From: a virus
IMG/VR virus record: IMGVR_UViG_3300036858_000036
Coordinates: 1-45,985 of that record
Strand: one strand, 5' to 3'
Length of the DNA: 45,985 nt
Under the pieces are notes generated by a model, which ran no database searches, was not told where the DNA came from, and saw nothing but the letters and a program-made list of their open reading frames with translations. Positions 1-45,985 of the stretch are shown here, in pieces. Both the position numbers and the translations under genes were made by a program. Numbering within the stretch: the first letter of the stretch is position 1; each line of letters begins with the position of its first letter.

Positions 1-17
1 GCCCTGCTGGCTTCCAT
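1..17. repeat. Terminal 17-bp direct repeat (left copy), circular junction
   Basis: Bases 1-17 are identical to 45969-45985. A tail gene that begins at 45921 continues in frame through the repeat into 1-507. This is the expected overlap of a circular or circularly permuted assembly; it does not by itself locate the physical DNA ends. Confidence 0.9.
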
Positions 18-507
18 GCAGCCGCTGGTGTCCAGGAAGACCGCCGACACTTCGAAGACGTCTGACGCAACGACGGCCGCCGACCCGCACCTTCAGTTCT
101 CGGTGGAGGCGAACGGCGTCTACGTCTGGAACGGCATGATCATCTATGACGGTCACATCGACGGCGACATCAACATCGACTTCTCCGCTCCGACCGGATC
201 TGCGGGCGAATGGAGTGCGCTCGGTGCCGGACGTCCGGTAACCGGAGCGAGCTCGACGCCCACGCTGCGTATCGACACGGCCGGAGCGTCCGGCTATATG
301 ATCCGGACTGAGACCAGCGACGTGACCACGGCCCGGTCGTACGGCTGTCTCGGCACGGGCACGACGTTGTCACTCATGATCGCGGGAACTCTGCGCGTCG
401 GCTCGACCGCCGGGACCTTCTCCCTCGACTGGGCGCAGCAGGCATCCCACGCCACAGCAACAACGATGTTTACCGACTCGTACATGTTCTTGCAGCGGAT
501 CGCCTGA
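1..507 (+). CDS. Minor tail protein, C-terminal part (continues from 45921)
   Basis: This is the last 168 codons of a 184-residue protein whose GTG start lies at 45921 at the other end of the window. Base 1 is in frame with that start, giving N-terminus VSERYPTFRAGQTVTG joined to ALLASMQPLV. The sequence is rich in Gly, Ser, Thr and short hydrophobic beta-strand-like stretches, as in the terminal beta-rich proteins of actinophage tails. It follows the 1277-residue minor tail protein and ends just before the late terminator, so a tail-tip or fibre role is inferred from position. The internal ATG at 16 is not the start. Confidence 0.75.
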   Translation, partial: ALLASMQPLVSRKTADTSKTSDATTAADPHLQFSVEANGVYVWNGMIIYDGHIDGDINIDFSAPTGSAGEWSALGAGRPVTGASSTPTLRIDTAGASGYMIRTETSDVTTARSYGCLGTGTTLSLMIAGTLRVGSTAGTFSLDWAQQASHATATTMFTDSYMFLQRIA

Positions 508-551
508 TACACTCGGCTGCGGGACAGTAGGGTCAGCCTTCGGGACGACAG

Positions 552-588
552 AACCCCCCTCACCTGTTAGGGCCAGGCGTGGGGGGTT
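552..588. terminator. Terminator between convergent late and leftward operons
   Basis: AACCCCCC at 552-559 pairs with GGGGGGTT at 581-588, with a bulged inner stem (CACCTG against CAGGCGTG). It sits between the stop of the tail gene at 507 and the end of the leftward operon at 592, so it can end both transcripts. Confidence 0.8.
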
Positions 589-591
589 CGT

Positions 592-801
592 TCATCGGCC
601 CCTGTGGACCTCGATGACCGGAGTCCACTTGTCCAGGATGCCCAGCATCAGCTCCCGCCTGAGGGCCACCTCGATCACTTTCCGGGCCGTCTCGTCGTTG
701 TACACCGCTTCGGGGACGAACTGCCGGACGGTCAGCCGCTCGCCGCCCACGTTGGCCGTACAGGACAGCATGACATCGCCCCAGTCGCCCGGCAGCGTCA
801 T
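592..801 (-). CDS. Small hypothetical protein, 69 aa
   Basis: Starts at ATG 801, which shares ATGA with the stop of the preceding 39-aa gene. The protein begins MTLPGDWGDVMLSC and is a mixed alpha/beta-looking soluble polypeptide without a recognisable motif. It is the last gene of the long leftward operon. Function unknown. Confidence 0.65.
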   Translation of the reverse strand: MTLPGDWGDVMLSCTANVGGERLTVRQFVPEAVYNDETARKVIEVALRRELMLGILDKWTPVIEVHRGR

Positions 802-917
802 CTGCCTCGCCCTCCTCCGCCGGACCCCGACAGGAGCAGGATGATCGCGATGATGATGATCAGTCCCGCCCCGCCGGCGCCCGTAGAGGTGGACGTCTCG
901 GCCGCCATCAGAATCAT
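798..917 (-). CDS. 39-aa single-span membrane peptide
   Basis: ATG at 917 is preceded by AAGAGGAG at good spacing and overlaps the upstream stop by ATGA; the stop overlaps the next start the same way. The sequence has a short polar Thr/Ser N-terminus, a hydrophobic run LIIIIAIILLL (about residues 19-29) and a Gly/Arg-rich tail, so it is one membrane segment with a basic end. Function unknown; a small phage membrane effector or accessory lysis peptide is possible. Confidence 0.6.
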   Translation of the reverse strand: MILMAAETSTSTGAGGAGLIIIIAIILLLSGSGGGGRGR

Positions 918-1120
918 CTGATTCTCCTCTTGATGGCCTGTATCGCGATGTTGAGCCCGTAGACCTCAGCCCTGCGCAGGCCCGCCTCCGTGGCCGTTTC
1001 ACCGGGGGCCGGAACGGACCGCTGCTGGCGCACCTCGGTGAGACTGCGGAGCAACCCCTTCAGGACGGCCTTGACCTCAAGCTCGGCGTGCCGCTCGGCC
1101 GCATCGCTGACCTTGTTCAC
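914..1120 (-). CDS. Hypothetical helical protein, 68 aa
   Basis: Starts MNKVSDAAERHAELEVKAVL at 1120 and shares ATGA overlaps with genes on both sides. Charged and Ala/Leu-rich with predicted helices and a basic end (AIKRRIR). No family recognised. Confidence 0.65.
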   Translation of the reverse strand: MNKVSDAAERHAELEVKAVLKGLLRSLTEVRQQRSVPAPGETATEAGLRRAEVYGLNIAIQAIKRRIR

Positions 1121-1428
1121 GATCCCCCCTCCCTGATTCGTGCGAGCAGGCCCTGAAGGTGATCCTTCATGAACTGCTCCGGCTCGCCGGTCCAGTCGTG
1201 CATGGCGATCATCGCGGTGACCACCACGTCGGCCAGCTCCTTGGCGACCTCGTCCGAGCTGTGCGTGAAGCCCTTGCGCTTGTTGGCCCCGACGAATCCG
1301 ATGGCCGCCTCGGCGACCTCGCCGGCCTCCTCCTGGATCTTCAGTAGCCGCCAGAGCGGGCCGTCGGGACCGACTTGCGCCGGGCTGGACGTGGAGATCC
1401 GGTCGTAGATATCGCGGTAGACGGTCAT
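1117..1428 (-). CDS. MazG-like nucleotide pyrophosphohydrolase
   Basis: A 103-aa protein from ATG 1428, overlapping the previous stop by ATGA. It has the metal-binding pattern of the all-alpha NTP pyrophosphatase superfamily: EEAGE at residues 33-37 and, about 30 residues on, ELADV with E65 and D68. MazG-type enzymes hydrolyse (d)NTPs to NMP and PPi; phage versions are thought to alter nucleotide or ppGpp pools. The family assignment is good; the substrate is not determined by sequence. Confidence 0.8.
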   Translation of the reverse strand: MTVYRDIYDRISTSSPAQVGPDGPLWRLLKIQEEAGEVAEAAIGFVGANKRKGFTHSSDEVAKELADVVVTAMIAMHDWTGEPEQFMKDHLQGLLARIREGGS

Positions 1429-1616
1429 CCTTCCCACTCCCCCTCGGGTACGAACGTGATGGTCTGGCGGTCCTCGGAGACCTTGAAGACCAGGATCTTC
1501 TCCCCGTACGCCTGACCGTGCTTCGTCTCCCGCCACCACTTGATGGCGCCCTTCGGGAAGCCGTTGTGCTCGGTCCAGGGCCGCCGCCGAGACGCCTGGT
1601 AGGTCAGGTACTTCAT
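1425..1616 (-). CDS. Hypothetical protein, 63 aa
   Basis: ATG 1616 overlaps the end of the SsgA-like gene by ATGA. The protein (MKYLTYQASRRRPWTEHNG...) is rich in aromatic and basic residues, then has a beta-hairpin-like end (ILVFKVSEDRQTITFVPEG). No family recognised. Confidence 0.65.
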   Translation of the reverse strand: MKYLTYQASRRRPWTEHNGFPKGAIKWWRETKHGQAYGEKILVFKVSEDRQTITFVPEGEWEG

Positions 1617-2023
1617 CCTTCGAGCAGCTCCTTCAGCTCCTGGTCGATCAGGTCGTCGAGGGGCTCGTCGCCCAGCTTGCAGGCGGACTGAGTCCGGTTG
1701 AGGAAGGCGATCAGCTCATTCCGGTCGAGCCCGATGTCGGCGTGGCCGCCCGCCGAGCGCAGGCAGACCAGGACGCGGTTCAGGTCGGGCTCGGACCGGA
1801 ACCTGACGTCGCCTCCCCCGTACGGGGTTGAACTGGTCGCACCACGCATGACGAGCTCGCGCCCCATCGTCCAGCAGACCTCCTCCTGGTCCGGGACCTT
1901 GAAGATCATCGAGATGGCGAGCGGGTCATTCTCCTCGTCGAACGCCATCTCGACCGGGATCTGCACTTGGAAGCGCCGGTCGCCGAGCTTGAGGATCGTG
2001 CCGGACACGGTGTGCTGGATCAT
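1613..2023 (-). CDS. SsgA-like (SALP) sporulation/cell-division protein
   Basis: A 136-aa protein, the usual length of the SsgA/SsgB family of sporulating actinomycetes. The family pattern is clear along its length: VPVEMAF-like strand with DPLAISM (compare DPYAVHA in SsgB), CWTMGRELV (WVFARDLL), GATSSTPYGGGDVR (G..RPTGTGDVR), VLVCLRSAGG (VVCIALSSPEG), LIAFLNRT (LESFLKRT) and an acidic helix ending DQELKELLEG (DLDKELSHIL). SsgB-type proteins recruit FtsZ to sporulation septa; phage versions could redirect host division, which is inference. It overlaps its neighbours by ATGA/TGATG, so it is co-expressed with the leftward operon. Confidence 0.85.
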   Translation of the reverse strand: MIQHTVSGTILKLGDRRFQVQIPVEMAFDEENDPLAISMIFKVPDQEEVCWTMGRELVMRGATSSTPYGGGDVRFRSEPDLNRVLVCLRSAGGHADIGLDRNELIAFLNRTQSACKLGDEPLDDLIDQELKELLEG

Positions 2024-2133
2024 CAGCTCTCCTCCTTCATCTCGATCTGGACGGTGGTGACATACCCGTCACTGTGGCCGCGAACCTCGGTGGCCTCCTT
2101 CTCGGCCTCGGCGACGAAGACTCGCCTGTCCAT
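2023..2133 (-). CDS. Hypothetical peptide, 36 aa
   Basis: ATG at 2133 shares TGATG with the stop of the upstream gene, and the stop at 2023 shares TGATG with the SsgA-like start. It carries AAGGAGG-like codons that also serve as ribosome binding site for the SsgA-like gene. MDRRVFVAEAEKEATEV... is a charged amphipathic peptide; no family recognised. Confidence 0.5.
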   Translation of the reverse strand: MDRRVFVAEAEKEATEVRGHSDGYVTTVQIEMKEES

Positions 2134-2348
2134 CAGATGATCACCTTGTAGATCACCAGGGCCTCGCCCTCGTCGAGAGCGTCGACCGCGTTGACCAGGG
2201 ACGAGACCAGGTACAGCTCCTCGTCCTCGCGGGAGTGGATGACCTCGGTCTCCTCGGTGAGGTTGACGGTCTCCAGGACCGCCTCGCTCATGCTGCCCGA
2301 CTGGTCGTCCTCGGCCAGGCCCACCTTGTGCACGATGATCCGGCTCAT
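2133..2348 (-). CDS. Hypothetical acidic protein, 71 aa
   Basis: Begins MSRIIVHKVGLAEDDQSG and is strongly acidic (HSREDEELY, DALDEGEAL), ending in a beta strand LVIYKVII. It lies one base after the primase stop in the same operon. No family recognised. Confidence 0.65.
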   Translation of the reverse strand: MSRIIVHKVGLAEDDQSGSMSEAVLETVNLTEETEVIHSREDEELYLVSSLVNAVDALDEGEALVIYKVII

Positions 2349-2349
2349 C

Positions 2350-3240
2350 TCAGCCTTCCTTCTGTCGCTGTACGCGGTATGCAGACTCGATCGTCCGCTC
2401 GATCTCGAACCACCCGAGCCCGGCCTCCTGGGCGGCGGGACCGAGGCTGTCCTTCGCCTCCTGCTCCGACGCGCCGTCCGAGTACATCGAGCGGGCCGCC
2501 CAGAGCAGAGCGTTGTTCCGGTTGCCCTCGCCCGCGGTGCGCACGGTGTGGGCGAGGCCGCCCCAGGCGAACAGGCCGGGACTGCGGGGGGCCTGCGAGC
2601 GCTTCACCGTCGGGCGAGGCGTGACCAGCTTGCGGACCCACTCCGGAGCGGCCTGGGGCGGGCAGCCGGTCCAGAGCTCGTAGTAGGGGCCGGCGGCCGT
2701 CACGGAGCCCTCAGCGAGCACGTACCCGCCCCACTGGCCGCCGTTGCCGCGCACGTCCACCACGCCCTTGACGGGGGACGCCTGGCTTGTCGGGCCCCAG
2801 TACGCGGGCCACTGGAAGTAGAGGTGGGTACCGCCGGAACCGGTCCGGACCGAGTAGGTGAACATCTCCCCGCTCGGGTGGCCGCCACCCAGCTTGTACT
2901 GCATCTCGTCCCAGAGATCCTCGCCGTTGACCCGGGGGCCGTACGCGTCGTGCAGGTAGGCCCACTCGGTGTCCTTCAGGTTCCAGTCGGCCTTCGCGAC
3001 GTCCAGGTCGATGACCAGCAGCTCGGATGGCTTGCACGCGACGCCGATGTTGGCCTGCGGGTCCACCTGGGTCCAGAACTGGGTGATCATCCCGACGTCG
3101 TTCGTGGCCGTCTCGCCCCAGCCGTGGAAGTTCCCGGCCCCGTCGGTGTACCCGGCCAGCCGGTGCGGCACCTTGTCCCCGGCGGCGACCGGGAAGATGT
3201 GCAGCCCTCGCGCCTGGGCCTTCAGGGCGTGCTGGATCAT
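2350..3240 (-). CDS. Bifunctional DNA primase/polymerase (Prim-Pol) domain protein
   Basis: A 296-aa protein from ATG 3240, which has GAGGTG upstream. The N-terminal ~200 residues match the Prim-Pol (archaeo-eukaryotic primase superfamily) pattern: GLHIFPVAAGDKVP near residue 12, the catalytic VIDLD (D78, D80) and the GSGGTHLYF motif (about residues 134-142). A C-terminal helical segment follows (LLWAARSMYSDGAS...). It would make primers for phage DNA synthesis. No helicase domain is fused; a RepA-like ATPase is encoded at 18946, so the two replication functions are on separate operons. Confidence 0.85.
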   Translation of the reverse strand: MIQHALKAQARGLHIFPVAAGDKVPHRLAGYTDGAGNFHGWGETATNDVGMITQFWTQVDPQANIGVACKPSELLVIDLDVAKADWNLKDTEWAYLHDAYGPRVNGEDLWDEMQYKLGGGHPSGEMFTYSVRTGSGGTHLYFQWPAYWGPTSQASPVKGVVDVRGNGGQWGGYVLAEGSVTAAGPYYELWTGCPPQAAPEWVRKLVTPRPTVKRSQAPRSPGLFAWGGLAHTVRTAGEGNRNNALLWAARSMYSDGASEQEAKDSLGPAAQEAGLGWFEIERTIESAYRVQRQKEG

Positions 3241-3242
3241 GG

Positions 3243-3341
3243 TCACCTCGCGATCAGATAGGTAAGGCAGAACAGGAGAATGGGGCAGCAGGCGTAGAAG
3301 ACTCCCATGAGGCAGGAGTCGAAGTCCCACCGGCCCCTCAC
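3243..3341 (-). CDS. 32-aa membrane peptide
   Basis: GTG 3341 has AGGAG eight bases upstream and overlaps the stop of the 43-aa gene by GTGA; its stop lies two bases before the primase ATG. The peptide has a charged start (VRGRWDFDSC) then a hydrophobic segment from MGVFYACCPILLF on, and ends IAR. Probably a single-span membrane peptide; function unknown. Confidence 0.5.
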   Translation of the reverse strand: MRGRWDFDSCLMGVFYACCPILLFCLTYLIAR

Positions 3342-3469
3342 GGCGACCACTCCTGGGCCTTCCGGGGCCTGCCGGTGCCTTCCAGAACGGTGGCCGCCTG
3401 CGCGTTGGTGGTGGCGCCGAGCGCCAGAATGAGGGCGCCCAGGGCGACGCCGATGACCTTCTTCGGCAT
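3338..3469 (-). CDS. 43-aa peptide with signal sequence
   Basis: ATG 3469 is preceded by GGAGG at good spacing. MPKK is followed by a hydrophobic core VIGVALGALILALGATT and an AxA-type site (NAQAA), so export by Sec with cleavage near residue 26 is likely, leaving a short basic peptide. It overlaps the 32-aa membrane peptide by GTGA. A phage-made exported micropeptide; role unknown. Confidence 0.55.
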   Translation of the reverse strand: MPKKVIGVALGALILALGATTNAQAATVLEGTGRPRKAQEWSP

Positions 3470-3471
3470 GT

Positions 3472-3666
3472 TCAGTCCTCCGGTGCGTGCGATACGGCGA
3501 CGACGAACCCGGCCGAGCCGGAGTAGTGGAAGCCTTCGGGGAGGGCGGCGGCCAGGGCCTCGATGCCCAGGTCGACCAGCTCGTCGTTGTCCAGGGTGTC
3601 GGTCTCGTCGTAGACGGCGGTGATGGTCAGGGTGACGACGCGGGTGGGGCTGTAGCGGCTGCTCAT
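3472..3666 (-). CDS. Hypothetical protein, 64 aa
   Basis: Begins MSSRYSPTRVVTLTITAVYD and overlaps the phosphoribosyltransferase stop by ATGA. Alternating beta strands and an acidic helix (LDNDELVDLGIEALAAAL). No family recognised. Confidence 0.65.
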   Translation of the reverse strand: MSSRYSPTRVVTLTITAVYDETDTLDNDELVDLGIEALAAALPEGFHYSGSAGFVVAVSHAPED

Positions 3667-4184
3667 CGGTTGCCCTTTCGGATCCGGGTGCAGAGCGAGC
3701 AGGTGCAGGATGACGCCAGCTTCGGCCCTGGCGCGGCGGGTTGCAGCTCCTCGGGCGCCCAGTCGGGGTCGAAGGGGGTGAACACCCCGAGCTTCTCGTT
3801 GCGGTTGTAGTCCTGATACATGTACTGCCCGACCATGGTCGTGCTGTCCAGGTCGGTGGCCACCACGGCGTCGGCGATCTTCGTGATCACGCGCTCCCGG
3901 GTCCGGCCGGACGCGACGAAGTCGTCCACGAAGACCCAGCGCTCCCCGAGCTCGCCGACCAGGCGGCCCTTGCCGTGGTGGCTGTCGTCGGTCTCCTTGC
4001 GGATCAGGACGAACTTCTTGCCCATCGACAGCGCGAGCGCCGGGATCAAGATGCCGCCCGAGAAGCCGGTGCCGACCAGGGTGTCGAACTCGACCTTCTC
4101 CAGCTCGGCCTTCGCGTTCTCGATCACCTTGGGCAGGTCGAGGATCGCCTCGTCGAAGTAGTACGTGCGGAACCTCGTCGTCAC
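3663..4184 (-). CDS. Phosphoribosyltransferase-like protein
   Basis: A 173-aa protein from GTG 4184, which shares GTGA with the stop of the upstream HNH gene. The PRPP-binding signature of type I phosphoribosyltransferases is present as WVFVDDFVASGRT (residues 83-95), with a GTGFSGG loop near residue 38 and a flexible-loop region containing KETDDSHHGKG. Known family members transfer phosphoribose to bases; this one may salvage nucleotides or act as a nucleotide-binding regulator. The C-terminus carries CTCSLC, a possible metal site absent from typical enzymes. Confidence 0.8.
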   Translation of the reverse strand: MTTRFRTYYFDEAILDLPKVIENAKAELEKVEFDTLVGTGFSGGILIPALALSMGKKFVLIRKETDDSHHGKGRLVGELGERWVFVDDFVASGRTRERVITKIADAVVATDLDSTTMVGQYMYQDYNRNEKLGVFTPFDPDWAPEELQPAAPGPKLASSCTCSLCTRIRKGNR

Positions 4185-4570
4185 TCTTCCTCCAGGTACC
4201 GTAGGGCGGCTCGGAGGTGTTCGAGGTTGCCCTCGAAGTACGCCAAGCCTCGATTGTGGTTTCGGCAGAGCGGGGATCGCAGACACTCGCCGCACGAATA
4301 CCCCTTGCGCGAACAGCAGGAGTGGTCGTGATCGACTACCAGATCCTCCTGCGTTCCGCAGATTGCGCAGCCCGGGGCCAGGAACTCTTCGAGCTGCTGA
4401 ACGGTCATCGAGAACCGGCGGGCCCGGATCTCCTGAGACAGGCGCCCCTTGTCGGCCTGGTACCTGTCCCGGGCCTTCCGCTTGTCGCACCCCTTGCAGA
4501 TGTTGCGGTTGCGGTAGAAGTCATCGACCGACTGCTCGCATCTGCATGAGGGGCAGAGTTTCATCTCCAT
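4181..4570 (-). CDS. Endonuclease VII-like HNH nuclease
   Basis: A 129-aa protein with N-terminal paired cysteines (CPSCRC; CKGC), a second pair (CAICG at 68-72), the DHDH core at residues 80-83 and CRNHNRGL at 102-109. This order is that of recombination endonuclease VII, which cuts branched DNA. A canonical longer copy is encoded at 12777, so this may be a diverged paralogue or a free-standing homing nuclease. ATG 4570 has no ribosome binding site; a TACACT -10-like hexamer ends six bases before it, so a leaderless message is possible. Confidence 0.8.
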   Translation of the reverse strand: MEMKLCPSCRCEQSVDDFYRNRNICKGCDKRKARDRYQADKGRLSQEIRARRFSMTVQQLEEFLAPGCAICGTQEDLVVDHDHSCCSRKGYSCGECLRSPLCRNHNRGLAYFEGNLEHLRAALRYLEEE

Positions 4571-4576
4571 GGAGAG

Positions 4577-4582
4577 AGTGTA
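4577..4582 (-). promoter_or_regulatory. Possible -10 element for a leaderless nuclease mRNA
   Basis: On the minus strand TACACT is preceded by CTCGGG and followed after six bases by ATG 4570. The spacing predicts transcription starting at or next to the start codon. No good -35 is seen. Confidence 0.4.
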
Positions 4583-4599
4583 CCCGAGAGAACTCGGAT

Positions 4600-4836
4600 C
4601 TATTCACCTCCTTGTTGGATGAAATTCGCCACCCACTCCTCGGCGTTCTCCTCCAGTACGTTGTCGATGTCGGCGAGGAGCTCGGCGTCCAGCTGGTCCT
4701 CCAACACGTCGTCGATGTCGCTGACGACCTGGGCGGTCTTTTCGGCGAGTTCCGCGTTGGTCGCGTCGACATGAGTTTCTTCGACGTGACTTTCCTCGGT
4801 ACGAGTCTTCTGCTTCTGTGCTCGCTCTTGAGACAT
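4600..4836 (-). CDS. pup: Phage-encoded Pup (prokaryotic ubiquitin-like protein), GGE C-terminus
   Basis: A 78-aa protein from ATG 4836 (GGAGGAATAC just upstream). It is polar and probably disordered at the N-terminus and ends DIDNVLEENAEEWVANFIQ then QGGE. Actinobacterial Pup ends in the near-identical DDVLEENAEDFV..YVQKGGQ, so the helix-forming, proteasomal-ATPase-binding region and the di-glycine tail are conserved. The last residue is Glu, so the protein would not need deamidation by Dop before ligation to lysines by PafA. An extra DIDDVLED copy (40-47) precedes the canonical one (56-63). No PafA, Dop or Mpa gene is in the window, so host machinery must be the partner. It lies between the lysin terminator and the nuclease gene. 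Confidence 0.9.
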   Translation of the reverse strand: MSQERAQKQKTRTEESHVEETHVDATNAELAEKTAQVVSDIDDVLEDQLDAELLADIDNVLEENAEEWVANFIQQGGE

Positions 4837-4861
4837 GTATTCCTCCGGGTGATCCAAAGGG

Positions 4862-4900
4862 CAGGGCCCCCAGGTAATATCTATCTACCCGGGGGCCCTG
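4862..4900 (-). terminator. Terminator after the endolysin gene
   Basis: CAGGGCCCCC (4862-4871) pairs perfectly with GGGGGCCCTG (4891-4900), with a further GGTA/TACC inner pairing. It follows the endolysin stop at 4914 on the minus strand and contains the putative pup promoter -10. Confidence 0.8.
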
Positions 4901-4909
4901 CGGTGAAAC
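4882..4909 (-). promoter_or_regulatory. Putative pup promoter (GTTTCA-N16-TAGATA)
   Basis: On the minus strand GTTTCA (4904-4909) is separated by 16 bases ending in GGG from TAGATA (4882-4887). This is the same -35 and spacer found at 15663, 23432 and 26893. It lies inside the lysin terminator and 45 bases before the pup start codon. Confidence 0.5.
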
Positions 4910-4913
4910 CAGA

Positions 4914-5840
4914 TCAGTCGACGAGTCTTGCAGCCAGCAGGTCGGCCACCTTGGCGGCCAGGACGTCCAGGTCGACACCGCCGACAGCCAGGGCATCCAC
5001 CTTGGACTCCACGCGAGCCAGCGCCAGCTCCGTGCGCCGCGTCACCCAGTCGGTGTTGCTGGCCGCCGTCTTCAGGGCCAGGTACGGGTTGGCTTCGTTG
5101 GTCTTCGGGTTGAGGTTCTTGATCTTCCCGTCCAGATCGAGAACGGCCTCGGCAACCTTCTGAATGTCCTCGGGCGTCACTTCTTCCTCCTCTGCAAGTG
5201 GCCACGCCCCGGCGGGGAGGGCCAGAGCGCTCCGGACGTGAGCCCGGAAGCGGTCCATGGTGAACTGGAACGTGCTGCCGTCCGGCCCGATGACCGGTCC
5301 GTACGGGTCGATCTTGCCTGGTTGCCACTCCTTGTGGCCGATCACCGACTTCTCGGTCCAGCCGTGCATCCGCAGATGGGCGGTTGCCCACTTCACGGCC
5401 TGCACGTACTGAACCCACGGGTAGGTGTCAACCCCGTCGCCCTCGTTGACGATCTCCAGACCGTAGAAGTACCGGTTCCCGTCGGTGTCGGCCTCGTCGT
5501 CCGCGGGCAGGTCCGTCTCGTTGATGACAGCCTGGAGCACGTCACCGTCGCCCGAGCCGGCGTGGTTGGCCCGCCCGTGCCCGACCAGGGCGATACGGCC
5601 ATCGTTCCTGCCCACGCCGTGGCACAGCGGGCCTGGCAGGGTGGGGTGGCCGTCGTAGCACAAAGCGACAGAGCCGTCGTCGGTCGAGGTCACCGTGTGG
5701 TGTATCACGACACCGTGGACGGGTCCCCACAGGCCGACGTGGTTCCGGTTGTGGTTGCGCCAGTCCCCGTACTCCTGAATGACGCACCCCTCGCTCTTGA
5801 GGGCCGCCAGAATTTCGTTTGATCCCTTCGGTGACGCCAT
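4914..5840 (-). CDS. Endolysin, N-acetylmuramoyl-L-alanine amidase
   Basis: A 308-aa protein. The N-terminal ~210 residues form an Amidase_2/PGRP-type zinc amidase: VVIHHTV (H47, H48), FYGLEIVNEG (about 125-134) and IGHKEWQPGKIDP (H169, D178), which supply the zinc ligands and catalytic residues that cut the MurNAc-L-Ala bond. An acidic linker (AEEEEVTPEDI) leads to a helical C-terminal region rather than a classical LysM or SH3 wall-binding domain. Holin candidates are encoded at 15849 and 16061 on a separate transcript. The start overlaps the preceding stop by TGATG. Confidence 0.9.
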   Translation of the reverse strand: MASPKGSNEILAALKSEGCVIQEYGDWRNHNRNHVGLWGPVHGVVIHHTVTSTDDGSVALCYDGHPTLPGPLCHGVGRNDGRIALVGHGRANHAGSGDGDVLQAVINETDLPADDEADTDGNRYFYGLEIVNEGDGVDTYPWVQYVQAVKWATAHLRMHGWTEKSVIGHKEWQPGKIDPYGPVIGPDGSTFQFTMDRFRAHVRSALALPAGAWPLAEEEEVTPEDIQKVAEAVLDLDGKIKNLNPKTNEANPYLALKTAASNTDWVTRRTELALARVESKVDALAVGGVDLDVLAAKVADLLAARLVD

Positions 5841-6040
5841 CAGCGTGCACTCCTCTCTGCTCGGCCGGCCCTACGCGCCCGTGCCGTGTGGCCCTGACGC
5901 TCTGGGCGGCCTTCTGCCAGCCTGCGCTCGGCCCGCTGGACAACTCCGCGGACCCGGGCCGCCGAGCGCTTCTCAGGCCCGCCAGAGGCTGCGCCAGGCA
6001 CACTGCCGGGCTTCTCAGGCTTCCTGCCGAAATACGCCAT
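5840..6040 (-). CDS. Basic 66-aa protein
   Basis: ATG 6040 shares TGATG with the upstream stop and the stop shares TGATG with the endolysin start. MAYFGRKPEKPGS is followed by a low-complexity Arg/Ala/Gly-rich helix, ending GRAERSAR. It could bind nucleic acid or simply be a lysis-cassette linker gene; no family recognised. Confidence 0.55.
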   Translation of the reverse strand: MAYFGRKPEKPGSVPGAASGGPEKRSAARVRGVVQRAERRLAEGRPERQGHTARARRAGRAERSAR

Positions 6041-6492
6041 CAGAAGTCCCAGGTGGTGACGACGAACTGAGAGTGCACGACCTTCACCGGAAGGTGGTGA
6101 TTGTGCCGGACCTCGACTGCCACCGGCTGGTTCTGCCGGCCCTTGAACTGCCACGTCCCCAGCAGGATGTCCTGGCCGATCGTGTCGCCGTGGTCGTGCT
6201 CGCCGGTGTTGTCCGGATTGGTGTACGGATCACGCACGAACCTCACCAGGAACTGGCGCGGCCGGGTGTCGCCCTCCGGGATCACGATCGGCTCGAAGCG
6301 GACCTGCCGGGACCAGATGCCCCAGAAGTCCCGGTCGGGCACGATCAGCGCGGAGTCCGGATCGGACACATCGAGGCTACCCGCGTACCATCCCCGGTCG
6401 TCGGCCAGCACCTCGTCATACCGCAGCTGCGTCCAAACATTCGTCGGAATCGTCTGAGCGCTATTGGTGTACAGCTTGGTCTTGGTTGCCAT
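6040..6492 (-). CDS. Hypothetical beta-rich protein, 150 aa
   Basis: MATKTKLYTNSAQTIPTNVW leads into alternating beta strands with many aromatic and His residues (GEHDHGDTIGQD; RHNHHLPVKVVHS). The pattern resembles small jelly-roll modules of tail fibres, but the gene is just upstream of the endolysin, not in the tail operon. A receptor or capsid-surface role is speculation. Confidence 0.55.
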   Translation of the reverse strand: MATKTKLYTNSAQTIPTNVWTQLRYDEVLADDRGWYAGSLDVSDPDSALIVPDRDFWGIWSRQVRFEPIVIPEGDTRPRQFLVRFVRDPYTNPDNTGEHDHGDTIGQDILLGTWQFKGRQNQPVAVEVRHNHHLPVKVVHSQFVVTTWDF

Positions 6493-6806
6493 CAGTACCC
6501 TTCGTCCTGGTCGATCTCGCCGTCCTCGTGCTCGATGAACTCGTGGCCTTCGATCTGCGACCGGTCCACCGTCTGATTGAAGTCGACGGAGTCACCGTCC
6601 CTGTCATGTCCGCCCATCGTCTCCCCTTCCCCGTCATGTTCGTGTATGTGGCGCCAGGCCCGGACCGCCCAGTCCACGAACTCCTGTGCCGACTCCTCGC
6701 CCCGCGTGAACCGGGCGATCGGCCGGATGGAGCTGCCCTCCTGCGTGCACAGGTACAGACCGGTGCGATTGGGGAGAGCCGAGATCACCAGTTCATGCCG
6801 AGCCAT
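6492..6806 (-). CDS. Hypothetical protein, 104 aa, acidic tail
   Basis: ATG 6806 is chosen because GGAGGAGG lies at proper spacing; a GTG at 6812 is too close to it. The N-terminal half (HELVISALPNRTGLYLCTQ) looks like a small folded domain and the C-terminus is a disordered acidic/His-rich tail. Function unknown. Confidence 0.6.
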   Translation of the reverse strand: MARHELVISALPNRTGLYLCTQEGSSIRPIARFTRGEESAQEFVDWAVRAWRHIHEHDGEGETMGGHDRDGDSVDFNQTVDRSQIEGHEFIEHEDGEIDQDEGY

Positions 6807-7191
6807 CTCCACCCTCCTCCAGCTCGATGGCCTTGTCCAGGACGTGGCGGGCCTTCTTCAGGTCTTCGACGCGGTTCGCCTTGCGCCTGAGCAGGTACTT
6901 CAGGATCTGGCCCTCGTAGTAGCTCAGGCCGTACTCGTCGATGACGTCCCACGGCTGTATCTTGAACTTCCGGTAATGGTCCCCGCCGACCTGGCTATCC
7001 CGGGTGGCGGCGGGGTAGACCGCGACCGCCTCAGTCCAGTGGGCCTTGTTGCCCTTGTCGTCCACGTACGCCCAGTGGTCGCCGATGTGGGTGGTCTGCT
7101 CGGTGACCTCGCCCTGGCAGTGCAGGTCGCCTTCGGTCTCGCTGCGCAGTACGGCGCGGCACTGCCTGATCTCGTCAGGTCGAATCGCCAT
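6793..7191 (-). CDS. DUF3310 family protein
   Basis: A 132-aa protein. The C-terminal half has the DUF3310 signature: QVGGDHYRKFKIQPWDVI, then GLSYYEGQILKYLLRR and a helix of the DLKKARHVLDKAIE type. The domain is common in phages and often annotated as nucleotide kinase-like, without strong proof. The N-terminal half (CRAVLRSETEGDLHCQGEV) is an added beta-rich segment with two cysteines and may bind metal. Confidence 0.8.
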   Translation of the reverse strand: MAIRPDEIRQCRAVLRSETEGDLHCQGEVTEQTTHIGDHWAYVDDKGNKAHWTEAVAVYPAATRDSQVGGDHYRKFKIQPWDVIDEYGLSYYEGQILKYLLRRKANRVEDLKKARHVLDKAIELEEGGDGSA

Positions 7192-7481
7192 CAGCGCTCC
7201 CCCTCGACTTCGTAGCCTTCCAGGGTCTCGCGGCGGCGGAGCGGGGCGCCGTTGACGTCGTACTCCGGCCGCGCGACCACCATCGTGACGGCGTGCTCGA
7301 CGAACGCGATGTGCACACCGGTCGCATCGGTGAAGCCCTGGAAGTCCTCGCCCAGCTGCTCCAGCTCCGCGTCGGTCAGGCTCCGGTCGAATCCGATCAT
7401 GATAGTGTCGCCGGGTCGGGCGAAGGCCGCCCAGCGTGGGTCGGCGACAGCGTTGATCCTGAGCTCTCCGGCGCTAGCCAT
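7191..7481 (-). CDS. Hypothetical protein, 96 aa
   Basis: Starts MASAGELRINAVADPRW at 7481, overlapping the upstream gene by eight bases. Beta-alpha pattern (DTIMIGFDRSLTDAELEQL; TGVHIAFVEHAVTMVVA). No family recognised. Confidence 0.65.
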   Translation of the reverse strand: MASAGELRINAVADPRWAAFARPGDTIMIGFDRSLTDAELEQLGEDFQGFTDATGVHIAFVEHAVTMVVARPEYDVNGAPLRRRETLEGYEVEGER

Positions 7482-7764
7482 CGAGGTCCACCTTCTTCCA
7501 TGCAATCTCTGCCAGCTCGATCCAGCCGCCCTGGACGCCCCACTTGAGCTTGCCTTCGTCCCAGGTGTCGACCGTTTCCCGGGTGAGCACGCCCTTTGCG
7601 GTGCCGAGCGTCGCGTACGGGCCGTACTCGGACTGAAGGACCCTGTCCGTAAGAATCCAGTAGAGACTGCCCGACCCCTGGACATAGTCACGATTCTTGA
7701 TCTTCTCGAACCGCTCGACCACCACCCGGTACATGGGCTGGCCGGTGGTTACCGACCTGCGCAT
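7474..7764 (-). CDS. Hypothetical protein, 96 aa
   Basis: ATG 7764 has GGAGG upstream and shares TGATG with the previous stop; a longer start at 7779 is less favoured. Contains several Trp-rich strands (YWILTDRVLQ, WGVQGGWIELAEIAWKK). No family recognised. Confidence 0.6.
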   Translation of the reverse strand: MRRSVTTGQPMYRVVVERFEKIKNRDYVQGSGSLYWILTDRVLQSEYGPYATLGTAKGVLTRETVDTWDEGKLKWGVQGGWIELAEIAWKKVDLDG

Positions 7765-7916
7765 CACCAGTCCCTCCATTCGAACCGGATCTTGCCAGTC
7801 GGGCCCATCACCATGATCCGCTGCTGCGGCGGGCGCTGGGTGGGCTGCTTGACCTTCTTGGCCTTACTGCTCGGCTTACTGCTCCCCGGCGATCCGGCTC
7901 CCTTGCGTGATGCCAT
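7764..7916 (-). CDS. Basic 50-aa protein
   Basis: MASRKGAGSPGSSKPSSKAK, then a Gln/Pro-rich stretch and IMVMGPTGKIRFEWRDW. Lysine/serine-rich, probably unfolded at the N-terminus; a nucleic-acid-binding role is possible. It overlaps the next upstream gene by about 40 bases. Confidence 0.5.
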   Translation of the reverse strand: MASRKGAGSPGSSKPSSKAKKVKQPTQRPPQQRIMVMGPTGKIRFEWRDW

Positions 7917-8112
7917 GTCGATGACACCTTCCTTTCTCGACTTCCCGACCCCACGAGGTGACCGCGGAACCCTCCAGGAACGCCCCGCAGACGCAGGCCG
8001 GACCGTAATCGACCCGGGACGCCCAGTTCACTCCGGAGCGGGCGTCCCGGTCGATCTCCTCCGACCGCTCGGGACTGATGGCCGGCTTGTCGACCTTCTT
8101 CCTGGCGGCCAC
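7876..8112 (-). CDS. Hypothetical protein with possible metal site, 78 aa
   Basis: GTG 8112 shares its first base with the upstream TAG stop. Residues include ACVCGAFLEGS and later CHRHG, a C-x-C...C-H-x-H arrangement that could bind zinc. Function unknown. Confidence 0.5.
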   Translation of the reverse strand: MAARKKVDKPAISPERSEEIDRDARSGVNWASRVDYGPACVCGAFLEGSAVTSWGREVEKGRCHRHGITQGSRIAGEQ

Positions 8113-8372
8113 TACGAGGTCTCGATCCAGACTCGCTCGATGTCGGCGACGTCGTAGATCCATTCGAATGCCGCCGCATACTCACCCGAAGTGGTGACCT
8201 GCCCCAGCCGGCCGAGATGGTCGCGCAGGGTGTCCGGGTACGGGGTGTCGGCCAGCCAGCCGGACCCCTCGATGATCTCGACGGCCTTCTCGGCGGCCTT
8301 GACGATGTCGGCCTCGGTCTTGAAGATCTGCACGGCGGGCCGAAGGTCGATAGTGCGATTCCAGACGGGCAT
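8112..8372 (-). CDS. Hypothetical protein, 86 aa
   Basis: ATG 8372 is preceded by AGGAG. MPVWNRTIDLRPAV is followed by a helix (ADIVKAAEKAVEIIEGSGW) and an acidic end (YDVADIERVWIETS). No family recognised. Confidence 0.65.
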   Translation of the reverse strand: MPVWNRTIDLRPAVQIFKTEADIVKAAEKAVEIIEGSGWLADTPYPDTLRDHLGRLGQVTTSGEYAAAFEWIYDVADIERVWIETS

Positions 8373-8381
8373 TCAGGGCTC

Positions 8382-9140
8382 CTAGGGTCTGTAGACCCGG
8401 CCGTCGTAGGTGAACGAACAGTCCGGGTTCATCAGGACCAACTGGTCGTACGTGTTCTGTCCCCGCACGACGAAGAGGCCAAACCCCTTCTGCCAGTTGG
8501 GCGACTTGGTTTTGATGTACGTCGCGTACTCCTCCTGCATGCCGTTGCCGATCTCCATGCCGGCGATACGGCGGCGACTGCCGGGGAGGCCGACAGTCTT
8601 CGAGACGACTCCGGCGCGGTGCGTGTGCCCGCAGACCACGCTCTGGTCGTACGTGAGGGCCAGCCCGAAGGCTGTACGGCCGGAGACAGGCGAAAGGCCC
8701 CCTTCGTCGCCGTGGCAAGCGATCCATCCGGGGGCCATCTGAAACGGGTCACGCCTGAGCACTCTGTCGTCCAGGCCGAGCAAGGTGTTGAGATTCCACT
8801 CCGATTCGTCGCCGCCCAGAGCTGGGGCGTACTTCGTGATGTAGTCCTCGACACGCCGGTCGTGGTTTCCGACCTTGATCCAGTCGAAGTCGAAGGTTCG
8901 CAGGATCTCGCGCGTGGCCCGGACCCCGGACCAGAAGGTGCCCGAATACTCGCCGGCAGCCCCCTTGTTCCAGCGGCCAACCTCCGGCTGGTCCATCAGG
9001 TCGCCGATCTGGCCGAGCTCGACACGATGGAACCGCCCACTCTGGCGCATGTCCCGCACGAACCGCCTCATTACTTTGACGTATGCCGGGTCGTGGTAGG
9101 GGACCTGAAGGTCGGCCATCACGATGATGAGCTTCGCCAC
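8382..9140 (-). CDS. Metallophosphoesterase (calcineurin-like)
   Basis: A 252-aa protein from GTG 9140 (GGAGGAAAC upstream). The two-metal phosphoesterase motifs occur in order: MADLQVPYHD, GQIGDLMD, KVGNHDRR, ACHGDEGG and CGHTHRAG. Phage proteins of this type hydrolyse phosphodiesters or nucleotides; the substrate cannot be read from sequence. Its leader contains a large inverted repeat at 9156-9220, so translation or transcription may be controlled separately. Confidence 0.85.
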   Translation of the reverse strand: MAKLIIVMADLQVPYHDPAYVKVMRRFVRDMRQSGRFHRVELGQIGDLMDQPEVGRWNKGAAGEYSGTFWSGVRATREILRTFDFDWIKVGNHDRRVEDYITKYAPALGGDESEWNLNTLLGLDDRVLRRDPFQMAPGWIACHGDEGGLSPVSGRTAFGLALTYDQSVVCGHTHRAGVVSKTVGLPGSRRRIAGMEIGNGMQEEYATYIKTKSPNWQKGFGLFVVRGQNTYDQLVLMNPDCSFTYDGRVYRP

Positions 9141-9155
9141 GTTTCCTCCGGGCTA

Positions 9156-9220
9156 GGGCGAGATCCGCAAGAGAGTGTCCAGCTCCCCTTGGAGTTCATC
9201 GGGAACATCGGATCTCGCCC
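9156..9220 (-). repeat. 12-bp inverted repeat in the phosphoesterase leader
   Basis: GGGCGAGATCCG (9156-9167) is the exact reverse complement of CGGATCTCGCCC (9209-9220), with a 41-base loop that has its own small CTCC/GGAG pairing. It lies between the terminator at 9229 and the phosphoesterase start at 9140. Confidence 0.75.
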
Positions 9221-9228
9221 CAGTCTAG

Positions 9229-9250
9229 ACCCTGGTCAGAGAACCAGGGT
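9229..9250 (-). terminator. Terminator after the small membrane-protein pair
   Basis: ACCCTGGT (9229-9236) pairs perfectly with ACCAGGGT (9243-9250) around a six-base loop. It overlaps the last codons and stop of the 41-aa membrane protein. Confidence 0.6.
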
Positions 9251-9361
9251 GGCGAAGGCGTAGACGCCCAGGCCCATCAGGCATGCCGCAACGGCAAGAG
9301 CGAAGTAGACGATCGCCCAGGCTATCCTGTCCACCCTCACGCGGCGGTCGTTCTCGTTCAC
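9236..9361 (-). CDS. 41-aa single-span membrane protein
   Basis: GTG 9361 shares GTGA with the stop of the lipoprotein gene. A short charged N-terminus (VNENDRRVRVDR) is followed by a long hydrophobic segment from IAWAIVYFALAVA to the C-terminus. With the adjacent lipoprotein it resembles a two-component envelope pair; role unknown. Confidence 0.55.
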   Translation of the reverse strand: MNENDRRVRVDRIAWAIVYFALAVAACLMGLGVYAFATLVL

Positions 9362-9453
9362 CGCTGCTCCCTGTCCTCGAAGCAGGCCGTCGTGGTCAAG
9401 CCCAGAACGCCCACCAGGGCGGCCGACAGGGCGATCTTACGTGCGCGCGTCAT
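9358..9453 (-). CDS. 31-aa predicted lipoprotein
   Basis: ATG 9453 follows AAGGAG. MTRARK, a hydrophobic core IALSAALVGVLGL and a lipobox-like TTAC give a lipid-anchored mature peptide of only about ten residues (CFEDREQR). Translationally coupled to the 41-aa membrane protein. A spanin-like or exclusion function is possible but unproved. Confidence 0.55.
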   Translation of the reverse strand: MTRARKIALSAALVGVLGLTTTACFEDREQR

Positions 9454-9487
9454 GCGCAACTCCTTGGGGTAGGTAGGGAATCGGGCG

Positions 9488-9560
9488 CTCCGGTGGCAGG
9501 ATTCGAACCTGCGACTCACGGATTAACAATCCGCTGCTCTGCCGGCTGAGCTACACCGGA
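9488..9560 (-). tRNA. tRNA-Asn (GTT)
   Basis: A full cloverleaf on the minus strand, 73 nt: acceptor TCCGGTG/CACCGGA, D-stem GCTC/GAGC, anticodon loop TTGTTAA (anticodon GTT), T-arm GCAGG TTCGAAT CCTGC, discriminator G. CCA is not encoded. It lies between the lipoprotein gene and ssb. Confidence 0.95.
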
Positions 9561-9564
9561 TGGC

Positions 9565-9616
9565 GGAGGCCCCGGGTTCTACCCGAGCCGGGACCACGGC
9601 GTTCGCGCGGGCCTCC
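9565..9616 (-). other. Structured spacer beside the tRNA
   Basis: GGAGGCC (9565-9571) pairs with GGCCTCC (9610-9616) and encloses a smaller CGGG/CCCG hairpin. It lies directly 5' of the tRNA on the minus strand and could be a processing signal or tRNA relic. Confidence 0.4.
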
Positions 9617-9621
9617 AGGGC

Positions 9622-9645
9622 TCCCCGGGTAGCTACTCCCGGGGA
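9622..9645 (-). terminator. Terminator after ssb
   Basis: TCCCCGGG pairs perfectly with CCCGGGGA around an eight-base loop, 22 bases after the ssb stop. No T-run follows, as is common in Streptomyces. Confidence 0.65.
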
Positions 9646-9667
9646 TGGTCCATCCGTTGGGGGAACG

Positions 9668-10453
9668 TCAGGCGACGTTCGGGTTGTTCTTCACCAGCGC
9701 CCAGACCTGAGCGGCCTGCTCGGGCGAGGTGATCGTGGACGGGTCGACACCCTTGCGCTTGAACGCGGCGACGAACTCGTCGTAGGTGGTCGGGTCGGGC
9801 TCGGGCGGGGGGCTACCCCAACTGCCAGCAGACGCAGTCGGCCCAGTGTTCGGCGCCGCAGGAGGTGCACCCCAGCCGCCCTGAGACGGGGCCTGCGAAG
9901 GAGGGTTACCCCACCCACCCGTAGCCGGAGCGGGAGAGGCGGGAGCGGGCGCCGCAGCCTGCTGGCCCCAGCCTCCCTGCGCGGGCTGCCCAGTAGGGCC
10001 CTGCGACAGCGCCGAGTCGAACGTCGGGCCGGAGTAGCGCGCCCGGTACAGCTTGGGCGGGTTGTCCGGGTTCTTACCGTTCGGATCATTGCCGTACCAC
10101 TCGATGAGCAGTCGGCCGCCCTTGGCGAAGCTGGCACCGGACTGACGGACTGCTTCCTGGACGGCCTCCAGCTTGTTCTTGGAGTCGAGGACCAGCACCC
10201 GGCGGCCGTCGTCACCTTGGACCTGCGGGTCGCGGACCTGGGTCTGGAGGGTCACCCAGACGTTCATGACGGGGTTGCCGTCAGGCCAGAACTTCTGCTG
10301 GCCCCGGTTGTTCGGCTTGGACGGGTCGTACTCGTAGGCCGGGTTGCGGGTGACGTCCTCGACGATGCCGTCCCACGAGATGGGGAACTGGCCCTTGAAG
10401 CTGGCCGACGGGGTGACCCGTCCACCGAGAAGGTCGTCAAAGTTGTCGCTCAA
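9668..10453 (-). CDS. ssDNA-binding protein, actinophage type
   Basis: A 261-aa protein. The N-terminal ~150 residues form a beta-rich, OB-like binding domain (SWDGIVEDVTRNPAYEYDP; MNVWVTLQTQVRD; LLIEWYGNDPNGKNPDN). A low-complexity linker follows with repeated QGGWG / TGGWGNPP / QGGWGAPP units, then a short helical C-terminal domain with PEQAAQVWALVKNNP. Family members coat single-stranded DNA during phage replication. It starts at ATG 10453 with AGGAG upstream. Confidence 0.8.
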   Translation of the reverse strand: MSDNFDDLLGGRVTPSASFKGQFPISWDGIVEDVTRNPAYEYDPSKPNNRGQQKFWPDGNPVMNVWVTLQTQVRDPQVQGDDGRRVLVLDSKNKLEAVQEAVRQSGASFAKGGRLLIEWYGNDPNGKNPDNPPKLYRARYSGPTFDSALSQGPTGQPAQGGWGQQAAAPAPASPAPATGGWGNPPSQAPSQGGWGAPPAAPNTGPTASAGSWGSPPPEPDPTTYDEFVAAFKRKGVDPSTITSPEQAAQVWALVKNNPNVA

Positions 10454-10501
10454 AGCGAACTCCTTCGGGAGGGGATTTGGATCTGGGGTCTGATCCTACG
10501 T

Positions 10502-10519
10502 GGCGGGTCTGACACCGCC
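10502..10519 (-). terminator. Hairpin between HNH gene and ssb
   Basis: GGCGG (10502-10506) pairs with CCGCC (10515-10519). It follows the HNH stop at 10529 on the minus strand and may partly isolate ssb from upstream transcription. Confidence 0.5.
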
Positions 10520-10528
10520 TCACAGGAG

Positions 10529-10930
10529 TTACTTACCCGGACATCCTCGGGTGAAACCTCTCCGGAGCCGCTGACATTCAGGACACCAGCGGCGACCGGA
10601 AGAGAGGATGGCGAACGGGTGGCCGCGTCGGCAGGTCTTGTGCGCTCGACGCAGGTTCTCGGCGTTGGTCACCGGCTCCAGGTGATCCGGGTTGCAGCAC
10701 CACTTGATCTCGCACTTGTGGTCAATGACCAGGCCGACCGGAATCTCGCCGACGAACAGCTCGTACGCAATCCGGTGAGCGTAAGCCTTCTGACCACCGC
10801 CAACCGAAATCGACTTGTACCCCTTGTTGTTCGGCTTGCCGGGCACGGTCCAATGTCCACCCGGCAGATCCCTGGAGACCTTCGACTCGAAGTGCTGGCG
10901 AAGGTCGGTGATCGGCTTTCCGCTGGTCAT
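10529..10930 (-). CDS. HNH endonuclease
   Basis: A 133-aa protein starting MTSGKPITDL at ATG 10930, which shares ATGA with the exonuclease stop; longer starts would lie inside the exonuclease gene. The His-Me finger is clear: HRIAYELFVGEI, then VIDHKCEIKWCCNPDHLEPVT, the pattern of free-standing homing HNH enzymes, followed by a CxxC-type pair (CRRGH...CPEC). It sits between two replication/recombination genes, a typical site for a homing nuclease. Confidence 0.85.
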   Translation of the reverse strand: MTSGKPITDLRQHFESKVSRDLPGGHWTVPGKPNNKGYKSISVGGGQKAYAHRIAYELFVGEIPVGLVIDHKCEIKWCCNPDHLEPVTNAENLRRAHKTCRRGHPFAILSSGRRWCPECQRLRRGFTRGCPGK

Positions 10931-12477
10931 GATGGGCCTGGACATCCTCTCTCGAAACGCTCGTCCCGAGGATTGCTGAAGGGACACCATTTACATGCCC
11001 CGTCATCGCGAGCCTCAAACCCCTGGGCGACTCTCAGCGGTTGTCGCGGGGTTCCGGGCCCGGTCTTGGACTCGACCTCCTGAGCGATGCGCGCGACACG
11101 GTCAAGAGCCTCTTGAGCGACTCGGCGATCGTACGGCTCGACGTGGACGAACAGCTTGTTGAGCGTGCTCTCTTGACGGGGCCATGCGATGAGCGCAACT
11201 TCTCGGACCACCTCCCCGGCGAGCTCAGCGCCCAGGCCGTAGATCTGGAGCTGCTTGCGATAGGTCTCGGTCGGGCCCTCCTTCCGGAGCTGTTCGAGCG
11301 ACCACCGGCCCATCAGCTTGTGATCGTCGACCATGTAGAGCACCCGGTCGAGCAGGTCGAGCGTACCCCGGGGTACGAACGGATTGCCGAACGAGACGCT
11401 CATCTCGGTCACGAATCGGCCGGACCCTGCACCGTTCGCCCACTCGAACATCCGGGCCAACTCCTCGTGCACAGCGGTGCCGACGAACGGGGCCCAACTC
11501 TCCTGCGGGTTGACCGGCTCGATGCCCAGTAGCTTCATCGCGATCTGGCGGTCGCACGGCGTACCGGCCTCACTCGGGCCCAGCGTCTTCTGCGCGCTCC
11601 GGTTGTCCGAAGAGTCCCGGTTGGTGTACGCGTAGAAGATCTCCCTGATCCGGCCCGCGAGCTCCTGCTCCCGCTCCGTCATCTTCCGCATCGGCTTGTT
11701 CGACCTCGGCGGGTACTTGCTCGCCCGCTTCTCGAACAGCACGTCGTCGAAGCCGGGGTCCGGGTTCGGGTCCGTACCGGAAGGCGCCGCAGGTGCAGGA
11801 GTTCCCGGATCGCCAAGGGCATCCATCAGAATGAGGTGGGCCGACTCGACGAAGAAGGAATCCAAGGCTTCGGTCCACTGATCCCAAAGCTGCGACGTAC
11901 TCGTCGACTCCGGGGAGGGAGCCATCGGCTGGCGCTCCAGGTTGAGCTCGTGGACCGGACTTTCCGTGGGTCCACTCGTCGGCTGGGGTTCCGTAGGGGA
12001 AGAGTCCGCACCGGCACTCGTCGATGTAGGAGCAGTGGAGGTGATCGCCAAGCCTCGGTTCGCCACCGGCCTGGACGAGTCCTTCACCGTCGGGACCGTC
12101 GCGCCCACTCTCGGCACATCGTCGCCGGGCAGCGGCACGTCGGTCTGCTTCTTTGCGTGCTTGGCCCTCACGCCGCTCACCTCGCACCGGCCCCCTCCTC
12201 TCAGGGTGACGTCATGAACTTCGAAGCAGCCCAGCCTGGTCAGCTTGACCTTGCGCTCACACTGCGGGCAGACGGCGAAATCCACTCCCTCGCGAGGGAC
12301 GTCCGGCGCGTCATCCTTGCCGACCGGGTTGGCCAGGACGTGATCCGGGATAGGCGCAGACGCCTGCTCGCACGGCTCACCATCGCCGTTCGAGTGACTC
12401 CTGTACCGGTTGTTCCTGGTTGCCGTGACCTGCTTCTTGCACTTCCAGCAGTCGTACTTCACCGCCAACGTCCGCAC
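10927..12477 (-). CDS. Cas4/RecB-like PD-(D/E)XK exonuclease with zinc-finger N-terminus
   Basis: About 516 aa. N-terminal zinc-binding segments (YDCWKCKK; VCPQCERK) are joined by a ~150-residue Pro/Ser/Thr-rich linker to a PD-(D/E)XK nuclease: TAVHEELARMF, RGTLDLLDRVLYMVDDHKLM (D..DDHK core) and YRKQLQIYGLGAEL. A Cys before the core (GTPCDRQ) and three at the C-terminus (CKWC, RGC) match the four-Cys iron-sulfur site of Cas4/AddB-type nucleases. It probably resects DNA ends in recombination with the SSB. GTG 12477 or GTG 12462 could be the start; both lie within the overlapping upstream gene. Confidence 0.85.
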   Translation of the reverse strand: MRTLAVKYDCWKCKKQVTATRNNRYRSHSNGDGEPCEQASAPIPDHVLANPVGKDDAPDVPREGVDFAVCPQCERKVKLTRLGCFEVHDVTLRGGGRCEVSGVRAKHAKKQTDVPLPGDDVPRVGATVPTVKDSSRPVANRGLAITSTAPTSTSAGADSSPTEPQPTSGPTESPVHELNLERQPMAPSPESTSTSQLWDQWTEALDSFFVESAHLILMDALGDPGTPAPAAPSGTDPNPDPGFDDVLFEKRASKYPPRSNKPMRKMTEREQELAGRIREIFYAYTNRDSSDNRSAQKTLGPSEAGTPCDRQIAMKLLGIEPVNPQESWAPFVGTAVHEELARMFEWANGAGSGRFVTEMSVSFGNPFVPRGTLDLLDRVLYMVDDHKLMGRWSLEQLRKEGPTETYRKQLQIYGLGAELAGEVVREVALIAWPRQESTLNKLFVHVEPYDRRVAQEALDRVARIAQEVESKTGPGTPRQPLRVAQGFEARDDGACKWCPFSNPRDERFERGCPGPS

Positions 12478-12658
12478 CCCCCTTCAGATACTCCTCGAAC
12501 AGCCGGGCCGTCGCCAGGTGACCCTCGTCGGTGTCGTCCCACCGGCAGGCCACCTCCAGCGCGAACGCCCGGCGCCCCTCAGCCAGGGCCGCCTCCTCGC
12601 GTTCCGTGCTCAGCGTGCCCGGCACGGCCGCGTAGGCCCAGTACGGGTGATCGGTCAC
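12377..12658 (-). CDS. Hypothetical protein, 93 aa
   Basis: GTG 12658 shares GTGA with the zinc-finger microprotein stop. VTDHPYWAYAAVPGTLS leads into a long Ala/Glu-rich helix. Its last ~100 bases overlap the 5' end of the exonuclease gene in another frame, unusually long for this genome, so one of the two boundaries could be wrong. Confidence 0.5.
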   Translation of the reverse strand: MTDHPYWAYAAVPGTLSTEREEAALAEGRRAFALEVACRWDDTDEGHLATARLFEEYLKGGADVGGEVRLLEVQEAGHGNQEQPVQESLERRW

Positions 12659-12780
12659 TTCGATGCACCACACTTCCAGCATGTGCTCGATATGTTCGGA
12701 TTGGACTGACCGCACCATGCGCACTGCCAATAGCCGGATCCCCAGCTCGCCAGCCAGTGGGGAAGCCTGTTCCTCTTCAT
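12655..12780 (-). CDS. 41-aa RanBP2-type zinc-finger microprotein
   Basis: ATG 12780 follows GGAGGAGG and shares ATGA with the endonuclease VII stop. The end of the protein reads W-x-C-x2-C-x3-N, then a C-W-K-C pair, the spacing of RanBP2-type zinc fingers, which bind ssRNA or ubiquitin in eukaryotes and occur in bacteria and phages. Function here unknown. Confidence 0.6.
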   Translation of the reverse strand: MKRNRLPHWLASWGSGYWQCAWCGQSNPNISSTCWKCGASK

Positions 12781-13256
12781 CCCTCCTCCTTTCTGAAGTC
12801 CTCGTGCACAGCGATGATGTTGAGCACCCGGGCGGGCGGGAGAATCAGGTACCCGGCCACCCGGCGAGCAGCCTCGATGTCATCCCGCAGATGGCCGAGC
12901 AGATCGTTGCACGGGCGACACAGCAGACCGCGCACCAGGCCGGTCTTGTGATCGTGGTCTACGGACAGATTCCGGGTCGCACCGGTCGCCACCCGGCAGA
13001 TGGCGCAAACCCCCTTCTGATGCAGGTAGATCTCCCCGTACTGGCCCGGCTTCAAACCATAGACCTTCTGGACGCGACGCTCGTGGGCGCCCGCCTTCAC
13101 CAGTCGCTTGCGCTGCACTTTGTGGGTATAGCACCGCCCGCCGGAATCCTCCACCAGTGGACGGGGGTTGACCGGATACGGCAGGCCGCGACGCTCCCGC
13201 TCCGCCTTGCAGTCCTTGCACTCCTTGCCCCGAGGGGCGTTCCGCGGCCGGGTCAC
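12777..13256 (-). CDS. Recombination endonuclease VII
   Basis: A 159-aa protein from GTG 13256 (GTGA overlap). An N-terminal cysteine pair (CKDC), then KVYGLKPGQYGEIYLHQKGVC-like segment, CAICR, the DHDH core with KTGLVRGLLCRPCN, and a helical tail. This is the canonical endonuclease VII layout: it resolves Holliday junctions and other branched DNA before packaging. Confidence 0.9.
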   Translation of the reverse strand: MTRPRNAPRGKECKDCKAERERRGLPYPVNPRPLVEDSGGRCYTHKVQRKRLVKAGAHERRVQKVYGLKPGQYGEIYLHQKGVCAICRVATGATRNLSVDHDHKTGLVRGLLCRPCNDLLGHLRDDIEAARRVAGYLILPPARVLNIIAVHEDFRKEEG

Positions 13257-13537
13257 CGCTCGGACCACTTCTTCTGAAGCTCGGTCTTCACCGCCACCCA
13301 GTCGGGCTGGCCGACCAGGCTGGGCGTCATGAACTCACGGAAGACAAGCCCGCACATGCCGCACAGGAAGACCCGGGCCCTCGCGTCGATCGCCGGCATG
13401 TAGTAGTTGACCATCACCGAACCGATCATCGATGCGGCCTCGACCAGCTGAACCTCGCAGCGAGCGCAGTGCGCTTCCCTGGCCTTCTCGACGAGGGCTG
13501 CGGGGAGCCCGGCGAAACGGGGATCATCGGCAGTCAT
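13253..13537 (-). CDS. Zinc-binding hypothetical protein, 94 aa
   Basis: ATG 13537 follows AGAGG and overlaps the next upstream stop by ATGA. Two cysteine pairs (HCARC; LCGMCG) separated by about 40 residues could form one zinc site. No family recognised. Confidence 0.65.
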   Translation of the reverse strand: MTADDPRFAGLPAALVEKAREAHCARCEVQLVEAASMIGSVMVNYYMPAIDARARVFLCGMCGLVFREFMTPSLVGQPDWVAVKTELQKKWSER

Positions 13538-13719
13538 GCTGACCTCTTCGGGTGCGCGTGCGTGGCGAGCAGGGAGCGGGAATTGAACTCCTGCTTGCAG
13601 ACGCCACACGGGTACGGACTGGTGAAGTCGAAGTCGTTCTCGACCGTGAAATCCGGCCGGTGGATGCTGGGTTGGGTCGCCGGCCTGTACTCCGGCTCGC
13701 AGAACCTTCTAGCAGCCAT
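13534..13719 (-). CDS. 61-aa protein with C2H2-like finger
   Basis: Starts MAARRFCEPEYRPATQP at 13719. Near the end CGVCKQEFNSRSLLATHAH has C-x2-C-x12-H-x-H spacing, close to a classical C2H2 finger but with an unusually short His spacing. Probable small nucleic-acid-binding protein. Confidence 0.65.
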   Translation of the reverse strand: MAARRFCEPEYRPATQPSIHRPDFTVENDFDFTSPYPCGVCKQEFNSRSLLATHAHPKRSA

Positions 13720-14677
13720 GGGGCTCACCTTCCTGCACTTCGTCGCAGACCTCCTCGAACGTCGCATCAAGGACGCGTAGGGCGAGGTCCAGCTTGTTCT
13801 TCCTGGTGGGTATCGAGCGGCCGGCCTCCCAGTACTGAATGGTCGACGCATTCAGACCCACAGCCTGTGCCAACCGCTGGCGGGAAAAGCCCCTGCGCTC
13901 CCGGAGTTCCCGGAATCTGACGCCGGAGAAGGTGGCCGAACCGCCTTCCTGGGCGTCCCTGCAAGGCTGACACAGCGGTATCCCCTCGACCTGGTGGACG
14001 TGCCACCCGTAGACGGTACCGCACCGGCCGGTCCATTCGGGGATCGCCTCGGGGTTGCCGATGGTGTCCTCGTCCCAGCAGGAGCGAGGCGCGTAACCGG
14101 CCCGGCGGGCAAAGGTGGCGCACTTGCCCGCGACGTTGGACGGGACCCCGAAGTCGCCCGGACCTTTTCCGTCGAGCTCGGCGTACAGCTCGGCCACATC
14201 GTGTCGAGTGGACTCCAGCACGGCCGGCCGGGCAACCCGGGCGAGCTGGGAGATGGCCTCGTACGAGACACCGATCAACTCGCCCAGCAGCGGGCCGGGA
14301 AACCCGTCTGCCCGCAGTGCCTGAATCCGCCGGACGGTGCCGGTGGGGTCAACCCGCGAGCCGGCCCCCACCTTGCCGGATGCGCTCACCGAGGTGACCG
14401 GCCGCTGCGGGCGAAGCTGCATGATCCGGTTGAAAGAGTCCCGCCGGATCGTCCTGACCTTGCCGCGCCGCACCTTGCTCGGCAGAGAGTCGGCCACCCC
14501 GACCTGGTCGGCGATCATGCGGTCGCTCATGCCGTACCGCCGAGCCTTTGCCAACAGGCGCGCGGCGGCCTGAAACTCTTCCTGGGTAACCAGGAGCGGG
14601 GTGCCGAGCTTGCGCATCTTGTCCGCATAGCGGGCCCGCCCCAGGGTCCAGGCTGGATCACCGGTCAACGTGCACAC
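13709..14677 (-). CDS. Multi-domain helix-turn-helix regulator
   Basis: About 322 aa. Three helix-turn-helix-like segments are visible: residues ~50-85 (MSDRMIADQVGVADSLPSKV), ~130-165 (GPLLGELIGVSYEAISQLAR) and a C-terminal Cro/CI-type domain (FRELRERRGFSRQRLAQAVG then NASTIQYWEAGRSIPT). A Cys/His segment between them (CGTVYGWHVHQVEGIPLCQPC) probably binds zinc. Likely a DNA-binding regulator of the leftward operon. GTG 14677 abuts the ribosome site; TTG 14668 has better spacing. Confidence 0.75.
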   Translation of the reverse strand: MCTLTGDPAWTLGRARYADKMRKLGTPLLVTQEEFQAAARLLAKARRYGMSDRMIADQVGVADSLPSKVRRGKVRTIRRDSFNRIMQLRPQRPVTSVSASGKVGAGSRVDPTGTVRRIQALRADGFPGPLLGELIGVSYEAISQLARVARPAVLESTRHDVAELYAELDGKGPGDFGVPSNVAGKCATFARRAGYAPRSCWDEDTIGNPEAIPEWTGRCGTVYGWHVHQVEGIPLCQPCRDAQEGGSATFSGVRFRELRERRGFSRQRLAQAVGLNASTIQYWEAGRSIPTRKNKLDLALRVLDATFEEVCDEVQEGEPHGC

Positions 14678-14686
14678 CTCCCTCGA

Positions 14687-14887
14687 CTACCCGAAATGCA
14701 CCCTCACCCAACCGGTGAGAGCGCGCGCGGACCTGAGATGGACCACCGAACCGCCCAGGAAACGGTAGGCCAGGACTTCGATCCCCTCGAACCCGCACGA
14801 CTCGTCGCAGGCCACCTCGCCGGCCGCCACGATCTCGACGGTGCGCCCCTGCGCGGTGGCCCAAAACTGGCCCGGCTCGGGCGTCAT
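14687..14887 (-). CDS. Hypothetical protein, 66 aa
   Basis: ATG 14887 shares ATGA with the upstream stop. Small beta-rich protein (MTPEPGQFWATAQGRTVEIV) with CDESCG. No family recognised. Confidence 0.6.
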   Translation of the reverse strand: MTPEPGQFWATAQGRTVEIVAAGEVACDESCGFEGIEVLAYRFLGGSVVHLRSARALTGWVRVHFG

Positions 14888-15264
14888 CCCCGGTCCTCCA
14901 GCTCCCGGCAGCACCGCCTGGCCTCGTCGTCGCGCCCCTGGGCAGCCAGGGCGACGAACTCGCGGGCGGTGTCTTCGTCGGTGTAGAACACCGACACGTC
15001 GCGCGTCTCCATGCCGAGCAGCTTGAGGCCAATCAGCTCGAAATTCTCCCGCTCAACGCCCAGCCTGTCGGCCAGCTCGTGGACCGCGGGCGAGACTCCG
15101 TTGCGGTCGAACAGGGGCTCGCCGATCTCGTTGTAGATGGCCCAGCCTGAGATGCATCGAGTGGTGCCGCACATCGGGCTGCTCTCCCACTCGGCCATCC
15201 CCAGCTTGCCCTCCTGCTCGATGATCTCGTGGACCTTCCGGAATCGCTCGGTGTTGAATGCCAT
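14884..15264 (-). CDS. Hypothetical protein, 126 aa
   Basis: ATG 15264 (AAAGGGG upstream). MAFNTERFRKVHEIIEQEG is followed by CGTTRCISGWAIYNEIGEP, then helical regions. The pattern recurs in many actinophage proteins of unknown role; function not assigned. Confidence 0.7.
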   Translation of the reverse strand: MAFNTERFRKVHEIIEQEGKLGMAEWESSPMCGTTRCISGWAIYNEIGEPLFDRNGVSPAVHELADRLGVERENFELIGLKLLGMETRDVSVFYTDEDTAREFVALAAQGRDDEARRCCRELEDRG

Positions 15265-15278
15265 AGTGTGCGCCCCTT

Positions 15279-15371
15279 TCAAGCGGGTCGGGTTTCAGAA
15301 CAGTTGAGGCAGATGTACACCCAGGTGGCGTCTCGGTAGACGCGGACCCAGCAGTGACCGGCGCAGGCCAT
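15279..15371 (-). CDS. 30-aa Cys-rich micropeptide
   Basis: ATG 15371 shares TGATG with the upstream stop. MACAGHC...CLNC gives four cysteines and a histidine, a possible zinc site. The tight overlap supports translation, but the short length leaves doubt. Confidence 0.45.
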   Translation of the reverse strand: MACAGHCWVRVYRDATWVYICLNCSETRPA

Positions 15372-15577
15372 CAGTCGTGAACCGCTTCCCAGCCGTCGCC
15401 CTCCAGGCTGGCGGAAAACCACCAGGTGGTGCCTTTGAGGGCAGCGCGGGGGGCGTTGGTCACGATGACACCCGGCACGGCATGTCCCACGACGGTCAGC
15501 GTGTCACCCTTCTCGACGCGCGCGCTCTGAAGATTGTTTCGCAGGATGCGAATCTTGTCCCCTACCTCGACGGGCAT
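15371..15577 (-). CDS. Small SH3/KOW-like beta protein, 68 aa
   Basis: ATG 15577 follows AAGGAGG. MPVEVGDKIRILRNNLQSAR, then VEKGDTLTVVG and a C-terminal strand, the alternating pattern of SH3-like barrels. First gene of the long leftward operon, 86 bases after the promoter at 15663. Confidence 0.65.
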   Translation of the reverse strand: MPVEVGDKIRILRNNLQSARVEKGDTLTVVGHAVPGVIVTNAPRAALKGTTWWFSASLEGDGWEAVHD

Positions 15578-15662
15578 GGCTGCCTCCTTGTGTCGTTGGG
15601 CCCCTCGACCGGCCGGTCCGGTTGTCGCCTCGTCTCGGCCGGGAGGGGGTTTCGCTGACTGG

Positions 15663-15690
15663 AGTATGCCCCGGGGCAACACCCTGAAAC
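15663..15690 (-). promoter_or_regulatory. Main leftward promoter (GTTTCA-N16-CATACT)
   Basis: On the minus strand GTTTCA (15685-15690) and CATACT (15663-15668) are 16 bases apart, with GGGG before the -10. It precedes the operon running from 15577 to 592 and has the same design as five other sites in the window. Confidence 0.65.
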
Positions 15691-15701
15691 GCAACGGTGG
15701 C

Positions 15702-15744
15702 AGAAAAATGCAAAGGACCCCCGCCGGAGTCGAACGGGGGTCCT
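15702..15744 (-). terminator. Terminator after the holin-region genes
   Basis: AGGACCCCCG (15714-15723) pairs with CGGGGGTCCT (15735-15744), with an 11-base loop, followed on the minus strand by TTTGCATTTTTC. The loop includes TTCGACTCC, which looks like a tRNA T-loop. Confidence 0.85.
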
Positions 15745-15753
15745 GACCTGCGA

Positions 15754-15849
15754 TTATCCTCGAAGCTGGCCGCATTCAGTGCAGTACCAGCGACCGTCGG
15801 CACCCTTCTGTATGGCCGGGTGGGTGCACTGCCCGTAGGCGATGACCAT
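15754..15849 (-). CDS. 31-aa zinc-ribbon micropeptide
   Basis: ATG 15849 overlaps the holin-like stop. MVIAYGQCTHPAIQKGADG then WYCTECG: a C-x-H...C-x2-C arrangement suited to one zinc ion. Function unknown. Confidence 0.5.
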   Translation of the reverse strand: MVIAYGQCTHPAIQKGADGRWYCTECGQLRG

Positions 15850-16046
15850 CAGCCGACGGTCGGGCGGTTGCTGTCCCCGCCCAGCTTTTTGACGACGACA
15901 CCGTAGGCCGCGAGGCCCGCCGCGACCAGGAGACCGCGGAGGCTGGCGGAGGAGAGCTCGACGCCGTTCTGGACGACGTACGAGCTCGCACCCGCGATGA
16001 AGCCGGCGCCGGCCAGCTCGACCAGCCGCTTCAGGTAGTCCTTCAT
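15849..16046 (-). CDS. Small membrane protein, holin candidate
   Basis: A 65-aa protein from ATG 16046 (GAGGAACAAGGC upstream). MKDYLKRLVELAGAGFIAGA and a second hydrophobic stretch GLLVAAGLAAYGVVV give one or two membrane segments with a charged tail (KKLGGDSNRP). Size and topology fit a small holin acting with the amidase, though the two genes are far apart. Confidence 0.55.
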   Translation of the reverse strand: MKDYLKRLVELAGAGFIAGASSYVVQNGVELSSASLRGLLVAAGLAAYGVVVKKLGGDSNRPTVG

Positions 16047-16060
16047 GCCTTGTTCCTCTC

Positions 16061-16291
16061 TCACGTGAGCGGGAAGTCCCACCCCCAAAGGATATGCCCG
16101 AGGAACCACCCGGCGAAGGAGAGCCAGAGTCCGGCGAAGGCCAGGCGGCCGACCCTGGACGTCCGCACCCTGAAAACCTTCCTGGTCTTCTCCGACAGGG
16201 TGTCCCCGCTGGCGCTGTTCTTGAGCGCGTACGTCTCGAAGGCGATCCCCGCAGCGATGATGCCCGCCCAGGCGATGTCCGAACTGTCCAC
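16061..16291 (-). CDS. 76-aa two-span membrane protein, holin candidate
   Basis: GTG 16291 follows GGGAGGG. IAWAGIIAAGIAFETYAL and LAFAGLWLSFAGWFLGHILW are hydrophobic segments separated by a basic loop (SEKTRKVFRVRTSRVGR). Co-transcribed with the neighbouring small membrane protein; holin or antiholin is inferred. Confidence 0.55.
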   Translation of the reverse strand: MDSSDIAWAGIIAAGIAFETYALKNSASGDTLSEKTRKVFRVRTSRVGRLAFAGLWLSFAGWFLGHILWGWDFPLT

Positions 16292-16326
16292 TTTCCCTCC
16301 CTGGGGTCCGGATCACAGTGTAGGAC

Positions 16327-16354
16327 GTTTAACCCTCGGTGCCGGAGGTATACT
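16327..16354 (+). promoter_or_regulatory. Rightward early promoter (GTTTAA-N16-TATACT)
   Basis: GTTTAA (16327-16332) is 16 bases from TATACT (16349-16354). It precedes the ribbon-helix-helix gene. On the other strand a TACACT hexamer (16317-16322) faces the holin-region genes, so the interval 16292-16392 is probably a divergent control region. Confidence 0.65.
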
Positions 16355-16392
16355 CCAAGGGAACACCCCACCGAACACCAAGGGAGTATCCC
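16355..16392 (+). promoter_or_regulatory. Candidate operator repeats before the ribbon-helix-helix gene
   Basis: CCAAGGGAACACC directly follows the -10, and ACACCAAGGGAGTATCCC occurs again 17 bases later, overlapping the ribosome binding site. The first element recurs after the -10 of the leftward promoter at 26893. Confidence 0.5.
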
Positions 16393-16587
16393 ATGGCCAC
16401 CATCTCCGACACCCTCCGAACCGCGGCGCGGCGCCCCCGGGTCCACGACGCGCAGATCGTCACCAAGCTCCCGAAGCGGGCAAAGGAGCTGGTCAACGAG
16501 ATCGCCCGGGGACGGGGCACCTTCGAGGCGACCATCGTCCGCGAGGCCCTCGCCGAGTACCTGGAGCGACGCGGCTACCGGATGTAA
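16393..16587 (+). CDS. Ribbon-helix-helix (CopG/Arc-like) DNA-binding protein
   Basis: A 64-aa protein from ATG 16393. After a basic N-terminus the core reads VTKLPKRAKELVNEIARGRG then TFEATIVREALAEYLERRG: one strand and two helices with the G-x-T/S turn of the ribbon-helix-helix fold. Such dimers bind short direct or inverted repeats; the repeats around its own promoter are plausible targets. First gene of the rightward early operon. Confidence 0.7.
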   Translation: MATISDTLRTAARRPRVHDAQIVTKLPKRAKELVNEIARGRGTFEATIVREALAEYLERRGYRM

Positions 16588-16628
16588 TACCGGCCCAACA
16601 CCCGAGGCAACAGGAAGGGAATGCCCAG

Positions 16629-17003
16629 GTGGCCATCTATACGTTCTTCCGGGTCCAGTGCGTGTGCGAGCGCTATCTGGCCCCGGAGGCGAGCCCGGAG
16701 GCGACCGTCACCGACTCGACGGACAGCCCGCTCTTCGTCGACTTCTCGTCGGCGTACGATGGGGCTGTCCGTCGAGGCTGGTCTTCGTACCCCCTGACCT
16801 GCCCCGACTGCGCGGCACAACGAGCGAAGAGGCAGGCGATGAACAACAAGATCGCGGGTCTGTACCTGAATCTGGCGAAAGCCATGAACGCCCTGGAGGA
16901 AGCGGGCGAAGACCCCCAACCCGGCACGGCGTTCGTGGACGGAGAGCACGGCGGCATCTTCTGGAACCCGGACGCAGAACGCTGGACGGTAAGCCAGGCA
17001 TAA
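16629..17003 (+). CDS. Hypothetical Cys-containing protein, 124 aa
   Basis: GTG 16629 (AGGAAGGGA upstream). VAIYTFFRVQCVCERYLAPE and later CPDCAAQRAKRQ provide four cysteines, as in a split zinc ribbon; the C-terminal half is a helix plus beta-hairpin (GTAFVDGEHGGIFWNPD). No family recognised. Confidence 0.65.
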   Translation: MAIYTFFRVQCVCERYLAPEASPEATVTDSTDSPLFVDFSSAYDGAVRRGWSSYPLTCPDCAAQRAKRQAMNNKIAGLYLNLAKAMNALEEAGEDPQPGTAFVDGEHGGIFWNPDAERWTVSQA

Positions 17004-17011
17004 GGAGATTG

Positions 17012-17197
17012 ATGGACGATCACATCAACGGAGCCTCGGCGGAAATCTTCGCCAACCCGGACACCCGCAAAGTCGTCACACGCTTCTACCACCCGCACAC
17101 GGGCGCAACGGTCCTGGAGCTCCACCTCGACCCCGAACAGGCCCGCGAATACGCCCTCAACCTGACCCGAGCGTCGATCACCATCGAAGGAGACTGA
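17012..17197 (+). CDS. Hypothetical protein, 61 aa
   Basis: ATG 17012 follows AAGGAG. MDDHINGASAEIFANPDTRK then beta strands and a helix (DPEQAREYALNLTRA). No family recognised. Confidence 0.65.
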   Translation: MDDHINGASAEIFANPDTRKVVTRFYHPHTGATVLELHLDPEQAREYALNLTRASITIEGD

Positions 17198-17200
17198 CTC

Positions 17201-17938
17201 ATGGCCGTCCCGAAGGATGCCGGCCTGTCCCACCCGGCCGACATCGGCAGAATCGAGCTGCACTACCCGATCAAGAAGAGAGGCGAACGGCGCCGCCTCA
17301 GCCCGAACAGCGCCGGCATCGAATGGCTCGAAGCCTCCACCGAGACCGAAACCGAGCTGCTCGAATACGCAGGAGACTGGGCGGGCGACGCAAGCCTTCA
17401 AGCGATGCGTGCCCTCGGCTGGGCGAGGGCACGCATCGGCGGCCTGTACCCGCGACCGATGTTCCAGCTGGTGGCGACGGGGGAGGGGGTGCCGGAAAGC
17501 GGCTCGCGCTACCGCGACCCGTGCCCCGACTGCGATGACTGGTCCCGGACCGCCCGCTGTGCAGAACACCACGACCGCGACGGCATCCGCGGGCTCAAGA
17601 TGGGAGGGGTGAGGCAGATGGAGAGATCCGAACTCCCCCTTGGCTACTTCTCGGCGTCCCTCAGCCCCGACCGGGGTGTGCCAGTACCGGCAGCCTCGGT
17701 CAACATCTACGACCGGATCACCCAGGCGGACATCCCAGCCTGCACGTGCTCGCTGTGCCAGTCCCCACAGGCCGGGCCTGTCGGGTACATCGACCGGCGG
17801 TTGGCACGGATCGATGCGCTGCCGGACGCGTCAATAACATTCGAAGGAGCCGTAGAAGTGGAGATCGACAGTGAAACCGTTCAAGGGGTTCGTTCGTTCA
17901 CGATTTACACAGGGCCCCCTCGTGAAAACCCCTCCTGA
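17201..17938 (+). CDS. Hypothetical Cys/His-rich protein, 245 aa
   Basis: ATG 17201 follows AAGGAG by good spacing. The middle has CPDCDDWSRTARCAEHH, a probable zinc site, and later CTCSLC. The rest is a mixture of charged helix and strands. No family recognised; a DNA-associated role is possible given its operon (RHH, HTH, RepA). Confidence 0.65.
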   Translation: MAVPKDAGLSHPADIGRIELHYPIKKRGERRRLSPNSAGIEWLEASTETETELLEYAGDWAGDASLQAMRALGWARARIGGLYPRPMFQLVATGEGVPESGSRYRDPCPDCDDWSRTARCAEHHDRDGIRGLKMGGVRQMERSELPLGYFSASLSPDRGVPVPAASVNIYDRITQADIPACTCSLCQSPQAGPVGYIDRRLARIDALPDASITFEGAVEVEIDSETVQGVRSFTIYTGPPRENPS

Positions 17939-18338
17939 GCCCCGGCCGGCGACCATCCTCGGCCCCTACGGGGAGGGCTACTGCCGGGTGTGCCGGTTCA
18001 TCGAACCCCTCACCAGGCAGGGCGTGATAGCCGAGCACGCCCGGTCGAACGGCGGCTGGCCGGGGCCGGGCGAACGCTGCAAGGGGAGCTTCAAGGCCCC
18101 GCCGAAAGACACCCCCTACTTCTCGCGGCTGTCGGCGTTCAGGGCGACACCGCGCAAGGTGGAGTGCCCGATGTGTCATCGACAGGTGACCGTGCTCGCC
18201 GGTGGCCGGATCAGCGGGCACAACATCGCCGCCACCACGATCACCCTGTGCGGGGCCACCCTGTGCGAGGCCGGCGGGCGTACGGTCACCACGGCGGCCT
18301 CGATGCGGGCGAGGGGTCACGGCGGCGAACGCGGATAG
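17871..18338 (+). CDS. Zinc-binding hypothetical protein, 155 aa
   Basis: GTG 17871 has GGAG seven bases upstream; it lies inside the preceding gene in another frame for 68 bases. GTG 17922 is an alternative start. Two metal-like modules: CRVCRF with a following H..C, and CPMCHRQ with H and two Cys (ISGHN, CGATLC). No family recognised. Confidence 0.6.
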   Translation: MKPFKGFVRSRFTQGPLVKTPPEPRPATILGPYGEGYCRVCRFIEPLTRQGVIAEHARSNGGWPGPGERCKGSFKAPPKDTPYFSRLSAFRATPRKVECPMCHRQVTVLAGGRISGHNIAATTITLCGATLCEAGGRTVTTAASMRARGHGGERG

Positions 18339-18353
18339 CCGCATCGCGAAACC

Positions 18354-18381
18354 GGATCCCCCGGTGTACACTGGGGGATCC
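18354..18381 (+). promoter_or_regulatory. 28-bp near-perfect palindrome, candidate operator
   Basis: GGATCCCCC on the left is the reverse complement of GGGGGATCC on the right, and the centre GTGTACAC is itself palindromic; only one base pair out of 14 mismatches. It lies 28 bases before the HTH gene. TACACT inside it could also be a -10. Confidence 0.7.
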
Positions 18382-18409
18382 TGCATCTCTCTGCACGAAA
18401 GGGGACCCC

Positions 18410-18943
18410 ATGGAGGGGCTCGCGACCACTCGGGAAGTCTCCGACTACCTCAAAGTCAAGCCGAACACCCTGGACCGCTGGGCATCCGACGGAACCGGCC
18501 CCCGGTTCACCAAGGTGAACGGGCGAAGGCGATACCGCTGGTCCGACATCCGGGCGTACGCCGGAGAGCAGGGACAGGCCGGCCAGCCGCAATACACCTG
18601 CCGAACCTGCCGACGGGAGGTCACCTCCGGCGGGCACCTGGTGGTCGACATGGGCCAGGTCGCTCGCGTCGAGCGGGCGAGCGAAGAGTTCGACGCCTAC
18701 CTCGCCTCAAAACCCTTCCCGGTCATCGAGGGGGACGACTGGAACCGGATGCCCGACCTGGCCTCATGGGGAGTGTTCCACCACGCCTGTGATCCCGCAC
18801 CAGAGCGGAACGGGTACTTCATCGAGATCGAGCGGGTGGCGACCTGGCCCGCACTCGTCCGACTCATCGGGCACCTGGCCGAAAAGAAGTGGCTGAAGCA
18901 CACCGACCTGGCGGCGCTGCTCCGCTCGATCGCCGGGGAGTGA
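18410..18943 (+). CDS. HTH (MerR/excisionase-type) protein
   Basis: A 177-aa protein. Residues 1-50 form a winged helix of the HTH_17 type: LATTREVSDYLKVKPNTLDR then WASDGTGPRFTKVNGRRRYRW. A CRTCRR pair near residue 65 is followed by an unassigned domain. It is directly upstream of the RepA-like gene (stop two bases before its GTG) and downstream of the palindrome, so it could bind that site or the iterons and act as initiator or autoregulator. Confidence 0.8.
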   Translation: MEGLATTREVSDYLKVKPNTLDRWASDGTGPRFTKVNGRRRYRWSDIRAYAGEQGQAGQPQYTCRTCRREVTSGGHLVVDMGQVARVERASEEFDAYLASKPFPVIEGDDWNRMPDLASWGVFHHACDPAPERNGYFIEIERVATWPALVRLIGHLAEKKWLKHTDLAALLRSIAGE

Positions 18944-18945
18944 CC

Positions 18946-20382
18946 GTGGAGTGGGACATCTTCCAGCCGGGCACGCTCCCGCTGGGCCCGGATATCGATC
19001 CCGAGACCCGTCGCATCGTGCTGGACGCCGCCGAGAAGCGACAGAGGGAGACGGCGGAGCAGGAGGAGCAGGCCAAGTTCGACGAGCACGAGCGGCGCAC
19101 CCAGGCGGCCCGAGACAAGGTCAGGAGAGAGCGAGAGGAGGCCGACCTCTCCGGCACACTGTCGCCGGAAGCCGAGACATTCTACTCGCTGAAGCTGAAG
19201 CCCCGGCTGACCGAGGCGCCCGAGTACCAGGCCAAGATCAAGATGCCGGTGGTGCAAGGGCTGTTCAACAAGAACTCCCTGTGCTGGACCGTTGGATCAT
19301 CCGGCACGTTCAAGTCGTTCATGACGGCCGACCTTGCCTTCCGGTACGGATCCGAAGACATGGACTACTACGGCCGGAAGATGACGCACGGACGCTCGCT
19401 GATCATCGTGGCCGAAGGGGAAGACGCCTACGCCCACCGGAAGCAGGCGTGGGAAAAGCAGTACGACCGCGAGGTCAAGAACGTGACCTTCTACCCCGGA
19501 GCCCTCCAGTTGGCCGACGTCGCCAAAGAGATGCCGGCACTATTGCACGAGCTGCGTCAGGAGAAAGAGGCAGGTCGAGAGTACGGGCTGATCATCTTCG
19601 ACACCCAAGCGATGTGCACCGTCGGCGTGGACGAGAACAAGAGCGAGATGAACCTCGTGATCAACGTCCTCCACCGGATCCGGCAGGAAACCGGAGCCTG
19701 CGTGCTGATCGTTCACCACTTCGGCAAGGACGAACGGAAGGGCATGCGCGGCAGCTCGATGCTGTACGCGGCGGCCGACACCGTGCTCGTGCTGAAGCGT
19801 TCGGACGACTCGATGGAGGTCAAGCTGTCAACCGCCCAGGGGGACGAGGGCAAGCAGAAGGACAATCCCACCGAGAAGGACTTCCTGACCCTGGAGATGA
19901 TGGTCCACACCGTTGGCGAAGACTACTTCGGAGACCCCGTCACCAGCCTGGCGGCCGTCGAAGGAAGCGGGGCACCGGTCGACGCCGCCGACGAGTCAGA
20001 CATCGCCGAACCCATCCCGGCGCTGTCCCCGCGGCAGGCGTACTACCTACAGGAGCTGTCCGCCTACCAGCTCGACGGGGTGAGCGCGTCCGACTTCGCG
20101 AAGGACATGGATCGCGAGGAGAGCACCGAGCCGGCGGGCGGAAGGGTGACCCGGCAGGCCGCTCGGAAGGTGTGGGTGCAGGAGCTGAAACCCAAAGGAC
20201 TGGTCGAACTCGTGCCGAAGCAAGCCTCGAAATGGAGGGTTACGCCCAGGGGGGCGGCAGCCATCATGAGGGACCTCAAGGAGGGTCGGGAGACCGGCGA
20301 AAAGTGGGTCGAGAGGGCCCGGAATCATAGGGTTCGGGGCAGGGTTCGCGAACCCTATGGAGAGACGATTCCCGAACCCTAG
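18946..20382 (+). CDS. RepA-like AAA (RecA-fold) ATPase
   Basis: A 478-aa protein from GTG 18946, chosen over an in-frame ATG at 18889 inside the HTH gene because GGGGAG lies just upstream. Walker A is VGSSGTFKS, Walker B is GLIIFDTQ, followed by VLIVHHFGKDERKGMRGSS, the pattern of hexameric RepA/RecA-superfamily ATPases. A coiled, charged N-terminus (~residues 20-60) and a C-terminal winged-helix-like region (ASDFAKDMDREEST...) flank it. Likely replicative helicase or helicase loader. Its 3' end runs into the iteron cluster. Confidence 0.85.
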   Translation: MEWDIFQPGTLPLGPDIDPETRRIVLDAAEKRQRETAEQEEQAKFDEHERRTQAARDKVRREREEADLSGTLSPEAETFYSLKLKPRLTEAPEYQAKIKMPVVQGLFNKNSLCWTVGSSGTFKSFMTADLAFRYGSEDMDYYGRKMTHGRSLIIVAEGEDAYAHRKQAWEKQYDREVKNVTFYPGALQLADVAKEMPALLHELRQEKEAGREYGLIIFDTQAMCTVGVDENKSEMNLVINVLHRIRQETGACVLIVHHFGKDERKGMRGSSMLYAAADTVLVLKRSDDSMEVKLSTAQGDEGKQKDNPTEKDFLTLEMMVHTVGEDYFGDPVTSLAAVEGSGAPVDAADESDIAEPIPALSPRQAYYLQELSAYQLDGVSASDFAKDMDREESTEPAGGRVTRQAARKVWVQELKPKGLVELVPKQASKWRVTPRGAAAIMRDLKEGRETGEKWVERARNHRVRGRVREPYGETIPEP

Positions 20383-20505
20383 CGAACCCTAAGCGAACCC
20401 TGCTCTGACCAGGGCGAACCCTAAGCGAACCCGACCGAACCCTATCGAGCCGAACCCTGAACCCTGCTGGGACCTGACCCTAGGGAGGGTCCCGCAGTAG
20501 GGTTC
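20328..20505 (+). repeat. Iteron cluster CGAACCCTA, candidate replication origin
   Basis: About ten full or partial copies of (G)CGAACCCTA occur in 178 bases: direct copies at 20349, 20373, 20383, 20394, 20415, 20426, 20436 and 20451, with inverted copies (TAGGGTTC) at 20328, near 20341 and at 20498. A hairpin (GGGACC 20469-20474 / GGTCCC 20488-20493) lies within. The array begins inside the last codons of the RepA-like gene, as in iteron plasmids. Confidence 0.8.
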
Positions 20506-20537
20506 ACCCGGTTCGCAGGTTCAGGAAGAAGGAGAAA

Positions 20538-21062
20538 TTGATCAAGGTAGAACCCTGCCGAGGCTGTGGGCGAAGTCTGTTCATCCACCCGATCGCCAAC
20601 CTGGTCGTCCGACTGGAGATGGAGCCCCTGGACGCAGCGCAGGCGACCCAAGCCCTCCTGGGCGGCCGGAATCTCTGGCGCGTGACTGCGACAAGCGTGA
20701 CCGGAGTCCGACCGGCCGAGCTGACCGCGCTGGCTCAGCGAGGCGTGACCGAGGGACCGCACGTGTGCCAGGAGCACCGGTGTGCGGCCGTCTCCCGGCC
20801 CGGCGGGGCCACCCCGGTACCCGAGGCCAATCCGGTCCCAAAAGGCCGCCAGAGCGCGCCTGTGGCCGTTTCGACTCTGTCCTCGGCGCGCTCGACGGAA
20901 CGATCTTCTGCACGGTCTGCGGGGATCCGCCGTACTGACCGGGCCCAGCCGTGCGAACGGTGCCGCAGACCGGTCGCGCTCGACGGGCCGGCACCGTACG
21001 TCGCCGTGGAGCTCGGAGCGACGGTAGTGTGGGCCGTCCACGACGAATGCGCGAGGAGGTGA
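20538..21062 (+). CDS. Hypothetical zinc-binding protein, 174 aa
   Basis: TTG 20538 follows AAGGAG. CRGCGRS near the start and CERCRRPVALDG near the end are split by a Ser/Arg/Pro-rich linker; the last region ends VWAVHDECARR. Two small zinc ribbons on a flexible linker suggest a nucleic-acid or protein adaptor next to the origin. Not assigned to a family. Confidence 0.6.
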   Translation: MIKVEPCRGCGRSLFIHPIANLVVRLEMEPLDAAQATQALLGGRNLWRVTATSVTGVRPAELTALAQRGVTEGPHVCQEHRCAAVSRPGGATPVPEANPVPKGRQSAPVAVSTLSSARSTERSSARSAGIRRTDRAQPCERCRRPVALDGPAPYVAVELGATVVWAVHDECARR

Positions 21063-21148
21063 ACGGATCCGTGTGTCCTCACTGTGGAGCACCGGTTCCG
21101 CCCAACGCAGGATTCTGCGGAGCGTGCGGAGCCCCCATCGGGCACTGA
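21059..21148 (+). CDS. 29-aa zinc-ribbon microprotein
   Basis: GTG 21059 shares GTGA with the preceding stop, with GAGGAGG just upstream (ATG 21047 is possible). CPHCGAPVPPNAGFCGACG is a complete C-x2-C...C-x2-C zinc ribbon, the whole protein being one ribbon. Confidence 0.65.
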   Translation: MNGSVCPHCGAPVPPNAGFCGACGAPIGH

Positions 21149-21155
21149 GAGCACG

Positions 21156-21192
21156 GAAAGCCCCCTTCACCCTTTCGGGCGAGGGGGCTTTC
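21156..21192. terminator. Terminator between convergent operons
   Basis: GAAAGCCCCCT (21156-21166) pairs with AGGGGGCTTTC (21182-21192), perfect 11-bp stem with T-rich ends on both strands. It separates the rightward early operon from the leftward genes ending at 21208. Confidence 0.9.
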
Positions 21193-21207
21193 ATGCGGTC
21201 ACCGCGG

Positions 21208-21396
21208 TCAGAACACGGGGGCCGACCAACCGGCCTGATCGTACGCCTCCTGCGCTTCGATCGCCTCGCGATATCGGTTGTAGCAGTCGTCGGAGCAGAA
21301 ATTGGACTGGTCGGCGTGGCCCTCGGACGGGACCTGGCCCTCGATGGGGTCGAACTCGTCGGTGCACTGCGGGCAGAAGTGGACCGGGGCGAGCAT
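21208..21396 (-). CDS. Zinc-ribbon protein, 62 aa
   Basis: ATG 21396 follows GAGGAGG. FCPQCTDEF and FCSDDCYNRYREA form a C-x2-C...C-x3-C metal site like the treble-clef FCS-type fingers. Function unknown. Confidence 0.7.
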   Translation of the reverse strand: MLAPVHFCPQCTDEFDPIEGQVPSEGHADQSNFCSDDCYNRYREAIEAQEAYDQAGWSAPVF

Positions 21397-21398
21397 GA

Positions 21399-21533
21399 TC
21401 AGTCCTCCTCGCGGATGGACTCAGGCCGGACGGGGGGATCGGGCCGGAGCGCATCCGGTACGTAGATGTCCCGCTCGGACTTGCCGGTGAGCGTGGCCCA
21501 CTGGCGACGGTAGGACTCGGCTGTCTCATGCAT
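21399..21533 (-). CDS. Hypothetical peptide, 44 aa
   Basis: MHETAESYRRQWATLTGKSE then a Pro/Asp-rich end. Good start at ATG 21533 immediately after the previous stop. No family recognised. Confidence 0.5.
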   Translation of the reverse strand: MHETAESYRRQWATLTGKSERDIYVPDALRPDPPVRPESIREED

Positions 21534-21535
21534 GA

Positions 21536-21703
21536 TCAGTGCCTCGATTCTCCGGGCAGGTGGTGGACTGTCGTGCCGTGCGGAGCGTACGGGCCTCGCT
21601 CGGCATCGTGCCGGTGTTCGATCTCGTCGACCTCCTGGGCCGACTTTTCCCGGGGCAGCGATCGAAGGAAGATCTCGAAAGCTTCCCAGGTGGACGTGTC
21701 CAT
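21536..21703 (-). CDS. Hypothetical protein, 55 aa
   Basis: ATG 21703 follows GGAGGTGAATC. Begins MDTSTWEAFEIFLRSLPREK, charged helix, then a His-rich end (HHLPGESRH). No family recognised. Confidence 0.6.
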   Translation of the reverse strand: MDTSTWEAFEIFLRSLPREKSAQEVDEIEHRHDAERGPYAPHGTTVHHLPGESRH

Positions 21704-21706
21704 GAT

Positions 21707-22093
21707 TCACCTCCATGCGTAGTAGACGTTCTTGCCTGCCATGATGACCAGATCGGCCCTCACGACTGGTTCCAGGGTCTCGCTGTCGACGAACGTCGGG
21801 CCCTTCCGCGGGTCGTACACCGCCTGGCGGTACCCGGCCGGACGGGGTGCCTGCGCGTAGCTCCAGTCGGATCCGACCCGCAGGATCTCCTCGCCGATCA
21901 CCCAGGCGTGGACGTTCCGGACGCCCTCGGTGATGCAGCGTTGCCGACCCCGCTCGTGGACCTTGAACTCGACGTTCTTGATCGAGACCCACGAGGCGTA
22001 CCGGACGTGCCGGCCGGGGACCTTGACGCTGATCACGTCGGGGGTCTCGCCGGACTGGAGCCGGGGGAGGTGGGTGTGCAGCCACACGTTCAT
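21707..22093 (-). CDS. Hypothetical protein, 128 aa
   Basis: ATG 22093 follows AAAGGAAG. MNVWLHTHLPRLQSGETPDV and many alternating hydrophobic strands suggest a beta-rich fold. No family recognised. Confidence 0.65.
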   Translation of the reverse strand: MNVWLHTHLPRLQSGETPDVISVKVPGRHVRYASWVSIKNVEFKVHERGRQRCITEGVRNVHAWVIGEEILRVGSDWSYAQAPRPAGYRQAVYDPRKGPTFVDSETLEPVVRADLVIMAGKNVYYAWR

Positions 22094-22132
22094 GATCGCT
22101 TCCTTTCGTGGTCTGGGCCGGACTCGCGGATC

Positions 22133-22152
22133 GGGAGGGGCGGACCCCTCCC
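22133..22152 (-). terminator. Hairpin terminator
   Basis: GGGAGGGG (22133-22140) pairs with CCCCTCCC (22145-22152), loop CGGA, seven bases after the stop of the next gene at 22159. Confidence 0.7.
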
Positions 22153-22158
22153 CCGCCA

Positions 22159-22500
22159 TTAGGTCAGCCTGACCTCCTCCCCTGCGGCTATGTCGAATAT
22201 GGCGATCTCCCCGCGGGACCGACCGACAGCCGTTGCCGTGGCCAGAGAGGGGAACCAGTCGGTGGCGTCGATGTACAGCAGGCCCGACTCGGAGTCGGTC
22301 CACCACCCGACGTAGCGGGAGTGAACCTTGCTCGTGAACGCCTGGGTCATCGCGTGCAGGGAGGGTGCGGCGGTCGGCCTGAGCACCAGCGGTTCGGCCG
22401 CTCCGCCCACGAAGTACCCGCCCTTGGGGAGCTCTCGTTCCAGCAGGTCGACCGTGCCCCCCTGGGGGCTGTCGTAGATCTTGTTGCACAGGCAGCTCAT
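22159..22500 (-). CDS. Hypothetical protein, 113 aa
   Basis: ATG 22500 (AAAGG upstream) gives MSCLCNKIYDSPQGGTVDLL. Beta-strand-rich, several Trp (VGWWTDSESGLLYIDATDW). No family recognised. Confidence 0.65.
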   Translation of the reverse strand: MSCLCNKIYDSPQGGTVDLLERELPKGGYFVGGAAEPLVLRPTAAPSLHAMTQAFTSKVHSRYVGWWTDSESGLLYIDATDWFPSLATATAVGRSRGEIAIFDIAAGEEVRLT

Positions 22501-22511
22501 GATGTTACCTT

Positions 22512-23099
22512 TCAGTCTCGTGCGGACAGGGAGTCCCGCCACGTCACCCAGGACACGGCCTGAACGACGGAGGGGAGTTCGTTCAACAGCCGGGCAGCCT
22601 CCCAGTAGCAGTGAGCCAGCAGGCTGTATCGGCCTTTTGCCGACAGCCCCCGGGACCAGTCCCCGTACCGGACGCCCACCGCGATGTCATGGGCGTGCCG
22701 GTCCACGCACACCGCGACGGGGTCCGACGGGTCGAGGATGCACCGGTAGAAATGGCCTGTCTTGCGCTGCATGGGCAGCACTTCGGCAGGGTCGATCCCG
22801 GCCAGGATCTTGTTGGCCTTCCCGCACGCGTCGCCGACGTGCCGGGACGCCCGACCTGTCTCGTACGCATCGCAGGCCAGTTCGACGTTCATCCACCAGG
22901 TCGTTTGCGGGGACAGGGCAGCCAGCAGACCGGCACCGACCTTGACGTCTCCGTCGGCCAGCATCGCGGCCGTATCGTGGGCTGTCGGGTACCACCGGCG
23001 ACCGGAGTCGAGCTGAGCGGCCGTGGCCCGTGACCAGGTGTTCAGGATGTTGCCCACGTAGTATTCGCGGGTTTCGGAGTCCGACTGAATCGGGATCAT
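22512..23099 (-). CDS. Helical protein, possibly HhH-glycosylase-like, 195 aa
   Basis: ATG 23099 (GGAGCC upstream). Segments GAGLLAALSPQTTWWMNVEL, KANKILAGIDPAEVL, KTGHFYRCILDP and VAVCVDRHAHDIAVG resemble the helix order and VD-x-H motif of HhH-GPD base-excision proteins, and similar proteins are common in actinophages with unknown role. The resemblance is weak; enzymatic activity is not established. Confidence 0.6.
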   Translation of the reverse strand: MIPIQSDSETREYYVGNILNTWSRATAAQLDSGRRWYPTAHDTAAMLADGDVKVGAGLLAALSPQTTWWMNVELACDAYETGRASRHVGDACGKANKILAGIDPAEVLPMQRKTGHFYRCILDPSDPVAVCVDRHAHDIAVGVRYGDWSRGLSAKGRYSLLAHCYWEAARLLNELPSVVQAVSWVTWRDSLSARD

Positions 23100-23164
23100 G
23101 GCTCCTCCGTCTGATCGAACCAACAGGACCCCGGGACCTTCCGGCCCCGGAATCCGATGAGTGG

Positions 23165-23398
23165 TCAGGCGAATACGTGGGTCTTGCCGATCAGCTTGGG
23201 GTCGGACGAGTCGACGATGCCTACCTCGTAGACCGCGTCCCCGGACCGGCCTGTGCCGGTGAGGGGCCAGATGTACTCCTGCCACCAATCGAAGTCGTCC
23301 CGGCCGTGCGGGTACGACGGGGTGGTAACGGTTTCCCTGGTCTCGATGACAGCGTCCGCGTAGTGGTTCTCGATGACCAGCTGAATGATGACGTCCAT
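23165..23398 (-). CDS. Hypothetical protein, 77 aa
   Basis: ATG 23398, downstream of the promoter at 23432. MDVIIQLVIENHYADAVIET, then an acidic aromatic region (DDFDWWQEYIWPLTG). No family recognised. Confidence 0.6.
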   Translation of the reverse strand: MDVIIQLVIENHYADAVIETRETVTTPSYPHGRDDFDWWQEYIWPLTGTGRSGDAVYEVGIVDSSDPKLIGKTHVFA

Positions 23399-23431
23399 CG
23401 GGGTTCCGATCTCTCGTGGTGTTCCACTTGA

Positions 23432-23459
23432 AGTATGCCCGTGGGGTATTACCTCAAAC
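23432..23459 (-). promoter_or_regulatory. Leftward promoter (GTTTGA-N16-CATACT)
   Basis: Minus-strand GTTTGA (23454-23459) and CATACT (23432-23437), 16 bases apart with GGG before the -10. The -35 overlaps the end of the upstream gene. Confidence 0.6.
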
Positions 23460-23640
23460 CCCCTCGGTCCTCCTCGACCTCTGCGTGGTAGTGCCTCTCG
23501 GCCTTTTCCAGAACCTCCGCGCCATCCCAGCCGTCTGCATCGGCGAGATGCGCGAGGTCCGTCATGAGGTCTTCCGGCTGAGCGCCACGGTTGGCGGACA
23601 GGTACACCTGCCAGGCCGCGCGGGCACGTGTTGCGTCCAT
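23449..23640 (-). CDS. Hypothetical helical protein, 63 aa
   Basis: ATG 23640 follows AGGAG. MDATRARAAWQVYLSANRGA then acidic helices ending EEDRGGLR. No family recognised. Confidence 0.6.
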   Translation of the reverse strand: MDATRARAAWQVYLSANRGAQPEDLMTDLAHLADADGWDGAEVLEKAERHYHAEVEEDRGGLR

Positions 23641-23643
23641 GAT

Positions 23644-24582
23644 CTACTCCTGTCGACTTGTGATCGCCGCACGCCAGGCGGCCGGAGTGCGAGCCCTTGA
23701 GCCGCTGAGCTCTCGCGCCCGTCGCTGGGCTGGCAGAGCGGACGTGACGAACCTCTCCGAGTCCTCCTCCGGCACCCACAGCAGCTGGCACTCGCGTGCC
23801 TTGCCACCGTGGCAGACGATGCCTCGACCATCCTCCTCGGGGGCACTGATCGGCTTCCCGCAGTCCGAGGCGAGCCAACGCCATGCCTGCGGACTGTGAC
23901 CGATCAGGATCCGGGTGCCGAAGTTCTCGATCACCTCGGCTCCACCGGTCGCACGGAATGATGCCATCTGCGCGAAACCGACGATGTGGACCTTGACCGC
24001 CCGACCCATGAACGTCGCGTCCATGAACCCCTGGGTGGCTGTGTAGTCACCCTCGTGCAGTCGTTTGTCCAGTGCTTTGAGGCTGGACATCGTGGCGTTC
24101 ATCTCCTCGAACACCACCACGATCCTCGGTCCGACCGGGGCGGCCTCAAGCGGACCATCCCACTCGTCGACGATCACGTTCCGGCGGTGAACCTCTCGAC
24201 CCAGCTGGACCAGGGTGCCGCCTATGTCCTGCGCGGACTTCGCGTAGTGGACGTTCGGCGCCAGATTCCTGGCCCATCGGTGCGAGTGACGCTTGATGTC
24301 CAGGAACACGACCCGGTCGCCCTTCGCCAGCCTTTGGACCGCCAGCGAGCGAGCCACGGCCGACTTCCCCCGACCCGTGGGGGCCGAGACGAGCACGTGC
24401 GGGGATTCGGACTCCAGATCCACCGTGATCGGATTGCCGAGCGCGTCAACGCCCAGCAGCACCCTCGACTCACCGCAGTCCCCGATCCAGTCTGTCGCCT
24501 CGCTAAGCGGCAGGATGGACGGGAAGCCCTTCTGCGGGGTACTCACCCCTGTGTACGGATTCGAACCCTGTAGCCAGTCCAC
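23644..24582 (-). CDS. FtsK/SpoIIIE-like DNA translocase ATPase
   Basis: A 312-aa protein from GTG 24582 (GGGAGGAAACC upstream). Walker A is SAPTGRGKSAVARSL, followed by VVFLDIKRHSHRW, and Walker B is RIVVVFEEMNATMS; the downstream VHIVGFAQMASFRATGG is typical of FtsK/SpoIIIE/Tra ATPases. No membrane segment or gamma domain is visible. Such proteins pump double-stranded DNA and occur in conjugative actinomycete elements and some phages; its role here is unknown. It is too small for a classical division translocase. Confidence 0.85.
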   Translation of the reverse strand: MDWLQGSNPYTGVSTPQKGFPSILPLSEATDWIGDCGESRVLLGVDALGNPITVDLESESPHVLVSAPTGRGKSAVARSLAVQRLAKGDRVVFLDIKRHSHRWARNLAPNVHYAKSAQDIGGTLVQLGREVHRRNVIVDEWDGPLEAAPVGPRIVVVFEEMNATMSSLKALDKRLHEGDYTATQGFMDATFMGRAVKVHIVGFAQMASFRATGGAEVIENFGTRILIGHSPQAWRWLASDCGKPISAPEEDGRGIVCHGGKARECQLLWVPEEDSERFVTSALPAQRRARELSGSRARTPAAWRAAITSRQE

Positions 24583-24612
24583 GGTTTCCTCCCTTCCGGA
24601 CGGGTAAAGCTG

Positions 24613-24660
24613 CGTGGCCCCGCCGGGAATCGAACCCGGCTTCACACCGCCTGTGGGGCC
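24613..24660 (-). ncRNA. Truncated tRNA-like minihelix A
   Basis: Minus strand: GGCCCC, a 14-base linker, then stem GCCGGG, T-loop TTCGATT, stem CCCGGC and GGGGCC followed by ACG. Acceptor-like and T-stem segments stack to 12 bp, exactly the length of a tRNA acceptor plus T arm, but the linker replaces D and anticodon arms. It lies between the ATPase gene (24582) and the next gene (24696). Confidence 0.5.
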
Positions 24661-24695
24661 TGACCGGTCATTGGGGGGACCGGCACCCCTTGCGG

Positions 24696-24953
24696 TCAGC
24701 CGTTCGGGTGGGTCTTGGACCAGACCGATGCGACGCCCCGTTCGTTCAGCCACTTGTTGACGTCCCGGAGTGCGTCCCGGTATGTCCGGCGGACCGTGAT
24801 GCCGTCCCGCTGGGCGGCCGACAGAGGGCTGATCCGGGTGAGGGCGAGCCCGGTGTCGATTTTCAGGATCAGGCCCCTGCGGATCGTGAGCACGCGGTAG
24901 ACCGTGACGTCAGACCCGGTGATCAGAGTCCCTGACTGCGAACGCTCGATCAT
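24696..24953 (-). CDS. Hypothetical protein, 85 aa
   Basis: ATG 24953 has AAAGGTGG upstream, the same leader as the neighbouring gene; GTG 24974 (GTGA overlap) is an alternative start. MIERSQSGTLITGSDVTVYR, then strands and a basic helix (TVRRTYRDALRDVNKWLNER). No family recognised. Confidence 0.6.
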   Translation of the reverse strand: MIERSQSGTLITGSDVTVYRVLTIRRGLILKIDTGLALTRISPLSAAQRDGITVRRTYRDALRDVNKWLNERGVASVWSKTHPNG

Positions 24954-24970
24954 GGTGACAACCACCTTTC

Positions 24971-25105
24971 TCACTTCACGGGGACCAGGCGGTACAGGTG
25001 CCCGTTTATGACGATGTGCGTGGGTGGACGGTAGGAAGGGCTACGGGGGCAGTTTGTCCCGTGTCCGAACTCCTGACTGTCGCCCGCTCGGCACGCGCAA
25101 TTCAT
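24971..25105 (-). CDS. Hypothetical peptide, 44 aa
   Basis: ATG 25105 (GAAAGGTGGTCACG upstream). MNCACRAGDSQEFGHGTNCP carries three cysteines and a His, a possible metal site, then a beta hairpin (HIVINGHLYRLVPVK). Confidence 0.55.
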   Translation of the reverse strand: MNCACRAGDSQEFGHGTNCPRSPSYRPPTHIVINGHLYRLVPVK

Positions 25106-25662
25106 CGTGACCACCTTTCGGGAATGGCGGACACCCAGTCCGGAAGCAGGATCGCTTTCTGCTCGGGGAACTGGCGACCGCCGTTTATCCAGATGAAAGC
25201 GGAGTTTTGACCGCGGGTCTCTGTCGTCATCGCCCGGCGGGCCAGGCCGGTGAACATCTGCGAGTGGCGGACCCATGCCGCTTCTTCACCATGCCGACTG
25301 AAGTCGCGACCGGTCATGTAGTGGCCGTGGAAGTCATGCACCGCCCGGAACATGTTGTTCTCGTCCCGGGTGAGCAGGGGGTGAGCCTGCTCTGCCGACG
25401 TGCTGTAGACGAACAGTCGAGCGCGGCGAACGTCGCTGAACATCTCCTCTGCCGACCCATACGGGTCGTTCTCCGTGAAGATGACGTTGACTCCGTAGCC
25501 CTTGCACGATGTGAGCTCATGGAACTGGCGCTCGACCTGGTCGGCAAACCGACGGTAGGCCAGCCTGGCCAGGGTCGTGACGAACGGGGAAGCCTCCGTG
25601 TACAGGCGACCGATCTCCGGGCCCCAGACCAGATCCGCGGTGATCTTGCTGTAGTCGGTCAT
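25102..25662 (-). CDS. Conserved phage protein of unknown function, 186 aa
   Basis: ATG 25662 overlaps the membrane-peptide stop by ATGA. MTDYSKITADLVWGPEIGRL, a helical part with FVTTLARLAYRRFADQVERQ, and a His-rich centre (HDFHGHYMTGRDFSRHGEE). The four nearby histidines and acids could coordinate metal. No family recognised. Confidence 0.7.
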   Translation of the reverse strand: MTDYSKITADLVWGPEIGRLYTEASPFVTTLARLAYRRFADQVERQFHELTSCKGYGVNVIFTENDPYGSAEEMFSDVRRARLFVYSTSAEQAHPLLTRDENNMFRAVHDFHGHYMTGRDFSRHGEEAAWVRHSQMFTGLARRAMTTETRGQNSAFIWINGGRQFPEQKAILLPDWVSAIPERWSR

Positions 25663-25748
25663 TTCCGCGGACCTCCCCACACGACCAGGGCGGCGAGCAG
25701 AAGGGCCAGCATGATCACCGACCACACGACCCAGAACGTTGTCTCCAT
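25659..25748 (-). CDS. 29-aa membrane peptide
   Basis: ATG 25748 follows AGGAGGTGAGGGCA; stop overlaps the next start. METTFWVVWSVIMLALLLAA is a single membrane span with a basic C-terminus (GGPRK). Directly downstream of the promoter at 25769. Confidence 0.55.
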   Translation of the reverse strand: METTFWVVWSVIMLALLLAALVVWGGPRK

Positions 25749-25768
25749 TGCCCTCACCTCCTAATGAC

Positions 25769-25796
25769 AGTATTCCCGTCAGGCAATACCCCAAAA
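25769..25796 (-). promoter_or_regulatory. Leftward promoter variant (TTTTGG-N16-AATACT)
   Basis: Minus-strand AATACT (25769-25774) with GGG before it; -35 reads TTTTGG at 16-base spacing or GTTTTG at 17. It overlaps the end of the upstream 43-aa gene. Confidence 0.5.
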
Positions 25797-25910
25797 CTCC
25801 AGGACCGACCGGAGCCAGCCCCCGACGAACCCGCCGCGGGTCTCAACCCAGACCAGTGCCCACGGGATATTGATCGAGACCCTGTAGACGATCTGCTGTC
25901 GCAGCGACAT
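25779..25910 (-). CDS. Hypothetical peptide, 43 aa
   Basis: ATG 25910 follows AAGGGAGG. MSLRQQIVYRVSINIPWALV and further Trp/Gly-rich sequence; may be membrane-associated. No family recognised. Confidence 0.5.
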   Translation of the reverse strand: MSLRQQIVYRVSINIPWALVWVETRGGFVGGWLRSVLEFWGIA

Positions 25911-25943
25911 GACCAACCTCCCTTGAGGAATCTGTAGGTATCC

Positions 25944-25989
25944 TGGTCCCCTGGGGCCGAATCGAACGGCCCTACGCGCCAGCCAGGGG
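25944..25989 (-). ncRNA. Truncated tRNA-like minihelix B with encoded CCA
   Basis: Minus strand: acceptor CCCCTGG, an 11-base linker, T-stem GGCCG, loop TTCGATT, T-stem CGGCC, acceptor CCAGGGG, then ACCA (discriminator plus CCA). Both stems pair perfectly (7 and 5 bp). There is no D or anticodon arm. It lies between the lipoprotein gene and the 43-aa gene and could also act as a terminator. Confidence 0.55.
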
Positions 25990-25996
25990 GGTGATG

Positions 25997-26275
25997 TCAA
26001 CGGTGATCCGACGCGTACTGTTCGACGAACGCCCGGCACGCACGCGACAAGCCCTCGCCGGACAAGCCCTCCAGCGACGCCTCACGGACCAGGATCCGGC
26101 CCGCGGGGACACCTACGCGCGACCCGTCCGGCTGGGTTACCTCGTACGCAGGCAGGGCCGATGCAGTCCTGCACGGGTCGGCCTGCGGTTCCGACTCCTG
26201 GCACCCGACGACCACCAGGGCCGTGGCTGTGACTGCCGTCAGGGCAGCAAGCTGGGCACGACGAACCGTGATCAT
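25997..26275 (-). CDS. Predicted lipoprotein, 92 aa
   Basis: ATG 26275 follows GGAGGAG. MITVRRAQLAALTAVTATAL then VVVGC, a good lipobox, gives a mature lipid-anchored protein of about 68 residues with a second Cys (DPCRTASAL) and CRAFVEQYASD. A surface protein of this size expressed by a phage could block superinfection; unproved. Confidence 0.7.
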   Translation of the reverse strand: MITVRRAQLAALTAVTATALVVVGCQESEPQADPCRTASALPAYEVTQPDGSRVGVPAGRILVREASLEGLSGEGLSRACRAFVEQYASDHR

Positions 26276-26317
26276 GGCTCCTCCACTTCGTGTTTCCGAC
26301 TGGACGATCCGGACAAG

Positions 26318-26353
26318 AGGGCCACCAGACTTGGACAGTCTGGCCTGGTGGCC
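26318..26353 (-). terminator. Terminator upstream of the lipoprotein gene
   Basis: GGGCCACCAG (26318-26327) pairs with CTGGTGGCCC (26344-26353), with inner complementarity. It follows the stop at 26369. Confidence 0.75.
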
Positions 26354-26368
26354 CGATGCCGGGACCGG

Positions 26369-26674
26369 TCAGCAGCGACCCTCGCAGTTCACGCAGCCCT
26401 CGCCGGGGACGTGGTTGCAGTGCCCCAGGTGGGCGGTGTGCCCCCGCTGGGCGAGGATGGTGAGCGCGCTGGCCAGGCTGACAGGGTCGTTGGCTTGGAG
26501 GCCGTCCCGGTGCCCGACCAGCTGGAAGCCGGTCCCGCCGGTCTGGCATGCGGCGTTCTGGTGGGCGCTGAGGCGACGGTAGGCGAGCTCCCATTCGGGC
26601 GTGGGCTGGGTGTGGGCGGTGCGGACGTACTCGTCGGTGTAGCGCTTGTTCAGGCTGACGGGGCGTGCGTTCAT
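26369..26674 (-). CDS. Hypothetical protein, 101 aa
   Basis: ATG 26674 follows GAGGAG. MNARPVSLNKRYTDEYVRTA, helical middle, and a C-terminus with HCNHVPGEGCVNCEGRC, a Cys/His cluster likely to bind zinc. No family recognised. Confidence 0.65.
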   Translation of the reverse strand: MNARPVSLNKRYTDEYVRTAHTQPTPEWELAYRRLSAHQNAACQTGGTGFQLVGHRDGLQANDPVSLASALTILAQRGHTAHLGHCNHVPGEGCVNCEGRC

Positions 26675-26686
26675 GGCTGGCTCTCC

Positions 26687-26851
26687 TCAGACTGCGAAGG
26701 GGACCTGGCGGCCTGCCAGGACGGGCTGGTCGGTGTCGATGCGGACCATGGCCCAGCCCTGGTGGACTGCGGTCACGGTGCCGCTCAGGGTCTCGACGCC
26801 GAAGGGGACCTCGACCTTGGTGCCAGTGCTGGGGGTGGTGGGGGTGCTCAT
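26687..26851 (-). CDS. Small beta-barrel-like protein, 54 aa
   Basis: ATG 26851 follows CAGGAGG. MSTPTTPSTGTKVEVPFGVE then GTVTAVHQGWAMVRID and a final strand, the pattern of an SH3-like barrel. First gene after the promoter at 26893. Confidence 0.6.
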   Translation of the reverse strand: MSTPTTPSTGTKVEVPFGVETLSGTVTAVHQGWAMVRIDTDQPVLAGRQVPFAV

Positions 26852-26892
26852 GGTCGGTGCCTCCTGGGTGCGGTATTCGGGTGTTCCCTTGG

Positions 26893-26920
26893 GGTATTCC
26901 CTGTGGGGGCACGCCTAAAC
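26893..26920 (-). promoter_or_regulatory. Leftward promoter (GTTTAG-N16-AATACC) with downstream operator-like element
   Basis: Minus-strand GTTTAG (26915-26920) and AATACC (26893-26898), 16 bases apart with GGG before the -10. Immediately downstream is CCAAGGGAACACC, as at 16355, followed by a second GAATACC. Confidence 0.65.
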
Positions 26921-26955
26921 ATCACGGAATGGTCACAGTGCTGGGACACTGGGTA

Positions 26956-27129
26956 CCTTTGCATTCACAGTTGCGCATGCCAATCGCAAAGCTCTTTGCT
27001 CGTATGCATGTGCAATGCGCAAAGCCCTTTGCATGTGTGCTCTTGCAATGTGCAAAGGCGTGTGCATGTGCAAAGGTGGGGGGCATTCATGCAGGTGGGG
27101 GGTGTGTTTGCATGTTCGCTGTTGCAATG
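26956..27129. repeat. GCAAAG/CTTTGC repeat cluster, candidate terminase binding/packaging site
   Basis: Seven exact GCAAAG or CTTTGC hexamers lie between 26957 and 27075, two pairs forming palindromes with a two-base gap (26986-26999 and 27019-27032). TTTGCATG at 27107 and TTGCAATG at 27043 and 27122 extend the array. No gene is seen in 26921-27230. The array is directly upstream of the small terminase gene, where cos or pac sites usually lie. Confidence 0.65.
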
Positions 27130-27230
27130 CTTCCTAAAGATCATGGTGGGCCTGGGGACGGTCCGATTTCTACCGAATGACTCGAAAGTAAAAGGAATAC
27201 CCGGAAGGAATGCCCGAGAAGGGGGCAGAT

Positions 27231-27755
27231 ATGGTTCAGTCGAAGCGTGATGGTGCGGACGTGGAGGTCGAGCGCGGCAGGGACGGCGATTTCGACGCCA
27301 CCGAGACGAGCCGCGAATTGTCGCCGGCTCGCACGGACGGGCGCCGGCCGGTGAAGGGGCATCTGGAGCGCGGCTGGGTCAAGCACCGCCTGATCCGTGA
27401 TTTCGCGCTGGGCGAGAAGACGGGGCGGGATCTGGCGAAGCTGTACGGAGCTTCGGTGACCTCGATTTCCCAGTTCAAGAAGCGGCACGAGCTGGAGATC
27501 GAGGAGGTCCGGAACAATCTGGCCGACCAGTACGCCGGGGTGTGGGTGGCCAAGAAGATCGAGCGCATCCGGGAGTATCAGAACGCCGCGGAGAAGATGG
27601 CTTCCGGCGAGTCGGCTCGGTCGCAGGAGGTGCTGGTGTCGATCCTGAAGGCGGTTGCGGAGGAGCTGGGCGACCTGCCGGCCCGCACCCAGGTGAACAT
27701 CTCCAGCGAAGAGGTCAAGTACCAGATTGTCGGCATCTCCGTGGACGACATCTGA
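27231..27755 (+). CDS. terS: Terminase small subunit
   Basis: A 174-aa protein from ATG 27231 (AAGGGGGCAG upstream; ATG 27210 has no room for a ribosome site). A basic N-terminus is followed by a helix-turn-helix (IRDFALGEKTGRDLAKLYGA then SVTSISQFKKRH) and a long helix for oligomerisation (NNLADQYAGVWVAKKIERIR). It would bind the packaging site, probably the repeat cluster upstream, and present DNA to the large subunit. The assignment relies on HTH plus position. Confidence 0.8.
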   Translation: MVQSKRDGADVEVERGRDGDFDATETSRELSPARTDGRRPVKGHLERGWVKHRLIRDFALGEKTGRDLAKLYGASVTSISQFKKRHELEIEEVRNNLADQYAGVWVAKKIERIREYQNAAEKMASGESARSQEVLVSILKAVAEELGDLPARTQVNISSEEVKYQIVGISVDDI

Positions 27756-27922
27756 TGTGGGCGCGCTTCAGGCACTGGCTGCACCGACGGCGGCACCCGG
27801 ATCTGCATCAGCAGTTCTGCACCTGTCATGTCGTTGCGATCGTCAGGGTTGGGCGCGGCCCCGTCCAGCCGGGTGAACCGGTGGGCCCAGGAGAGATGGA
27901 GGTGATCCCCTATGGCAAGTGA
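27755..27922 (+). CDS. Hypothetical protein, 55 aa
   Basis: ATG 27755 shares TGATG with the terS stop and overlaps the terL start. Basic, with WARFRHWLHRRRHPDLHQQ, then CTCH. No family recognised; may be a small DNA-binding packaging accessory. Confidence 0.55.
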   Translation: MWARFRHWLHRRRHPDLHQQFCTCHVVAIVRVGRGPVQPGEPVGPGEMEVIPYGK

Positions 27923-29381
27923 GAAGGTGACGATCGCCGAAGAGCCCCTGAACGATCTGATAGCGGATGCCGCGGCCAGGGCGGACGCCCAGCGGGCGGA
28001 GAGGCGTCGGCAGGCTCGGCTGCAACCGCAGGGGCCGGTGCACCGCTATCAGCCGTACGGGACAGCCATCGAGGCGTTCAAGTTCAAGGGCCCGGAGCTG
28101 CTGTATGCCGGGCCGGCCGGCACGGGGAAATCGAAGTGCCTGCTGGAGAAGTTGCACGCCGTGGCGATGAAGTACCCGGGCATGCGGGGTCTGATTGTCA
28201 GAAAGACTCTGGCCAGCCTGGGTTCGACGGCGCTGGTGACGTACGAGGAGCATGTCGCGAAGGAGCATCTGGCGTCGGGTGAGGTGAAGTGGTTCGGCGG
28301 GTCGGCCAAGGAGGCGGCCTGCTACCGGTACAAGAATGGCTCCCGGATCGTGGTCGGCGGCATGGACAAGTCGATGAAGATCATGTCCTCGGAGTACGAC
28401 GTCGTGTACGTCCAGGAGTCGACGGAGCTCACGGAGACCGACTGGGAGGCTATCACCACCCGTCTGCGTAACGGCAAGATGCCGTATCAGCAGATCATCG
28501 CCGACGCGAACCCGGATGTGCCGACGCACTGGCTGAAGATCCGGTGCGACCTGAAGAAGACGCACCACATCCGGTCCCGGCACGAGGACAACCCGATCCT
28601 GTACCACCAGAACCCGGATGGGACGACCGGCGGACTCACCGAGGTGGGCGCTGCGTACATGGCGAAGCTGGACGCGCTGACCGGTGTCAGGTACATGCGG
28701 CTCCGCAAGGGTATCTGGTGTGCCGCCGAGGGTCTGGTATACGAGGAGTTTGATCCGGCGATCCACGTCCACAAGCGGATCGGCAGTCCCCCGGTGTCCT
28801 GGACCAGGTACATCACGGTCGACTTCGGTTACACCAATCCGATGGTGGTCCAGTTCTGGGCGGAGGACGAGGACGGCAACCTCTACCTGTATAAGGAGCT
28901 GTACTCCACGAAGACGACAGTCGACGAGATGGCGCCGAAGATCAAGGCCGCCATGGACCTGAAAAGGAACCCGCGCCCCCGGATGGTCATCTGCGACCAC
29001 GATGCGGAGGGGCGGGCTGTTCTGGAGCGCGAGCTCGGCATGTCGACCAAGGCGGCCAAGAAGTCCGTCGAGGACGGCATCCAGGCGGTGAAGAAGCGCT
29101 TCAGAGTCAACGAGGCCACCGGCAAGCCGGGGATCTTCCTGTGTCAGGACGCCCTGGTCGAGCGGGACAAAGAGCTGGCGGACAAGAAGAAGCCCACCTG
29201 CACCCTGGAGGAGATCGTCGGGTACATCTGGGACCGGGGCACGGTCATCGCCCAGAACCAGGGGAAGCCACCGAAGGAGATGCCGGTGAAGGCCGACGAC
29301 CACGGGATGGACGCCATGCGGTACATGATCGCCGAGAAGGACCTGAGGTCCCGTCCCCGCGTCCGTTCGATCACCTACTGA
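27912..29381 (+). CDS. terL: Terminase large subunit
   Basis: A 489-aa protein from ATG 27912 (GGAGGTGAT upstream). ATPase domain: LLYAGPAGTGKSKCLLE (Walker A, about residue 62) and YDVVYVQEST (Walker B). Nuclease domain: RYITVDFGYTNPMVVQFW, RMVICDHDAEGRAVLE and ADDHGMDAMRYMIAEK with the acidic metal ligands of the RNase H fold. It drives ATP-dependent packaging and cuts the concatemer. Confidence 0.95.
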   Translation: MASEKVTIAEEPLNDLIADAAARADAQRAERRRQARLQPQGPVHRYQPYGTAIEAFKFKGPELLYAGPAGTGKSKCLLEKLHAVAMKYPGMRGLIVRKTLASLGSTALVTYEEHVAKEHLASGEVKWFGGSAKEAACYRYKNGSRIVVGGMDKSMKIMSSEYDVVYVQESTELTETDWEAITTRLRNGKMPYQQIIADANPDVPTHWLKIRCDLKKTHHIRSRHEDNPILYHQNPDGTTGGLTEVGAAYMAKLDALTGVRYMRLRKGIWCAAEGLVYEEFDPAIHVHKRIGSPPVSWTRYITVDFGYTNPMVVQFWAEDEDGNLYLYKELYSTKTTVDEMAPKIKAAMDLKRNPRPRMVICDHDAEGRAVLERELGMSTKAAKKSVEDGIQAVKKRFRVNEATGKPGIFLCQDALVERDKELADKKKPTCTLEEIVGYIWDRGTVIAQNQGKPPKEMPVKADDHGMDAMRYMIAEKDLRSRPRVRSITY

Positions 29382-29382
29382 C

Positions 29383-29496
29383 ATGAGAGGCGTTGGCGTG
29401 CACGTGTGCGAGGGCTGCGGCTCGGTCTACACGACCCTGGGCGATTACCTCGACTGCGTCGAATCCCATGAGGAGGCACCCGATGAAGAAGCGTGA
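29383..29496 (+). CDS. 37-aa zinc-finger micropeptide
   Basis: ATG 29383 directly after the terL stop. VCEGCGSVY and later CVESHEE give C-x2-C...C-x4-H metal spacing. It overlaps the next gene by 14 bases. Confidence 0.45.
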   Translation: MRGVGVHVCEGCGSVYTTLGDYLDCVESHEEAPDEEA

Positions 29497-29764
29497 CCCC
29501 CTGCTCGACCCGCAGCCGGCGTGGAAGCGCAACCAGGCCGAACTGGTGGCCTGGTTGCGGAGATCACGAGATCGAAGGCAGCGGGCCCTCAAGAACCTCA
29601 AGACCGCAGGCCGCAGGGCCTTGACTCTTGCGATTTCTCTGGTAGGCGCTACCCTGGTCTCATACGGCGCCTGGATGATCTATGCCCCGGCGGGCTACCT
29701 TGTCGCCGGAGGACTGCTCTGGGTGATCCAATGGAACTACGGGGATGAAGGGAGTGACGGGTGA
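29483..29764 (+). CDS. Membrane protein, 93 aa
   Basis: ATG 29483 follows GAGGAGG. A basic N-terminal half (KRNQAELVAWLRRSRDRRQR) is followed by two hydrophobic stretches (LTLAISLVGATLVSYGAWMI; GYLVAGGLLWVIQW). Located between terminase and portal genes; function unknown. Stop overlaps the portal GTG. Confidence 0.6.
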   Translation: MKKRDPLLDPQPAWKRNQAELVAWLRRSRDRRQRALKNLKTAGRRALTLAISLVGATLVSYGAWMIYAPAGYLVAGGLLWVIQWNYGDEGSDG

Positions 29765-31155
29765 GCCGACTGGGCCGAGCGTTGAAGAACCGCACACCCG
29801 TCCCCATGGCTCCGAAGAACCCCGGCCGCACCGACTTCTTCAATATCGTCACCGGCCGTGGCGCCTCCACCGAGGAGAAGATGCGCCGGGGCATGGAGCA
29901 GTATGGCGAGGTTGGCACGCTGTACGGCATCGTGAGCAGGCTTTCGGAGTCCTGCGGCCTGGTCGACTGGCACCTGTACCGCAAGAACACCGACGGTCGG
30001 CGGGTTTTCCGCGAGGTGGAGACCCGGGCCGAGGTCGTCAGGCATGCCGCCATCGATCTGCTGGGGCAGCCGAACCCGCTGATGGACACCGTCGAATTCA
30101 TCGAGACGACCGTCCAGCACTACGACACCGCCGGCGAGTTCATCTGGGTGGTCGCCCACGGCTCGATCCGGGCGGCAGGCCCGCTTCAGGTGTGGCCAGT
30201 ACGCCCCGACCGTATGCGCATCGTGACATCCGACACGGAGGCCCTCACCGGCTATGTGTACGTGTCGCCGGACGGGGAGCGCGTTCCGCTGCTGAAGCAG
30301 GACGTGATCCACTTCAGGCGGCCGAACCCGCTGGACCCCTACCGTGGCCTTGGCCCGGTGCAGTCGCTGGGCGTCAAGCTCGACTCCAACCGGCTGGCCG
30401 CCGAGTACGCCCGGAACTTCTTCCACAACTCCGCCGAGCCGGGCGGGATCATCGAGATCGAGGACCGGCTCGACGACGACGAGTTCCGCGAGCTCGTCAC
30501 CCGCTGGCGGGAGCAGCACCAGGGTGTGGCCAACGCCCACCGCGTGGCCGTCCTGGAGCAGGGCAAGTGGGTCGAGCGCAAGTACTCGATGCGCGACATG
30601 CATTTCCCCGAGCTGGCCGAGCTTTCCCGTGAGGACATCCGAGAGGCGTTCGGCTATCCGAAGGGCATGACCGGCGCCACCGAGGACGTCAACAAGGCGG
30701 TCGCCGACGCAAACGAACGCATGTTCGGACGGTACCTGCTCAGGCCGCGCCTGCGTAAGGTCCAGTCGGCGCTGAACGCCCTGCTGAAGCTGTTCGGCAG
30801 TACCGCCACGAATCTGGAGTGGGATTTTGAGGACCCGGTTCCGGAGGACCGCGAGGCCGACTCGGCTGACCGGATCACGAAGGCGCAGGCCCTGAAGATC
30901 ATCGTCGAGGCCGGCGCAGACTGGGACGACGCCCTGGAGGTTGTCGGGCTACCCAGCATCCGGCAGGACGAGATGAAGCTCCAGATGGCCCGCGAGGCGC
31001 ACGAGTTCGCGATGAACCCGCCCCAGGCCGACCCGAACGCCGCAGGTCGGGAAGCCCCCGGCGGTGGTCGTAGGTCGCAGGACGGGGACGCCGGCCCTCG
31101 GCCGAACCAGGAACCCAAGAAGCCGAACCCGGCGAGGGAGGCGAACGAGAGATGA
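29761..31155 (+). CDS. Portal protein (HK97-like)
   Basis: A 464-aa protein from GTG 29761 (GTGA overlap). Typical HK97-type portal features: GLVDWHLYRK, LLGQPNPLMDTVEFIETTVQ (clip/wing region), VWPVRPDRMRIV, DVIHFRRPNPLDPYRGLGPV, and a C-terminal disordered Pro/Gly-rich tail. It forms the dodecameric ring at one capsid vertex, contacting terminase and connector proteins. Confidence 0.9.
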   Translation: MSRLGRALKNRTPVPMAPKNPGRTDFFNIVTGRGASTEEKMRRGMEQYGEVGTLYGIVSRLSESCGLVDWHLYRKNTDGRRVFREVETRAEVVRHAAIDLLGQPNPLMDTVEFIETTVQHYDTAGEFIWVVAHGSIRAAGPLQVWPVRPDRMRIVTSDTEALTGYVYVSPDGERVPLLKQDVIHFRRPNPLDPYRGLGPVQSLGVKLDSNRLAAEYARNFFHNSAEPGGIIEIEDRLDDDEFRELVTRWREQHQGVANAHRVAVLEQGKWVERKYSMRDMHFPELAELSREDIREAFGYPKGMTGATEDVNKAVADANERMFGRYLLRPRLRKVQSALNALLKLFGSTATNLEWDFEDPVPEDREADSADRITKAQALKIIVEAGADWDDALEVVGLPSIRQDEMKLQMAREAHEFAMNPPQADPNAAGREAPGGGRRSQDGDAGPRPNQEPKKPNPAREANER

Positions 31156-32183
31156 AGATCAAGGACTACTTCGACTGGGATGTGCTGAACCGCGAGTTCT
31201 CCACTGAGGAGCGCGAACGGCTGGCGGAGAAGGGCCACGCTATGTCGGACGGGTCCTACCCCATCGTGACCAGGGAAGATCTGGAGAACGCCATTCAGGC
31301 CATCGGTCGGTCCAAGAATCCGGATGCGACCAAGACCCATATCAAGAAGCGCGCTAAGGCTCTCGGCCTGGAGGAGTTGATTCCCGAGGAGTGGGGCGGC
31401 CCAGCCAACTGGACTCCTCGACGTCCCCAGGCTCGCGCCAGCAAGGACTGGTACCGGATTGAGAATAAGACGACCGGCCCGTCCGACATCTACATCTACG
31501 ACGAGATCGGCGGCTTCGGCGTGTCGGTCGGCGACTTCCTGGCCGAGGTCCGGAGCGTTAGCGGCCCGCTGAACCTGCACCTCAACAGCCCCGGCGGGGA
31601 CGTGTTCGACGGCGTGGCCGTCTACTCGGCCTTGAAGCGGCGCGAGGAGCCCACCACGGTGATCGTGGACGGCCTGGCTGCCTCGATCGCCTCGGTCATC
31701 GCCCTGGGCGCGGACAAGGTTGTCATGGCCCCCAAGTCCAAGATGATGATCCACGACGGCTGGACGGCTGCCGCTGGCAACGCCGGGGACTTCCGCAAGC
31801 TGGTCGACCTGCTCGACGAGACTTCAAACACTATCGCCTCGGTCTACAACGACAAGGCCGGCGGCGGTGTCGAGTTCTGGCGCGAGCGAATGCGGGCCGA
31901 GACCTGGTACAACGCCGAAGAGGCGCTGGCTGCCGGTCTGATCGACGAGGTCGAGGGGCAGGCCCGCAAGCGGGACGACTTCGATCTGTCGATGTTCAAC
32001 TACGCCGGGCGGGACAATGCTCCCGAGCCGGTCCTCAGGCCCCAGCAGCTCAAGGGCGAGCACGGCCCCGAGATGCTGGACCTCCCGGCGGGCGACCCCG
32101 TCACGCCGGAATCGAAGAAGGACGAGCCCGCCCCGTTCGCGTGGGACTTTGAAGCCTTCAAGAACGCTCTGAAGGGAGTGTAA
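31152..32183 (+). CDS. Head maturation protease (ClpP-like)
   Basis: A 343-aa protein overlapping the portal stop (ATGA). Residues ~30-80 form the small N-terminal module common in actinophage proteases (GSYPIVTREDLENAIQAIGR then a helical KAL-containing part). The ClpP-fold core follows with NSPGGDVFDGVAVYSAL, DGLAASIASVIALGAD (catalytic Ser) and MMIHDGW (catalytic His). It cleaves capsid scaffold segments during prohead maturation. Confidence 0.9.
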   Translation: MKIKDYFDWDVLNREFSTEERERLAEKGHAMSDGSYPIVTREDLENAIQAIGRSKNPDATKTHIKKRAKALGLEELIPEEWGGPANWTPRRPQARASKDWYRIENKTTGPSDIYIYDEIGGFGVSVGDFLAEVRSVSGPLNLHLNSPGGDVFDGVAVYSALKRREEPTTVIVDGLAASIASVIALGADKVVMAPKSKMMIHDGWTAAAGNAGDFRKLVDLLDETSNTIASVYNDKAGGGVEFWRERMRAETWYNAEEALAAGLIDEVEGQARKRDDFDLSMFNYAGRDNAPEPVLRPQQLKGEHGPEMLDLPAGDPVTPESKKDEPAPFAWDFEAFKNALKGV

Positions 32184-33535
32184 TGCCGAAGATCGCAATC
32201 CCCGAGTCGCAGAGCGAGCTGGAAGAGCTGCTTGCGGACGGGTCGAAGGTCCAGAACCTCATGCAGGAGGGTCAGTTCTCGGACGTCGTCAAGGCGTACG
32301 CGAAGGCCGTCCACGCGAAGGATGTGGAACTCAAGCGCCAGGTCGAGCAGGAGACGCAGCGCGTCCTCGCCGAGTACCTGCGCGAGAACGAGAACGTCAA
32401 GGGTCTGGAGCTGATGAAGGAGGGCGGTGTCGACGCGGTCACCACGTCTGCTCGCGCCCACTTCCAGCCCAAGGCTCTCGGCGCCAAGTACAGCGCCAAG
32501 GAGTATGGCGAGACTCTCGCTCAGTTCCTGATCGACATCTCCCCGAAGGCGTTCATGACGGCCGAGCTGGCCGCCAAGCGCGAGACCCTGAAGAACGCTG
32601 CCGCGAGCTCCGGTGAGCCTGCGTCCGGCGGCTTCCTGGTTCCCGAGGCGTTCCGGGCCGAGCTGCTCAGCCTGTCGCTCGAAGCATCCGTCGTGCGTCC
32701 GCGCGCCCGGATCGTCCCCATGGACACCTCGCGGGTGATCTACCCGTACATCGACGACACCAGCCACGCCACGAACGTCTTCGGCGGCGTGCAGGGTTAC
32801 TGGACCCCCGAGTCCGGTTCCATGACCGACGTCGCGGCCACCTTCGGGCGCCTCGCGCTGGAAGCCTGGAAGCTGACGGCGTTCGCGAACGTCCCGAACG
32901 AGCTGATCTCCGACTCGGCGGTCTCCTTCGAGGCGTTCATCCGGAGCACGTTCCCGCAGGCCCTGGCCTACTTCGCCGACGTCGCGTTCCTCAGCGGCTC
33001 CGGCGCCGGCCAGCCCCTGGGCATCAACACCGCGGCCAACGCTGCGCGCGTGTCGGTACCCAAGGAGACCGGCCAGGCTGCGGACACCATCGTCTGGCAG
33101 AACATCGTCAAGATGTACGCCCGCATGCTGCCGCAGAGCCTGGGCAGCGCGGTGTGGGTCGTCTCCCCGGACACCTTCCCCGAGCTGGCCACCATGGCCC
33201 TCTCGGTCGGTACCGGTGGTGGCCCTGTCTGGCTGAACAACGGTGTGGGCGGCCCCCCGGCGACCATCCTCGGCCGTCCGGTGGTCATCTCGGAGAAGGT
33301 GGAGAACCTGGGCGACCAGGGCGACATCAACTTCATCGACTTCAACTACTACCTGGTGGGCGACCGCCAGGCCATGACCGTCGCGTCCTCGGAGCACTTC
33401 CGCTTCCAGAATGGCGAGACGAGCTTCAAGTTCGTCGAGCGTCTCGACGGTCGTCCGTGGCTCCAGAGCGCGCTCACCCCGCGCAACGGCGGCGACACCC
33501 TGAGCCCCTTCGTCACCCTCGACGCGCGGGCCTGA
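32183..33535 (+). CDS. Major capsid protein (HK97 fold)
   Basis: A 450-aa protein, ATG overlapping the protease stop. The first ~130 residues form a helical, charged scaffold-like delta domain (LKRQVEQETQRVLAEYLREN). The HK97-fold core includes GGFLVPEAFRAELLSL, the E-loop/spine region, ANVPNELISDSAVSFEAFIR, FLSGSGAGQPLGI, WVVSPDTFPELATM and GRPVVISEKVENLGDQGDI. The scaffold segment would be removed by the adjacent protease. Confidence 0.95.
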   Translation: MPKIAIPESQSELEELLADGSKVQNLMQEGQFSDVVKAYAKAVHAKDVELKRQVEQETQRVLAEYLRENENVKGLELMKEGGVDAVTTSARAHFQPKALGAKYSAKEYGETLAQFLIDISPKAFMTAELAAKRETLKNAAASSGEPASGGFLVPEAFRAELLSLSLEASVVRPRARIVPMDTSRVIYPYIDDTSHATNVFGGVQGYWTPESGSMTDVAATFGRLALEAWKLTAFANVPNELISDSAVSFEAFIRSTFPQALAYFADVAFLSGSGAGQPLGINTAANAARVSVPKETGQAADTIVWQNIVKMYARMLPQSLGSAVWVVSPDTFPELATMALSVGTGGGPVWLNNGVGGPPATILGRPVVISEKVENLGDQGDINFIDFNYYLVGDRQAMTVASSEHFRFQNGETSFKFVERLDGRPWLQSALTPRNGGDTLSPFVTLDARA

Positions 33536-33542
33536 TCCTCAC

Positions 33543-33606
33543 CCGGGGGGAGGGCAATGAACCCCCCTCCCCCCGGTCAACCCCCGGGGCAATGAAACCC
33601 CCCGGG
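33543..33606 (+). terminator. Tandem GC-rich hairpins after the capsid gene
   Basis: CCGGGGGGAGGG (33543-33554) pairs with CCCTCCCCCCGG (33565-33576); a second stem pairs CCCGGGG (33583-33589) with CCCCGGG (33600-33606). Both loops contain CAATGAA. Probably attenuates transcription or protects the capsid mRNA 3' end. Confidence 0.75.
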
Positions 33607-33622
33607 AGAACAGGAGAGAGAA

Positions 33623-34102
33623 ATGGCGGCAGTAGGGGACGGCCTCGGTCGTGTCTTCAACGTCATCAAGACGGCCTCCGGGCTCGACATCCCCCTGACC
33701 AAGGCGGCTGCGGTCACCTTCGTCTTCGGGGACGCCGGCACTGGTGCGGCCATCGCCACCGTCACCCAGACCGACTCCACCGGGGTCAACTCTGAGGCTG
33801 ACCTGAACATCTTCACCGTGTCCGGCGTCGTCGGCTCCAACGGTGAGTCCCGCGCCTACGTGGGCCCGGACGTCGGCGGTACGTGGCTGGAGGACGGCGC
33901 GGCCGTTTTCACCGACAACACGTTCGACCTGTCGGACGAGACCACCAACGACACCGGTGTCTTCACGGTGCGCGCCGAGCAGCTCTCGGACGGTTACGAC
34001 CGCGTGCAGGTGACTGTCGACACCGGCCTCTGCTTCGCGATCATCCACGACCTGGCGGTTCAGCGGAAGCCCGGAAACCTCCAGTCCAGCCTGACGGTCT
34101 GA
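33623..34102 (+). CDS. Head structural/decoration protein candidate, 159 aa
   Basis: ATG 33623 follows AGGAGAGAG. Beta-rich, Gly/Thr-rich protein (TFVFGDAGTGAAIATVTQTD; LSDGYDRVQVTVDTG). Its position directly after the capsid gene suggests a head decoration or minor head protein; no family motif is clear. Confidence 0.55.
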   Translation: MAAVGDGLGRVFNVIKTASGLDIPLTKAAAVTFVFGDAGTGAAIATVTQTDSTGVNSEADLNIFTVSGVVGSNGESRAYVGPDVGGTWLEDGAAVFTDNTFDLSDETTNDTGVFTVRAEQLSDGYDRVQVTVDTGLCFAIIHDLAVQRKPGNLQSSLTV

Positions 34103-34117
34103 GGGGAGTGACCTGAC

Positions 34118-34591
34118 ATGAGCGTCATCATCAACGGCACTGAACTCCGCGACATCTCGCTGGGCCGGTACGTTCAGGGCAAGACCTCGGTCATCGCGGC
34201 TGGCGGTGGCACCCACCAGGTGTTCACCGTCGCGGGCGGCGAGGTTCTGGTCACCGCCCTCTGGGGCAAGGTTACGGAGGCCATTGCGCTGGACACGTCC
34301 ACCGTGGCCCTCCAGCTCGACCCGACCACCGGTACCACGGTGGAGTGGGTGGCGGCAACCGACCTCGGCACCACCGACTCGGCTGTCGGCGACCTGATCG
34401 GCGTCGTGGACGAGTCGACGACCACGCCGGACTTCCGTATCAACGGTCGCCCGCTGACCAACATCCTCGCCACGACCGGCGAGATCGAGGCCGTGGTTGC
34501 GAACGTGACCGGCACCGAGGACGGCACCATCACGTGGTACTGCACGTACGTACCGCTCACGCCCGGCGCGACCGTGGTCGCCTCGGCCTGA
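34118..34591 (+). CDS. Head structural/decoration protein candidate, 157 aa
   Basis: ATG 34118 follows GGGGAG. Beta-rich with repeated Thr/Gly/Val (TVAGGEVLVTALWGKVTEAI; TGTTVEWVAATDLGTTDS). Likely head surface or vertex protein by position and composition. Confidence 0.55.
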   Translation: MSVIINGTELRDISLGRYVQGKTSVIAAGGGTHQVFTVAGGEVLVTALWGKVTEAIALDTSTVALQLDPTTGTTVEWVAATDLGTTDSAVGDLIGVVDESTTTPDFRINGRPLTNILATTGEIEAVVANVTGTEDGTITWYCTYVPLTPGATVVASA

Positions 34592-34602
34592 TCCGGCAAA
34601 CT

Positions 34603-34634
34603 GGGGCCGCTCGTCCAGTCCGGGCGGCGGCCCC
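34603..34634 (+). terminator. Hairpin between head genes
   Basis: GGGGCCGC (34603-34610) pairs with GCGGCCCC (34627-34634), followed by TTGTC, 12 bases after the stop of the preceding gene. Confidence 0.7.
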
Positions 34635-34654
34635 TTGTCACGGGGAGGTGACTT

Positions 34655-34789
34655 GTGGCCGGATCCATCGCGGTGACCACGTCGGACAAGGGTTCGAATG
34701 TCACCCTGTACAGCGCCGCATGGGCCAGCGACGCAGCCGGCGCGGTGAGCGGGACGGTGACGGCGACGCTGATGGAGGCTGATCGATGA
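34655..34789 (+). CDS. 44-aa beta-rich protein, maybe truncated
   Basis: GTG 34655 follows GGGGAGGTG. VAGSIAVTTSDKGSNVTLYS and TVTATLMEADR look like the first strands of a larger structural domain, so this may be a shortened relative of the neighbouring head proteins. Confidence 0.5.
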   Translation: MAGSIAVTTSDKGSNVTLYSAAWASDAAGAVSGTVTATLMEADR

Positions 34790-34869
34790 ATATGGACGAC
34801 ATAAAGCGTACTTCGTACACTGGTTACGCAGAGTTGCGTAGCTCCTTGAGCCTTGGGGGGCAGGGGTGA
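34786..34869 (+). CDS. Possible 27-aa peptide
   Basis: ATG 34786 overlaps the previous stop by ATGA, and its stop overlaps the next GTG by GTGA. MNMDDIKRTSYTGYAELRSS is the start. The overlaps suggest a translational-coupling peptide; the ribosome site is poor. Confidence 0.35.
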   Translation: MNMDDIKRTSYTGYAELRSSLSLGGQG

Positions 34870-35090
34870 ACGAGGAGCGCATCTTGGACAAGCTCGATGG
34901 GCTGGACGCCAAGACGACGAACATCCTGGTCGAGGTCGCGCGCGTTCAAGAACAGATCAAGGATGTCCCCGACCTGAAGAGCCGGGTGAACGCCTTGGAG
35001 AAGTGGAAGTGGACCGCGATGGGCGCCATCGGAGCGTCCGGCGGGTCTCTTGCGCTGTCGCTGTACGGAGTCCTGAAGGGGGTCCAGTGA
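34866..35090 (+). CDS. Coiled-coil membrane protein (XhlA-like), 74 aa
   Basis: GTG 34866. A helical coiled-coil (ILDKLDGLDAKTTNILVEVA through VNALEKWK) is followed by one C-terminal membrane span (WTAMGAIGASGGSLALSLYG). This layout resembles XhlA-type proteins that help holins, but it is in the head operon, so the role is uncertain. Confidence 0.55.
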   Translation: MNEERILDKLDGLDAKTTNILVEVARVQEQIKDVPDLKSRVNALEKWKWTAMGAIGASGGSLALSLYGVLKGVQ

Positions 35091-35290
35091 TGGCGTGGGA
35101 ACAGCTTCAGGCCATGATCCAGGAGGCCCGTGACATCGAGGCCGAGGATCGGTCGACAGCGCCCACCTCGTGCCCCAACGACTACACCGCACTCCGGGAG
35201 GGACCGAATGGCAAGCTGTACTGCCCTTGGGACGGCCTGGTGTGGCCGGACGACGCGGGCGCCTGGGGCGAGTTCCCCGGAAGCTACTGA
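35090..35290 (+). CDS. Hypothetical protein, 66 aa
   Basis: ATG 35090 shares TGATG with the previous stop. MAWEQLQAMIQEARDIEAED is helical, then CPNDYTALREGPNGKLYCPW, a C...C zinc-like pair with an acidic end. Confidence 0.65.
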   Translation: MAWEQLQAMIQEARDIEAEDRSTAPTSCPNDYTALREGPNGKLYCPWDGLVWPDDAGAWGEFPGSY

Positions 35291-35432
35291 CCCTCGCTGC
35301 CCGAACTGCGGACGCACGTTCGAATCATGTACCTGTCGGGGCTGACCAGCTACACTGAAGGCCAACAACCGAATATCCCCCAGATTCCGAGGGTTCGATC
35401 CCCTCAGTATCATGAAAGCAAGGTACAGGTAG
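35291..35432 (+). other. Intergenic stretch with T-arm-like hairpin
   Basis: No gene is seen in these 142 bases. GAGGG, loop TTCGATC and CCCTC at 35389-35405 make a perfect tRNA-type T-arm followed by AGTATCATG. No matching acceptor or anticodon arm was found upstream. A Cys-rich open frame (ends 35345) has no plausible start. Confidence 0.4.
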
Positions 35433-36509
35433 ATGGGTCGCGTGTTCTACTGCACGCGTGAGAGCGTTCAGGACGCCTTCGATGTAAGGGAGGCGGCCCA
35501 TCGCTCCGCGCAGATTGACGACGCCATAGCGAGCGCGTCGGACGACATCGACGGCTGGCTCAACCGGCACAAGCACGGCCTCGCGCCGCGCATCGCGACC
35601 CGCTACTTCCCCTGGCCGACCCGGGACTACTCCCCCGCCTGGAAGCTGTGGCTGGACGAGAACGAGCTCGTCAGCGTGACCACTCTCACCGCCGGCGGCA
35701 CGGTCATCGCCTCCAGTGACTACTTCCTGGAGCCCGTCAACTCCGGACCCCCGTACACCCACATCGAGATCGACCTGGACAGCTCCGCCTCGTTCAGCAA
35801 CTCCGGCACCTCTCAGCGAGCCATCGAGATCGTCGGCGTGTGGGGGATCAGCAACGATCAGCTCGCGGCCGGGGCTCTGGAGAGCGCTGTCGCCAGCACC
35901 ACAACCACAACTGTGGATGTGACTCGTGGGGATCTGGTCGGCGTTGGGCATGTGCTGGAGGTCGACTCCGAGAAGATGCTGGTCACCGGCAAGACGACTC
36001 TAGACACCACCCAGAACCTGGCCAGCGGCATGAACGCCCTGAGCAGTGATCGCACGGTCGACGTCTCGGACGGCACGCTCTTCTTCGTGGGTGAGCAGAT
36101 CCTGATCGACTCGGAGCGGATGCGGATCGTCGACATCGTCGGCAACAACCTCACCGTGATCCGCGCGTACGACGGAAGCGTTCTGGCCGCTCACTCCAGC
36201 TCGGCCGACGTGCACGCGTATCGCCGTCTGACGGTCGAACGCGGCGCCCTGGGCACCACGGCTGCCACCCACCTCGACGCGGCCTCTGTGACCGTCTGGA
36301 GGGTTCCGGATCTTGTCGCCCAGCTCTGCAAGGCGACCGCCATCTCGAACCTGGAGCAGGAGTTCTCGGCGTACGGCGCCCGGGTTTACTCCGACGAGGC
36401 CGAGCGCGACTCCTCCGGCACCGAGGTGGTGGCCGGCCGTGGCCTGACCGACCTGCGCAAGTCCTGCGCCCGTCGGTACAAGCGGAAGTTCCGGAAGGCG
36501 GCGATCTGA
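35433..36509 (+). CDS. Head-to-tail connector/adaptor protein, 358 aa
   Basis: ATG 35433 (AGGTACAGGTAG upstream). The N-terminal helical part (VQDAFDVREAAHRSAQIDDA; DIDGWLNRHK) is typical of neck adaptors. The centre holds two similar beta modules: VGHVLEVDSEKMLVTG and VGEQILIDSERMRIVD, followed by VERGALGTTAATH. A basic C-terminal helix (RKSCARRYKRKFRKAAI) ends it. Probably joins portal to tail; longer than simple adaptors because of the inserted modules. Confidence 0.7.
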   Translation: MGRVFYCTRESVQDAFDVREAAHRSAQIDDAIASASDDIDGWLNRHKHGLAPRIATRYFPWPTRDYSPAWKLWLDENELVSVTTLTAGGTVIASSDYFLEPVNSGPPYTHIEIDLDSSASFSNSGTSQRAIEIVGVWGISNDQLAAGALESAVASTTTTTVDVTRGDLVGVGHVLEVDSEKMLVTGKTTLDTTQNLASGMNALSSDRTVDVSDGTLFFVGEQILIDSERMRIVDIVGNNLTVIRAYDGSVLAAHSSSADVHAYRRLTVERGALGTTAATHLDAASVTVWRVPDLVAQLCKATAISNLEQEFSAYGARVYSDEAERDSSGTEVVAGRGLTDLRKSCARRYKRKFRKAAI

Positions 36510-36697
36510 TGAAGATCACGATCGAGGTCAACGGCTGCAAGATCGAGCTGACCGAGGAGATGTTCGAGCAGTTCACCTTCTCGCTGCCCCGGGACGTGCA
36601 CCACTACGAGGGGAATCGCAACGAGCTCGGCCGGGCGCACATGATGATGGGCGGCATGTTCAAGGACGGCGTCACACCCGAGTGGGTGGAGGCGTAG
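36509..36697 (+). CDS. Hypothetical protein, 62 aa
   Basis: ATG 36509 overlaps the adaptor stop. MKITIEVNGCKIELTEEMFE then HMMMGGMFKDGVTPEW. Small neck-region protein of unknown role. Confidence 0.6.
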   Translation: MKITIEVNGCKIELTEEMFEQFTFSLPRDVHHYEGNRNELGRAHMMMGGMFKDGVTPEWVEA

Positions 36698-37159
36698 ATG
36701 GCCATTCAGTCGCAGGACCTGATCGACCGCATCGCGAGTCACGCCGCGACTCTCGGTGTGTTCGACCGGGTCAACCAGCACGAGCCGAAGTCGGCGCCCG
36801 GCCGTGGCCTCACCTGCGCGGTGTGGATCGACAGGATCGAGCCGGCGCGCGGGCGGAGCGGGCTCACGGCGACCGACGCCCGGGTCGTTTTCAATGTCCG
36901 CGTCTACACGAACATGCTGCAAAATCCCCAGGATGCCATCGATCCGTCGGTCATGAACGCGGTCGACCTTCTCTTCGAAGCCTATTCGGGTGATTTTCAG
37001 CTGGGGGGCGAGACCCGGTGGATCGACCTGTTGGGCGCTACTCAGGGACATCCGCTCTTCTCGCAGTCGGGCTACATCAACATCGACAACCGGGTGCAGC
37101 GGGTCATGACCATCACGGTTCCTGTCATCGTCGAGAACGCCTGGACACAGGCCCCTTAA
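36698..37159 (+). CDS. Tail terminator/neck protein, 153 aa
   Basis: ATG 36698 directly follows the previous stop. MAIQSQDLIDRIASHAATLG, beta strands VFNVRVYTNML and VQRVMTITVPVIVENAW. The size, order and pattern fit the tail terminator family, which caps the tail tube. Confidence 0.7.
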   Translation: MAIQSQDLIDRIASHAATLGVFDRVNQHEPKSAPGRGLTCAVWIDRIEPARGRSGLTATDARVVFNVRVYTNMLQNPQDAIDPSVMNAVDLLFEAYSGDFQLGGETRWIDLLGATQGHPLFSQSGYINIDNRVQRVMTITVPVIVENAWTQAP

Positions 37160-37172
37160 GGAGGAAAGGATC

Positions 37173-37910
37173 ATGGCAAAGCAGTCCGGGCTCGGCGACC
37201 AGCTCTTCATTGGGGGCTACGACATCGGCGCCGACATCAACTCGATCAGCTCGCTCAGCACGCCCCGGGAAACCCTGCCGGCCACCGCCATCACCCAGTC
37301 GGCCAACGCCCGGCTTTTCGGCCGCCGGGACGCCTCGGCCGAGTTCGTCTCGTACTTCGACGACGCCGACGACGCCGCACACGAGGCGCTGAAGGCCCTG
37401 CCCAGGACCGACACCCAGATCATGTACTGCCGGGGCGAGGGAATCGGATCCGAGGCGTTCTGCATGGTCGGCAAGCAGGTCGACTACAACCCCAACCGGG
37501 GCGACGACGGCTCGCTGCTGTTCACCACGAGCGCGCAGTCGAACGGCTTCGGCGCAGACTGGGCGGATCAGCTCACGGCGGGCAAGGACACCCACGCCTC
37601 CGGTGCCAGCACGACCGGCCTGGACACCGCGGCGGCGGCCAGCTTCGGGTGGCAGGCGTACCTCCAGGTGTTCTCGCTCGGCTCCGGCACGGCAGAGATC
37701 ACCATCGAGGACTCGGCCAACAACGTCGACTGGCTGACCCTGTCCGGCGCCGAGTTCACCGACGCGACCGCTCGCACCTTCGAGCGGATCCAGTCCAGCT
37801 CGGCCACCGCGACCGTCCGGCGCTACCTCCGGGTGACCACGAGCGGCACGTTCACCGACCTGGTGTTCGCCGTCGCGATCAACAAGAACGACAACACGAG
37901 GGCCCTGTGA
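37173..37910 (+). CDS. Major tail protein (tail tube)
   Basis: A 245-aa protein after AAGGAGGAAAGG. N-terminal two thirds match siphophage tail-tube patterns (GLGDQLFIGGYDIGADINSI; ARLFGRRDASAEFVSYFDD). The last ~80 residues (WQAYLQVFSLGSGTAEITI; LRVTTSGTFTDLVF) form an extra Ig-like domain that would protrude from the tube. Confidence 0.8.
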   Translation: MAKQSGLGDQLFIGGYDIGADINSISSLSTPRETLPATAITQSANARLFGRRDASAEFVSYFDDADDAAHEALKALPRTDTQIMYCRGEGIGSEAFCMVGKQVDYNPNRGDDGSLLFTTSAQSNGFGADWADQLTAGKDTHASGASTTGLDTAAAASFGWQAYLQVFSLGSGTAEITIEDSANNVDWLTLSGAEFTDATARTFERIQSSSATATVRRYLRVTTSGTFTDLVFAVAINKNDNTRAL

Positions 37911-38359
37911 TGACCAGACCCCTGAACCGCATCACCCCCAACCTCCCGTCCAGGGCGTACCAGACCTTCCAGGTCAAGGCCCCGAAGGGCGGCTACACCG
38001 AGGCCACCTGCGAGCAGGTCGAGTGCGAGCAGTACGCGCGCGGCTGGCGGATCCAGGTGGACCTGAATACCGAGCTGGGCCAGAGGCAGGCCCACTACAT
38101 CAAGCACCTGTCGGGCCGCTCGTACCGGGTGGTCGACCAGCGGGACGGCCTGGCGACTCTGGAGTTCCGGCCGGGCCAGCCGTGCTTCCAGGAGCACAGG
38201 GTGCGCAACGATCTCCCGGAGACTTTCCTTGTCAGGGGGGGCGACTACCGGGGAAACCCGCTCGGCACGAAGGCGCGGGTGCACACGCGTGCGGAGTATT
38301 GGGTGGAGGAGTTTGCCGAGAACCAGGACAAACTCAAGACCCAGGTTGAGCGAGGCTGA
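37910..38359 (+). CDS. Hypothetical tail-region protein, 149 aa
   Basis: ATG 37910 shares TGATG with the tail-tube stop. MTRPLNRITPNLPSRAYQTF, then CEQVECEQYARGW and beta strands. It seems to belong to the tail cassette, upstream of an antisense HNH gene; no motif identifies its role. Confidence 0.6.
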   Translation: MTRPLNRITPNLPSRAYQTFQVKAPKGGYTEATCEQVECEQYARGWRIQVDLNTELGQRQAHYIKHLSGRSYRVVDQRDGLATLEFRPGQPCFQEHRVRNDLPETFLVRGGDYRGNPLGTKARVHTRAEYWVEEFAENQDKLKTQVERG

Positions 38360-38360
38360 C

Positions 38361-38867
38361 CTAGTGCTGCTGACCTCGCTTGCGCTTCCACCCTCCGGGG
38401 TCGGTTCGGCGCGCGTTGTTCTCGGCGCGGGTCAGCCAGCGACAGTTCTCCGGGCAGTAGTCTCCGTCCGGGTCGCGCCGGTCGATCTGGTACTCCAGGC
38501 CAGGGCGCTCGCCCATGTCTTCGAGGAAGTTCTCGAAGGACGCCCACCGCTCGCAGACCTTGACTCCGCGAGCACCGTAATACTTGTACGACGCGTTGCG
38601 GGTGTCCTCGCAGCGCCCGTGCATGGAGGACCAGGACTTGTAGGTCGGGGTCCTCGACCAGCCGTGCTTGAAGGACGAAGCCTTCTCGCCGGTGTACGAA
38701 GCCAGCCGTTCCCGGGTTTCGAGGGTGTGAGCCTTCCCCTGCATGGGGTGGGCGATCTTGGAGTTGTGGCCAGCGATGAACTTGCTGACCCGGTTCCGAC
38801 GGTTGTCGACGGCGGCATACTGTCCGCAACCGCAGGCGCAAAGCCTGGGGGTAAGGTTCCTGTCCAT
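38361..38867 (-). CDS. HNH homing endonuclease, antisense in the tail operon
   Basis: A 168-aa protein on the minus strand from ATG 38867. N-terminal Cys motif (CACGCGQ), a NUMOD3-like DNA-binding segment (GKAHTLETRERLA), then the HNH core: WSSMHGRCEDTRNASYKYYG, VCERWASFENFLEDMGERPG, IDRRDPDGDYCPENCRWLTR. This is the free-standing phage homing endonuclease type. It is inserted between two rightward tail genes in opposite orientation and has its own TGTATGCT promoter-like element a few bases upstream. Confidence 0.9.
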   Translation of the reverse strand: MDRNLTPRLCACGCGQYAAVDNRRNRVSKFIAGHNSKIAHPMQGKAHTLETRERLASYTGEKASSFKHGWSRTPTYKSWSSMHGRCEDTRNASYKYYGARGVKVCERWASFENFLEDMGERPGLEYQIDRRDPDGDYCPENCRWLTRAENNARRTDPGGWKRKRGQQH

Positions 38868-38935
38868 GCATCCCAGCATACAGGACTTGAGTGGACACCT
38901 GCAAAGCAGCAGCTCAGTGTCCGTAACGAAAGGAT

Positions 38936-39352
38936 GTGAGCAAGATCGCGAAGGAATCCGGCCTCGCATGGACAACCCTGTCGGTGGATGACAGCACCCC
39001 CGCCGCACAGGACATCCGCAACGACATCACCAACTTCGAGTTCGCGACGCCGCGCGCCGTCCAGGACATCACCGGTATCGACAAGTCCGCGATGGAGCGG
39101 CTGCTCCTGCTCGCAGACTTCTCGATCACTCTGAACGGTGTGTTCAACGACGACGCCAACAAGTCGCACGCCGTACTCAAGACGGTCTCGTCCACCTCGG
39201 TGACACGGACCATCTCGATCACGGTTTCCGGGCAGTCGCTCAACAACGAGTGCATCATCACCGACTACGCGCTCACTCGGGCCGACGACGGCGCCCTGAC
39301 CTGGACGGCCCCGGCCGTGCTCAGCGACGGCACCGTTCCCACCTGGAGCTGA
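38936..39352 (+). CDS. Tail protein, 138 aa
   Basis: GTG 38936 (AAAGGAT upstream). LSVDDSTPAAQDIRNDITNF, SVTRTISITVSGQSLNNEC and a final beta region. The beta-sandwich pattern resembles a second tail-tube-like protein. The gene was separated from the preceding tail gene by the HNH insertion. Confidence 0.65.
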   Translation: MSKIAKESGLAWTTLSVDDSTPAAQDIRNDITNFEFATPRAVQDITGIDKSAMERLLLLADFSITLNGVFNDDANKSHAVLKTVSSTSVTRTISITVSGQSLNNECIITDYALTRADDGALTWTAPAVLSDGTVPTWS

Positions 39353-39355
39353 GCC

Positions 39356-39757
39356 ATGGCCGACTTTCTCCTCCGGGTGCGCACCAACATGCGGTTCGAC
39401 GGGCCCGTCTTCGACTTCCGGGGGCGGCAGGCGTTCCGTCGCTTCCGGGACGAGCTGGAGGAGGAGTCGGCCGAGTTCGTGCTCGACCACATCAAGGACA
39501 CGTTCCACACCCACTTCAAGCACCCGACCGGCTACTACGAGTCGAACGTCCGCATCAAGAACAGCACCGAAGTATGGGATGGCGGCTTCGCCGGACCGGT
39601 GTATGGCCCGTGGCTGGAAGGGGTCGGGTCCCGCAACAACACCACCCGGTTCAAGGGCTACCACGCGTTCCGCAAGGCAGCGAACGCCCTGGATCGCCGC
39701 GTCGAGGACATGGGAGACCGGATATTCCGGCTCCGCTACAGGAACAGGCTGGAGTAA
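39356..39757 (+). CDS. Tail component (HK97 gp10-like candidate), 133 aa
   Basis: MADFLLRVRTNMRFDGPVFD, a helix with RFRDELEEESAEFVLDHIKD, then YYESNVRIKNSTEVWD and a basic tail. Length and order fit small head-tail/tail-completion proteins; family assignment moderate. Confidence 0.6.
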   Translation: MADFLLRVRTNMRFDGPVFDFRGRQAFRRFRDELEEESAEFVLDHIKDTFHTHFKHPTGYYESNVRIKNSTEVWDGGFAGPVYGPWLEGVGSRNNTTRFKGYHAFRKAANALDRRVEDMGDRIFRLRYRNRLE

Positions 39758-39760
39758 AAG

Positions 39761-40144
39761 ATGGCCCGCATCAGAGTCCCGAGGATCTATGACCTGAAGT
39801 TCGACGGAGAGCTCGAAGGGCTGCACGTCAGGATCAAGAGCATCAAGTTCGGAAAGGTCCGGCAGCTCATAGCGCTCATGGACGAGGAGAGCAAGGACGT
39901 CGAGATCATGGACAGGATCTCGGCCGAGCTGGCGGATGCAATCGTGTCGTGGGACTTCCTGGACGAGGACGAGCAGCCCATCCCGGTATCTCAGGAGGCG
40001 ATCGACGACCTGGAGTTCTTCGAGGTCATGGAGATCACGAACAAGTGGCTCGACCAGATGACCGGGCCGGAGAAGGATCTGGGAAAAGACTTCAGCTCTG
40101 GCGCGAGCTTCCCGGGGCGACCCTTGACGATGGAAGCACTGTAG
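39761..40144 (+). CDS. Tail assembly chaperone, short form
   Basis: A 127-aa acidic protein (YDLKFDGELEGLHVRIKSIK; ELADAIVSWDFLDEDEQPIP). It precedes the tape measure gene and contains the slippery heptamer GGGAAAA at 40081-40087 in the frame G GGA AAA. Most ribosomes would end at 40144; some would shift -1 to make the long form. Confidence 0.85.
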   Translation: MARIRVPRIYDLKFDGELEGLHVRIKSIKFGKVRQLIALMDEESKDVEIMDRISAELADAIVSWDFLDEDEQPIPVSQEAIDDLEFFEVMEITNKWLDQMTGPEKDLGKDFSSGASFPGRPLTMEAL

Positions 40145-40308
40145 AAAAGCCTCGGGAGCTGGAGGACGCCGAACTGGTTCTCGGGCTTCTGGAGCGATTC
40201 TCCGGCTACACCTTCTCGTCGCTGATGGAGGAGGACGCGGAACTGATCCGCCTGGTGGCGATCAAGGCAATGGGGACGAAGAAGGAGGAGGTGGAAGAGG
40301 ATGGCTAA
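39761..40308 (+). CDS. Tail assembly chaperone, -1 frameshift product
   Basis: Join 39761..40087 to 40087..40308, giving about 182 aa. After the slip the sequence continues RLQLWRELPGATLDDGSTVE and LGLLERFSGYTFSSLMEEDA. The -1 frame stays open to just past the tape measure start, the classical siphophage arrangement in which the extended chaperone loads on the tape measure. Confidence 0.85.
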
Positions 40309-42076
40309 CCGAGTAAACGTCAACATCAACGTCAACGACCACTCCCGTGCGGGGCTGGCCGCGCTGCGTCAGAATATGAACCGCATGCAGCGTGATGTCC
40401 GTCGCGCCGGCGGGCGGATCAACTTCAATGTCACCGTCGACCCGGGCACCTCCCGCCGAGACCTGCGCCGCATCCAGCGCCGGCTCCGCGGCCAGCCGGT
40501 GACGATCACCACCCGGCTCGACCCGCCCACACCTCCCCCGCGTACCATGCGTCAGCGGATCATACGCGGCCTGGGGCGGGCCGTTACGCTACCGATACGG
40601 CTTTCCGCCCGCGGACTACGTTCGTCCGTTCGCGACCCTGTCAGGTCGATCGGCGGGTTCGTCTCCGGGGTGCTCCAGGACGGAGTCGGCCAGGGGCTGA
40701 TACAGGGGTTCACTCGCGGTGGCCCTGTGGGCTTTGCCGCCCTGGGCGCAATCCTGCTGGCTGCCGCCTCGGTGTTGGGTGCGGCCTTGGCCGGCGCTCT
40801 GGTTCTGGCGTTCGGTGGCGGCATCGTGGCCCTGGGTGCCATGTGGGCGGCCAAGTCGGACGAGTTCAAGAAGTCGTTCGAGAAGATGACCGACCACATG
40901 GCCGAGGAGATGCGGAAGGTCGCCGAGCCTCTCGTTCCGGTCATGGTGCGCGCAACGAAGCAGCTCACGAAGGCGTTCGACGTCTTGGCGCCCAAGCTTC
41001 GGGAGTTCTTCGCCGAGGCCGCCCCGGAGCTGAACGACTTCTTCGACTCCATGCTGAACGGCTTCCGCAGGTTCGGCGAACGCGCCTGGGAGCCGATGAC
41101 GAGCGCGTTCCAGCATTTCCTCGACGCCTTCGCCCCCCACTGGGAGGGCTTCATGGGCGACCTGGGCAGCTCGTTCGGAGCCCTGGGGCGGACGGTGAGC
41201 CGGCACTCGACCGAGATATCCCTGGCGCTGCGCGTTGTCCTCGGCATCTTTGTCGCCCTGGTCGACATCGTCAACTTCCTGGCGAACACCTGGGTCAACA
41301 TGATCAAGATAGCCACCTACTCGGTGGGCTTGTTCATGCGGACGATGGCCGACGTCATGGACACCGCGGCTGCCGCATTCGACGTGCTTCTGCGCGCCAT
41401 CGGCCCGTTCGCCAAGGTCATGGGCCTGGGCGACGCCGTCAAGATCGCCCGCAGGAATCTCGCGGAATGGCGCGAGAACACCGTCGAAGGGCTCCGCGCG
41501 GCCGGACAGAGTGCCATGGACTTCGGCAAGAAGCTGGACCGGGCGAACAAGATCCGCCAGCTGAAGGTGGACATCCAGGGCTACCGGGCGCGACTCGCCC
41601 AGGCCAGGGCGGATCTGAAGCGGACGGCCAGCCAGAAGGCCAGGGCCAAGCTCCAGGCCGACATCTCCGACCTGAAGGCAAAGATCAGAGCGGCCAACGC
41701 CGACCTGAACGCGCTGAACGGAAGGACCGCCTACACCACGGTTGTCACCCACTACGACAACATCGAGACGTTCCGGGCCGCCCACGGGCGCGCGATGGGC
41801 GGCATCATGGGCGCTGCGAACGGCGGAGTCCGCAGCAACCTCACCCTGGTCGGCGAGCAGGGGCCGGAGATGGTGCAGCTGCCCGCGGGCGCCAGGGTGC
41901 GCACGGCCGGCGACACCCGCAGACTCATGGGTCAGGGCGGTGGTGGCGGCGGTCAGACGGTCGTCCGATTCGACGCCGCGCCGGGCAGCGTCAACCGCAT
42001 GCTCTTGAGGATCATGCGCGAGGCGGTTCGCAACGAGGGTGGAGACTTCGACCGAGGCGTTGGGATCAAGAGGTAG
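40301..42076 (+). CDS. Tape measure protein
   Basis: A 591-aa protein, ATG 40301 overlapping the chaperone end. Helical, with a hydrophobic segment FAALGAILLAAASVLGAALA near residues 147-170 and following AGALVLAFGGGIVALGAM, then long amphipathic helices, a basic coiled region (RLAQARADLKRTASQKARAK) and a Gly-rich C-terminus. It sets tail length; 591 residues predict a short to medium tail. Confidence 0.85.
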   Translation: MANRVNVNINVNDHSRAGLAALRQNMNRMQRDVRRAGGRINFNVTVDPGTSRRDLRRIQRRLRGQPVTITTRLDPPTPPPRTMRQRIIRGLGRAVTLPIRLSARGLRSSVRDPVRSIGGFVSGVLQDGVGQGLIQGFTRGGPVGFAALGAILLAAASVLGAALAGALVLAFGGGIVALGAMWAAKSDEFKKSFEKMTDHMAEEMRKVAEPLVPVMVRATKQLTKAFDVLAPKLREFFAEAAPELNDFFDSMLNGFRRFGERAWEPMTSAFQHFLDAFAPHWEGFMGDLGSSFGALGRTVSRHSTEISLALRVVLGIFVALVDIVNFLANTWVNMIKIATYSVGLFMRTMADVMDTAAAAFDVLLRAIGPFAKVMGLGDAVKIARRNLAEWRENTVEGLRAAGQSAMDFGKKLDRANKIRQLKVDIQGYRARLAQARADLKRTASQKARAKLQADISDLKAKIRAANADLNALNGRTAYTTVVTHYDNIETFRAAHGRAMGGIMGAANGGVRSNLTLVGEQGPEMVQLPAGARVRTAGDTRRLMGQGGGGGGQTVVRFDAAPGSVNRMLLRIMREAVRNEGGDFDRGVGIKR

Positions 42077-42078
42077 CG

Positions 42079-45000
42079 ATGACTTTCCCCCAGACCATTC
42101 TCGACGTCACGGTGAAGGCTTCCATCGGCGGCGTGTGGACCGACATCACGTCCTACGTCTACAAGCGGGAGGTGAGCATCAGGTACGGGGCGGACGACGA
42201 GTCCAGCGAGACCAGCCCCGCCAGCTGCTCCTTCTTCCTGAACAACGGCGACGGGCGGTTCTCGCCCCGCAACCCCTCCGGGCCCTACTACGGGGGGTTC
42301 GGGCGGAACACTCCCCTCCAGGTGTACGTGGCGGGCGGCGACAACTACCTGGACGTGCCGGGCGCCGGCTATGCGCAGACCGCGGACTCGGCACAGATCA
42401 GCATCACCGGCGACATCGACATCCGGGTAGATGCCTCGCTGCGCGACTGGTCGGCGCAGGAGGACAACGGCCAGACGGAACTGATCGGCAAGCTGAACAT
42501 CACGGGCAACCAGCGCTCGTGGGCGGTCTGGCTGGTCAACGGCAAGATCATGTACGAGTGGTCGACCGCCGGAACCACGACCACCCAGGTGACCTCGACC
42601 GTCGGGACCAACCCCGACCCGTCCGGCCGCTTGGCGATCCGGGTGACCCACGATGTGAACAACGGGGCGTCCGGCAACACGGTCACCTTCTACACGGCCC
42701 CCACCATGGACGGCCCGTGGGAGCTGCTGGGCGATGCGGTGACCAACTCCGGGACCACCTCGATCTTCGATTCGACGGCCCCGCTGAAGGTAGGGGACGC
42801 CACCGACGTCTCCTCGTTCACCGTGCCGACAGGGCGGATCCACGAGGCGAAAGTTCTGAGCGGCATCAACGGAACCGTCGCGGCGCACGTCAACTTCGCC
42901 AACGAAGCGCTCGCCTCCGCATCGTTCACCGCGGACGACGGCCTGACCTGGACGGTCGCCGGCGGGGCTGAGATCAAGAACCAGCAGGTCAGGTTCCGCG
43001 GGGAGGTGACAGCCTGGCCTTCTCGGTGGGACACCGGCGGCTTCGACGTGTGGGTGGAGATCGAAGGGCACAGCCTGCTGCGCCGTTACGGCCAGGGCAC
43101 CAAAGCTCTGGAATCGACCATGCGCCGGCGCATCCCGACCGACTCGACCATCCTGGCCTACTGGCCGATGGAAGATGGCGAGGACGCCACCCAGTTCTAT
43201 TCGCCCATGGAAGGCGTGCTGCCGCTGACCTTCACCGGGGACGTCAATCCTGCCGGGCATCCCGGGCCGGACGGGTCGAAGGATCTCCCGTCGTTCGGCA
43301 CCGGCTCGTCCTGGTACGGTTCGGTGCCGGGACCGGACACCAGCGCTGACGCCTACCAGGTCGAGTGGATCGTCAACGTCCAGCAGGCTGTGGCGACCGC
43401 CCACACGATTCAGCGGTTCGGGGCCCTGGGCACGGTGCGTCTGCTGTCGTTCCGCGTGGACTCCGGCGGCGCCCAGATAGACGGGCGGGACCGTACCGGC
43501 ACGGTCGTCTTCTCCCAGAGCACCGTCCTCGACATGTCCGAGCACATCAACAACTGGGTGAGGTGGCAGTTCCGGGCGGAACAGAACGGGGGCAATGTCG
43601 ACTACGCAATGACATGGGTTCCGATCGGCGGCGTGGGCGGCACCGTGACAGGCAGCTACGCGGGCACGGTGGGGCGGATCACCTCGGTGTCCGGCCTGGA
43701 CTCGTTCCCCGCCTCGCTGGACGGTCTGGCGTGGGGGCAGCTCGCCGTGTTCAACACGGACCTCACGCTCATCTACAACGACGCCGACATCGCGTTCGCC
43801 GGCGAGTCGGCCCGCGACCGGTTCATCCGGCTGGTCGGCGAGGAGGGCGTCCCGTATCAGCTGATCGGCGAAGACGACAACACCCCGAACATGGGGCCGC
43901 AGAGGCCCAGCAAGCTCCTCAGCCTGCTCCAGGAGTGCGCTGACGCCGACCGGGGCATCCTGGCGGACTCGCGGGACGACATCACGGACTCGCGGTTCGT
44001 CTTCATCCACAAGGACGCCCTGTACAACGGGCGCCCGCGGCTGATCCTCGGGTACCAGGACGACGGCGAGGTCCACGCCCCCCTTGACCCCACCGACGAC
44101 GACCTGTACGTCAGGAACGACGTCACGGCCACCCGGGTGCAAGGCTCGTCGGCCAGGGTGGAGCAGCTGACCGGGCGCAATTCGACGCTGGAGCCACCGA
44201 ACGGCATCGGCTCCGGGTACGACTCGGAGGTAGAGGTCAACGTCCACAAGGACGAGCAGCTCATCCACCACGCGGGCTGGGAGGTGCATCTGGGGACGTG
44301 GGACGAGGAGCGGTATCCCACGGTGCTGCTCAAGCTTCAGGCTGCCCCCAGTCTGATCCCGAATGCCGTGTTCCTGTTCCCGGGCACGCGCATCCGGATC
44401 ACCGACCTGCCGGCCTGGCTGCCCCCGGGCGACATCGAGCTGATGGTGCGCGGCTACGAGGAGACGCTCGCCCAGTACACGTGGGAGATTCAGCTTCAGT
44501 GCGTTCCGGCCAGGCCGTGGGACGCCGCGAAGCTGGAGTGGCTGACCCGGATCACGAACAAGCTGGACACCGACGGCAGCGAGCTGGCCGAAGCGCTGGA
44601 TACCACGGAGACGGCGATCGACATCCAGACGACCACCTACCCGACGTGGACGGATGATTCGGAGGAGTTCCCGTACTCTCTGGTGACCGGCGGGGAGCGG
44701 ATGATAGCCGTGGTCCCGGGCGGATTCACCAACACCAACCCGTTCTTCCACACGTCGGTCACCGGCTGGACCGGCACATCGTGCACGCCCGCCCACGAGA
44801 CGGCCATCGTGCACCCGCATCCGCACGCTGTCGGCTCGATGAAGGTGACCCCTGCGGGCGGCGTGGCGGCCCCCGTGGTCGACTCCGACCTCACCTCGGC
44901 GAGCACCATCAACCCGGGCGGCCGGTACAAGATCTCCGGCTGGTTCTACAGCCCCCTCGGCTGGTCGGACCTGCGACCGTACATCCACTGGTACACGTCG

Positions 45001-45912
45001 GGTGACGCTTTCATCTCGTCTTCCGGGGCCGCCCAGGCTGCCGTGGCTGCCGGTGTGTGGACGTACTTCGAGGACACGGTGACCGCGCCGGCGACGGCCA
45101 ACAAGTGCAAGATGAGCGCCAGGATTGCCGGGACTCCCGCGGCGACGGACATCTTCTACGTCTGGAACCTGAAGGTCAACCGGATCGTGGCGGGCGTCGT
45201 CTACGACGAGTTCGGGCGCACCGACACCGACACCTGGTCGAACGCCGACTCGGGGCAGACCTGGTCGACCTCGGGCGGTGTGGCCGGCAACTTCGACGTG
45301 ACCAGCGGCTACGGATCGCACACCCTGACCACCACGAACGTCCGCCGGATAGCCACGATCACCGCTCCGTCGGCGGATGTCGACCTGTACGCCGACATCA
45401 CCACGTCAGCGACAGCGACCGGCGCCAGTCTTCAGGGCGTGGTCGCCGCCCGGTACGCGGATGTCGACAACCAGTATCTTGCCCGGCTGGACTTTTCCAC
45501 GGCCAACGTGGTCACGCTGACTCTGCGTAAGCGCGTGGCGGGCGTGGAAACCCAGCTGGGCACCTACACGCTGTCGTACACCCATGTGGCCGGAACGTTC
45601 CTGACGGTCAGGTTGCAGGTGACCGGCTCGACGGTGCGGGCGAAGGCGTGGGCGAGCGGCGCCGGCTGGGTCGAGCCCGGCCCCTGGCACATCGAGGCCA
45701 CGGACACCGCCTTGACGGCTGCCGGCTCGGTCGGCCTGTGGTCCATCGCCTCGACCGGCAACACGAACGTGAACCCGCAGGTCCGGTTCGACAACTTCGA
45801 GATGGCCAACCCGCAGACCTACACGGTCGAACGTTCTGTCGACGGGATCGTCAAGTCGCACAGTGCGGGAGCCGACATCAACCTCTACTATCCGATGATC
45901 ACGGGGCTCTAG
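42079..45912 (+). CDS. Large minor tail protein
   Basis: A 1277-aa protein from ATG 42079, three bases after the tape measure stop. The N-terminal region (FPQTILDVTVKASIGGVWTD; TSPASCSFFLNNGDGRFSPR) is the distal-tail-type domain of actinophages. The middle holds two concanavalin/laminin-G-like segments (one around LAYWPMEDGEDATQFYSPME), and the C-terminal ~400 residues are carbohydrate-binding-like beta modules (SGWFYSPLGWSDLRPYIHWY; FDNFEMANPQTYTV). It likely combines distal tail and receptor contact. Confidence 0.8.
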   Translation: MTFPQTILDVTVKASIGGVWTDITSYVYKREVSIRYGADDESSETSPASCSFFLNNGDGRFSPRNPSGPYYGGFGRNTPLQVYVAGGDNYLDVPGAGYAQTADSAQISITGDIDIRVDASLRDWSAQEDNGQTELIGKLNITGNQRSWAVWLVNGKIMYEWSTAGTTTTQVTSTVGTNPDPSGRLAIRVTHDVNNGASGNTVTFYTAPTMDGPWELLGDAVTNSGTTSIFDSTAPLKVGDATDVSSFTVPTGRIHEAKVLSGINGTVAAHVNFANEALASASFTADDGLTWTVAGGAEIKNQQVRFRGEVTAWPSRWDTGGFDVWVEIEGHSLLRRYGQGTKALESTMRRRIPTDSTILAYWPMEDGEDATQFYSPMEGVLPLTFTGDVNPAGHPGPDGSKDLPSFGTGSSWYGSVPGPDTSADAYQVEWIVNVQQAVATAHTIQRFGALGTVRLLSFRVDSGGAQIDGRDRTGTVVFSQSTVLDMSEHINNWVRWQFRAEQNGGNVDYAMTWVPIGGVGGTVTGSYAGTVGRITSVSGLDSFPASLDGLAWGQLAVFNTDLTLIYNDADIAFAGESARDRFIRLVGEEGVPYQLIGEDDNTPNMGPQRPSKLLSLLQECADADRGILADSRDDITDSRFVFIHKDALYNGRPRLILGYQDDGEVHAPLDPTDDDLYVRNDVTATRVQGSSARVEQLTGRNSTLEPPNGIGSGYDSEVEVNVHKDEQLIHHAGWEVHLGTWDEERYPTVLLKLQAAPSLIPNAVFLFPGTRIRITDLPAWLPPGDIELMVRGYEETLAQYTWEIQLQCVPARPWDAAKLEWLTRITNKLDTDGSELAEALDTTETAIDIQTTTYPTWTDDSEEFPYSLVTGGERMIAVVPGGFTNTNPFFHTSVTGWTGTSCTPAHETAIVHPHPHAVGSMKVTPAGGVAAPVVDSDLTSASTINPGGRYKISGWFYSPLGWSDLRPYIHWYTSGDAFISSSGAAQAAVAAGVWTYFEDTVTAPATANKCKMSARIAGTPAATDIFYVWNLKVNRIVAGVVYDEFGRTDTDTWSNADSGQTWSTSGGVAGNFDVTSGYGSHTLTTTNVRRIATITAPSADVDLYADITTSATATGASLQGVVAARYADVDNQYLARLDFSTANVVTLTLRKRVAGVETQLGTYTLSYTHVAGTFLTVRLQVTGSTVRAKAWASGAGWVEPGPWHIEATDTALTAAGSVGLWSIASTGNTNVNPQVRFDNFEMANPQTYTVERSVDGIVKSHSAGADINLYYPMITGL

Positions 45913-45920
45913 GAGGAGCT

Positions 45921-45985
45921 GTGTCTGAAAGGTATCCCACATTCAGGGCCGGCCAGACGGTGACCGGCGCCCTGCTGGCTTCCAT
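45921..45985 (+). CDS. Minor tail protein, N-terminal part (continues at 1)
   Basis: GTG 45921 follows AGGAGGAG and begins VSERYPTFRAGQTVTG. It runs off the window end and continues in frame from base 1 (base 45969 equals base 1), ending at 507 as a 184-residue protein. Confidence 0.85.
   Translation, partial: MSERYPTFRAGQTVTGALLAS
45969..45985. repeat. Terminal 17-bp direct repeat (right copy)
   Basis: Identical to 1-17, marking the circular overlap. Confidence 0.9.

Follow-up and report, generated by a model that had tools for sequence, protein, structure and literature searches.

A candidate iteron origin overlapping the 3' end of a predicted initiator helicase gene in a phage related to Streptomyces phage Dagobah

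Where does a phage that encodes no DNA polymerase begin to replicate, and which of its proteins recognizes that site? These questions are raised by a repeat array in an IMG/VR virus record of 45,985 bases (this whole stretch is termed the window herein), which represents a soil phage related to Streptomyces phage Dagobah, a cultured relative with S. coelicolor as its host. A look through the literature turned up no mapped origin in the Dagobah-related phage group; the Dagobah paper names none, and it mentions neither iterons nor a primase. An earlier note on this DNA had proposed a plasmid-like iteron origin beside a RepA-like ATPase, with the helix-turn-helix (HTH) protein encoded upstream as a candidate binder. 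Judged from its sequence and conservation, the array is most likely the replication origin of the phage, and a winged helix of the ATPase probably binds it. The candidate replicon covers about 2.2 kb (18340 to 20560); its elements, and the primase gene encoded elsewhere, are as follows.

18354 to 18381, no strand assigned: 28-bp near-perfect palindrome GGATCCCCCGGTGTACACTGGGGGATCC with an embedded TACACT (a possible -10 box), found by script and unique in the window.
18410 to 18943, plus strand: gene for an HTH_17 (BldC/excisionase-like) protein of 177 amino acids with a C-terminal Zn-ribbon-like part (Pfam HTH_17, E 1.5e-8).
18946 to 20382, plus strand: gene for a RepA-type RecA-fold ATPase/helicase of 478 amino acids with a GTG start (Pfam AAA_25, E 2.4e-23), the proposed initiator helicase.
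20011 to 20283, plus strand: C-terminal winged-helix domain of the ATPase (residues 356 to 446; AF2 model and fold match), the proposed iteron-binding domain.
20328 to 20466, no strand assigned: iteron array of CGAACCCTA-type copies plus TGAACCCTG at 20458, defined by repeat counts, phasing, and copy-by-copy conservation in the relative L003.
20458 to 20506, no strand assigned: stem-loop with an inverted pair of iterons, TGAACCCT ... AGGGTTCA, in its arms (z -3.4 for a DNA fold of -16 kcal/mol).
2350 to 3330, minus strand: gene for a Prim-Pol primase of 326 amino acids (Pfam Prim-Pol, E 5e-28; weak PriCT_1), the proposed primer maker.

The earlier count of about ten repeats in 178 bases was confirmed: the region from 20328 to 20506 holds 11 copies of CGAACCCTA with at most one mismatch, six of them exact (20328 on the minus strand, 20349, 20373, 20383, 20415, and 20436) and five with one mismatch (20340 and 20498, both on the minus strand, 20394, 20426, and 20451). 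The inverted copy at 20340 yields a perfect palindrome, AGGGTTCGCGAACCCT (20341 to 20356), and the last of the three inverted copies, at 20498, belongs to the stem-loop. In the whole window, 16 copies were counted at this threshold versus 7.0 expected (standard deviation, 2.5), a number reached by none of 100 shuffles. A single 200-bp stretch contains 11 copies of the heptamer AGGGTTC; elsewhere in the window no 7-mer scores above 4, and the maxima in 15 simulated windows were 4 to 7; the array is thus restricted to a single locus and not scattered through the genome. The iteron core is 9 bp long with a spacing of 10 to 11 bp, and the six central direct copies, at 0, 10, 21, 42, 53, and 63 bp from 20373, share one face of the helix (vector strength of 0.985 at 10.5 bp). 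Since the TAG stop codon of the ATPase gene (20380 to 20382) falls within a copy, the array begins inside the ATPase coding region, as had been noted. No clear AT-rich melting region was found near the array (A+T of at most 55%, with a peak around 20520 to 20559). DnaA boxes with one mismatch number 6 in the window versus 6.45 expected, none of them within 400 bp of the array, and neither a sigma-70 promoter nor a T-tailed intrinsic terminator was found at the array. GC skew had been suggested as a check: its cumulative minimum does lie within 2 kb of the array (at 18,500 in the window and at 40,500 in Dagobah, relative to the array of each), but it coincides with changes of the gene strand and is therefore given no weight.

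The window aligns collinearly, with a circular permutation, to nearly the whole genome of Dagobah (47,301 bp, terminal repeats of 1,187 bp), so that it is close to complete; the terminases are 80.6% identical and the Prim-Pol proteins 61%. Because the window is an almost complete genome, the missing DNA polymerase is credible: as had been claimed, families A, B, and III-alpha gave no match in the record, and they were likewise not found in Dagobah. That a Prim-Pol is encoded away from the array also proved correct. A search for relatives yielded no genome contig and only two viral ones, of which the first is 100% identical across the 13.4 kb that were compared and the second 74%. Several other parts of the window were seen in passing. 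A counterpart of the Dagobah terminal repeat lies near 26426 to 26521, a minus-strand protein at 23644 to 24753 has weak FtsK/HerA-like ATPase similarity under the Pfam cut-offs, and a phosphoribosyl transferase-like phage protein (phrog_2068) is encoded at 3663 to 4490, near Prim-Pol. Thermobifida phage P1312 has a related terminase (60%) and proved of no use for the origin question.

In L003, a relative of the window with an ATPase that is 73% identical overall, the array is retained copy by copy, the non-coding copies and the spacer CTCTGACCAGGG included. The central copies lie at 0, 10, 21, 42, 53, and 64, and the DNA after the stem-loop diverges from the window. The ATPase stop codon of L003 is located about 45 bases deeper in the array than that of the window (4134 to 4179 in L003), so that the overlap between array and gene and the repeat-encoded protein tail are longer. 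Identical codons between the two amount to 15 of 18 in the coding part of the array and 195 of 310 elsewhere (p 0.06), which is only suggestive of synonymous conservation. The stem-loop folds in L003 as well (z -3.2), where the sequence of the apical stem differs and folding is retained. Another inverted pair, at 20326 to 20336 and 20349 to 20359, folds strongly in the window (z -6.7); it carries two mismatches in L003 and was dropped as a conserved hairpin.

The cultured phage Dagobah has the same arrangement.

36657 to 38740 of the Dagobah genome: counterpart locus, with HTH_17 gene, ATPase gene, array, and stem-loop in the same order.

The Dagobah ATPase (37123 to 38658) is annotated as 'RadB-like' and, like that of L003, has a longer and repetitive tail. 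Its array is built from a different motif, GAACCGGT, spans the last ATPase codons, continues past the stop codon, and is the densest repeat cluster of the Dagobah genome. The stem-loop after it (z -3.3) has TGAACC/GGTTCA arms that are comparable to those of the window and of L003. The Dagobah layout and the L003 array together support the claim of an iteron-type origin beside a RepA-type ATPase.

Which protein might bind the iterons was approached by comparing the two candidates encoded at the locus. The ATPase has the Walker A sequence GSSGTFKSF, matches phrog_2850, phrog_906 (DNA polymerase/primase), and phrog_3228 (replicative helicase-primase), and has relatives annotated as 'helicase RepA family'; no solved structure searched by sequence matches it, and the AF2 model of the full-length protein is poor and unusable (pLDDT of 43). 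The AF2 model of the C-terminal piece has the order H-H-H-b-b-H (mean pLDDT of 64.8; 59 to 86 across the domain), with IdeR/DtxR/MarR as the nearest solved folds (best E 0.03, probability 0.98; weak statistics). Among 50,697 phage records, Dagobah is the only match to this winged helix (tblastn E 1e-11), and a comparison of the window with Dagobah gives 20% identity for the ATPase core and about 35 to 36% for the C-terminal domain (E 2e-16); the C-terminal domain is therefore the part of the ATPase that stays recognizable along with the array. Between the window and L003, which share their iterons, the winged helix is 91% identical, with the recognition-helix region RVTRQAARKVWVQELKPKG unchanged (core, 77%), whereas the HTH_17 protein is only 39% identical, which makes the helicase the better candidate binder. 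Conservation of the winged helix alone is no proof, since L003 may simply be a nearer relative; it is the low identity of HTH_17 that carries the argument.

The proposal that the HTH protein binds the iterons nevertheless deserves weighing. The array would still be an origin, and a BldC-like head-to-tail filament of HTH_17 would recruit the helicase in a RepC-like role. The HTH gene lies directly upstream of the ATPase gene in the window and, as short homologues at the matching place, in L003 (64 amino acids) and Dagobah (61 amino acids), and the protein is BldC-like (NCBIfam HTH_BldC, E 3e-7, under its cut-off). BldC, which reads DNA with Arg30, binds head to tail on direct repeats of 9 bp (PMC5859096), the length of the iteron core as well, but BldC sites require an AT-rich AATT element, in the operator pattern AATTXXXX(C), that the iterons do not have (PMC5859096). 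If HTH_17 read the iterons, the window and L003 should agree and Dagobah should differ. The opposite is seen: identity to Dagobah, with its different iterons, is 46% and thus above that to L003, and the residue aligned with BldC Arg30 is Arg in the window and in Dagobah and Asn in L003. We do not favor this reading and regard it as unlikely. A more plausible target of HTH_17 is the palindrome that precedes the HTH gene. It has counterparts in L003 (2408 to 2429) and Dagobah (36593 to 36629) with different arms, and the cores across the three phages (TACACT / TACCCT / TACTCT) fit TACNCT. In the window, it is the probable promoter/operator of the HTH-ATPase operon, which is probably autoregulated, and HTH_17 is probably the operon regulator; the segment named earlier for cloning, 18400 to 20530, excludes this element.

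Other readings give the array a different role altogether. It could be an operator or an anti-terminator/terminator that controls the gene starting at 20538, since the stem-loop separates two genes of the same direction and lies 30 bp ahead of the following start. Repressor arrays of comparable size exist. The lack of a promoter-like or T-tailed terminator site at the array, its confinement to one locus, and the fact that operators seldom overlap helicase gene ends in unrelated phages make a regulatory site rather improbable. Phased direct repeats and an excisionase-like HTH would also fit a site for partition (a centromere) or for excision (Xis/attP) in a prophage or phage-plasmid, and Dagobah is predicted to be temperate by a machine-learning tool (PMC7650747). 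However, neither a tyrosine integrase nor a serine recombinase (PF07508) was found in the window, and ParA (PF13614) was found in neither the window nor Dagobah; we consider such a site very improbable. Finally, GAACCC encodes Glu-Pro, and the tails of the L003 and Dagobah ATPases are longer and repetitive, as expected for a low-complexity protein tail with no role in DNA. Most copies in the window are non-coding, some are inverted, and they are retained in L003, which leaves this last explanation with hardly any credibility.

The reading that we prefer, and hold to be probable on balance, is that the array is an origin in the 3' end of the gene for its own initiator helicase, with the winged helix as the binding domain. 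The promoter/operator at 18354 to 18381 would drive the operon of the HTH_17 regulator and the RepA-type helicase. The C-terminal winged helix would bind the phased CGAACCCTA iterons at and after the gene end and gather helicase rings there. Nearby DNA would then open, possibly aided by the iteron-armed stem-loop at 20458 to 20506, the helicase would unwind it, and the separate Prim-Pol would make primers. The host replicative polymerase would copy the genome, since the phage encodes none. What the sequences show directly is the array with its phasing and conservation, the winged-helix homology, the recurrence in Dagobah with another motif, and the lack of the three polymerase families; origin function, the binding and melting steps, primer synthesis by Prim-Pol, reliance on the host polymerase, and a theta mode are inferred. 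It counts against the model that self-loading of a RecA-fold helicase at a double-stranded origin requires a melting step, which the model does not explain.

To see how common this layout is, we surveyed 350 bp around the stop codon at 24 helicase loci that sequence searches with the ATPase of the window or of Dagobah had retrieved. A repeat array beyond every shuffle was present at 10 of the 24 loci, with unrelated motifs, and not present at the other 14, so the layout is not universal. Besides the window, L003, and Dagobah, the array-bearing loci are those of Roseobacter phages CRP-823 and CRP-811 (CTACAAA, 11 copies after an AAA_25/RecA-like helicase gene), Microcystis phage MinS1 (GGGACGA, 10 copies) and Verrucomicrobia phage P8625 (ATCGGCA, 8 copies), both directly after such a gene, two PICI-like elements (AAGTGAG and TGCCGCA, 6 copies each at the helicase end), and Caenibius plasmid p1 (TGCGGAA, 12 copies directly after an AAA ATPase gene; L082, 3490 to 3750). 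PolA was found in none of the 6 array-bearing phages tested and in 7 of 10 phages that lack an array. The Fisher p is 0.011, and it becomes 0.026 when CRP-823 and CRP-811, which are nearly identical, are treated as one phage, in a small sample picked by search rank and with statistics that ignore phylogeny. The PICI-like elements L078 and L079 have a RepA-type helicase with iterons at its 3' end (the L078 protein and the window ATPase are 33% identical across 251 amino acids). In this slot, the related EcCICFT073 has a gene annotated as DNA primase family, an apparent initiator swap. The genomic neighbors are ssb, PerC, and capsid genes in L078 and a capsid gene in L079.

The survey suggests a rule: where a phage has a RepA-type helicase and a Prim-Pol or Toprim primase and lacks PolA, iterons would be expected at the helicase stop codon. 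It is possible, although we advance it tentatively, that this is a recurrent origin design of phages without a DNA polymerase, in which the RepA-type helicase is its own iteron-binding initiator through a winged helix, with sites in the 3' codons plus a stem-loop. The winged helix/iteron module would persist while the ATPase core changes and would have moved between phages, satellites, and plasmids across several phyla, with iterons of unrelated sequence. If this holds, RecA-fold helicases that load themselves and carry their own origin recognition would represent a separate mode of replication initiation, and natural iteron/winged-helix pairs (CGAACCCTA versus GAACCGGT) would allow the recognition code to be worked out.

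A scan for three copies of CGAACCCT found 47 viral stretches, most of which appear to be simple or coding repeats without an ATPase homologue, and three of the 47 led to an unrelated initiator-like family. Its proteins start with MGIR, MGIK, or MGVR and have an N-terminal helix-turn-helix and a C-terminal domain; the iterons lie within the linker-coding part of the protein's own gene, like in lambda O. Three members (L009/L051, L018/L054, and L010/L058) have CGAACCC arrays and the recognition helix xRVSN, and five (L052, L053, L055, L056, and L057) have CGCACCC arrays and the recognition helix SRVSH or SRTSH, an apparent natural specificity switch. Iterons within the initiator gene are a likeness of lambda O to the window as well.

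The plasmid-like character claimed earlier holds only loosely, as far as the iterons beside a RepA-type ATPase are concerned. Classic iteron plasmids have iterons of 17 to 22 bp, a DnaA box, and an initiator of the Rep_3 type, none of which is seen here; for the initiator, there is no Pfam match among the seven proteins scanned from 16094 to 22085. The window system is closer to PICI/SaPI rep-ori and to RSF1010. In SaPIs and PICIs, a proven origin directly follows the initiator gene on its 3' side (PMC6092414). The SCCmec protein Cch2 uses its C-terminal domain to bind iterons that lie right after its gene (PMC7581432). Like SaPIbov1 and EcCICFT073, the window has short iterons directly 3' of an initiator helicase gene and, as proposed here, would use a separate primase and the host polymerase; in Cch2 and SaPI Rep, the helicase C-terminal domain binds the iterons, as is predicted for the winged helix at residues 356 to 446. 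Unlike PICIs, which are helper-dependent satellites, the window is a complete tailed phage with its own terminase and no integrase, and it differs from PICIs and SaPIs in its RecA-fold AAA_25 helicase, the overlap of iterons with codons, and the stem-loop with iteron arms. The paired iteron sets flanking an AT-rich stretch that are typical of PICIs and SaPIs were not found in the window, where A+T reaches at most 0.55 near the array and the richest part does not lie between sets of iterons. EcCICFT073 was rejected as a homologue and serves as an analogue only, the tested gene being annotated as DNA primase family and not as RepA-type.

RSF1010 (IncQ; RepA/RepB'/RepC) combines a RepA helicase, a primase, and iterons (PMC4234260) and shares with the window the RepA-type RecA-fold helicase, the separate primase, small hairpins, and, as proposed, the use of the host polymerase. 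The window differs in having Prim-Pol in place of RepB', 9-bp instead of 20-bp iterons, and a winged helix on the helicase; no RepC-like initiator was recognized beside the helicase, only HTH_17 upstream. In pRN1 (orf56/orf904), the gene for a small regulator precedes that for a replication protein whose C-terminal part is a winged helix, and an origin stem-loop lies just downstream (PMC4234260). This order is also seen in the window, but pRN1 has no iterons and a fused Prim-Pol/SF3 helicase where the window has a separate Prim-Pol and AAA_25 ATPase. In phage P4 alpha, a winged-helix domain binds the phage iterons (PMC4234260), and the primase is of the bacterial (Toprim) type, unlike the window Prim-Pol. 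The Dagobah locus matches the window in gene order, homologous winged helix, and position of array and stem-loop and differs in iteron motif and ATPase core. Because defining features of each of the compared families are missing, the window system is a variant and not a member of any of them; with a RecA-fold RepA-type helicase that carries a winged helix, a separate Prim-Pol, iterons that overlap codons, and a stem-loop, it appears to be a new variant.
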